Assembly: GCA_016840685.1 (NCBI GenBank) | Contig: JAEORX010000016.1 | Location: 1-33,322, forward strand | Length of the DNA: 33,322 nt | Reading direction: 5' to 3' | Source: Candidatus Thorarchaeota archaeon | GTDB taxonomy: Archaea; Asgardarchaeota; Thorarchaeia; Thorarchaeales; Thorarchaeaceae | Shown here: positions 1 through 33,322 of the stretch, piece by piece | Layout: each line of letters begins with the position of its first letter | Numbering within the stretch: the stretch's first letter is position 1 | Notes under the pieces: generated by a model | Databases searched by the model: none | Told to the model about the DNA's origin: nothing | What the model saw: the letters and a program-made list of their open reading frames with translations, nothing else | Position numbers and translations under genes: made by a program

Positions 1-213
1 TTGTCTCTACCTCCCTCTGCAAAGTTTCTTTATGTGCTGCTTAAGAACCGGCGACGAATGTCCCGACAAGATCTCATTAGCATCACATATCTTCCTCCAA
101 GAACTGTGAACTATGGCCTGAGTCGATTAAAGGCACTAGGACTCATTCGAGAAGGGGAGCATGAGAACGACGCAAGGGAGCGGGTCTATGAGCTGGTTCA
201 AGCACCAATATAG
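1..213 (+). CDS. Small winged-helix DNA-binding protein, 5' end cut by window edge
   Basis: About 70 residues are visible, and the reading frame is open to the first base, so the true start probably lies upstream. The TTG at position 1 need not be the initiator. The sequence has the pattern of a MarR/ArsR-like winged helix: a first helix (SAKFLYVLLKN), a helix-turn-helix with recognition helix around 'LPPRTVNYGLSRLKALGLI', and a charged wing (HENDARERVYEL). Short stand-alone proteins of this kind are common in archaea and are usually regulators. The target is unknown. It ends 133 bases before aspS, on the same strand. Confidence 0.6.
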   Translation: MSLPPSAKFLYVLLKNRRRMSRQDLISITYLPPRTVNYGLSRLKALGLIREGEHENDARERVYELVQAPI

Positions 214-346
214 TGGTGAATATGATCTAGAAGGTGGTTTCTGGGAATATTCCCAGACCATCTTCAACTATCAGATTTGAGAGACTCCAAAAGCCTCATA
301 ATGTACTCAGACACCACCAGATTGAACTCGGACTGAGGCATGAAGG

Positions 347-1705
347 ATGGATTTCTACAAAACTGCAGGCACTGAGCCAATTGGTGATGAGGTTCGAACT
401 CACTTCAGCAGTGAGATTACGGGCGAGTTGGCTGGAGAACATGTAGTCCTTATGGGATGGGCTCACATAATCCGGGACAAGGGAAAGATAAAGTTCATTG
501 TTCTAAGAGACGAGCGTGGAACTGTACAGATCACCATCCCTCAGAAGAAAGTCCCAGAAGATGTCTTCAAGACCTCAGAGGGATTGAAACCCGAAACCGC
601 ATTATCTGTCACTGGTGTGGTAATTGCTACCAACCAGGTGGCTTCAGGAGCTGAGGTAATACCAAAGAAGATCCGGATTTTGAACACATCTGACCGACTC
701 CCGATTGATGTTGTTGAGGGCAAGACCGATATTGACCTTGACACACGTCTCAATTATAGAATTCTTGACCTCAGAAAGCCATCTGTTAACGCGATATTCA
801 AGGTGCAACATAACTTGGTTCGCTTCGCTCGAGCCTTTCTTGAGAGTCATGACTTTGTTGAGATACACACACCGAAGCTTGTTGCTGAAGCGACCGAAGG
901 AGGTGCGAATCTCTTCGAGGTCAAATATTTCGAGAGGAAGGCATACCTCGCACAGAGCCCTCAATTCTATAAGCAACTCATGCTCCTGGCTGGTTTTGGA
1001 AGGGTCTACGAGATTGCGCCAGTCTTCAGAGCTGAGAAACACAATACCCGTCGACATGTCAATGAGTATACATCTTTTGACTATGAGATGGCATGGATCA
1101 GTGGTGTTGAGGATGTAATGAAGATGGAGGAAGATATGCTCCATCATTCCTTCAAGATGACAAAGAAGCATGCCGCTACTGAGTTAGAGCTCCTAGGTAT
1201 TGATCTCGAGATTCCAAAGGTTCCATTCAAGAGAGTCAAATATACTGAGGCTGTTGATCTTATCAATCAGACTGGCAAGGACTTGGCAATAACTGATGAC
1301 CTTGATCCAGAGTGTGAACGCCTCCTAGGTGAAATCTTCCCAGAGAAGTTTGGGACAGATATGGTGTTCATCACGCACTATCCGTTAGAGCTGCGCCCAG
1401 CATATACTATGCCTAGTATGACAGATGAGGGTATGACAGAAAGCTTCGACCTGACCTACAAGGGTATGGAGATCACGACAGGTAGTCAACGAATCCATCT
1501 CTATGATTTGCTTGTGGAGCGATTCAAGGCTAAGGGATTCAACCCGGCGGATTTCACCTTCTACCTTGATTTCTTCAAGTATGGTGCACCACCACATGGT
1601 GGTTTGGGTCTTGGTGTTGAGAGGATGACTATGCAACTCCTAGGAATTGAGAACATTAGAGAAGCAACTTTACTACCCCGCGACCGTGACCGTCTTACTC
1701 CGTAG
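347..1705 (+). CDS. aspS: Aspartyl-tRNA synthetase, archaeal type, possibly non-discriminating
   Basis: Class IIb aminoacyl-tRNA synthetase of 452 residues, which charges tRNA-Asp (and tRNA-Asn if relaxed) in the cytosol. An N-terminal OB-fold anticodon-binding domain (about 20-110) precedes the catalytic core. Class II motif 2 is seen as FRAEKHNTRRHVNEY with the following SFDYEM, and motif 3 as GGLGLGVERMTM near the C terminus. The length fits archaeal AspRS. In the OB fold the sequence GWAH carries His40 where discriminating archaeal enzymes have Trp. From the literature on discriminating versus non-discriminating AspRS this favours the relaxed enzyme, which would need a tRNA-dependent amidotransferase elsewhere. 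The ATG at 347 is preceded by a weak GAAGG. Family assignment is firm; specificity is inference. Confidence 0.95.
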   Translation: MDFYKTAGTEPIGDEVRTHFSSEITGELAGEHVVLMGWAHIIRDKGKIKFIVLRDERGTVQITIPQKKVPEDVFKTSEGLKPETALSVTGVVIATNQVASGAEVIPKKIRILNTSDRLPIDVVEGKTDIDLDTRLNYRILDLRKPSVNAIFKVQHNLVRFARAFLESHDFVEIHTPKLVAEATEGGANLFEVKYFERKAYLAQSPQFYKQLMLLAGFGRVYEIAPVFRAEKHNTRRHVNEYTSFDYEMAWISGVEDVMKMEEDMLHHSFKMTKKHAATELELLGIDLEIPKVPFKRVKYTEAVDLINQTGKDLAITDDLDPECERLLGEIFPEKFGTDMVFITHYPLELRPAYTMPSMTDEGMTESFDLTYKGMEITTGSQRIHLYDLLVERFKAKGFNPADFTFYLDFFKYGAPPHGGLGLGVERMTMQLLGIENIREATLLPRDRDRLTP

Positions 1706-1795
1706 AATGGAATAGCCCTACAGCCATCGAAAAAAGATGTGTTTGATAATACTACCTCTTAAAGCACAAGCAGTTCTAAGACACCTACCGTCATA

Positions 1796-2587
1796 GTGCG
1801 GATTAGAATAGCGAAGGGACACCATCCAATGCATGAGCGACTTCACTCGGAACTATTTGCATCAATTGCCACACTTGACCAGCTGAAAAAGCTGTATGAT
1901 CTTGGTGCAGTGGATATTCGATCTTATCAGAGAGAGTCGCAGGCATTGCTTCAGGATGTTCGATCGCAGATTGAGAATATGAAACGTATAGGAGTAGACA
2001 TCGGCACATTCGTGTCAAATGAACGGATTGTCGAAGCTTTTCCAGAGGCAGCCAACTTGCTCAGACTTGGGAGCTACGCCCCCAGGCGTTCCCTACAAGG
2101 AATGACATTGGATCAATTCTATGACTACATTGGGCTAGCGATTCTTGATGTCGCAACTGAGCACTCATCAAAGGGGCTCATGGGCCTGGCGGAACTGATT
2201 GTTGAGGTAGTACGTCGTCTTCCTGAGATCGAATCCGTGACATATAATGATGTGATTGAGGCTGTGAACCGAGTCGCGGAAAATGGGCTCATCCCAGGAA
2301 TTCGTACTCTACGAGGGGGCGTGAAGGTTGTCGAGTTACGGCCACTCGAACTACGACGAGATCAGGCCGATGTGATCAATCTCGCAGCCAGTAAGGGTTA
2401 TGTTTCTGTGGAAGAGGTGATTATGCAACTGAAATGGTCAGAGGATCATGCACGGCAGGTCTTATCCAGCCTTGCTGAAGCAGGGATGGCTGTCGCAGAT
2501 ATCCGCTTTTCAACAGGTGGTCGGTACTATTTCCCAGGACTCCGACCTCGAGAATCCTCTGATCCAAGGACTGCCGGTGCATATTGA
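1796..2587 (+). CDS. vps22: ESCRT-II subunit Vps22/SNF8-like (EAP30 domain)
   Basis: 263 residues resembling the EAP30 family of ESCRT-II, the complex that in eukaryotes links ESCRT-I to ESCRT-III on membranes. Residues about 20-65 look like a helical hairpin or coiled coil. Two winged helices follow, about 105-185 and 188-250. The second is very close in pattern to human SNF8: GYVSVEEVIMQLKW, then HARQVLSSLAEAGMA and a final YYFPGL. The chosen start is GTG 1796, without a clear ribosome site; ATG 1829 (residue 12) is a possible alternative. It faces vps25 convergently with a 2-base gap. The gene lies in a block with vps4 and ESCRT-III, which supports the call. Vps36 is the paralogous alternative, but no GLUE domain is present here. 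Confidence 0.88.
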   Translation: MRIRIAKGHHPMHERLHSELFASIATLDQLKKLYDLGAVDIRSYQRESQALLQDVRSQIENMKRIGVDIGTFVSNERIVEAFPEAANLLRLGSYAPRRSLQGMTLDQFYDYIGLAILDVATEHSSKGLMGLAELIVEVVRRLPEIESVTYNDVIEAVNRVAENGLIPGIRTLRGGVKVVELRPLELRRDQADVINLAASKGYVSVEEVIMQLKWSEDHARQVLSSLAEAGMAVADIRFSTGGRYYFPGLRPRESSDPRTAGAY

Positions 2588-2589
2588 TC

Positions 2590-3321
2590 TCATGTTACAA
2601 TTATAATAGCTCCTTTCTTCTCATCAACCCAGCTTGCAAGTCCTTTCTTCACCATGAGAGCCAGCACAATATGAATGTCCTTCTCTGGAAGGCTAGCAAA
2701 GTCCTGTTTCACTTCTTGAATGACTATTGACTTCACATCAAGTCTTAACTTCCCGGTCTTGAGCGCCCATTGATAGAGAATGTCTGCCCAGTCCTCAAGA
2801 GGTCGCCAATAGACTCTCAGCTGTCGCTCTTTCTTGTCTATCCATTCAGCAACTTCCTTATCCACCAGTATTTGTGTTATAATCTTGAATGAGTCCACTT
2901 TGTTCCTAAAATCCTTGAATGGTGGTTCACTGATGAATGTCGCAAGAGAGAGAACATGTGCCTTTTTGGCCTCCGACCATTCCAACACATAATCTGCCCA
3001 CTCTTCAGCCCACATCTCTTTGTCTTCTTCTCGAGATGGTATACCATACATCCATTCAGTTTCCTCGATATTTCCCCAACTAGGTGATACAAAATCCTGT
3101 TCTGCTGTTGTTGGTATGGATTCATGAACAGAGTTGGCTTCTTCTGCAGATTCTTCAGTTGATGTAGATTGAATGGTTTCGATGACAACCTCTGGACTAG
3201 AAATTTCCTCCTCTGTAATTGTTTCAGTGGAAGGTGGAGATATCTCAACCTGTTTCTCCTCTGAAGGCTTGGATGATTCCTTTGTCTTTGCCTTCTCTCT
3301 CCCTCTCTCCCTTACACCCAC
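2590..3321 (-). CDS. vps25: ESCRT-II subunit Vps25-like with long acidic N-terminal tail
   Basis: 243 residues. The C-terminal 140 residues read as the two winged helices of Vps25, the ESCRT-II subunit that in eukaryotes recruits the first ESCRT-III protein. Landmarks shared with human VPS25 are EWIDKKE followed by a Trp-rich linker (YWRPLEDWADILYQWALKTG) between the two winged helices, and a second-domain helix LPEKDIHIVLALMVKKG. Residues about 1-80 are Glu/Ser/Thr/Pro-rich and predicted disordered; eukaryotic Vps25 (about 176 residues) lacks this. The GTG start at 3321 lies 3 bases past the vps4 stop, with a GGAGG inside the vps4 end, so the two are co-transcribed. The tail could bind a partner or be a spacer; its function is unknown. 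Confidence 0.88.
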   Translation of the reverse strand: MGVRERGREKAKTKESSKPSEEKQVEISPPSTETITEEEISSPEVVIETIQSTSTEESAEEANSVHESIPTTAEQDFVSPSWGNIEETEWMYGIPSREEDKEMWAEEWADYVLEWSEAKKAHVLSLATFISEPPFKDFRNKVDSFKIITQILVDKEVAEWIDKKERQLRVYWRPLEDWADILYQWALKTGKLRLDVKSIVIQEVKQDFASLPEKDIHIVLALMVKKGLASWVDEKKGAIIIVT

Positions 3322-3324
3322 TCT

Positions 3325-4539
3325 CTAGGAACCCTCCGCCCAGTCAATGTATCTCTTCACATCCTCTGGAGGAGTTGCAGGACGTATGTTCTCTATGGCT
3401 TGCAAGAAATCTTCCCTCGATACAGGTCGGATGTCCAGAATCTCCTGTTCATCATCCATCCTACCTGTTCTTTGTAGGTCTCTAATTGGTTCCATCGCTG
3501 CCTCACGACATACTACACTGATGTCTCTTCCACTATAGCCCTCAGTGAGATCTGCGAGTTCTTCGTACTCAACTGCAGGAGAGACCTCAACATCATCCAT
3601 ATGAATCTCGAATATCCTTGCACGAGCTTCTCTTCCAGGAAGTGGGACATGTATTTTCTTCTCAAATCTAGAACGTAGCGCAAAATCAAGTTCCCAAGGA
3701 AGATTTGTGGCTCCAATGAGCGTCAGGCGATCCTCCTCGTTACTTGCAAGTCCTTGCAGTTCCGTGAGGAGTTGAGTCTTCAGACGTCTTTCACCACCGA
3801 CATCATCACCCGACCTAGAAACTCCAATAGAGTCTAATTCATCAATAAAGATGATTGCTGGTTGGTTTTTTCGTGCAAGCTCGAAGAGGTTCATAACCAA
3901 TCGCTCAGATTCACCAAGCCACTTACTGACTATGTTCGCTGCTGACACATTGAAGAATGTTGCATTCACCTCTGATGCGACAGCCTTAGCGATCAAGGTC
4001 TTTCCACACCCTGCAGGTCCATAGAACAATATTCCGCGCCATGGCTGTCTTGCCTTTCCTTTGAAGAGCTCTGGGTGTTTCATAGGAGCTAGGATTGCAT
4101 CATCAATCGCTTGTTTTGCATCTCCAAGACCTGCTACCTCTGACATTTTGATTTTCGGGCGCTCTGTAATTATCGTGTCAGATATCATCTCTCTAAGACG
4201 TTTTTCTTCGTCATCAAGTTCTGCATCTGCTTTCGAGGTCTCTTGAATCGGAACTGGTTCGGGAGTCACTTCAATTCTTGGTGGTGCAACAAGTCCATCC
4301 ACTGGCCCATGAGCCTTCTTTTTGATTCCAGATAGGTATCTCACTCTGTCAACGCACTCCTGTGCCCTGTCAAAATAGTGCTTCTTGACTGAAGGTAGTG
4401 CCGCAGAGTTTGAAAGCTTGATGAGAATCTTGCTAGCCTTAAGGTATTCTTGGCAAGCATCCTTCTTCATTCCTCTCTGGTCTAGTTCAACTGCTCTAGC
4501 AAGCAACGCCTTTAGTCCTTGATCTACCCTGTCTGCCAT
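3325..4539 (-). CDS. vps4: Vps4-family AAA ATPase with N-terminal MIT domain
   Basis: 404 residues. This is the ATPase that disassembles ESCRT-III polymers (CdvC in Sulfolobus, Vps4 in eukaryotes). A three-helix MIT domain spans about 5-75, and a Pro-rich linker reaches about 110. The AAA module follows, with Walker A GPAGCGKT (174-181), pore loop SKWLGE (205-210), Walker B IIFIDE (229-234), sensor 1 Asn279 in GATNLPW, arginine fingers Arg289 and Arg291, and GYSGRDI (334-340) near sensor 2. The C-terminal helix (PEDVKRYIDWAEGS) resembles that of Vps4. It is first in a two-gene operon with vps25 and divergent from the ESCRT-III gene across a 131-base promoter region. All catalytic residues are present, so the enzyme should be active. 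Confidence 0.95.
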   Translation of the reverse strand: MADRVDQGLKALLARAVELDQRGMKKDACQEYLKASKILIKLSNSAALPSVKKHYFDRAQECVDRVRYLSGIKKKAHGPVDGLVAPPRIEVTPEPVPIQETSKADAELDDEEKRLREMISDTIITERPKIKMSEVAGLGDAKQAIDDAILAPMKHPELFKGKARQPWRGILFYGPAGCGKTLIAKAVASEVNATFFNVSAANIVSKWLGESERLVMNLFELARKNQPAIIFIDELDSIGVSRSGDDVGGERRLKTQLLTELQGLASNEEDRLTLIGATNLPWELDFALRSRFEKKIHVPLPGREARARIFEIHMDDVEVSPAVEYEELADLTEGYSGRDISVVCREAAMEPIRDLQRTGRMDDEQEILDIRPVSREDFLQAIENIRPATPPEDVKRYIDWAEGS

Positions 4540-4603
4540 TCGAGTTCATGTGAACAGTATTCGTAAGGTGTTAAGAATTTCTGTCACACCCAGTACATAC
4601 ATA

Positions 4604-4637
4604 CGCAATATCAATTGCGAACTGCGAAGGTTTAAAC
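4604..4637. promoter_or_regulatory. Divergent vps4 / ESCRT-III promoter region with inverted repeat and TATA-like box
   Basis: The 131 bases between vps4 and the ESCRT-III gene hold a perfect 6-bp inverted repeat, CGCAAT-ATCA-ATTGCG, at 4604-4619. A TATA-like TTTAAAC lies at 4631-4637, about 34 bases before the GTG of the ESCRT-III gene. This fits a short-leader archaeal promoter for the plus-strand gene, with a candidate regulator site just upstream of it. Binding by any protein is inference. Confidence 0.4.
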
Positions 4638-4670
4638 GTTAATTCCCACTCATTGACCTGAATTAACTAG

Positions 4671-5288
4671 GTGAGATTCTTGGGTTCAATTAGAAAGGCA
4701 TTCTCTTGGGGTAGAAAGAAACCAGACATAGGTGAGATTTCTAGTCGCCTTAGGATTTTGTCAAAACAACTAGCAAGACAGAGAAACAAGTTGGAGAAGG
4801 AAGAGCATGATGCAAAGGCACGTGCAGTTCGAGCAAGAAAGGGTGGTCAAACAGAGGCGTATCGTACATATGCCACTGAGATGGTTCGCTTTCGTAGATA
4901 TGCTCTTTCAGTCGATAAGTCGCGGTTACAGATACTAAAAATCCTTGCTCACTTGAATCGTGCTCAGACATCTGCAAAGACATCAATAGCTCTTCAGGAA
5001 GTCGCTAAGATTCTCGGAATGCTTGGGGACAGTACTGATGCATCCAAGGTTGTTGCCAATGTGGATGAGATTGCACGTCGTCTTGAGGAGTTTGAGATTG
5101 AAGCCAGTATCTCTGATGAAGCCCTCGATACAACGATGGAAGTGTCTTCTGAGGACCTATCCTCTGCCTTTCAAGAAATCGATGCTGAAGCTGGATTGGC
5201 TGAAGCTCCCTCAATAGCAAGGCCTGCTAGTGAGGCCGAATCACTCGAAGAAGACATCAAAGCCCTGGAACGAGAACTGGGCGTCTAG
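4671..5288 (+). CDS. ESCRT-III (Snf7/CHMP/CdvB-type) filament subunit
   Basis: 205 residues, the length of eukaryotic CHMP proteins. The polymer-forming subunit acts on the inner face of membranes in scission or division. It starts with a basic amphipathic stretch (MRFLGSIRKAFSWGRKK), as in membrane-binding Snf7 proteins. Long, highly charged helices follow (about 20-80 and 82-115), matching the ESCRT-III core hairpin. The tail from about 150 is acidic. The extreme C terminus (SLEEDIKALERELGV) has the spacing of an MIT-interacting helix (MIM1-like), which would bind the MIT domain of the neighbouring Vps4. The GTG start at 4671 follows a TATA-like box by about 34 bases. Only one ESCRT-III gene is present in the window; Asgard genomes usually have a second. 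Confidence 0.88.
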   Translation: MRFLGSIRKAFSWGRKKPDIGEISSRLRILSKQLARQRNKLEKEEHDAKARAVRARKGGQTEAYRTYATEMVRFRRYALSVDKSRLQILKILAHLNRAQTSAKTSIALQEVAKILGMLGDSTDASKVVANVDEIARRLEEFEIEASISDEALDTTMEVSSEDLSSAFQEIDAEAGLAEAPSIARPASEAESLEEDIKALERELGV

Positions 5289-5290
5289 CA

Positions 5291-6868
5291 TCACCAGAGT
5301 TTATCACGCGTTTCACTTCTGACACGTTCCATCTCGCGTCTGTTATGATAAGAGTCTCTCATCAGGTCACGGTATCTTCTGATAAAGTCTTCAGTAACAA
5401 GTTGCCCACTACGAAGCATGTGCACTGTGTCTCGTATTGCATTTTCGATTGAAGCGGCGTCTCTCTGTAAGGAGTGCATTCTGGGGCTTGTTTCGTAAGA
5501 AGGATATGTACTTCTCTTCTGATCATATTGCCCAATTACTCGGTCGAGTTCATCACGGAAGGATTCAGGTTTCTGATAATAACCATCATAAGGATATCGA
5601 CGAACGGGAGGTGTTCTCCAGTCACCAATATGAGGTCTTGAGTTAGGTGGCAGTACTGGCATGTCTTCAGCATATTGTGAATGATCGTTAGTGGATAAAA
5701 GCGAATAGACCATCCCCTCAATCTTCAGACGCACATCGCTTGTACCAATGTCAGTCTGTTCTATCTTCCTGACTCTCTGCATATCTGTTTGAATGTACTT
5801 GTCAAATTTTCGGGCTATCTCTATATAATCAGGCAAGACCTTCTTTGTCTGCTCTGAGCAAGTTGCCTTGATCTCTCCCTGCTTCAACTTCAAGACCAGT
5901 CGTTTCCTCAACCTCCCATCTTCTTCAATAGACTTCAGGTAAATCAATGGGAAGTCAAAGATGGTTTCCATTTTCTTGCGAACTCTTCCAGTTTCAGCCA
6001 CAAAGAGGAGTCTCTTGTTGGTGATGAACAGCGTTCCAAGAGCTTTATCATTTTTGAGAAAGTCACTTCCAGCGATCTTGATATCTGGAAGGGCACAGAC
6101 GGGTAGCTCTCCCACTGTTAGTTGTCCATGCTCATAAAATGAGGCAAACTGACCCTTGTAATAATCAAGCCCCTCAAGTTGTCTCCTGACCTCTTTGAGT
6201 GTATTTCTTAGTGGTTCAAGGGACTCATCGACATTTTGTTTGTAGTAGATCCCCATCTCTGTTATCCTATTTGTTATCCCCTCTACAAACGGGAACTGCG
6301 ACGATTTCCATTGAGTGTAGTCAATGAAGTCCTTGGTCTCTGCGGCCATTCTCTTAGCTATGATTTCTGCCTGACTTGCAATCCGATTCTTAATTGCTGG
6401 GAGTTCATTCTGAATACCTTCAATCTTCTCCTCAATCCATCTATAATGAAGGAAATTTGCCATTCTCAGTGACACAAGCAGTCTCTTTGCACTGGCAAGT
6501 TTGTTAGTAAATTCTCTCATTTTCGTATGACCGTATTGAATGGTCATGATTGCATGTCGCATGTCTAGTGCAAGCGACCTCCTTCTGTCTTCTAGAAGTA
6601 CGACTCTGGATGAGTGGCATCTTGAACATATGTCTATAGTCTTTCTTCCTTTGCTCAGGTTCGTGGACTCGCATTGGGGACACTCTAGGAACTTCTCTCC
6701 TGGTGCTGGTGAACCAAGCGTATGATGGCAGTCACTACAGATAATGTACTCACTTGTTCGTGTTTCAAGACACTCCGAGCACAATGCTGCTCCACAATCC
6801 TCGCACATGTGTGTGGCTCTGTTTGACTGACATGATCTGCATTGTCCAATTGAGGAATCTTCTGTCAT
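5291..6868 (-). CDS. Zinc-finger / coiled-coil / GRAM-PH-like protein with C-terminal steadiness-box-like domain (ESCRT-I-like candidate)
   Basis: 525 residues, not a family I can name as a whole. In order: a B-box-like zinc region with four CxxC pairs (Cys10/13, 22/25, 30/33, 44/47); a second zinc ribbon (Cys63/66, 81/84); a long helical or coiled-coil region (about 95-240); a GRAM/bPH-like beta region (about 250-355, with GTLFITNKRLLFV); a Pro/Tyr-rich linker (400-465); and a C-terminal helical domain (470-525). That last domain resembles the steadiness box of TSG101/Vps23, with AIRDTVHML and VTEDFIRRYRDLMRD aligning in pattern. The steadiness box is the part of ESCRT-I that binds Vps28. 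GGAGGT lies 6 bases before the ATG. It converges on the ESCRT-III gene with 2 bases between. An ESCRT-I or membrane-adaptor role is inference. Confidence 0.7.
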   Translation of the reverse strand: MTEDSSIGQCRSCQSNRATHMCEDCGAALCSECLETRTSEYIICSDCHHTLGSPAPGEKFLECPQCESTNLSKGRKTIDICSRCHSSRVVLLEDRRRSLALDMRHAIMTIQYGHTKMREFTNKLASAKRLLVSLRMANFLHYRWIEEKIEGIQNELPAIKNRIASQAEIIAKRMAAETKDFIDYTQWKSSQFPFVEGITNRITEMGIYYKQNVDESLEPLRNTLKEVRRQLEGLDYYKGQFASFYEHGQLTVGELPVCALPDIKIAGSDFLKNDKALGTLFITNKRLLFVAETGRVRKKMETIFDFPLIYLKSIEEDGRLRKRLVLKLKQGEIKATCSEQTKKVLPDYIEIARKFDKYIQTDMQRVRKIEQTDIGTSDVRLKIEGMVYSLLSTNDHSQYAEDMPVLPPNSRPHIGDWRTPPVRRYPYDGYYQKPESFRDELDRVIGQYDQKRSTYPSYETSPRMHSLQRDAASIENAIRDTVHMLRSGQLVTEDFIRRYRDLMRDSYHNRREMERVRSETRDKLW

Positions 6869-7034
6869 GTGAGTACCTCCGGTAGTCTATTTTCAACGAG
6901 GAGTTATCCAAGAATAACCCGTGTATTATTCTAAGAACATTGGAGTATGTGTTTTGATGGTGCTGAAAGAATGTACAAGCCATATCAGTTATATCCAATT
7001 TGAAGGGCTGAGGCTCAGTTCAAAGGCGATATTC

Positions 7035-8420
7035 ATGGAAGATCTTGCTCAGGCCGCCTTAGACGCAGCTCTGGATATAGGTGTCAGCTTCGCTGATGTT
7101 CGAATAGAGAACTCGACCACAACTATCATCGAACTCAATGATGGCATCACAAGACAGTCAGTCGCCTCTCGAATGAAGGGTGCTGGTATACGTGCCTTCA
7201 TTGATGGTGCCTGGGCTTTTGCTCAGACAACAGATCTAACAGCCACTGGGATGCGAACTACAGCCGAGTCAGTTGCGAAGCTAGCTCTGGCCACAAGAGA
7301 AAAGGTGAATGAGCGGTTTGTAATCGATGGTCCTCGTTTTGAGGACAAAGTCAAGCTGAAGGTAAAGAAACCCTTCGATAAAGTCTCGATTGATGAGAAG
7401 ATGCAGTTTGTCAAGATGATTGACGAACAAGCTCGCGATTTTGATGACCGAATCGTAGCTACCAGGACAATCTATGGCGAACTAACATCCAATCTCCTCA
7501 TCGCAAATACATTGGGCACCAATGTTACTCTTGAGAACTCAATTCCCCAAATTATTTCTGTCCCTACAGCAAAGGAGGGACCCAACAGACAAAGAATCCA
7601 ACAATCCCTGAGCCTGCGAAGTGGATTCGAAGAAATGGAAACCGAACAGGCTCAAAACATAGGTACAAAGGCTGCTGAACTTGCAGTCAATCTATTGTCC
7701 TCTAAAACAGCTGAAGGAGGCATCTACGATGTTGTCCTCGACCCAGCCCTCAACGGCGTTGTGATGCATGAGGCATTTGGGCATGCAACTGAGGCGGACA
7801 ACTGGCCAGCACATTCAACAGTTCTCGAGGACAAGATTAACAGAGAAGTAGGTCCAGAACACCTTAGCATAAGTGACGATCCAACACTCACTGGAATGCG
7901 TGGGTCATCTGAATACGATTGGGAAGGTACACGGGCTAAAAAACGGCTCTTGGTAAAAAATGGAGTTCTTACAGACCTCCTCCACAGTCTTGAAACTTCA
8001 AGTAGATTGCATCTTGAGCCTAACGGAGCTGCAAGAGCTCAGTCCTTCATGCATGTACCACTACCCAGAATGAGCAACACTTTCATGGAACCCGGAAACT
8101 GGAGTGTCGAGGAGCTCATCAGAGATACAAAGAACGGCATTCTCCTTTGTAGTTTCAACTATGGTTACACTCAATCTGCAAAGGGGCAATTCATGTTCCA
8201 AGCCAGTCATGGATATATGATTGAAAATGGGGAGATAGGAGTAATGGTCCGGGATGTATCACTTGCTGGAAATATTCTCGAGGTCTTGGCAAAGATTGAT
8301 GCGATTGGGAAGGACTTCGAATTGGAGGCGGGAGTATGTGGCAAGGATGGTCAAAGTGTTCCCACAACGACTGGGGGTCCCCATGCTAGAATCAGGCAGA
8401 TGCCAGTAGGAGGTATGTGA
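7035..8420 (+). CDS. tldD: TldD-family zinc metalloprotease, catalytic subunit
   Basis: 461 residues from the chosen ATG at 7035. TldD pairs with TldE (PmbA) to form a heterodimeric protease that in bacteria degrades unfolded peptides and matures ribosomal peptides. The zinc motif HEAFGH is at about 245-250 and is followed by ATEAD, the usual TldD signature. The C-terminal part has the family's SFNYGYTQSAKGQFMF region and ends near GGPHARIRQMPVGG. The frame is open back to a GTG at 6921, but those 38 extra residues look unlike the family, and MEDLAQAALDAALDIG is a typical TldD beginning. The tldE start lies 2 bases past its stop, so the two are translated together. Confidence 0.93.
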   Translation: MEDLAQAALDAALDIGVSFADVRIENSTTTIIELNDGITRQSVASRMKGAGIRAFIDGAWAFAQTTDLTATGMRTTAESVAKLALATREKVNERFVIDGPRFEDKVKLKVKKPFDKVSIDEKMQFVKMIDEQARDFDDRIVATRTIYGELTSNLLIANTLGTNVTLENSIPQIISVPTAKEGPNRQRIQQSLSLRSGFEEMETEQAQNIGTKAAELAVNLLSSKTAEGGIYDVVLDPALNGVVMHEAFGHATEADNWPAHSTVLEDKINREVGPEHLSISDDPTLTGMRGSSEYDWEGTRAKKRLLVKNGVLTDLLHSLETSSRLHLEPNGAARAQSFMHVPLPRMSNTFMEPGNWSVEELIRDTKNGILLCSFNYGYTQSAKGQFMFQASHGYMIENGEIGVMVRDVSLAGNILEVLAKIDAIGKDFELEAGVCGKDGQSVPTTTGGPHARIRQMPVGGM

Positions 8421-8421
8421 T

Positions 8422-9771
8422 GTGAAAGAAGAGCTCCTAACTATTGCTGAATCAGCTGTGAAATTAGCTGAGAAACTTGGAGCATCACAAGCTGAGGCTT
8501 ACGTTGGACAATCAAAGTCATTTTCTATTGAAGCCGAAAACTCCGCAATCAGAAATGCAGAAGAGAAAAGGGATGCTGGGATTGGAATTCGAACCGTGAT
8601 AGGTAAGAAGATTGGCTTTGCGTTCGTCACCACTCTAGCCAAGAAGGATATAGAGGAAGCAGTCACAAGATCAGTAAAACTTGCGAAAGCATCAATTGCT
8701 GATCCTGATTTCATAAGCTTACCATCGTGTGAATCATCCTATCCAATAGTGAAGGGTTTGTATGACACGAACATCGCAGAGCTTTCCTCAGAAGCCACTG
8801 CAGACATGATAATCAGAGTGATTGATGCATCAAAACAATCTCTCGAAGGTTATGGCTACGCCATCTTCGCAGGTGTACAGAGCTCGTCTGGGATGAATGC
8901 GGTGGTAAACTCATTAGGCATCTCATTCTCGGAATCCCGAACATTCATTTTATTATATTCCTCCCCTGTTGTCAAAGAAACAGACGACCAGACCCAGAGT
9001 TATGATTTTCAAATAACTCGGGATTTGAGTGAGATAGATCCTGAACATGTGGGGAGGAGTGCGGCTGAGCTCACCTTAAGTCTGCTAGGTCCTAAGACAA
9101 TTGAGGGTGGAGATATGCCTGTGATATTTGCGCCATTGGGAGCAGGAACTGTATTAGGCCGAGGTTTTGCTGGTGCAGTTAGCGCAGAAGAAGTACAGAA
9201 GGGACGTTCATACATCTCAGATGCTCTAGGAGATTCGATAGCCTCTGAGAATGTGGAAATCATCGATGATGCTCTTCGGGCCGCTGGATTGGGCTCAAGA
9301 TCCTTTGACGCCGAAGGGTACCCCTCTCAACATACCGCGATAGTTGAAGGGGGCGTCCTGAAAGGACTTCTACACAATAGCTACACCGCGAACAAGGATC
9401 AGGTTCAAAACACCGGGAATGCCAGCAGACCTTCGTACTCGGGTCTTCCATCAATCGCTCCCTCAAACTTCATTCTTTCCCCTGGGAGAGGAACACTGGA
9501 TGATCTAGTATCAGAGATTGACCGAGGTGTCCTGTGCAGAAACACTGCTGACACACCGAATATGACCACTGGTGACCTCAGTGCAATGTTATACGAGGGC
9601 TTCTATATCGAGAATGGGGAACTCAAACACCCACTCAAAAATACTCTTGTTGGCATTAACATGCGTAATCTCCTGCAGCATGTGAACATGGTTGGGGGCG
9701 ATACTAAAGTAACATTGTCAATGATAAGCCCCTCTTTCGTTGTTGAAACTGCAACAGTGACATCTGGATAA
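8422..9771 (+). CDS. tldE: TldE/PmbA-family partner subunit of TldD
   Basis: 449 residues, homologous to TldD throughout but lacking the HExxxH zinc motif, as expected for the TldE/PmbA partner. Family landmarks are SAEAYV-like SQAEAYVGQSKS near the N terminus, the IGIRTV strand, and the C-terminal GVLCRNTADTPNMTTGDLSAMLYEG region, split here as VLCRNTADTPN and TTGDLS. The GTG start at 8422 has AGGAGG at 8408-8413, inside the end of tldD. The TldD/TldE order and coupling are conserved in archaea. The natural substrate in archaea is not known from this sequence; no peptide precursor gene is visible beside the pair. Confidence 0.92.
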   Translation: MKEELLTIAESAVKLAEKLGASQAEAYVGQSKSFSIEAENSAIRNAEEKRDAGIGIRTVIGKKIGFAFVTTLAKKDIEEAVTRSVKLAKASIADPDFISLPSCESSYPIVKGLYDTNIAELSSEATADMIIRVIDASKQSLEGYGYAIFAGVQSSSGMNAVVNSLGISFSESRTFILLYSSPVVKETDDQTQSYDFQITRDLSEIDPEHVGRSAAELTLSLLGPKTIEGGDMPVIFAPLGAGTVLGRGFAGAVSAEEVQKGRSYISDALGDSIASENVEIIDDALRAAGLGSRSFDAEGYPSQHTAIVEGGVLKGLLHNSYTANKDQVQNTGNASRPSYSGLPSIAPSNFILSPGRGTLDDLVSEIDRGVLCRNTADTPNMTTGDLSAMLYEGFYIENGELKHPLKNTLVGINMRNLLQHVNMVGGDTKVTLSMISPSFVVETATVTSG

Positions 9772-9772
9772 G

Positions 9773-11680
9773 TCACATTCTATCTACAACAGGGATTCCA
9801 AGAACCATCAGGCAATTGGCCATGGCAATCTTAAATGCATGAACAAGCGCAAGACGTGAATTCTTGAGGTTCGACTCTGCCTTTAGCACTGGACATAAGT
9901 CATAGAACCTGCTAAACAGATTTGCAAGCCCGTAGGTGTATGCTGTGAACCGATTTGATGTGAAACTTGTCCCCCAAACAATCTTCTTGAGAGATCTGAC
10001 TACCTCAAGCAGTTCTTCAGGTAGTTGTGCTATTGCCTTGACCAAGGCAAACTCTGCGTCTGTTGAGAGGAGAGTTAAATCAACCTCAGATGGATGTATT
10101 TCCTCTGCTTTCTCCAAAATCCTTTGAGCTCTTGCATGTGAGTATTGCAGATATGGTGCAGCGTCACCATTGAAATCAAGTGCCTCATTCCATCTGAAAG
10201 ATATTTTCCTGTCAGGTGAAGCGTTGAGCATGAAATACCGCACTGCACCAATACCTACCTGACTTGCGACTAGGTCCTTGAATGTTTCATCTTCGTCTGG
10301 GTTTCTCTTGGCGACCTCAACCCTGGCAAGCTCAGTTGCCCTATCAAGCACATCATCAGTTGTGTACCCAATCCATGTGCCTTCCCTACCAGAGAAGTCA
10401 GTTTCCTCAAGCGCCACAAACTCATAGGTGATATGATGAGAATTTTGACTCTCTTTAGAGTAGCCCAGAATATCCAAAATGGTATAGACCATCTTTTGAG
10501 GGTGTGCCTGTTCTGAACCAATTACGTTCATCACAATGTCAAACTTACCTAGATTCAATTTCTTACCCTTGAGGTCTGTTCTCATGACAGGTTTTCCATT
10601 TGGCTGATTATCAAAAAGTGAGTACTTGAATGGATCCTCAATTATCCCAAATTTCCAGAGTTGTAGCGCAACATCAGCGCCTGTATATGTTCTTGTCCCG
10701 TCTGATTTAAACAGTACCTTGTAGGGATCCTTCATGTCTTTGAACTCATCAATCACTGACAGATCCACAACAATGCAACCTGCCTTGTCCCCTTCATCAA
10801 GTTTCAAGATGTTTTTTGACTCTAGCATCATCTTCTGAGCCAGCTCAAGAATTCCGCTATGGGCAATTGCACTCTCCCACACCTGATAGTCATGATATAT
10901 GCCAAGTCGGTATGAGGTTTCGTTCTGAGCTTTAAGGCATTTGGTCACCATCTTTGAACTCAGTTTGGCTTCTTCGCTCTCAAGGTCCTCGAGGTTTCTC
11001 GAAACCTGTCTGACTTCCTCTTGAACTGAAGCGTTACTATCAAATGCCTTTTGCACATCAACATAGAGCAGACCCAAGTAGTGGTCATATTTTGTATCGC
11101 CTTCATCCCCATTAATCTGCATGAGTTTCCAAATCAACTGAGCAATCTGAAGTCCCAGGTCATTCACATAGTCCAGTCTGACTACATCATATCCCACCCA
11201 ATCGAGCATGTTGCATAGAGTATCTCCAAGGATGGCATTCCTCGCATGACCAATATGCCAAGGTTTTGAGGGATTTACTGCAGGGGACTCAATTAGAGCT
11301 CTCTGACCCTTGAATTCCTCACTCCGTCCATAAGTATCTCCCAATTCACGAACACTGGTAACGGTCAGCTCAGCAAACCTTCCTTGGTCAAAGAAAAAAT
11401 TGATATATGGTCCCTTAGCTGTGACATCTCTAATTATTGGTTCATCTGTTGCGATTGACTTCAATCTAGAAACGAACTCTTTCACAACAGCAACTGGACT
11501 CTTCTTGAGTTCCTTTGCGAGGGAGAAAGCTATCGTAGAAGCAAGGTCTCCCAACGCTGGATCTGGAGGTTTCTCAATAGAGCTAACGATGACGTCTCGT
11601 GAAACTGGGAAAGTCTCTGACAATAGTTTCACCACTATCTGTTTCACGGTTTCCCAAGGGTTATTGGAGGTTTCAGTCAA
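9773..11680 (-). CDS. argS: Arginyl-tRNA synthetase
   Basis: 635 residues, a class Ia synthetase that charges tRNA-Arg. The N-terminal Add-1 domain (about 1-115) recognises the tRNA elbow. The HIGH motif appears as WHIGHARNAILGD near 140. The KMSKS position is the degenerate form SGREGTWIGYTTDDVL, as in most ArgRS. The C-terminal anticodon-binding domain carries the typical YLQYSHARAQRIL entry. The start is TTG at 11680, supported by GGGTGAG about 8 bases upstream on the minus strand. It converges on tldE with a single base between. The long insertion between the two motifs (about 190-330) is within the archaeal range. Confidence 0.95.
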   Translation of the reverse strand: MTETSNNPWETVKQIVVKLLSETFPVSRDVIVSSIEKPPDPALGDLASTIAFSLAKELKKSPVAVVKEFVSRLKSIATDEPIIRDVTAKGPYINFFFDQGRFAELTVTSVRELGDTYGRSEEFKGQRALIESPAVNPSKPWHIGHARNAILGDTLCNMLDWVGYDVVRLDYVNDLGLQIAQLIWKLMQINGDEGDTKYDHYLGLLYVDVQKAFDSNASVQEEVRQVSRNLEDLESEEAKLSSKMVTKCLKAQNETSYRLGIYHDYQVWESAIAHSGILELAQKMMLESKNILKLDEGDKAGCIVVDLSVIDEFKDMKDPYKVLFKSDGTRTYTGADVALQLWKFGIIEDPFKYSLFDNQPNGKPVMRTDLKGKKLNLGKFDIVMNVIGSEQAHPQKMVYTILDILGYSKESQNSHHITYEFVALEETDFSGREGTWIGYTTDDVLDRATELARVEVAKRNPDEDETFKDLVASQVGIGAVRYFMLNASPDRKISFRWNEALDFNGDAAPYLQYSHARAQRILEKAEEIHPSEVDLTLLSTDAEFALVKAIAQLPEELLEVVRSLKKIVWGTSFTSNRFTAYTYGLANLFSRFYDLCPVLKAESNLKNSRLALVHAFKIAMANCLMVLGIPVVDRM

Positions 11681-12054
11681 GCATATCTCACCCAGAAGTA
11701 AGAGAGATTCATCATCGTTTCTTCATAAATCAAACGCTAGATATCTGAATGAATCAACATCTTTCGCAACTTACATTATTGAAAGTACTTTTGTATATTC
11801 GTTTCAAAAATTTCGTTTTAAATAGATATGACATAAACACATGCAATCTATTTATCAAAAAAACAGTTGAATTATTAAATAATCTACAAAGGCTTTATAT
11901 TGGTTTTTGTGTGCGCATCTGTAGCCGTTCGCCCGTTGGACGGCTCACCAACGCCACAAATGACAAGGATTCTCTCCACGCCAGAGGGAATCGATGCATT
12001 CGATCAACCCACAGCTCTGACCGCAGTGCCACTCATGAGGTGGGCTGCAGGGAG
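11681..12054 (+). promoter_or_regulatory. 374-base gap before TFB: AT-rich promoter candidate and a leader hairpin
   Basis: No convincing gene is seen here. The first part is AT-rich, with TATA-like TTTTAAATA at 11816-11824. The later part is more balanced and contains a perfect 6-bp inverted repeat, CGTTGG (11934-11939) and CCAACG (11948-11953), with an 8-base loop. If transcription starts near 11850, the TFB mRNA would have a leader of about 200 bases, unusually long for archaea. An open frame runs through it in phase with TFB, but its translation does not look like protein. Confidence 0.35.
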
Positions 12055-13017
12055 ATGATTGGACTGGCCAGCAGACACTCAAAGACCCAAAGGAAGAGAG
12101 AGCAAATTGGCTCGGCTAGTTATGTCTGTTCTGCTTGTAATTGTGTTGATGTCTATATAGACCACACTCGTGGTGAAGTGATTTGTTCTAGTTGCGGATT
12201 AGTTCTTTCGGACCATTCTATAGATACTGGTCCAGAATGGAGGGCTTTTACAGCTGATGAGCAAAATGCACGACAGCGTGTAGGAGGCCCTACTGACTGG
12301 AGTAAGTTTGATCAAGGTCTTACTACTACCATTGGTCGTCAGAATGTTGATGCATCAGGAAGAAAGCTCACGTCGACACGAAGAGCAGAGATACACAGAC
12401 TCAGAAAATGGCAGATCCGAACCAAGGTGCACTCCTCTGACAAACGCAACCTTGCTGTTGCGATGACTGAACTTCATAGAATAAGCTCTCAATTGAGTAT
12501 CCCGTATTCGATTCGAGAGACCTCCGCCGTGATCTACAGGAAAGCCCTACGAAAGAGGCTGACCCGTGGTCGTACCATTCTCGGGATGATTGCCGCCTCG
12601 CTTTATCTGGCATGTAGAGTTCATCAAGTTCCTCGTCCTCTTGAGGAGATTGTAGAGCATATACACATCACACGGAAGGAACTCAGCCTCTGTGTTCGAC
12701 TCATTCTTCGGTATCTGAATCTCAAGATACCACATAGCAATCCTATTGAGTTTGTTCACCGCTTTGGTACTGAACTTGAACTCCCAGGTGAAGCAAAGAA
12801 GAAAGCAATTGATATTCTCAATCTTGCGAGAGAGCAGAGACTCACAATTGGCAAGGATCCTAAAGGAATGGCGGCTGCTGCAATCTATGTTGCTAGCATC
12901 CTCACAGGCGCTAGACGGACCCAACTTGAGATTGCTCGCACAGCTCGTGTGACTGAGGTCACCGTTAGGAACCGCTACAAGGAAATGGTGGAAAGGCTAA
13001 ATATATCCACTACCTAG
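12055..13017 (+). CDS. tfb: Transcription initiation factor IIB (TFB)
   Basis: 320 residues from ATG 12055. TFB binds TBP and the BRE and recruits RNA polymerase. A zinc ribbon has Cys25, 28, 44 and 47 (CSAC, then CSSCGLV). The B-finger/linker follows (PEWRAFTADEQNARQRVGGP). Two cyclin-like repeats then cover about 120-215 and 220-315, with the typical KGMAAAAIYVASILTG near the end. The frame is open far upstream to ATG 11749, but the extra 102 residues are not protein-like. A start at 12055 leaves 24 residues before the zinc ribbon, slightly longer than usual. A strong hairpin overlaps its stop codon. Asgard archaea often have several TFBs, so this may be one of a set. Confidence 0.93.
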   Translation: MIGLASRHSKTQRKREQIGSASYVCSACNCVDVYIDHTRGEVICSSCGLVLSDHSIDTGPEWRAFTADEQNARQRVGGPTDWSKFDQGLTTTIGRQNVDASGRKLTSTRRAEIHRLRKWQIRTKVHSSDKRNLAVAMTELHRISSQLSIPYSIRETSAVIYRKALRKRLTRGRTILGMIAASLYLACRVHQVPRPLEEIVEHIHITRKELSLCVRLILRYLNLKIPHSNPIEFVHRFGTELELPGEAKKKAIDILNLAREQRLTIGKDPKGMAAAAIYVASILTGARRTQLEIARTARVTEVTVRNRYKEMVERLNISTT

Positions 13018-13044
13018 GAGGGGTCATTCCCCTCCTTCTTTCAT
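13016..13044 (+). terminator. Intrinsic-type terminator hairpin at the TFB stop
   Basis: AGGAGGGG (13016-13023), loop TCATT and CCCCTCCT (13029-13036) form a perfect 8-bp GC-rich stem. It begins inside the TAG stop of TFB. A pyrimidine-rich tail with T runs follows to about 13050. This is stronger than anything else in the window's gaps and separates TFB from the next gene. Confidence 0.65.
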
Positions 13045-13123
13045 TTTTCGAAATTACTCCAAGTTTACTCCTGTATTCCACCCGTCGTATATAGGCTTAT
13101 CATCTTAGGTATCAACAAAATTA

Positions 13124-13975
13124 ATGGTGCGAAGTACCATGTCCGTCAAGCAGTCCATACTGGGTGTCTGGCTCATTGAGCGAGGCAGTGGTAGGAACCT
13201 TGTGGCTCGGTGCTATTCTGATGCTGTTAAACTGGACATGGACCTGATAGCACCTTTCCTCTCTGCGACCCACACATTCATTGACAAGGCATCAAATGAA
13301 ACCCTCAAGACTGTTGATACAGAAACAAATAGGTATGTCTGGGAGGCAAATGAATATCTTCTGTTCGTCATGGTGGTTTCCAAGGCAGCTAGACTTGGCC
13401 ACATGCGCTTCATGCTTGAATACGCGTTGAATGAGTTTATGAACCGAGAGGTGCCGAAAAACTCAGACATTGCAACAATACTGAAAAATTGGCTGGGGTC
13501 TCCAACCAAGTTCCAGAAATTTGGTAACTTCATCGATGAGCTAGTCACCCAATATGAAGTTACAGACGAGAGTCTCGTGGCTGGAAAATCTATGGATTGC
13601 CTTGAAGTCTATAGTCATATCTTTAGAGGGATTATGAAGGTAAAAGGCGGCAAACAAAAGAAGATCGCTATTGTCAGCCGGATGAAAGGTTTCACTGAAC
13701 CCTTGATGGACAGATACCCATTCCTAGCTCGGGTCCCAATCGACATTGCTGGAATCGAAGTACTCGATATTGATGTCAACTCTGTTGCTTATCAAAACCT
13801 GCGAGATTGTCTAGAGGAGCTGCTTCGACTTCTCGGAAAGGCTGTCCGTGAGATAGTTACACCCAAGGCTTACAGGGATATGTTGTTTGACCATGTCATG
13901 CCTTATGTGAAACATGACATCCAGAGACTACAGACCTATGCAATTCTTGATGACGTTGTTAGATACTTATTCTAA
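13124..13975 (+). CDS. Longin-like domain protein with helical C-terminal half
   Basis: 283 residues. The N-terminal 110 residues fit a longin/roadblock-like alpha-beta fold as found in small adaptins, SRX and SNARE N termini: an opening strand ILGVWLIERGSGRNLVAR, a helix (LDMDLIAPFLSATHTFID), a two-strand centre (TNRYVWEANEYLLFVMVVS) and a long closing helix (MRFMLEYALNEFMN). The rest (about 115-283) is mostly helical with a short conserved-looking strand KKIAIVSRMKG; I do not recognise it. Longin proteins are expanded in Asgard archaea and are linked to small GTPase control, which would suit this setting. A TATA-like GTATATAG at 13087-13094 suggests a short leader. ATG 13139 (residue 6) is an alternative start. 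Fold assignment is by eye. Confidence 0.55.
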   Translation: MVRSTMSVKQSILGVWLIERGSGRNLVARCYSDAVKLDMDLIAPFLSATHTFIDKASNETLKTVDTETNRYVWEANEYLLFVMVVSKAARLGHMRFMLEYALNEFMNREVPKNSDIATILKNWLGSPTKFQKFGNFIDELVTQYEVTDESLVAGKSMDCLEVYSHIFRGIMKVKGGKQKKIAIVSRMKGFTEPLMDRYPFLARVPIDIAGIEVLDIDVNSVAYQNLRDCLEELLRLLGKAVREIVTPKAYRDMLFDHVMPYVKHDIQRLQTYAILDDVVRYLF

Positions 13976-15322
13976 TCACTTCTCAAGAACTATGACTGCT
14001 CTCTGTACAATTTGCCCTCGCTTTCTCTCAGGAATTAACTCTCGACCGGGTCTGATTTTCAGACGTTCATGAATGTCTGCCCTAGTTTTAATGGAGTCTG
14101 CAGATAACATTCTGAACAATCCTAATCCTGTTTCTTTCGTTAAATCTTTGAAATCAATGGATATCGGGCCATTGTATGTGTTTATCACAGGAATTGTCAT
14201 AGCAACTCGACCATCAGGTCGAAGTATCGCTGATATCTCTTTGAGTGTTTGTTGATAGAGCCTAGTAAGCTCCTTGATGGTTTCTTCAGCCTCACTCCTT
14301 TGAGGGGGTGTCTTGTGGATGGGTCCTAGAGGTGGTTCAAAGGCAACAGCATCAACCTGCTTTTTGATTATTGATGATAGCTCTCTAGAATCACCGATGA
14401 AAATATCATACTCGAGCTTCTCACCAAGATCTTTTGCGAGCCATTTCAAATTTGACCGGGCTCCCTGAATCTGGTCTCCATCTATATCCACTCCAATGCA
14501 CTTCATACCCATAATTGCAGCTTCCATGAGCAGAGTTCCTGTCCCACAAAAAGGGTCAACGACTGTGTCTCTTGGTCTTGCCCCGGCAAGGGTAAGCAAG
14601 GTTCTACAGAGCTTAGGACTCGTGCTAATTTCTGCAGAAACGAACGGTCTAGACTCATCACGATATTGCTGCAACATAGAGTCATAGACAACCCTAGTCT
14701 GTGCTATATACAATCTCTGATCCGAAAAGATGGCAAGTATCTCAGCATTGGGTGGAGTGAGCAATGAGTTCCGCGCAATTGTCTTAGGCCAGAGTGCGAT
14801 ATTTAGTCTCTCCTTCACTCTTCTATCAGGTTCATCGTATGCGTAATAGTCTGCCCTTCTCGCACCACTCTCTCCTAAGAGCTGTTTGATCTGGTCATTC
14901 ATCCCCTTTGTGAATCTTCTGTAGTTGATTGGGGAATGGTCATCAAGAATTGGATAGGTACTTACGCCAAATCGAATCTTCTTTCCTTTTACTCTGGGCC
15001 AGACAATCTTGAGCCATGGGCACTTACGTATCTCCTTAAGACTCTCTTTGCTTGCAACTTTCTTTGAAGGATATGCTTTCACCGGAAGGTCGATGTCGTA
15101 TTCCCAGATGACTTTACCAATTTTGAAGGCTCCTCCAAGTGATGATTGCATGTCGATGATTTGGTCATTCTCTAGTCGTTGCTTGATATCGACAATGGCA
15201 GCATTTCTTGAGTGATCCACCAAGGTGCCTGTAAACCCTCTATCCCCAATATAGACTAGAAGCTCAGCTATGCTGAGTAGCCAGTTTGAACCAAGCACAA
15301 ATGCCAGTTTTGTCATCGTCAT
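13976..15322 (-). CDS. THUMP-type tRNA guanosine N2-methyltransferase, Trm11/TrmG10-like
   Basis: 448 residues. The N terminus (about 5-200) matches the ferredoxin-like plus THUMP region of archaeal Trm11/TrmG10 enzymes, which methylate guanosine 10 of tRNA. The Rossmann methylase follows: SAM motif VVDPFCGTGTLLMEAA (about 254-269) and acidic motif II GVDID (277-281). RPFVSAEISTSPKLCRTLLTLAG precedes it, as in the family. The catalytic motif, normally D/N-PPYG, reads EPPLGP (329-334), so both the acidic/amide residue and the aromatic are changed. The start overlaps the stop of the upstream gene by 4 bases (ATGA). Either a functional variant or a relative with another substrate is possible. 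Confidence 0.8.
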   Translation of the reverse strand: MTMTKLAFVLGSNWLLSIAELLVYIGDRGFTGTLVDHSRNAAIVDIKQRLENDQIIDMQSSLGGAFKIGKVIWEYDIDLPVKAYPSKKVASKESLKEIRKCPWLKIVWPRVKGKKIRFGVSTYPILDDHSPINYRRFTKGMNDQIKQLLGESGARRADYYAYDEPDRRVKERLNIALWPKTIARNSLLTPPNAEILAIFSDQRLYIAQTRVVYDSMLQQYRDESRPFVSAEISTSPKLCRTLLTLAGARPRDTVVDPFCGTGTLLMEAAIMGMKCIGVDIDGDQIQGARSNLKWLAKDLGEKLEYDIFIGDSRELSSIIKKQVDAVAFEPPLGPIHKTPPQRSEAEETIKELTRLYQQTLKEISAILRPDGRVAMTIPVINTYNGPISIDFKDLTKETGLGLFRMLSADSIKTRADIHERLKIRPGRELIPERKRGQIVQRAVIVLEK

Positions 15323-16200
15323 TCTTTCTCCAGTTCATCAAAGAGGAACTTAGCATAGAGTGCCCCCTGAAGTGGATTTGTTGACTCACTTATGAACGTA
15401 GGCTTGTATCCACACTCCCTGACCACTTCAATCAACGGTAGTATGTCTGGGCCCCACTCCTGTCCAAGTGGTTGATGAGTAGCTTCACCTTTGTCAGTAA
15501 ATGTGATTCCACTTATGTGGAAATGCATGTTACTGATGAATAATTCACCCAACTCGTCTTCAAAATGGGTCAAAACCTTACGGTAGCCATCATGATCATT
15601 TATCTCACCTTGGCTTCTTGCATAGAGATGTGCCCAGTCAATGGTAGGAATACATCCGTCAACCTCTTGACATAATCGAATAATTTGATCTACAGACCCA
15701 TATGCTGATAGCTTACCTGCAATCTCAGGAGCTAGCACGGCTCCCCCGCCACTGTCACCTGCCACTTCCCATACATCTCGCAATGCATCTCGGATGACCA
15801 TATGCGCTTCATCCTCGCTCAAACCACCCGGAAATCCTGGATGAAACACGACACGCTTTACCCTCATCAAGGGGGCGAACCTTAAAGCCTTCACCAATCG
15901 TTCTTTGGAAGTTTCCCGAATGCGTGGTGTCTTGGAAGCAAGACTAATGTAATAGGCTGAATGCATGCTCATAGAGATTTTAAATTTCTTAGCGAAATCC
16001 CCAATTTCCTCAGCCTTCCTCTCTTTGGTCCTTAGCCCATGGACTGCTGCATACTCGAACGCATCCAATCCCGCCTCGTGTAGGATTGAGAACACACGTT
16101 TCACATTACCGCGTGCTTCACTTGGATACCCTGCAGGACCAAAGAGAACCTTCGTCAGAGCATCACTCCTCCATTGTGAACTCCCATCTACAATATGCAT
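15319..16200 (-). CDS. Endonuclease IV / xylose-isomerase-like TIM barrel protein
   Basis: 293 residues from ATG 16200, an AP endonuclease family 2 (Nfo-like) TIM barrel. After the typical opening VLFGPAGYP the candidate metal ligands appear in the expected order: His in SMHSAYY, His in VVFHPGF, Glu in APEIAG, Asp and His in TIDWAHL, His in HFHISG, and Glu in the C-terminal FISES. That is the full endonuclease IV ligand pattern, so an abasic-site nuclease is the first guess. Many archaeal relatives are described only as sugar phosphate isomerase/epimerase-like. A longer frame reaches 16383, but it duplicates the end of the upstream gene. From 16200 the overlap is 38 bases, consistent with coupling. 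Confidence 0.8.
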   Translation of the reverse strand: MHIVDGSSQWRSDALTKVLFGPAGYPSEARGNVKRVFSILHEAGLDAFEYAAVHGLRTKERKAEEIGDFAKKFKISMSMHSAYYISLASKTPRIRETSKERLVKALRFAPLMRVKRVVFHPGFPGGLSEDEAHMVIRDALRDVWEVAGDSGGGAVLAPEIAGKLSAYGSVDQIIRLCQEVDGCIPTIDWAHLYARSQGEINDHDGYRKVLTHFEDELGELFISNMHFHISGITFTDKGEATHQPLGQEWGPDILPLIEVVRECGYKPTFISESTNPLQGALYAKFLFDELEKE

Positions 16201-16669
16201 CGGTGGGATGTTCTCCAGGAGGACAGAAGATACAATGGGTTTTGATTCGAGGATCAATGGTCTGCGCAAAAAAGCTATATTCAATTTCTCCGACCTGTCT
16301 ACATGGGAAATCTGGCAGCCCTTTCCTATTTCGAGCCACCTGTACTCTGCACTCATCCATTGTGAATTGCAGGGTTTTTTCATCCATCCACTCCATGGAC
16401 TGCTTATTCAATCTTGCATAGACTCGATATCCAAGAGCCTGTTCAAGTGCCTTGAGACCTCCGCCGTGGGGAATGTCAAACTCCTTCATGATTCTTTGAG
16501 CTTCAATGGGGGAAAAGATCTTCCAGGCCTCTTTGTCCATCTCAATGGCGACATCCATTCCATACTTCTTCTCCAAAGCAAGAAAATAAGCACCATCCAT
16601 AGCTTGCCAGGCTTTTGCATAAGCATCTATTAGCTTCAACAATTGCTCTCTCGGAAGATCATCAATCAT
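16163..16669 (-). CDS. DUF6125-like protein
   Basis: 168 residues from ATG 16669. This start is chosen because GGAGG lies about 8 bases upstream on the minus strand; a longer ATG start at 16693 has no such site. The N-terminal half is helical (LLKLIDAYAKAWQAMDGAYF, LEKKYGMDVAIEMDKEAW), typical of the family I know as DUF6125. The C-terminal half holds Cys/His residues (CRVQVAR, DFPCRQVG, THCIFCPPGEHPTDAYC) that could bind a metal or a cluster. The function is unknown to me. It is first in a run of three overlapping minus-strand genes with the endonuclease IV-like protein and the tRNA methylase. Confidence 0.7.
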   Translation of the reverse strand: MIDDLPREQLLKLIDAYAKAWQAMDGAYFLALEKKYGMDVAIEMDKEAWKIFSPIEAQRIMKEFDIPHGGGLKALEQALGYRVYARLNKQSMEWMDEKTLQFTMDECRVQVARNRKGLPDFPCRQVGEIEYSFFAQTIDPRIKTHCIFCPPGEHPTDAYCRWEFTMEE

Positions 16670-16784
16670 TACTTTTCCTCCATATATCCGCATTGCAGAC
16701 TCAATAAGAGTGATTGGGTCTAGTTAACACTCTCCACAAGTCTTTAATTCAAGCGGTTTCAGGAGAGCATGGTTGGACTGATAT

Positions 16785-17723
16785 ATGGCAGATGTGTCCT
16801 CTGAAACCACTAGTTCCAAGCGTTTCTACCCAATGGCCTGGCTCTCAATCATCAGACCACAGAATTGTTTCATTGGTGGTTTGACTGTTATTGCAGGTGT
16901 AGCAATGGCCTATAATTTAGCCAGAATTGGTACTCTTTCCACGCATCTATTGCTATTCATCTATGGCTATGTTACTTACTTCTTCGTTGCAGCAGGTGGA
17001 AATGTTGTGAACGATATCTTTGACATTGAAGTTGACAAAATCAATCGACCACATCGAGCACTACCGAGTGGGAGAATGACAATCAGGCAGGCTTGGGCGT
17101 TTGTGGCATTTCTGAGCATTGTGGGTCTTCTGTTCGCTATTCTTACCGGTCCATATAGCGCATTGATCGTGCTCTGTTTCCAAATCATCGGCTATGTCTA
17201 TGCGGCAAAGGTGAAGACGCTAGGTCTTGCAGGAAATTTCATGGTTGCATTTTCCTTTGCATTTGGAGTTTTGTATGGCGCGTTCGCCTTTGGCGAAACT
17301 GTAGGATTTCCCCTAATCAATACCATTCCAATACCTCATTGGCTCTTCTTCTTCACAGCATTTCTCATTCTTCAAGCACGGGAAACCATTAAGGGTGCTG
17401 AAGATGTTGAAGGTGATAAAGCACGGGATGTCCGTACGATTGCTAGAATCTACGGTTATAATGTGGCCGCGGCAGTAGCAGCAGGTCTCAACTTTATTGG
17501 TGTTCTGAGTTATGTGTTGATATGGATTTGGGGATTTGCGAGTTGGGACTTATGGCCACTACTCGTTCTAGGCACTGGTATTGTATTAGGAGCTGGGATT
17601 GCACCCCTCACTGGGCCTGATAATAAACGGGCCCTTATGATTGGAAGCACACTAGATAAGGTAGGTGCTCTTGTGGGTTTAATCGCTTTCGTGGTCATTC
17701 CACTCTATGGAATCCTATTCTAA
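16785..17723 (+). CDS. UbiA prenyltransferase, probable digeranylgeranylglyceryl phosphate synthase
   Basis: 312 residues, an integral membrane protein with about eight or nine hydrophobic segments. The two Asp-rich UbiA motifs are present: NDIFDIEVD (76-84) followed by NRPHRALPSG, and the second DVEGDKARDVRT near 205-216. The first is typical of archaeal enzymes that add the second geranylgeranyl chain in membrane ether-lipid synthesis (DGGGP synthase). Other UbiA members such as haem or quinone prenyltransferases remain possible, but the pattern and length favour the lipid enzyme. It overlaps the convergent YIP1 gene by 4 bases at its stop. Confidence 0.85.
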   Translation: MADVSSETTSSKRFYPMAWLSIIRPQNCFIGGLTVIAGVAMAYNLARIGTLSTHLLLFIYGYVTYFFVAAGGNVVNDIFDIEVDKINRPHRALPSGRMTIRQAWAFVAFLSIVGLLFAILTGPYSALIVLCFQIIGYVYAAKVKTLGLAGNFMVAFSFAFGVLYGAFAFGETVGFPLINTIPIPHWLFFFTAFLILQARETIKGAEDVEGDKARDVRTIARIYGYNVAAAVAAGLNFIGVLSYVLIWIWGFASWDLWPLLVLGTGIVLGAGIAPLTGPDNKRALMIGSTLDKVGALVGLIAFVVIPLYGILF

Positions 17724-18556
17724 TGGGCTTGCCAAAATGTCCAGACCAAGACAATCACACATGCAATCGCAACCAAGGCCGCCCACAGGGTTGATGTATC
17801 ATGGGCTTCTCTTATTCCAAAAATCAGCAGAACCCCTGTCCACAAGAACGCTCCTGTGGTAATGATATCAATTGTGAACCAAATACCAGATGTGTATGCC
17901 CAGTTTATTACTAATGGTGTGATTGTATCCAGAGCTCCCTGATTCATGAAGTCAACAACATCTGGATAGGGCGGAAGCGCAATAATAACGGCCAAAATCG
18001 CTATCAATCTCACCAAGATAACAGGCATCATGCTATACCCAACAATGGAGAGGCTCTTCGTCCATTTTCCTGTGCCACCAGTTACCTTGAAGGCAAAGTG
18101 CGCGAATGCAGTTCCAACAATGAGGTAGATGAGTCCTATCATAATGCTTGGCATCATCCCCACCAGCGCAACAATCCAGACCATGCTGCCCTGTGGAGTA
18201 GCTAGCAGGTTTGCCTGCCCAATCTCCATTGTTGTCGCATTCAGAATTACATTTGTCGTGATCTTCGAGGACAAAGAGAGAAAGAGTCCTGCCAAAATCA
18301 GTGCATTGATCAGTATTATCACAAAAGGGCCTGCGGCATCGGGTCTTTGTCCTATATCCCGATAGGTGGATGATGGTCTTCTAATCACACCCCAGAGCCT
18401 CTCACGAGTCCCCATGAACTTGACTTCAGGAGACTCAGGTCTCTTCAGGATTGGTAAAATCCTCTCCAGGGTTTCCTCTGCTATTGTTTCCTTGCAGACT
18501 GGACAAATAGTTGCATCCGCTGGAACCGGACTATCGCAGAATTCGCAACGACGCAC
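17720..18556 (-). CDS. Zinc-ribbon YIP1-domain membrane protein
   Basis: 278 residues. An N-terminal zinc ribbon (Cys4, Cys7, Cys18, Cys21) faces the cytosol. It is followed by a YIP1-type entry (ERLWGVIRRPSSTYRDIGQRP, split as VIRRPSSTYRDI) and five hydrophobic segments. YIP1 proteins in eukaryotes bind Rab GTPases and act in vesicle traffic. Prokaryotic relatives are widespread and uncharacterised. The start is GTG at 18556. The combination of zinc ribbon and YIP1 is common in archaea, so this is not by itself Asgard-specific. Confidence 0.75.
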   Translation of the reverse strand: MRRCEFCDSPVPADATICPVCKETIAEETLERILPILKRPESPEVKFMGTRERLWGVIRRPSSTYRDIGQRPDAAGPFVIILINALILAGLFLSLSSKITTNVILNATTMEIGQANLLATPQGSMVWIVALVGMMPSIMIGLIYLIVGTAFAHFAFKVTGGTGKWTKSLSIVGYSMMPVILVRLIAILAVIIALPPYPDVVDFMNQGALDTITPLVINWAYTSGIWFTIDIITTGAFLWTGVLLIFGIREAHDTSTLWAALVAIACVIVLVWTFWQAH

Positions 18557-18636
18557 GACTTTTCATCTCTTTCAGGGTGACATATAGTTTAGAATGTCGC
18601 GTCTGTATATTTAAGCGAATTCCGGTTGGGGTCGCT

Positions 18637-19290
18637 TCACCACATTCCAAAGCTCTTGAAGATACCCGTCTTATGCACTATGATAAATGGAACTAACGCA
18701 TCCCATATACTTTGGAACGCATTCAGAATAATGGCATACCCAAGAACGAACTCCATGGTCAAAAAAGGCAGAGCAATCGAAGCATAGACCAAATTTATTG
18801 GAATCATTATTATCAATCGAAACACAAAAGCAACAACCATCAAAGTCGCGTAGAATTTCGGTTTCGAAAGGGACTCCCCCCCTCCCCCGTTACCCAGCTT
18901 TTGCACCCCGGCGAATGGGATCAGAATCATTGGTAGGGTGGCAAGTAGCTTGAATACTGGTCCGATAGCAGTTGGATCATATAGGAACAAACCGAGGGTT
19001 CCAGCAACTGAACTCAATAAACCCACCCAATGGCCACCTACGAGGAATGCTATGACCCAGAAGATTGAAACAGGATCAAAGAGGGCTATGCCCCATCCTG
19101 GTATCCTTGGCACAAAGGAAGCGACTGGTGCAACAGCAATTGAAAGTGAGGCTAGCACACTCGCTGTTACAAGCTGTTTCACTCTCTCCGCACTCACTGA
19201 GCTCCTTGAGAAATCCATTTCCTCAGGGTCTTCGTCTTCAGAGTGCTGGTCAAGCATTTTTGCTGTTCTACGGGTGGTGATATCGACCAT
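18637..19290 (-). CDS. ECF transporter substrate-binding (S) component, substrate unknown
   Basis: 217 residues, with a charged N-terminal tail of about 35 residues and then five or six hydrophobic helices. The pattern SVLASLSIAVAPVASFVPRIPGWG, IALFDPVSIFWVIAFLVGG and LLSSVAGTLGLFLY is typical of ECF S components of the RibU/PanT/ThiT sort. A glycine run (GNGGGGE) lies in a mid-protein loop. No EcfA or EcfT gene is present in the window, so it would share a module encoded elsewhere. A 16-base palindrome lies 52 bases upstream of the ATG. Confidence 0.65.
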   Translation of the reverse strand: MVDITTRRTAKMLDQHSEDEDPEEMDFSRSSVSAERVKQLVTASVLASLSIAVAPVASFVPRIPGWGIALFDPVSIFWVIAFLVGGHWVGLLSSVAGTLGLFLYDPTAIGPVFKLLATLPMILIPFAGVQKLGNGGGGESLSKPKFYATLMVVAFVFRLIIMIPINLVYASIALPFLTMEFVLGYAIILNAFQSIWDALVPFIIVHKTGIFKSFGMW

Positions 19291-19341
19291 GAGCCTGATG
19301 CCATAGATGTCTACTTATTAATTTACCCATAATACGCTAAC

Positions 19342-19357
19342 TACTCATATATGAGTA
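19342..19357. promoter_or_regulatory. 16-bp perfect palindrome upstream of the S component gene
   Basis: TACTCATATATGAGTA is perfectly self-complementary. It lies in the 74 bases between the minus-strand winged-helix gene (ending 19365) and the minus-strand S component gene (start 19290). Its centre CATATATG can also serve as a TATA-like box. It is a candidate operator/promoter of the transporter gene. Confidence 0.4.
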
Positions 19358-19364
19358 AGACAAA

Positions 19365-19823
19365 TCAGGTTGAGTCTTCCAGGAGTCTTTCATTTCTTCC
19401 TGGAAAATCTTCGGATGATGCTGGTCTAAACTTGGGACGTCTCATCATCTGGAGGAGTTTCCGAGTAGGCTCTAACCAGTCTGGATTTATTCTCCATTCC
19501 GCCCAATCAATGCCAGAGGTCAAGGAAGTCCTGCTTAGAATCAACCTTGATGAAACTAGTTCGTTCATTCCATTGAGCATGGTACCAATTGTCACAGCTC
19601 CCACAATCGGTCGTTCTTGTCTCGCAGCCTTGAGTAGGTCAGCTGTAGTGACCCAATTCCCATCTTCAATGAGTACCTTCAACACTCTTGCTCTGACAGG
19701 ATCTGACTCGATAGCACCCTTGAGTGGAGCGAGATTGATTGGTTGTAGTCTACGATGGGCTACATCAGGATTCGACCAGCCATCCTGATCTTGATTGTGG
19801 AATGAACTGAAGTCCATGCTCAT
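19365..19823 (-). CDS. Winged-helix-like protein of unknown function
   Basis: 152 residues. The middle (about 35-115) reads as a winged helix: AIESDPVRARVLKVLIED, then WVTTADLLKAARQE, and a possible recognition helix VTIGTMLNGMNELVSSRLI followed by a wing. Flanks are polar and probably flexible. It is divergent from the regulator/S component/HypB operon across 117 bases and could control that promoter. I do not recognise a named family. Confidence 0.55.
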   Translation of the reverse strand: MSMDFSSFHNQDQDGWSNPDVAHRRLQPINLAPLKGAIESDPVRARVLKVLIEDGNWVTTADLLKAARQERPIVGAVTIGTMLNGMNELVSSRLILSRTSLTSGIDWAEWRINPDWLEPTRKLLQMMRRPKFRPASSEDFPGRNERLLEDST

Positions 19824-19879
19824 GCACCACTTTCAACTCGTGTCGTTTCCATTTGAAACGCAGTATTATCATTCTCGCC

Positions 19880-19911
19880 GGTTGTGCAGATACCTTACAC
19901 AACCCTTTAAA
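19880..19911. promoter_or_regulatory. Inverted repeat abutting a TATA-like box in a divergent promoter
   Basis: GGTTGTG (19880-19886) and CACAACC (19898-19904) form a perfect 7-bp inverted repeat with 11 bases between, so the half-site centres are 18 bases apart. TTTAAA at 19906-19911 follows directly, about 30 bases before the ATG of the regulator at 19941. A dimer bound here would cover the TATA box and repress. Confidence 0.5.
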
Positions 19912-19940
19912 GCATCTGAATACATGTCAACTCGATTTCG

Positions 19941-20315
19941 ATGAGCGTAAGGGAGCCAATGGTTGGACTCTTCACCAAGAGTTTCGAGAAACCATCTGAT
20001 TTATTGTGTTGTGCATTCGGCCTCAGGAATAGTGAGATAGACACGTACTTCTCACTGATTTCTGGTCCAAAAACTGTAGAGGAGATAGGCGAACTCATTG
20101 GGAAAGATAGGAGCACAGTTCAACGTGTTTTGAATAAGCTTCATAAAAAGAACCTGGTGGAACGTGTCGCGCATTTTATTGACAGGGGTGGATACTACTA
20201 CGAGTATAGTGCTAAATCCACTGATGATGTCCGGGAAGAGATATTGACCCAACTAGATGAATGGTATGAGGCAACCAAAAGCTTCTTGTTACAGAGCTGG
20301 CCGCGAACGCCATGA
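19941..20315 (+). CDS. Winged-helix transcriptional regulator
   Basis: 124 residues with a clear helix-turn-helix: GPKTVEEIGELIGKDRSTVQ then RVLNKLHKKNLVERV, followed by a wing (IDRGGYYYEYSA) and a C-terminal helix. This is the pattern of archaeal TrmB/MarR-like regulators. It is the first gene of an operon; its stop overlaps the ATG of the next gene by 4 bases. The promoter holds an inverted repeat against the TATA-like box, consistent with autoregulation. The ligand is unknown; nickel or the substrate of the S component is a guess from context. Confidence 0.75.
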   Translation: MSVREPMVGLFTKSFEKPSDLLCCAFGLRNSEIDTYFSLISGPKTVEEIGELIGKDRSTVQRVLNKLHKKNLVERVAHFIDRGGYYYEYSAKSTDDVREEILTQLDEWYEATKSFLLQSWPRTP

Positions 20316-20887
20316 GGCTAGCTCCAATGTCCATTGTACCCATAAGAAGGAACAGTGTTGCACTGACCACTCTTGCGGTGATTGCAGCTCTTGGCATCAT
20401 TGTACGCTATGCAATCCAAATTCCAGTTATTCCAGATGTGGTCGTTCTAACTCCCGGATTCATGTTTTCAATCCTCGGGGGAATAATTGGGGGGCTGCCT
20501 GGAGGGATTATAATCGGATCTATTGTGGGTTTTTCAGGCGCTCTATCAGGTACTGAGATACCACTCCTTCCCATGTTTGGGAACATTTGTTTAGGAATTG
20601 GTTCCGGTTATGCAATCCATTTTTCTAAACGTGATAGTGTGCGATATTGTATCCTCGTTGTTCTTGGTAGTGGGATCATTGGCGGATTCATACCCACAAT
20701 AACGCTCTTCTACTCATTTGTTGACTCAATCATAGTCAATTTAATAGCTGCATCCATTGATATGACCCAGGCATTTCTCTGGGCTGTGGTTGCACTCATT
20801 GTTGAAATGAAAATCATCAGACCAATTGTGGGAGATTATCTATACTCTGAAAGTGAGATTCATGAATTGTCTGAACCAGGAGGATAA
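20312..20887 (+). CDS. ECF transporter S component-like membrane protein, linked to hypB
   Basis: 191 residues with about six hydrophobic segments: ALTTLAVIAALGIIVRYAIQ, then VVVLTPGFMFSILGGIIGG with a glycine-rich loop (LPGGIIIGSIVGF), and ending in a polar tail. This is the general look of an ECF S component. The ATG overlaps the stop of the regulator by 4 bases, and hypB starts 7 bases past its stop. Membership in one operon with hypB suggests nickel or another hydrogenase-related substrate, but the His-rich N terminus of known CbiM/NikM permeases is not seen, so the substrate is open. Confidence 0.6.
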   Translation: MRLAPMSIVPIRRNSVALTTLAVIAALGIIVRYAIQIPVIPDVVVLTPGFMFSILGGIIGGLPGGIIIGSIVGFSGALSGTEIPLLPMFGNICLGIGSGYAIHFSKRDSVRYCILVVLGSGIIGGFIPTITLFYSFVDSIIVNLIAASIDMTQAFLWAVVALIVEMKIIRPIVGDYLYSESEIHELSEPGG

Positions 20888-20893
20888 GTTAGC

Positions 20894-21559
20894 TTGACGA
20901 AACAGCAGAAAGAGAGCAAAACTGTCAATATCGACATTCGGAAAGACCTGTTTGGAGCCAATGAGAATGCCGCAGCCATCAATGCTGAAACCCTCAAGAA
21001 GCATGGAGTAATCGCCTTTGACATCATGGGGTCAGTGGGGACTGGCAAGACACAACTGATCGAAGCCCTCTGTGAACACCTTCGTGGGAAATACCGCATT
21101 CTGATGTTTGCCGGAGACCTCGCCACAACGATAGATGCTGACCGTGTAGCATCTCATGGAATAGATACAGTTCAGATTAATACTGGCACAGCATGTCATT
21201 TGGATGCGAGAATGATAAAATTAGCCCTTCAGAAGGTGGATTTATCATACTATCAAGTTGTATTCATCGAAAATGTCGGGAATCTAATCTGTCCTGCAGG
21301 TTACTCCTTGGGCGTTGACAAGAAGATAGTCGTTGTTAGCGTCACTGAAGGACCCTATATGATTCGAAAGCATCCACTCACGATAAAACATGCTGACATG
21401 GTGATCATAAACAAGATCGATCTTGTTGAAGTCCTTGGGTTTGATGTAGACGCTCTTGAATCTGATATTCGTGAGGTCGATGCCAAAATTCCAGTCTTTC
21501 GTGTTAGTTCAACAACAGGCGAAGGTATTGAGAAATTAATCAAAGCTCTGAATCTCTAA
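20894..21559 (+). CDS. hypB: HypB-like nickel-insertion GTPase
   Basis: 221 residues, a SIMIBI-class GTPase that delivers nickel to [NiFe]-hydrogenase in its best known role. The P-loop is GSVGTGKT (46-53). The metal-binding Cys101-His102 sits in the family signature NTGTACHLDARM, and the third ligand Cys133 in IENVGNLICPAGYSLG. NKID (173-176) gives guanine specificity. The start is TTG at 20894, with GGAGGA at about 20879. It is last in the regulator/S component operon and converges on the TraB-like gene with a 4-base overlap. No hydrogenase gene is in the window. Confidence 0.93.
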   Translation: MTKQQKESKTVNIDIRKDLFGANENAAAINAETLKKHGVIAFDIMGSVGTGKTQLIEALCEHLRGKYRILMFAGDLATTIDADRVASHGIDTVQINTGTACHLDARMIKLALQKVDLSYYQVVFIENVGNLICPAGYSLGVDKKIVVVSVTEGPYMIRKHPLTIKHADMVIINKIDLVEVLGFDVDALESDIREVDAKIPVFRVSSTTGEGIEKLIKALNL

Positions 21560-22221
21560 TGCATAAGATTATCCAACGCAGCTCTTACACCCTTTATGTG
21601 TCCCGCACCCAGTACTGCCACAATTAATCCTTTTGAGTCATTCAAGATGAAATGCAACGCTTTTGCTACATATTGGTCTCTTTGCTCAATGAGCACACTT
21701 GCCAAACCAGGGAACTCTGTTCGGAACTGCTCCATAAGGTCTTCAACAGCTCCGTCCTCCTTGAGCATTGCAAGCAGGTCACCTGCCCCTCCATTCTCTA
21801 TATCCTTTGTTGCATCAGGCAACATGCTTGTCAGCTTGTATATTTCATCAATTGATACTTTCATCATTGCTTGAACGGTAGCAATCATGGGGCGATCTAC
21901 AAGGGCAATCTTTGCACCAATGGCTCTTCCCTCCTCAATTGCTGCAAGCATTTCATCACCCACATCAGACCCCGTAATATCCCCCAAGCTCTTTTCCAGA
22001 AGTGCCAGCTGTTGCATTAGGTCGTGAGCCATATCTCCTCTGCTTGTAGCTGAGGTTTCTGTTTCAGTAGGCGGATTGATCAATTGGTGATATCTCTCAT
22101 GGTCCAGTTCCACAGCCACAACTTCTGGTTTCATCTCTCGAACTACGCGTCTTGCTTCCTCAACACTTTCAATATCAGTGTGTATCACTGATACGAATAT
22201 TATCCGTTCAAATTCGCCCAC
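21556..22221 (-). CDS. TraB/PrgY-like protein, soluble short form
   Basis: 221 residues with TraB family landmarks: an opening strand and His (IIFVSVIHTD), PEVVAVELDHERY (about 33-45), IGAKIALVDRPMIAT in the middle, RDQYVAKALHF and a final VAVLGAGHIKGV. TraB proteins have GxxH-type motifs and have been related to erythromycin esterase/TIKI proteases; PrgY shuts off pheromone signalling in Enterococcus. Many archaeal TraB proteins carry a C-terminal membrane domain of 150 or more residues; it is absent here. The start is GTG 22221. Confidence 0.75.
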   Translation of the reverse strand: MGEFERIIFVSVIHTDIESVEEARRVVREMKPEVVAVELDHERYHQLINPPTETETSATSRGDMAHDLMQQLALLEKSLGDITGSDVGDEMLAAIEEGRAIGAKIALVDRPMIATVQAMMKVSIDEIYKLTSMLPDATKDIENGGAGDLLAMLKEDGAVEDLMEQFRTEFPGLASVLIEQRDQYVAKALHFILNDSKGLIVAVLGAGHIKGVRAALDNLMH

Positions 22222-22293
22222 TACTCAAAGACACGCTCAAAGAATCAAATGCATACCTAGATATCATTGTTTTTGTAGTGCGAGTTGTGGTGG

Positions 22294-22380
22294 TAAACGT
22301 TTATTGGTGGGTGAGGTTTCAAATAGCCCTATCGACTGTTTGTAGTATTAAGAGAAGATTTTTCACGGACTGAACGTTTA
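22294..22380 (+). promoter_or_regulatory. Two copies of an AACGTTTA palindromic motif in a promoter region
   Basis: TAAACGTTTA (22294-22303, perfect palindrome) and TGAACGTTTA (22371-22380, one mismatch) lie 77 bases apart in the 195-base gap before the regulator at 22417. They may be operator half of a pair, or chance in AT-rich DNA. Confidence 0.25.
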
Positions 22381-22416
22381 CTACACACATTCAAACACGG
22401 GAGTAGGAAGAGAAGC

Positions 22417-22767
22417 ATGACATCTGACCTTGAATTGACTTTTGCAAAGTTGATGAATCCACGTATGAGTGCGGGACTCATGGTCCTCTATAGTCTTCTA
22501 GAGGACCTTAAAGGAAGTCCAGTGGAACCTAGACTGGTTCGAAAGGATGTTGATAGTCGTGTTGATAAGCGACGTGTATCAAAACAGTCTATCACTAATG
22601 CAGCCCGACGGCTTGAGGAAGCTAACATTATTGATCGGAAGGAAAACAGGTATACAGTCAATTATGGATACCTACTTTCTGTCTTACTCAATACGGTTCT
22701 TGAGATGACTCATCGCATTGAGGACCTTGAAGATGAGGTCTTAGCACTGAAGTCATTGGAGCGCTGA
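22417..22767 (+). CDS. Small winged-helix regulator with C-terminal coiled coil
   Basis: 116 residues. The first 80 contain a helix-turn-helix (KDVDSRVDKRRVSKQSITNA then ARRLEEANIIDRKENRYTV as recognition helix and wing). The last 30 (LEMTHRIEDLEDEVLALKSLE) form heptads and should dimerise. The gene stands alone, behind a 195-base gap with two AACGTTTA motifs. I do not know the family by name. Confidence 0.6.
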   Translation: MTSDLELTFAKLMNPRMSAGLMVLYSLLEDLKGSPVEPRLVRKDVDSRVDKRRVSKQSITNAARRLEEANIIDRKENRYTVNYGYLLSVLLNTVLEMTHRIEDLEDEVLALKSLER

Positions 22768-22914
22768 TTATCTTCTTTTACTCTACTCCCTGTTTATGTA
22801 TGCATCATGATGTATCTAGCGCGTCTTTTGTTGTACGCACGTTTACCTTATATGAGATAATGTATTTGAAAAAAACCAACCCACAACACTCGTTGTGGTT
22901 CGGAGGAAAGACAT

Positions 22915-23271
22915 ATGTCTGGAAAACCAACCGGAGTTCTGATTTTAGCAATACTTCAGCTAATCTCAGCCATATCCTGGCTAGCCCTAGGTGCTCTTGC
23001 CTTTATGGCTGGAGCAATGCTACTCCCAATATTTGGGATGTTGCTAGCATTCTTCCCACTGATCATTGGTATCATTGGGTTGATTCTATTCTATGGATTA
23101 TACACATTGAAGGGATGGGCGTGGTTATGGGCGCTCATCATTAACCTCTTGGGCGTAATCCTTGGAGTACTAGGAAATCTCACTGATCTAGTGAACTTGC
23201 TTTCATTAGCTGTCAGTTTGATAATTGTGATCTACCTACTGATACCCTCCACAAGGGCTGCATTCAGGTAA
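22915..23271 (+). CDS. Small four-helix membrane protein
   Basis: 118 residues, nearly all hydrophobic, with four predicted membrane helices. The opening KPTGVLILAILQLISAISWLA, broken by polar turns, is common in small archaeal and bacterial membrane proteins (DUF2127-like or similar). GGAGGAAAG about 6 bases before the ATG is a strong ribosome site. A hairpin with a T run follows the gene. The function is unknown. Confidence 0.65.
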   Translation: MSGKPTGVLILAILQLISAISWLALGALAFMAGAMLLPIFGMLLAFFPLIIGIIGLILFYGLYTLKGWAWLWALIINLLGVILGVLGNLTDLVNLLSLAVSLIIVIYLLIPSTRAAFR

Positions 23272-23299
23272 TCACAAAGGATTAGCAAGGAAAAAATGA

Positions 23300-23346
23300 G
23301 AAGTTCTACCTAGATTGTCTAGATAGAGCTTCCTTTCTCTTTTTTT
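23300..23346 (+). terminator. Probable terminator after the small membrane protein
   Basis: An imperfect hairpin: GAAG (23300) pairs with CTTC (23329-23332), with inner pairs CTA/TAG and CTAG/CTAG. It is followed by a run of seven T. It lies between convergent genes ending at 23271 and 23369. Confidence 0.45.
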
Positions 23347-23368
23347 GAGGATCCTCTTCTTCTTTATT

Positions 23369-24361
23369 CTAGTCTAACATGTTGAACTTCCTGCCCAATC
23401 CAATCTTCCTAGCTGCTTCATAGACTATCTTTGCAGCTGCTATATCTTGAACTGAGAGTCCTGTGGAATCGAAGAGCGTGATTTCATCATCAGCAACTCT
23501 TCCTCGTTTCTTCCCGATAAGAATCTCACCAATCTCTGCGTGGATATCAGATTCGCCAATCAGTCTTCTATTCAAGGCATGTTGAATTTCACCAATCTTA
23601 CGACATTGTTCCAGACTGTCTACGACGATCTTTGACACTCGAGTCAGGATTTCAGGGTCTAACTCCTGCTTTCCTGGGCCATCTGCGCCTATCGCATTGA
23701 TGTGAAGCCCCTCGTGGACCGAGTCCGCCTTAATGAGAGCATTTCTTGAAGGAGTTGCAGTCACAAGTATATCAGAGTCTGGGACCACTTCATCCGGTGT
23801 GTCTACAACATGAATGTCAATCGAGAGGTCCTTAGTCATCCAATCCCTGTATGTGTTGGCCATTCCTCTATCGATGTCCCATATCTTGACACTCTGAATG
23901 TCAAACAACTCTCTGAGGGCGAGAAGCTGCATTCGACCTTGGGTACCTGCACCAAGGATGCCCACCTTTTGTGAGTCCTTCCTTGCAAGCACACTCGCAG
24001 CAACTGCTCCAGCAGCTCCAGTCCTGTATGCAGTGATATATGTCCCATCCATGATTGCCAAAGGCATACTCGTCTCTAGATCCAATAGGACAATCACCGC
24101 GATTCCAGGAGGTAGTCCCTTCTTTACATTATCATAGAAACCCGTGGCAATCTTTGTGCCTATTAGTCTAAAATCTTCAATAAATCCTGACTTGACATCA
24201 ACCTCTCCATTGTATTTGTGAATGTCAAGATGCTGCACAGGCGGCATCTGCACACCCCCTCTTGCAAAGGATGAGTATGCCTCCCTCACAGCATTGATTG
24301 CCTCACTCATTGATAGACAGGTTTGGACTTCTGATTGCGTCAGAATGATAGTTTCACCCAT
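23369..24361 (-). CDS. Ornithine cyclodeaminase / mu-crystallin family dehydrogenase
   Basis: 330 residues. A Rossmann NAD-binding motif GILGAGTQGRMQ sits at about 134-145. Family residues include Lys70 in IGTKIATGF (substrate lysine) and AYRTGA (111-116). Members include ornithine cyclodeaminase, archaeal alanine dehydrogenase, and ketimine or delta1-pyrroline reductases. The sequence does not settle which reaction applies here. It stands alone on the minus strand, downstream of a decayed oxidoreductase. Confidence 0.88.
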   Translation of the reverse strand: MGETIILTQSEVQTCLSMSEAINAVREAYSSFARGGVQMPPVQHLDIHKYNGEVDVKSGFIEDFRLIGTKIATGFYDNVKKGLPPGIAVIVLLDLETSMPLAIMDGTYITAYRTGAAGAVAASVLARKDSQKVGILGAGTQGRMQLLALRELFDIQSVKIWDIDRGMANTYRDWMTKDLSIDIHVVDTPDEVVPDSDILVTATPSRNALIKADSVHEGLHINAIGADGPGKQELDPEILTRVSKIVVDSLEQCRKIGEIQHALNRRLIGESDIHAEIGEILIGKKRGRVADDEITLFDSTGLSVQDIAAAKIVYEAARKIGLGRKFNMLD

Positions 24362-24469
24362 GAACAGACCTCTGTTGAACTGTGAGGGTGTAACATCGCA
24401 AAATACATTGTGGCACGAGTTTCAGAGGTTGATTTTTCAAGTTGCAATGCAACGAAGGAAGGTGGTCCC

Positions 24470-24901
24470 TCAACTCTTTCTATGTTTTGGGATAGTTTGC
24501 ATAGCTATCTTCTCAAACGTTGGGGTCTGGTCAGGAGCAAAGAATGGGTAAAAGAACACGAAGTTATTGATTCCCAATTTCGCATATCTGTCTATAATTT
24601 CTGTGAACTGATCTTCTGATGCAAATGCGGTGTTTCCCTCAGATCCGAACACCAATAATGATCGTCTTAGAGACCCTGGATCACGTCCGATTCTTTCACA
24701 ATATTTGTCAAGATACGAAATGCATTTCTGCGTTTTTTCAACAACAAGCTCTGGTGGTGATCCGAAATCAGCCCCAAATGAAACCCAAGTGTCTGCATTT
24801 TCTGCAGCAACCCTCAATGACGCTTTCCCATGTGCTGCAATTACCAATGGTGGCCTTGGTTTCTGAACCGAACCGGGAGCAGGCCTCGGCCTATTGCGAG
24901 A
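24470..24901 (-). pseudogene. C-terminal fragment of a luciferase-like (LLM class) F420/flavin oxidoreductase
   Basis: The visible 143 codons correspond only to the C-terminal half of an LLM-class oxidoreductase: VQKPRPPLVIAAHGKASLRV, then AAENADTWVSFG, and a final RYAKLGINNFVFFYP. The frame is open upstream only to an in-frame TGA at 24902-24904. The region before that leads straight into the MFS gene, so the N-terminal barrel half with the active site is absent. No initiator with a ribosome site is seen; TTG 24847 lies inside a beta strand of the fold. A remnant is the simplest reading. Confidence 0.7.
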
Positions 24902-24971
24902 TCATGTTAGAAAGGAAAAACGAGTCTAGAACCATTTACTAGCTGTTTATTGTTGGGCGAACGTTTTGTGT

Positions 24972-26255
24972 TTACTTTTTCATGTGCATCATTATTCCAA
25001 AATGTATCTTAACCTTCTTCAAAGCAAACCAAGTCAAGATGGCAAACATCACTGCCAGTACTCCTGAAAGGATCCACAGAAATCTCAAACTTCCTGAGAT
25101 GGTCCATACAAATGCACCTAAAGGTGCCGAAACCAACCCTGTAGCAGAGGTAGTTGATGAAAAGAGGCCAAGTGCAGTTGCCTTCATATCAGGTGGTACG
25201 CCATTGACTACTAACATGCCTTCTGTTGCTGTCCAAACAATTACAGGACCTGCCCAAAATCCATTCAGAAGTATGAGCAACCATGCTCCAGAACCAAGTC
25301 CAATTGCAATCATAATGATTGAGTTCGCAATTAAGCTAAGAACCAACCCCATTTTTGTACTACGCCCAGCAATACCACTTAAAGAGTACATTACTAGGAC
25401 GGTGACAATTGAAAATACACTTGAAGATAGAGCAAAGAAATCCAAGCTTACACCCCAATCATTTACGCTCAAGATTCCAAGATAGGGGATTGCCATCCCA
25501 TATGCTGCATAATAGCCAACCATCGCGAGTGTGAATTTCCAGAAAGGATTTCCAATTTCCTTTAGAGGGTTCTCGAAGGTATCCCCTTGTCCATATGTTA
25601 TCATTGGATTATATGTGTCCTGTACAAAAACTGCAGTAAGAATCATTGCGGCGAATGCTGCAACCAAACCTACTAGCAGAAGTATATGCATCTGCATTTC
25701 TGCTTGGAGCAAGAAGATTGCTATGATAGGACTCATAGCGTCAACTGCATAAGCAGGCATCAAGACCATTGTAATTTTTCTTGTTGCTGCAGGGCTTGTG
25801 TCAGCTGAGATCTCATCTGCTGGTATTGTTCGTGATATCACAACAACGAAACTCCAGCCAAAGTATTGGAGGGAATAAGCAACTACGATGAATGGCCAAA
25901 CTGGTATTAGATAAAGTAAGAACAACCCGACCAACTGCGGAATGAATGAAATAAGGAGTGCATTTTTTCTTCCTATTGCATCAGCCAGTGTGCCTGACAT
26001 TGTGTATCCTGCAAGTCCAGCAAGAGCGCCTGCCGCAAAAATTATCCCAATCTGCCAGGGGAACAGAAACGAATCAAGAGAGATAGAAAACTGCCAAGTC
26101 CAGATACTTACTGATAATTGAGCAATACCAGCTACTAAGGCAACACGCCAGAGAGAATTATTGAGGCCTAGGAAAGTGCGTCTTGTAGAGAGCCCACTTG
26201 ATAGTATGGTCTCTTCTGACTGAATTCTTTCCTGTGAAAGGGTCAAAACTATCAA
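24972..26255 (-). CDS. MFS transporter
   Basis: 427 residues with about twelve membrane helices. The loop between helices 2 and 3 carries the MFS motif A in the form GTLADAIGRKNALL. The second half repeats the pattern weakly (SGIAGRSTKMGLVL). The substrate cannot be told; motifs of drug efflux and sugar subfamilies are not distinctive. The nominal start is TTG 26255, and the N terminus is uncertain. It follows a truncated oxidoreductase, which hints at a rearranged region. Confidence 0.8.
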   Translation of the reverse strand: MIVLTLSQERIQSEETILSSGLSTRRTFLGLNNSLWRVALVAGIAQLSVSIWTWQFSISLDSFLFPWQIGIIFAAGALAGLAGYTMSGTLADAIGRKNALLISFIPQLVGLFLLYLIPVWPFIVVAYSLQYFGWSFVVVISRTIPADEISADTSPAATRKITMVLMPAYAVDAMSPIIAIFLLQAEMQMHILLLVGLVAAFAAMILTAVFVQDTYNPMITYGQGDTFENPLKEIGNPFWKFTLAMVGYYAAYGMAIPYLGILSVNDWGVSLDFFALSSSVFSIVTVLVMYSLSGIAGRSTKMGLVLSLIANSIIMIAIGLGSGAWLLILLNGFWAGPVIVWTATEGMLVVNGVPPDMKATALGLFSSTTSATGLVSAPLGAFVWTISGSLRFLWILSGVLAVMFAILTWFALKKVKIHFGIMMHMKK

Positions 26256-26434
26256 GCCCCATCATTTTGTTGAGTAACGCCTCAAGCTAGGGCTCGATTT
26301 GGAAGGCTTATAGCCTTGTCTAAGGAGGAAACATGCTCTAGACACTGTCTAGGACACCCAATAAAAGCCAAGGATTAATACCGTGCAAATGCTCGAAATT
26401 AACTGATATTAAATCATCACATTCGCAAAGGAAT

Positions 26435-26641
26435 CTATTCATCGAATATGAATACATCTTCGATTCTGGTCTTTAGTGCTCTTGCAACCCTGTAGGCTAA
26501 CCTCAGGGATGGGTTGTATTTGCCCTTTTCAAGAAATATTATCGTTTCTCGTCGAACTCCCACTTGCCTAGCTAATTCCTCTTGTGTCAGATTTAATTCG
26601 TTCCGGAGTTCTTTCATTCGAGTCTTCATCAAGAAGTTCAT
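26435..26641 (-). CDS. XRE-family helix-turn-helix regulator, paired with a membrane protein
   Basis: 68 residues, nearly all one XRE (Cro/cI-like) domain: [20 protein letters not shown], then [20 protein letters not shown] and a closing helix. This short form is common in bacteria and archaea beside a small membrane protein (DUF2178/DUF3796-like), where it acts as a repressor. The start overlaps the stop of that upstream gene by 4 bases. The promoter in front of the pair contains a 16-base tandem repeat, the likely binding site. Confidence 0.85.
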
Positions 26642-26961
26642 TCCCCTTTTCTATCATAATAAATATAGGAAAAAACAAAGGACACCATACTTCCAACGAA
26701 AAGAATAGAGAATACTATTGGAAATGCTGTGGTTGCTACAAATGAAACGAGATAGACAAGAGAGAACGCCATTGTAATTACGAATAGGATGAAGGAGTTT
26801 CTGCATGCACGATTGATGTTGCTATCAATCCTTTCATCAGTTCCTGTACCTCCAAAAGCGCTGAGGAATCCAAGAAATCCAAAGAAACCATAAAATCCAA
26901 GATTTCCAGTGATGGGCCCTAGAAATCCTAGCAGTCCCAAAAATCCCAGGAGACTCACCAT
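26638..26961 (-). CDS. Small DUF3796-like membrane protein, partner of XRE regulator
   Basis: 107 residues from ATG 26961, chosen because GAGG lies about 6 bases upstream; an ATG at 26982 in the same frame would add 7 residues. A Gly/Phe/Leu-rich stretch ([13 protein letters not shown], then [11 protein letters not shown]) opens the protein and resembles DUF3796. Two hydrophobic helices follow (about 60-105). The family partner is an XRE regulator, here translationally coupled. The function of such pairs is unknown; sensing of membrane state or an antitoxin-like role has been suggested for similar pairs, without proof here. Confidence 0.7.
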
Positions 26962-26982
26962 GTTGATCCTCATTATCATCAC

Positions 26983-27020
26983 AACGTTAACTATTTCTAA
27001 CGTTATATATTTCTAACATT
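26983..27020. repeat. 16-bp tandem repeat, candidate operator of the XRE pair
   Basis: AACGTTAACTATTTCT (26983-26998), AACGTTATATATTTCT (26999-27014) and a partial third AACATT (27015-27020) form an array with a 16-base period. The AT-rich centre reads TATATAA on the minus strand and can serve as the TATA box of the membrane-protein/XRE operon, so occupancy would block transcription. Confidence 0.55.
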
Positions 27021-27128
27021 TGCCTTTAACCTTTACTATTCAATCAATCATCAACAAATTGAGAATAGCTCTTTTCGATGGGAAAGATTCAAGCACCATT
27101 CTTCTATCATATTTCCGAGGATTGAGAA

Positions 27129-27617
27129 ATGGAACATCATTTTTGCATGCAATGTGGAAGTCCACTCTTGCCCTGTGAGAGTCAAGAATGGGATTACGAG
27201 TGTTCAAAATGCGAAAAGAAATACTATAACAATCCTGTTCCTGTCGTCGCAGCTCTTGTCTTCAAAGATGACAAATTGGTCATTGTAAGCTCGAAGAACA
27301 AAGATCTATGGGGTCTTCCTGGAGGTTTTGTGGAAACTGGAGAGTCACTTGAAGATGCAATTATACGCGAAGTTAAGGAGGAAACCAGCCTGCAAATTAG
27401 AGTAACCGATTATTTAGCTTCATATCCTCTAGTGAGAAACCAGACAGAGATGGTGTTCATGGTGTTCATCTCCGAAGTACTTGCAGGCAAACCCAAAGCT
27501 GGTGATGATGTAAAGGAACTGAAAATACTATCACCATCCGAAGCTAGACTGCAATTAACAGGAAAGTATGCAAAGAAAGCGCTAGAATGTTGGATGCGTC
27601 TTGCTACAGATTTATGA
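27129..27617 (+). CDS. Nudix hydrolase with N-terminal zinc ribbon
   Basis: 162 residues. A zinc ribbon (Cys6, 9, 25, 28) is followed by a Nudix domain. The Nudix box starts at Gly66 (GFVETGESLEDAII, then REVKEETSL) and has Ser87 in place of the usual Gly; all Glu metal ligands are present. Such proteins hydrolyse nucleoside diphosphate derivatives, for instance NADH, ADP-ribose or oxidised nucleotides. The exact substrate is not evident; NudC is longer and has its own SQPWPFPxS array, which is missing. The start ATG has GAGG about 9 bases upstream. Confidence 0.88.
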   Translation: MEHHFCMQCGSPLLPCESQEWDYECSKCEKKYYNNPVPVVAALVFKDDKLVIVSSKNKDLWGLPGGFVETGESLEDAIIREVKEETSLQIRVTDYLASYPLVRNQTEMVFMVFISEVLAGKPKAGDDVKELKILSPSEARLQLTGKYAKKALECWMRLATDL

Positions 27618-27662
27618 AATATTAGAAACTATATTATGATGGAATATACGGAGAAAATAGGA

Positions 27663-28067
27663 ATGAAGGAATCAATGTCGGCTCACGACCTTAAAGGTCT
27701 AAAATTGATTGCAGATCTGTGCATTATCGAAGGAATCTTATTAGTTGGATCCGGTGTAGTGCTTCTAGTGTTGGGCTCTTTATCTGCTATCTTTCCTGTT
27801 GTCGCTGGTATTCTTATGATGGCGATGGGATATTATCTTGATGATCTTCGAAAGATTGCTTGGTGGGGAGTAATCATCACTAACTCTCTTTCTTTAGTAG
27901 GGCTTTTGGTAGGGACTCTCTTCTCTAATATCATCAATCAACTTCCGATTGGGCAAACAGATTTTGCTACACTCGTCATCAATATACCACTAAGTGTCCT
28001 AGTAATTGGTTATCTACTAAGAAGTAAAGTTCGTTCTCTCTTTTTTGAAGAACCCGCTATTTTATAG
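27663..28067 (+). CDS. Small four-helix membrane protein
   Basis: 134 residues from ATG 27663, preferred because GGAG lies at 27650-27653; an in-frame ATG at 27636 adds 9 residues but has no ribosome site. Four hydrophobic helices are seen, with a short basic C terminus. It lies 45 bases past the Nudix gene and may share its transcript. No family recognised. Confidence 0.55.
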   Translation: MKESMSAHDLKGLKLIADLCIIEGILLVGSGVVLLVLGSLSAIFPVVAGILMMAMGYYLDDLRKIAWWGVIITNSLSLVGLLVGTLFSNIINQLPIGQTDFATLVINIPLSVLVIGYLLRSKVRSLFFEEPAIL

Positions 28068-28070
28068 AAA

Positions 28071-28174
28071 TGGGGCCCAGGGGGGGAATCGAACCCCCGG
28101 CCAAGGAGCCACAATCCTTGATGTTACCACTGTACCTGATAGATTAGAAACTATCAGTTTACACCACCTAGGCC
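28071..28174 (-). tRNA. tRNA-His (GTG) with intron in the D-loop and encoded CCA
   Basis: On the minus strand the acceptor GCCTAGG pairs with CCTGGGC (one G-U). A genome-encoded G-1 (28174) faces discriminator C73 (28074), the tRNA-His hallmark, and CCA is encoded at 28073-28071. The anticodon stem AAGGA/TCCTT closes loop TTGTGGC with anticodon GTG. The T arm is GGGGG-TTCGATT-CCCCC. The D stem GTGT/ACAT closes only if 29 bases (about 28131-28159) are removed; the D-loop is then AGTGGTA with A14, G18, G19 and A21 in place. Mature length is 75 with G-1 and CCA. It is convergent with the preceding membrane protein gene. Confidence 0.92.
28131..28159 (-). other. Candidate 29-base tRNA intron with hairpin
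   Basis: The insertion in the D-loop contains CTGATAG-TTTCTAAT-CTATCAG, a perfect 7-bp stem with an 8-base loop. It is flanked by TGTA and TACA, which also pair and span the presumed exon borders. This fits a relaxed bulge-helix-bulge substrate for the archaeal splicing endonuclease. The exact cut sites are uncertain by one base because an A is repeated at the border. Confidence 0.75.
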
Positions 28175-28369
28175 ATAGATTACGTGGCAAATCAGGGTCA
28201 GAGATTTTCTCTTATTAGCTTATCTCCAAGTACATAACAGCAGGGTTCCCAGATATTTTGCATCTCTGGAAAACAGAACTCGTTACTTGACATCTTTGGT
28301 GTCCAACAGACATTGATTAATAGATGATTTACGCGATACTCATCGAACAATCAATCCGAGGCTGTGTGA

Positions 28370-28915
28370 ATGAAAAGAGAAGTCAAAGTTGTTCCATATA
28401 GCCACGATTGGCCAAGATTGTATCAGTTAGAAGTTGTTGAATTGAGAAAAGTGCTCGGAAACGAAATTGAGTCCACTTTTCATATTGGTAGTACGGCAAT
28501 TCCTGGAATGATAGCGAAACCAATCATAGACATTCTCTTAGAAGTGAAGAGCATTTCAAAAATCGATGATTACAACGATGATATGATGAAACTTGGGTAT
28601 GATCCACGGGGAGAATTTGGAATTCCTAGAAGACGCTATTTCAGTAAAAACAATATTAATGATGTCCGTACTCACCACGTTCATGCATTCCAATCAGGGG
28701 ACATTGGTCTGGAACGCCACCTTGCATTCAGAGACTACATGATTGCACATCCAGAAGATGCACGAGAATATGCTCAACTAAAATTGAATCTCGCACGGGT
28801 TTTCCCTTGGGACATTGATGGATACTGCAAAGGAAAGGAATCCTACATCGATGATATGGAGAAACGAGCCCTTCTCTGGCATCGTTCATTGAAAGACAAT
28901 GTCACAACATCGTAG
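28370..28915 (+). CDS. GrpB family (UPF0157) nucleotidyltransferase-like protein
   Basis: 181 residues. The opening VVPYSHDWPRLYQLE and the motif HIGSTAIPGMIAKPIIDILL (38-57) with Gly40-Ser41 and Asp54 are diagnostic of GrpB, a member of the nucleotidyltransferase fold. The later HVHAFQSGD and the closing KESYIDDMEKRAL also fit. The biochemical role is not settled for the family; some members are fused to dephospho-CoA kinase, others look like minimal nucleotidyltransferases. It stands alone after the tRNA. Confidence 0.88.
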   Translation: MKREVKVVPYSHDWPRLYQLEVVELRKVLGNEIESTFHIGSTAIPGMIAKPIIDILLEVKSISKIDDYNDDMMKLGYDPRGEFGIPRRRYFSKNNINDVRTHHVHAFQSGDIGLERHLAFRDYMIAHPEDAREYAQLKLNLARVFPWDIDGYCKGKESYIDDMEKRALLWHRSLKDNVTTS

Positions 28916-28987
28916 TGTTTATCACTTCTATCAACCTTTTCGCAAATTTCCCAGTATAACCAACATTGAGGAGTTATCACTTATCTT

Positions 28988-30871
28988 TCATAGATTGAGG
29001 AGGAAGGTGTACTGGTCGTCCTCAATGCTGAGCTTACTCTCAATCAGCTTGCCAGTTCTGTGAATGAAGTCAATCATTGGGATGTTCTTTGGATGTACGT
29101 AGGCAATGAACGCACTAACACCCTTGCTCTTTGCAATCCGCATCATCTGACTCAATAGGAACGTACCAATCCCCTTGTTCTGATACTCATCCTGCACAAG
29201 AAGAGCAAACTCTGCTTGGTTGGTACTTCTATTCAACAAGTATCTCCCAGCGGCGATGATTTTTTCGCATTCTTCTCCCTGTCCCAACACCCCAACAAGG
29301 GATATGTCCGACTCCTGGTCAACATAGTAGAACTCCTGAAGTGTCTGTCTACGCAGGCTTCTGAGAGGAGTCAAGAACCTGAAGAAGATTGATTCTTCAC
29401 TGAGTCCATAAAAGAGACCTTTGATTCGATCTGCATCATCTGGTCGAATCAGTCTCACATGTACAGTTATTGGTCCCTCTGGACCTTCAAACTCCTCCTG
29501 TGCTTCATATTCGGTTGGGAAGTAGGTCCCTCTTGATAGAAATGGAACCTGATCCTCAAACACATATCGCATATCCTTGGCTGCTTCAAGAAGTCCATTT
29601 CGGAATTCTGGATGTGCAATGGCAATGAGAGATAGGACACGCTCCCGTATTGTCTTCCCTCGAAGCATGGCTAGACCATACTCTGTGATTATCACATCCA
29701 CATCGCCACGTGTTGTAACAACTCCTGCCCCTTCACTAAGACGTGGGACTATTTTCGAAACTGTTCCATTAAGTGCCGTAGATTTAAGGCATATGACAGA
29801 CTTTCCACCTTCTGACCTGGAGGCTCCTCTAATGAAGTCCACTTGGCCTCCAATTCCACTATAAAACGCATGACCAATTGAGTCTGAACAGACCTGACCA
29901 GTCAGGTCAACCTCCAGAGCTGAATTAATGGCCACCATTTTCCTATTCTGACTGATGATATATGGATCGTTCACATAGGATGTGTCTCTGAAGTCGAATA
30001 ATGGATTGTTGTTCACATAGTCATAGAGCTTCTTTGTACCCATTGCAAAACTTGCAGTGACCTTTCCTCGATTGATACTCTTCTTCATATTTGTGACAAT
30101 TCCACTCTCGATCAAGTCGATTATGCTATCGCTGAATGTTTCAGTATGTACTCCCAGGTCCTTGACTGCGGAATTGATGAGGTTCGTAGTGACTGCCTTA
30201 GCAACCGTACCAATACCGACTTCAATTGTGGACTCATTCTCTATTAGTTTCGCTGCATACTCACCAATACGGTTTTTCCGCTCGCTTACATCTGGTGATT
30301 CAAACTCTCTCAGGGGTTCAGTAAAGGGTACAAGATAGTCCATCTCCTTCACATGCAGAAAGGAATCACCATGGGTGACAGGCATTCTCTCGTTCACTTG
30401 CGCAATCACCAAGTCTGCATTTTCTGCTCCTGTTTTTGTGATGTCTACGGAAATTCCGAGTGAACAATAACCAAACTCATCTGGAGGACTGACCTGTATC
30501 AATGCCGCATCAAGTGGTATCCTCCTTGTTCTAAAGAAAAATGGAATATCTGATAATGGTGCTGGTGTATAATCTGCACGACCCTCAGAAACTGCATTTC
30601 TAATATTGTCTGATACAAAGAATGTATTGTGCCTGAACTGTGTTTGGAACTTCGGATCTGCAGAAGGTGTGTTACCAATTGTGAGTAGATGGACTATCTC
30701 ATTATCCGCCATCTTGTTTGCATTCTTTCCTAATTCCTGAACAAGGTGAAATGGGACACCGCAGCCTGTTCCGAGAAAAATACGACTACCTCTTCTAATC
30801 TTCGAAATGGCCTTGGTAGCGGTAACAATCTTGTTCTTGTATCTCTCAGTCCAATCTCCTTTGGCATTCAT
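28988..30871 (-). CDS. Acetyl-CoA hydrolase/CoA-transferase fused to a GNAT acetyltransferase domain
   Basis: 627 residues. Residues about 10-440 match the acetyl-CoA hydrolase / 4-hydroxybutyrate CoA-transferase family: SRIFLGTGCGVPFHLVQEL at the start, GIGTVAKAV in the middle, and VDVIITEYGLAMLRGKTIRE in the second half. Residues about 470-620 are a GNAT domain with the acetyl-CoA loop QDEYQNKGIGTFLLSQMM. The two domains share acetyl-CoA as a ligand, so self-regulation or protein acetylation linked to CoA level is conceivable. Relatives with this fusion exist in bacteria. GAGG lies about 10 bases before the ATG. It lies beside the CODH/ACS genes, which fits acetyl-CoA metabolism. Confidence 0.88.
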   Translation of the reverse strand: MNAKGDWTERYKNKIVTATKAISKIRRGSRIFLGTGCGVPFHLVQELGKNANKMADNEIVHLLTIGNTPSADPKFQTQFRHNTFFVSDNIRNAVSEGRADYTPAPLSDIPFFFRTRRIPLDAALIQVSPPDEFGYCSLGISVDITKTGAENADLVIAQVNERMPVTHGDSFLHVKEMDYLVPFTEPLREFESPDVSERKNRIGEYAAKLIENESTIEVGIGTVAKAVTTNLINSAVKDLGVHTETFSDSIIDLIESGIVTNMKKSINRGKVTASFAMGTKKLYDYVNNNPLFDFRDTSYVNDPYIISQNRKMVAINSALEVDLTGQVCSDSIGHAFYSGIGGQVDFIRGASRSEGGKSVICLKSTALNGTVSKIVPRLSEGAGVVTTRGDVDVIITEYGLAMLRGKTIRERVLSLIAIAHPEFRNGLLEAAKDMRYVFEDQVPFLSRGTYFPTEYEAQEEFEGPEGPITVHVRLIRPDDADRIKGLFYGLSEESIFFRFLTPLRSLRRQTLQEFYYVDQESDISLVGVLGQGEECEKIIAAGRYLLNRSTNQAEFALLVQDEYQNKGIGTFLLSQMMRIAKSKGVSAFIAYVHPKNIPMIDFIHRTGKLIESKLSIEDDQYTFLLNL

Positions 30872-30945
30872 TTTTAGTCGCCTCAGGTTAAAGTAACCAG
30901 TCCAAACGAATAGATTTGAGCGTTTCGAGTTAAATTTTGGGGAAA

Positions 30946-31755
30946 TTAGGAGTCTTGTCCGAGTAACTTAAGCAGTGTGACTTCACTGAGCAAGCCAAGT
31001 TTTTCGGCTATGGATTCTACTGCTTTCACTGCAGGTGATTCTCCATCGAGCTCAAACAATGGTACTCCATTGTAGTTTACTTTCATGAGTTCTTCATCAC
31101 TGGGAATCATCCCAATGAGTTGTAACCCTTCAGCCTCAAACTGGCTCCTGAGGTCTTCCTCCATCTCTACAGGAAACCTATTTCCAATCACAACAATCTT
31201 CTTGAATTCAATATGAACCTCCTTTGCTAGGTCCCTTATCCTCAAAGCGGCCTCAAAAGCAGCTCTTGATGGGTCCACTACAATAATGAGAACATCTACA
31301 TTTCTATTAGTACGTCTACTTAGGTGTTCGAGACCTGCAGTCATATCCAGCAATGTGATTTCATAGTTCTTACTCAAAGTATCTAGAATCTGGGTGAGGA
31401 GCCTATTGACATAGCAATAACACCCCTCGCCCTCTGTTCTTCCCATCGCTAAGAAATCGAATTTTGGGCTCTCGATGAGTGCCTCAAAAATCTCTCCTTC
31501 CAGCACATCCTGCTTTGTAACCTCCCCAGAATATGTACCTTTATCAATATCTTGTCGTAGCTTGGTCGCAATTGAACCGACTGATTTTGAAACTTCAATT
31601 CCAAGAGCTCTGGGCAGATTCATAACAGGATCTGCATCAACAACGAGAAGGTCTCTTTTTGTCTTCTCAATGACAATTCGTGTAAGAAGAGCGGCTGCTG
31701 TTGTCTTTCCCACACCACCCTTGCCTGATATCGAAATTACTAGACGCTCTCTCAT
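30946..31755 (-). CDS. cooC: CooC/AcsF-like nickel-insertion ATPase for CODH/ACS
   Basis: 269 residues from ATG 31755, a MinD/ParA-fold ATPase. The deviant Walker A SGKGGVGKTT sits at 9-18. The CooC signature GEGCYCYVN carries the Cys-x-Cys metal site that binds nickel between monomers. DMTAGLEHLSR is the family switch II region. CooC matures the nickel-containing C cluster of CO dehydrogenase. It directly follows cdhE, with 11 bases between. An ATG at 31782 in frame would overlap cdhE; the GAGGAG there is nearer to serve the 31755 start. Confidence 0.9.
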   Translation of the reverse strand: MRERLVISISGKGGVGKTTAAALLTRIVIEKTKRDLLVVDADPVMNLPRALGIEVSKSVGSIATKLRQDIDKGTYSGEVTKQDVLEGEIFEALIESPKFDFLAMGRTEGEGCYCYVNRLLTQILDTLSKNYEITLLDMTAGLEHLSRRTNRNVDVLIIVVDPSRAAFEAALRIRDLAKEVHIEFKKIVVIGNRFPVEMEEDLRSQFEAEGLQLIGMIPSDEELMKVNYNGVPLFELDGESPAVKAVESIAEKLGLLSEVTLLKLLGQDS

Positions 31756-31766
31756 ACTAGCAGATT

Positions 31767-33182
31767 TCACTCCTCTTTCCATTTGCCCTCTTGTAAATAC
31801 TTTGGAATTCCGCTCGAATCTCGTGGACCAACTTTGACAGTCCACCCACTGACATCTTCAGTTTCGCCACTGATTCGCGCTGCCATCCCTGGACTGATCA
31901 AGATTTTATGGTTCACTTTGTCAGCGACTTTGTATTCCTCGAGAGCTTCTGCTACTCCATCAGCTGTGAGCTTTCGTCCTGCTACGGCGGATTGAACGCT
32001 CATTCCTTCTGTATCAACTACAAGCAAATATGCTTTGACGCCTGCTTGCTTGATGTCACTCTCGACAGTAAAGTATGTCAGAGCAAAATTCGTTGTATAC
32101 ATAACAGGTGAGTCAGGATTTACGTCTCCAAATTCCATCAATCCAGGTTCAACTGCTACTGGCTTTACTGGGTCTGTATAGAGGTTGCTACGGAGGAATG
32201 TAATCGGGAGATTAGTCCACATGTCTACACTGTGCAAGATAAGTATGTCTGCGTACCTTACAATCTGAGCTGATGCTGTTAAGACTTCATCCCATTTAGT
32301 TAGTTCAGGAGCCTCGTCCTTCTTATAATCTGCCCAGACTGAAATTGGAGTGCCAAGTATAGGATACCCTAGTAGCTCGTTGTCTTCGATTATTGCCGAA
32401 CGCCTTAGTTGCGTGAAATCATCAACTGTATTTCCAAGACCTGTTCTAGAAGTAGTCCCTGGGTCAAGAACAATATCCTCTACGCCTATAGCACGAAGCG
32501 TGCTCACAAGCGAAGCAAGATTGTCAAGACTCCCTGGTGCATATGCCACAAGTGGTAGATTATGTGTTGCTGCAAACTCGCCAACCTCTGCCCATGTGTC
32601 TAAAGTGGCAGCATAGAGTAAAGGACGTTTTTCTACTATTGATTTAGCTGCTGCTACAAGCATCTTCGGATCCAAGGAACAAAGAATTATTGGCCAGTTA
32701 GTCAGTTCAGTCAGTTTCTTCGCAGCTGTGGCAAAGGTCTTTGGGTCTTGAGAAACTCCTCGAAGAGCAATCCCATCTAAGCGGAGGTTTGTACCAATAT
32801 AGACATAGGTCCAGTCTTCTATGGATTTCACCCTTGCAGCTAGACCCTCTGCATCAAGTGTGTCTGGTGCATCAAGGAAGAATGCAGTCGGATTACTCCA
32901 TCTCAGATCATGCCTATAGAGGACTAGTTTTCCTCCAACGCTAGTAGCTCTCTCTCCAGTCCCGATTACAACCTCTCTGACTGGTGGCCGAACCAGATCT
33001 CTGAGTTTCTCCAATTTCTTTGCATATTTCATCTCATCAAAAAGAGGAGTGCACGCCTTGAGTTTCACTGTGTGTTCAGCCATCTTTGTAGCAAAAGCCA
33101 TACAATTTGCTTCTCCACACTCTTTGCAGTTTGTCCCTGGGAGGAGTGGATAAATCTCGAGCGGACCTGGTAACTTAGCCAT
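31767..33182 (-). CDS. cdhE: Acetyl-CoA decarbonylase/synthase gamma subunit (corrinoid iron-sulfur protein, large subunit)
   Basis: 471 residues from ATG 33182. CdhE, with CdhD, carries the corrinoid that moves the methyl group from tetrahydropterin to the acetyl-CoA synthase in the Wood-Ljungdahl pathway. Cys19, Cys22, Cys27 and Cys44 near the N terminus (GTNCKECGEANC and KACTPLF) hold the 4Fe-4S cluster. A TIM barrel and a C-terminal cobamide-binding domain follow. GGAGGGAG lies 5 bases before the ATG, and TAATG joins it to the upstream cdhD stop. A frame to 33260 exists but only repeats cdhD in another phase. Confidence 0.95.
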   Translation of the reverse strand: MAKLPGPLEIYPLLPGTNCKECGEANCMAFATKMAEHTVKLKACTPLFDEMKYAKKLEKLRDLVRPPVREVVIGTGERATSVGGKLVLYRHDLRWSNPTAFFLDAPDTLDAEGLAARVKSIEDWTYVYIGTNLRLDGIALRGVSQDPKTFATAAKKLTELTNWPIILCSLDPKMLVAAAKSIVEKRPLLYAATLDTWAEVGEFAATHNLPLVAYAPGSLDNLASLVSTLRAIGVEDIVLDPGTTSRTGLGNTVDDFTQLRRSAIIEDNELLGYPILGTPISVWADYKKDEAPELTKWDEVLTASAQIVRYADILILHSVDMWTNLPITFLRSNLYTDPVKPVAVEPGLMEFGDVNPDSPVMYTTNFALTYFTVESDIKQAGVKAYLLVVDTEGMSVQSAVAGRKLTADGVAEALEEYKVADKVNHKILISPGMAARISGETEDVSGWTVKVGPRDSSGIPKYLQEGKWKEE

Positions 33183-33322
33183 TAGACTCCCTCCGGTATT
33201 GTCAATGTTGTCCAGTCTGGATACTCTTCTGGTTTGATTGTTTGTCGCTCCTTCATCCAATCCACAAGGTCATGTACAGTCTTGATTGCTGCAGGATGCA
33301 TCATCATGAAGAGGTCATTTCC
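33182..33322 (-). CDS. cdhD: Acetyl-CoA decarbonylase/synthase delta subunit, C-terminal end only
   Basis: The minus-strand frame entering from the right edge translates as GNDLFMMMHPAAIKTVHDLV and ends with TIPEGV at TAA 33184-33182. The GND-FMMMHP motif is the well-known C-terminal signature of CdhD, the small corrinoid subunit. Only the last 46 residues are in the window. The stop overlaps the cdhE ATG by one base (TAATG), so the operon order is cdhD-cdhE-cooC. Confidence 0.9.
   Translation of the reverse strand, partial: GNDLFMMMHPAAIKTVHDLVDWMKERQTIKPEEYPDWTTLTIPEGV

Follow-up and report, generated by a model that had tools for sequence, protein, structure and literature searches.

A conserved five-gene ESCRT cluster in a Candidatus Thorarchaeota genome

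Five genes were found at positions 1796-6868 of a 33,322-nucleotide stretch of Candidatus Thorarchaeota DNA (GCA_016840685.1 JAEORX010000016.1:1-33322; hereafter the window), encoding Vps22, Vps25, Vps4, a Snf7-family ESCRT-III protein and a 525-residue zinc/coiled-coil/PH/steadiness-box protein (the SB protein). The window is contig C103 of a metagenome-assembled genome (MAG) of 3.23 Mb in 252 contigs, which is 93.8% complete with 7% contamination. All genome-wide statements derive from profile searches; those for ubiquitin, E2/UEV, Pfam Vps28 and the SB protein were carried out on 25 Thorarchaeota genomes (the host and 24 relatives of its family) and, in the same way, on 14 other Asgard genomes. 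An ESCRT locus of Asgard type had been predicted here from the DNA (the original prediction), and its gene coordinates, strands and gaps all agreed with our analysis, as did the assignment to the Asgard type. Pfam detected the EAP30, Vps25 and Snf7 domains, each with E < 1e-10, and we regard the gene identities in the locus as practically certain.

The first gene (1796..2587, plus strand) encodes Vps22, a 263-residue ESCRT-II protein of the EAP30 family that matched Pfam EAP30 (9.1e-15) and PDB SNF8/Vps22 (8e-17). At its N-terminus it carries a steadiness-box hairpin of Vps28 type (about residues 11-92), which tandem winged helices follow. AlphaFold placed the hairpin at residues 11-36/41-64, ahead of two winged helices, and Foldseek with this model returned human ESCRT-II SNF8 as the best match (9.7e-9). 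Residues 14-93 matched an Asgard Vps28 profile at 55.6 bits, and throughout the Thorarchaeota Vps22 family the first ~95 residues matched it at about 47-64 bits, in agreement with the steadiness-box fusion on Asgard Vps22 described by Makarova et al. (PMC10936438). Vps25 (2590..3321, minus strand; 243 residues) matched Pfam ESCRT-II (5.2e-15) and the PDB entry 7pb9, "Tandem WH domains of Vps25" (5e-32), and carries a Ser/Glu-rich N-terminal extension of about 85 residues before its tandem winged helices. The EAP30 protein and the tandem winged-helix Vps25 identify the pair as ESCRT-II, and complex formation between Vps22 and Vps25 has been published for other Asgard proteins (PMC9192718).

The third gene (3325..4539, minus strand) encodes a 404-residue AAA ATPase with MIT, AAA and Vps4_C domains, a Walker A motif (GPAGCGKT) and a Walker B motif (IIFIDELD), the domain combination of Vps4/ESCRT-IV. 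Pfam reported AAA (1.5e-39), AAA_lid_3 and Vps4_C, with AAA and Vps4_C over the cut-off, and a weak MIT match (8e-4) below it. The PDB search aligned human VPS4B to residues 12-358, covering MIT and AAA, and Cdc48-type AAA domains outscored VPS4B over the ATPase part.

The ESCRT-III gene (4671..5288, plus strand) encodes a 205-residue protein with a Snf7 domain (2.7e-11; 43.9 bits versus a cut-off of 27.3). Its best PDB matches were CHMP1B, CHMP2A and CHMP3, ranked above SNF7/CHMP4-7, and it bears a MIM1-like C-terminal helix (SLEEDIKALERELGV), a tail that is kept in the Thorarchaeota orthologues. The match ranking and the tail place the predicted protein in the A type (CHMP1/2/3-like). Only one ESCRT-III gene had been seen originally, a view that was rejected when a genome search recovered a second, starting at C141:4356 and continued on C97; the overlapping contig ends are identical at 441/451 positions and represent a single B-type gene, whose product ranked Heimdall ESCRT-IIIB first and SNF7 next. 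The host genome carries two ESCRT-III classes, the A type in the locus and the B type (Snf7-like) elsewhere, and exactly two Snf7 matches were obtained in most Thorarchaeota genomes.

The fifth gene (5291..6868, minus strand) encodes the SB protein, which had been predicted to be steadiness-box-like, correctly so according to its structural model and an orthologue. AlphaFold (mean pLDDT 73) modelled a zinc region, long helices, a PH-like sandwich, a linker and a helical hairpin. We delimited a zinc module of B-box/zinc-ribbon type (residues 10-91), an antiparallel coiled coil (residues 92-247), a PH domain with a C-terminal helix (residues 256-371) and, after a disordered linker, a C-terminal steadiness-box hairpin (residues 462-524). 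Invariant cysteines, arranged in pairs, lie within residues 10-85 in 22 orthologues, 13 of which matched zf-B_box (best 7.9e-6), and Foldseek matched many PH domains to the protein, including the Vps36 PH domain (2cay, E 2.4e-3). The window protein matched no Pfam family above cut-off, and its steadiness-box region scored near noise against the Asgard Vps28 profile; among its Asgard orthologues, that of L121 passed the cut-off for Vps23_core (3.1e-6) and that of L125 the cut-off for bPH_3. A reading of the coiled coil as a BAR or RhoGEF DH domain was discarded, as the Foldseek matches, headed by DH-PH proteins with the ACAP1 BAR-PH lower, had a query TM of 0.14-0.24 and an rmsd of mostly about 17 or more.

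The SB protein was present in 24 of the 25 Thorarchaeota genomes and in 9 of the 14 other Asgard genomes, where some matches were partial. It belongs to the Znr_PH_CC_SB family (asCOG cog.011556), which Makarova et al. 2024 found in the ESCRT neighbourhood and proposed as an ESCRT-I component (PMC10936438), and which likewise unites zinc domains, a coiled coil, PH and a steadiness box in one protein. The family description gives zinc ribbons, whereas the first zinc domain scored as a B-box, also of ANCHR-like type, in many Thorarchaeota members. As in eukaryotic ESCRT-II, where Vps36 carries a GLUE (PH) domain, a PH module would be tied to ESCRT-II through a protein partner; in eukaryotes, however, it sits on an EAP30 paralogue (Vps36), whereas in Thorarchaeota, in which no Vps36 was seen, it sits on a separate steadiness-box protein.

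The gene order was then compared by searching with the window proteins. A tRNA synthetase gene (Asp/Asn class) is followed by Vps22 on the plus strand, Vps25 and Vps4 on the minus strand, ESCRT-III on the plus strand, the SB gene on the minus strand, TldD and TldE on the plus strand and ArgRS on the minus strand, and this order was found in about 28 Thorarchaeota loci, to the limit of each contig. The exceptions were L130 (genome G019), in which the SB/ESCRT-III pair is inverted and lies about 3 kb off, and some loci with a displaced tRNA synthetase gene. The gap between Vps25 and Vps4 is exactly 3 nt in 28/28 loci. The SB gene is also divergent from TldD, a point absent from the original prediction. 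The TldD frame (6921-8420) probably begins too early at GTG 6921, the 461-residue TldD of a close relative (L006) pointing to ATG 7035, with which the spacing to the SB gene becomes about 166 bp.

Both convergent gene pairs are tightly packed across Thorarchaeota, with gaps of -7 to 48 nt (median 3.5 nt) for Vps22/Vps25 and -4 to 8 nt (median 1 nt) for ESCRT-III/SB. The retention of such gaps could mean that the mixed-strand order is a regulatory device, in which abutting 3' ends let antisense read-through couple the gene pairs. However, other Asgard genomes space Vps22 and Vps25 about 12-51 nt apart, so the tightness is not general, and deletion alone yields such gaps in compact genomes; we consider this explanation very unlikely.

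The 131-bp gap between Vps4 and ESCRT-III had been described as one divergent promoter. Motif matches and their conservation replaced the shared bidirectional promoter with two probable BRE/TATA elements, conserved, back to back and oppositely directed. Over 853 kb strand-bases from 29 Thorarchaeota sequences, the element assigned to the transcript of vps4 and vps25 (TTAAGAATTTCTG in plus-strand reading; 4571..4583, minus strand) had 19 similar matches, each of them in the Vps4/ESCRT-III gap. For the element assigned to the ESCRT-III gene (CGAAGGTTTAAACG; 4625..4638, plus strand), the motif CGAARGTTTAAACG gave 23 matches in the same sequences, all just upstream of ESCRT-III, and none elsewhere in the 853 kb strand-bases.

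The core of this layout extends to other Asgard families. Vps22 is convergent with Vps25 in six genomes, and Vps4 is divergent from ESCRT-III in six, five of which (L117, L120, L121, L123 and L125) have IIIA and IIIB in tandem; in L121 and L125 the SB gene follows IIIB convergently. In several of these other Asgard genomes, Vps28 is codirected with Vps22 and lies shortly upstream of it, in some together with a UEV gene. The arrangement had been called unusual, but the synteny rejects this, since the layout is fixed in Thorarchaeota and its core is found outside them, and common ancestry is very likely its source. In the Ub-ESCRT clusters of Odin, Loki and Heimdall type (Hatano et al. 2022, PMC9192718), Vps22 is convergent with Vps25-Vps4 and, in several, ESCRT-III is divergent from Vps4, as in Thorarchaeota; unlike in those clusters, Ub, E2/UEV and canonical Vps28 went undetected, and ESCRT-IIIB lies outside the Thorarchaeota cluster. 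According to Makarova et al., vps25, vps4 and ESCRT-III are typically codirected (PMC10936438), whereas the window ESCRT-III lies on the opposite strand. Compared with the other Asgard genomes, the Thorarchaeota locus resembles their common cluster without Vps28/UEV and ESCRT-IIIB. On the simplest reading, which rests on gene order with the polarity of change inferred, the core layout would be older, and in Thorarchaeota the Vps28/UEV genes would have disappeared and IIIB would have been relocated.

The window Vps4 is 91-94% identical to those of the nearest public Thorarchaeota MAGs (94% to Thor AB_25). The AB_25 and SMTZ1-45 loci share genes, order and strands with the window, have near-identical gaps and Vps4 proteins 92-94% identical, and differ from it only at the level expected between species. 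Both the set of genes and the fifth gene's family are already published (PMC9192718, PMC10936438), and the layout largely so. We conclude that the five genes form the usual ESCRT-II/ESCRT-IIIA/Vps4/SB-protein cluster of Thorarchaeota, an Asgard lineage; the cluster is real, ordinary and well conserved, and adds one further Thorarchaeota example.

ESCRT, a membrane-cutting machinery, is guided by a ubiquitin tag in human cells. Searches of the host genome for ubiquitin, E2 and Vps28, suggested with the original prediction, detected none of them. Profile searches for ubiquitin, and likewise for E2/UEV (UQ_con/UEV), matched 0/25 Thorarchaeota versus 12/14 other Asgard genomes, and Pfam Vps28 (E<=0.001) matched 0/25 versus 11/14. 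Neither the ubiquitin and E2 genes of a ubiquitin-directed ESCRT system nor the UEV-bearing Vps23 of canonical ESCRT-I was found in the 25 Thorarchaeota genomes, which are related, so that one or a few losses are represented rather than 25 independent ones. The lack of ubiquitin in Thorarchaeota was already published. The Asgard Vps28 profile, run for canonical Vps28 on 47 Thorarchaeota genomes, matched essentially only the Vps22 N-terminus, and Vps28 was absent from the ESCRT locus in every Thorarchaeota genome examined. A firm absence of Vps28 was nevertheless dropped, because a divergent Vps28-BAR fusion has been reported in Thorarchaeia (PMC10307638), which the Pfam and Asgard Vps28 profiles used here did not recover. 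The non-detection of ubiquitin, E2/UEV and canonical Vps28, all outside the window, is more informative than the locus itself.

The main candidates for the Vps28 profile other than Vps22 were a weak match in G047, within an 816-residue frame, and a weak hairpin in L222. The latter lies in a 1002-residue membrane protein (G000:C238, 2186-5194; UPF0182, 3.5e-16), and in several Thorarchaeota genomes such hairpins gave weak matches (E about 0.001-0.02) to the steadiness-box profile of Asgard Vps28; they may be chance coiled-coil matches or belong to a steadiness-box-bearing membrane partner. In G013, a Thorarchaeota genome that is 86% complete, ESCRT-II, Snf7 and SB-protein matches were all absent, probably owing to missing contigs.

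The most likely mechanism for the cluster has five steps, and the explanation as a whole, cluster and mechanism together, is given a probability of about 0.6. The SB protein would bind the membrane through its PH domain and cargo or a partner through its zinc module (step 1), and its C-terminal steadiness box would pair with the N-terminal steadiness box of Vps22 (step 2), giving an ESCRT-I-like headpiece that lacks Vps23 and canonical Vps28. The Vps22-Vps25 complex would then nucleate ESCRT-IIIB, encoded elsewhere in the genome (step 3), IIIB would recruit the IIIA protein of the locus (step 4), and Vps4 would remodel the polymer through MIT-MIM contacts, followed by membrane scission (step 5). 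Steps 3-5 follow published biochemistry of Asgard proteins: Vps22 self-association, Vps25-IIIB and IIIA-IIIB contacts and Vps4 activity were shown in Asgard proteins (PMC9192718), and the order of IIIB before IIIA is published (PMC11804906). Steps 1-2 are offered tentatively, with the odds somewhat against them. A contact between the Loki SB protein and Vps22 was shown (PMC9192718); counting against step 2, as far as the sequences indicate, are the near-noise score of the steadiness-box region with the Vps28 profile and a Vps23_core match that comes via an orthologue.

The main rival to steps 1-2 is a retained Vps28 bridge, in which the partner of the SB protein would be a divergent Vps28 (Vps28-BAR) whose C-terminal part contacts Vps22, much as in Loki and Odin archaea. 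Vps28 may still take part in ESCRT-I bridging, given the Vps28-BAR fusion reported in Thorarchaeia that our searches missed (PMC10307638), and yeast two-hybrid results for Loki and Thor suggest contact between SB and Vps28, the Thor contact being termed "possible" (Hatano et al., PMC9192718). Weighing against such a bridge are the zero Pfam matches in 25 genomes, the restriction of Asgard-profile matches in 47 genomes essentially to the Vps22 N-terminus and the position of any Vps28 outside the ESCRT locus; it is a serious possibility that we place below even odds. Rather doubtful is the more inclusive proposal of a ubiquitin-free ESCRT system, in which the B-box/zinc, coiled-coil, PH and steadiness-box protein would replace Vps23, Vps28 and the Vps36 GLUE domain, would dock on Vps22 directly by way of the latter's fused steadiness box, and would recognise cargo or membrane through its zinc/PH module, with no need of a ubiquitin signal.

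The event served by the machinery could be vesicle release, membrane-protein turnover or division. Crenarchaeal CdvABC also combines ESCRT-III with a Vps4 ATPase, and ESCRT-III/Vps4 act in the division of Thermoproteota (PMC5840170, PMC11796394). The Thorarchaeota machine might serve CdvABC-like division, with the ESCRT-II and SB genes as accessory factors that target the division site, and without ubiquitin no sorting signal is obvious. We judge this unlikely; unlike CdvABC, Thorarchaeota have ESCRT-II, steadiness boxes and A and B classes of ESCRT-III, and a full ESCRT-II with a PH/SB protein exceeds what Cdv systems use.

The ubiquitin step is usually assumed to have driven the elaboration of ESCRT before eukaryotes. 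The instructive point is that this cluster works in cells where ubiquitin went undetected, which makes Thorarchaeota a natural test case for whether recruitment of ESCRT-III by ESCRT-I/II is possible without ubiquitin, and the comparison separates the core ESCRT layout common to Asgard families from the parts that Thorarchaeota lack.

Elsewhere in the window, a TFIIB homologue (11749-13017) has a reading frame that starts ~125 residues before its zinc ribbon, reflecting either a start called too early or an extension at the N-terminus, and a Yip1-domain membrane protein (5.6e-24) is encoded at 17720-18556, the Yip1 family being tied to eukaryotic vesicle trafficking. At 28988-30871, the N- and C-terminal domains of an acetyl-CoA hydrolase/transferase share a single reading frame with a GNAT acetyltransferase domain. 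A MinD/ParA-type ATPase (30946-31845) adjoins CdhD (31767-33260), a delta-type subunit of CO dehydrogenase/acetyl-CoA synthase with an Fe-S motif.

Follow-up and report, generated by a model that had tools for sequence, protein, structure and literature searches.

The window, a 33-kb contig of a Thorarchaeota metagenome-assembled genome (MAG), contains an open reading frame at positions 5291–6868 on the minus strand that starts with ATG, has no internal stops and encodes a protein of 525 amino acids with a zinc finger, helices, a PH-like domain and a steadiness box. It lies beside a set of ESCRT genes. Tail-to-tail with it, across a gap of 2 nt, is a gene for the ESCRT-III protein Snf7 (4671–5288, plus strand; Pfam Snf7, 2.7e-11). 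Beyond this are the Vps4 AAA ATPase with an MIT domain (3325–4539, minus strand; AAA 1.5e-39, Vps4_C 3.5e-5, MIT 7.8e-4), the ESCRT-II subunit Vps25 (2590–3321, minus strand; Pfam ESCRT-II, 5.2e-15) and the winged-helix protein Vps22, also of ESCRT-II (1796–2587, plus strand; EAP30, 9.1e-15), which has a Vps28-type N-terminus. The order AspS-Vps22-Vps25-Vps4-Snf7-[525-residue protein]-TldD-PmbA-ArgS is kept in the Thorarchaeota loci as far as the contigs reach. Of the Thorarchaeota loci, 16, including that of the window, have a contig long enough to reach Snf7, and in every one of them the two genes are tail-to-tail with gaps of 0–20 nt. Other Asgards show this pairing at 14 of 20 loci, 13 of these within 140 nt and one at 1.2 kb. 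There is one Snf7 gene in the cluster of the window; several of the other Asgard loci have two near the gene for the zinc/PH/steadiness-box protein.

Scanned as a single sequence against Pfam and NCBIfam, the 525-residue protein gives domain matches that are all below threshold, and for this reason family alignments were used as evidence. One comprises 14 Thorarchaeota sequences and the other 21 sequences from across the Asgards with identities of 19–60%; full-length identity to relatives from Thorarchaeota MAGs is 51–85%. Matches to Aca2_YdiL and DUF2408 were dismissed as chance helical matches. An earlier note, made from the sequence of the window, had proposed a B-box-like zinc finger, a coiled coil, a GRAM-like region and a steadiness-box-like end for this protein. 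All four were found at or near the residues it gave, and the order of zinc module, helices, PH/GRAM-like domain and steadiness box is supported.

The N-terminal zinc module has two parts, a putative eight-cysteine B-box-like cross-brace at residues 10–47 (6728–6841, minus strand) and a putative zinc ribbon, CX2C-X14-CX2C, at residues 63–84 (6617–6682, minus strand), the latter with four invariant cysteines and a weak HypA-like match. The cysteines from C10 to C47 have the spacing of a B-box, CX2C-X8-CX2C-X4-CX2C-X10-CX2C, and all 12 ligand cysteines, eight in the cross-brace and four in the ribbon, are invariant in the 21 relatives. These would suffice for three zinc ions in three zinc-binding units, as in the published family Znr_CC_PH_SB discussed below. 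The Pfam zf-B_box and ANCHR-B-box profiles match residues 5–39 of several members with E-values of 0.0036–0.018, and zf-B_box is matched by 7 of the 21 (best 0.0036), all below the cut-off. With respect to the B-box (PF00643), the spacing fits, though C-X2-C takes the place of H in the final pair of ligands and the matches are weak. Searched against the PDB, the zinc-region profile matches RNF4, TRIM2 and other RING/B-box chains.

These PDB matches would be in keeping with a finger that recognises ubiquitin, one of the possibilities raised in the earlier note, or ubiquitinated cargo, and ubiquitin is found by profile search in 165 of 228 Asgard genomes. None of the 47 genomes of the Thorarchaeota family, however, has a match to ubiquitin, nor to the UEV domain, which is present in 53 of the 228 and is not found by Pfam in the 525-residue protein itself; these absences hold at profile sensitivity and for MAGs of varying completeness. 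Hatano et al (2022; PMC9192718) likewise conclude that Thorarchaeota are without it. As the fingers stay invariant in Thorarchaeota, where ubiquitin is undetected, we argue that their ligand is probably not ubiquitin, and recognition of ubiquitin here seems very unlikely. The ligand in Thorarchaeota is probably a different molecule, or a ubiquitin-like protein that has diverged beyond detection.

Three long helices, a possible stalk or helical bundle, follow at residues 92–247 (6128–6595, minus strand). In the AlphaFold2 model they form blocks at 92–136, 143–177 and 189–240 with pLDDT values of about 65–92. The coiled coil proposed earlier holds in so far as long helices connect the zinc module to the PH-like domain, but the model predicts a helical bundle rather than one coiled coil.

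The PH/GRAM-like domain, at residues about 256–354 (5807–6103, minus strand), is best seen in relatives. While bPH_3 (bacterial PH, PF14470) matches the window protein with an E-value of 0.046, it matches two relatives at the same place above the cut-off (4.9e-6 and 5.9e-6) and 12 of the 21 family members in all. GRAM (PF02893) is matched by 7 of the 21, down to 4.2e-4, and by none of ten members scanned singly at a level above the cut-off. A profile of the PH region made from non-Thorarchaeota members gives the window protein 107 bits (residues 256–364), whereas the best of 2000 shuffles reaches 7.5. The region includes conserved basic stretches at residues 297–299 and 319–323. In the AlphaFold2 model, the region consists of strands followed by a C-terminal helix, in agreement with a PH fold without proving it. 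The full-length model has a pLDDT of 68, the PH region folded alone is poor with a pLDDT of 53, and a fold search of the full-length model against the PDB gave no match at E≤1e-3. DH-PH RhoGEF folds, in which helices precede a PH domain, appeared in that search with an rmsd of about 20 Å or more and were not interpreted. A PH superfold is likely for the middle region; the PH/GRAM-like module of the earlier note is supported, with GRAM in particular a candidate assignment. Residues 394–460 (5489–5689, minus strand) make up a linker that is poorly conserved in the Thorarchaeota alignment and modelled with low confidence, the pLDDT being below 50 over most of it.

To our knowledge, Asgard ESCRT-II is without the GLUE domain and NZF fingers of yeast Vps36, and it is conceivable that the 525-residue protein is a Vps36-like partner of ESCRT-II in which the PH-like domain and zinc fingers replace them. 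It resembles Vps36 in being an ESCRT subunit with a PH-fold module and zinc fingers, and the PH region does match the Vps36 GLUE domain, if weakly (Pfam Vps36_ESCRT-II in 3 of the 21 members, best 0.017; PDB 2cay, 0.42). The core of Vps36 in ESCRT-II is, however, formed by two winged-helix domains; the profile search finds none in the 525-residue protein, which has a steadiness box instead, and both bPH and GRAM outscore GLUE on the PH region. Even with no full-length Vps36 in Asgards according to PMC9192718, we regard a Vps36-like role as unlikely.

The C-terminal steadiness box, a predicted helical hairpin at residues 462–517 (5318–5485, minus strand), is recognised chiefly through relatives. 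Pfam Vps23_core is matched by 18 of the 21 members, with a best value of 3.1e-6 that is above the cut-off. Against the PDB, three of the four best matches of the family steadiness-box profile are yeast Vps23 sequences (best 1.7e-6) and the other is TSG101 (4e-4), with no Vps37 or Vps28 chain among the matches listed, and the family profile matches most Asgard Vps23 proteins at 1e-15 to 1e-10. The box of the window protein is divergent, its score of 10.0 bits with a non-Thorarchaeota profile lying barely above the 8.9 bits reached among 2000 shuffles, and searches with PF09454 and PF03997 gave no match in its own genome. Using hhalign, the Thorarchaeota box aligns to the boxes of the family with a probability of 94%, to those of Asgard Vps28 with 80% and to those of Asgard Vps23 with 19% (E 0.001); three helical segments of the protein, run as controls, do not exceed 6%. 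The non-Thorarchaeota family boxes align to Asgard Vps23 with 98.8% in a profile–profile comparison. Since the match of the window protein is weak and that of the family strong, calling it a steadiness box depends on the homology shared with the family, and it is at this level that the earlier claim of a steadiness-box-like end is confirmed. A Vps23_core match in one further genome (G187, locus L121) is to a 175-residue coiled coil for which there are matches to numerous other coiled-coil families as well.

An orthologue is present in 46 of the 47 genomes of the Thorarchaeota family. The Thorarchaeota profile finds matches in 153 of the 228 Asgard genomes and 43 of 62 genera, and the broad profile of the family in 221 of the 228, or about 167 by hand count at E≤1e-20. 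The figure of 221 overstates the true spread of the family, as the weak matches are the steadiness boxes of Vps23 and Vps28 proteins. The family reaches the Asgard families f3, f5, f6 and f8, of which f6 has UEV-Vps23-Vps28 fusions, and members from these lineages often show no recognisable box at the C-terminus. Members at loci L124–L129, from f6 and f8, keep the zinc fingers, the helices and the PH-like region; they terminate in a helical hairpin in which no steadiness box can be recognised.

The architecture, which the earlier note had taken to be undescribed, is already published. In their account of the ESCRT cluster, Makarova et al (2024; PMC10936438) describe the Asgard-specific cog.011556 as 'a likely ESCRT-I component' consisting of three zinc ribbons, a coiled coil, a PH domain 'expected to be membrane associated' and a steadiness box. 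It is called Znr_CC_PH_SB in a legend and Znr_PH_CC_SB in the text, and of these two orderings the 525-residue protein has the former, zinc-helices-PH-box. Assignment was made from the published description, which shows the same architecture and no difference in kind, apart from the first two zinc sites being given as two ribbons where we see one eight-cysteine cross-brace. Judged from its sequence, the 525-residue protein is very probably the Thorarchaeota member of this family, an ESCRT-I-type membrane adaptor specific to Asgards. The observation in the earlier note was thus real and its interpretation partly right, the idea of an Asgard-specific ESCRT-I-type adaptor being among the parts that are supported. 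A freestanding steadiness-box protein from the ESCRT neighbourhood of Loki- and Thorarchaeota, which yeast two-hybrid hints suggest may bind Vps28 (PMC9192718), is probably the product of the same gene; the sections of that paper that deal with it do not describe the zinc and PH parts.

The protein has a Vps23-type C-terminal steadiness box, a likeness to TSG101/Vps23 that holds at the family level, but it lacks a UEV domain and has zinc fingers and a PH-like domain. The earlier note had set these features against TSG101, which would have a UEV domain in their place. Outside Thorarchaeota, however, the family protein coexists with UEV-Vps23, and in many Asgards UEV-Vps23, Vps28 and the family protein are found in one genome. 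This coexistence argues for an additional steadiness-box subunit and not a UEV-less Vps23. Similarly, the steadiness-box headpiece is homologous to that of Vps28, while the C-terminal domain of Vps28 is missing and the box is at the C-terminus.

What is new, and modestly so, is a Vps28-Vps22 fusion and the ubiquitin-free context. A profile of Asgard Vps28 was built from ten sequences and used to search whole genomes. In the genome of the window it matches the N-terminal ~95 residues of Vps22 with an E-value of 1.8e-14. It matches the Vps22 gene in 44 of the 47 Thorarchaeota genomes, over Vps28 positions of about 6–106, and nothing else in these genomes better than 0.002. The reverse profile, of the Thorarchaeota Vps22 N-terminus, matches the free Vps28 proteins of other lineages at 3e-19 to 1e-8 and does not match the N-termini of their Vps22 proteins; from about residue 95 onwards the Thorarchaeota Vps22 matches ordinary Vps22. 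These reciprocal matches place a Vps28-type headpiece on Vps22, at residues 15–94 in the window (1838–2077, plus strand). On this profile evidence, Vps22 in Thorarchaeota carries the Vps28-type head as an N-terminal fusion, which sharpens the remark in PMC10936438, where Asgard Vps22 (cog.002769) is introduced, that it is fused to a steadiness box.

In the headpiece of ESCRT-I, steadiness-box hairpins are paired. By analogy with ESCRT-I structure in general, the C-terminal hairpin of the 525-residue protein may dock onto the Vps28-type head of Vps22, and this would couple an ESCRT-I-like membrane contact directly to ESCRT-II. The PH-like domain would touch the membrane, the B-box-like finger would bind a ligand other than ubiquitin, and ESCRT-II, through Vps25, would nucleate the neighbouring Snf7/Vps4 machine. 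A Znr_CC_PH_SB adaptor tied to ESCRT-II through the Vps28-type head of Vps22 seems to us, from the sequences, a reasonably probable explanation of the whole, the docking of the steadiness box being its uncertain part.

Against the docking, the real partner could be a BAR/Vps28-like protein of Thorarchaeia. While Pfam VPS28 is matched in 148 of the 228 Asgard genomes, in the Thorarchaeota family there are only weak matches in two genomes (3e-4 and 6e-4; G214 and G215), below the cut-off, to long helical proteins of ~410 residues (L118:1033–2265, plus strand; L119:841–2070, minus strand). That at L118 also has a BAR match (1.5e-5, below the cut-off), and these proteins probably correspond to the BAR-Vps28 fusion that has been reported from Thorarchaeia (PMC10307638). 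With such a partner located elsewhere in the genome, the 525-residue protein would occupy the place of Vps37 or the second Vps23 copy as a third subunit of the headpiece. This would suit the co-occurrence of the family protein with UEV-Vps23 and Vps28, the lack of any Mod_r (Vps37) match above the cut-off in the 228 genomes and the Odinarchaeal Vps23, described in PMC9192718 as a dimer with one Vps28. We find it rather doubtful, as the low scores of the BAR-like proteins on VPS28 contrast with the Asgard Vps28 profile, which at E-values better than 0.002 picks out only the Vps22 N-terminus in Thorarchaeota.

If the hairpin does dock on Vps22, ESCRT-I and ESCRT-II may, as a tentative further suggestion, have collapsed in Thorarchaeota to a unit of two proteins that is independent of ubiquitin. 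In it, the headpiece of Vps28 would have been transferred to Vps22, the zinc/PH/steadiness-box protein would clip onto it, and membrane lipid together with a non-ubiquitin ligand would call ESCRT-III with no need for ubiquitinated cargo. Eukaryotic ESCRT reads ubiquitin and membrane at ESCRT-I. A lineage that keeps ESCRT-I, -II and -III without detectable ubiquitin or UEV reveals the portion of the pathway that can be uncoupled from ubiquitin. Reconstitution of a natural minimal complex, one adaptor with a Vps28-Vps22 fusion, would be easy and makes ESCRT recruitment without ubiquitin directly testable, although prior publication of the architecture limits the surprise.

In other Asgards, UEV-Vps23, Vps28 and Vps22 are encoded by separate genes in that order, and in lineages with UEV-Vps23 the assembly of the heterotrimer may differ. 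Between vps28 and vps22 there are in some cases small proteins of ~95 residues (L088:2087–2371, L080:2088–2369 and L074:2098–2391) whose matches in profile searches are confined to the Vps28 C-terminal domain, as likewise noted in the description of the cluster in PMC10936438.
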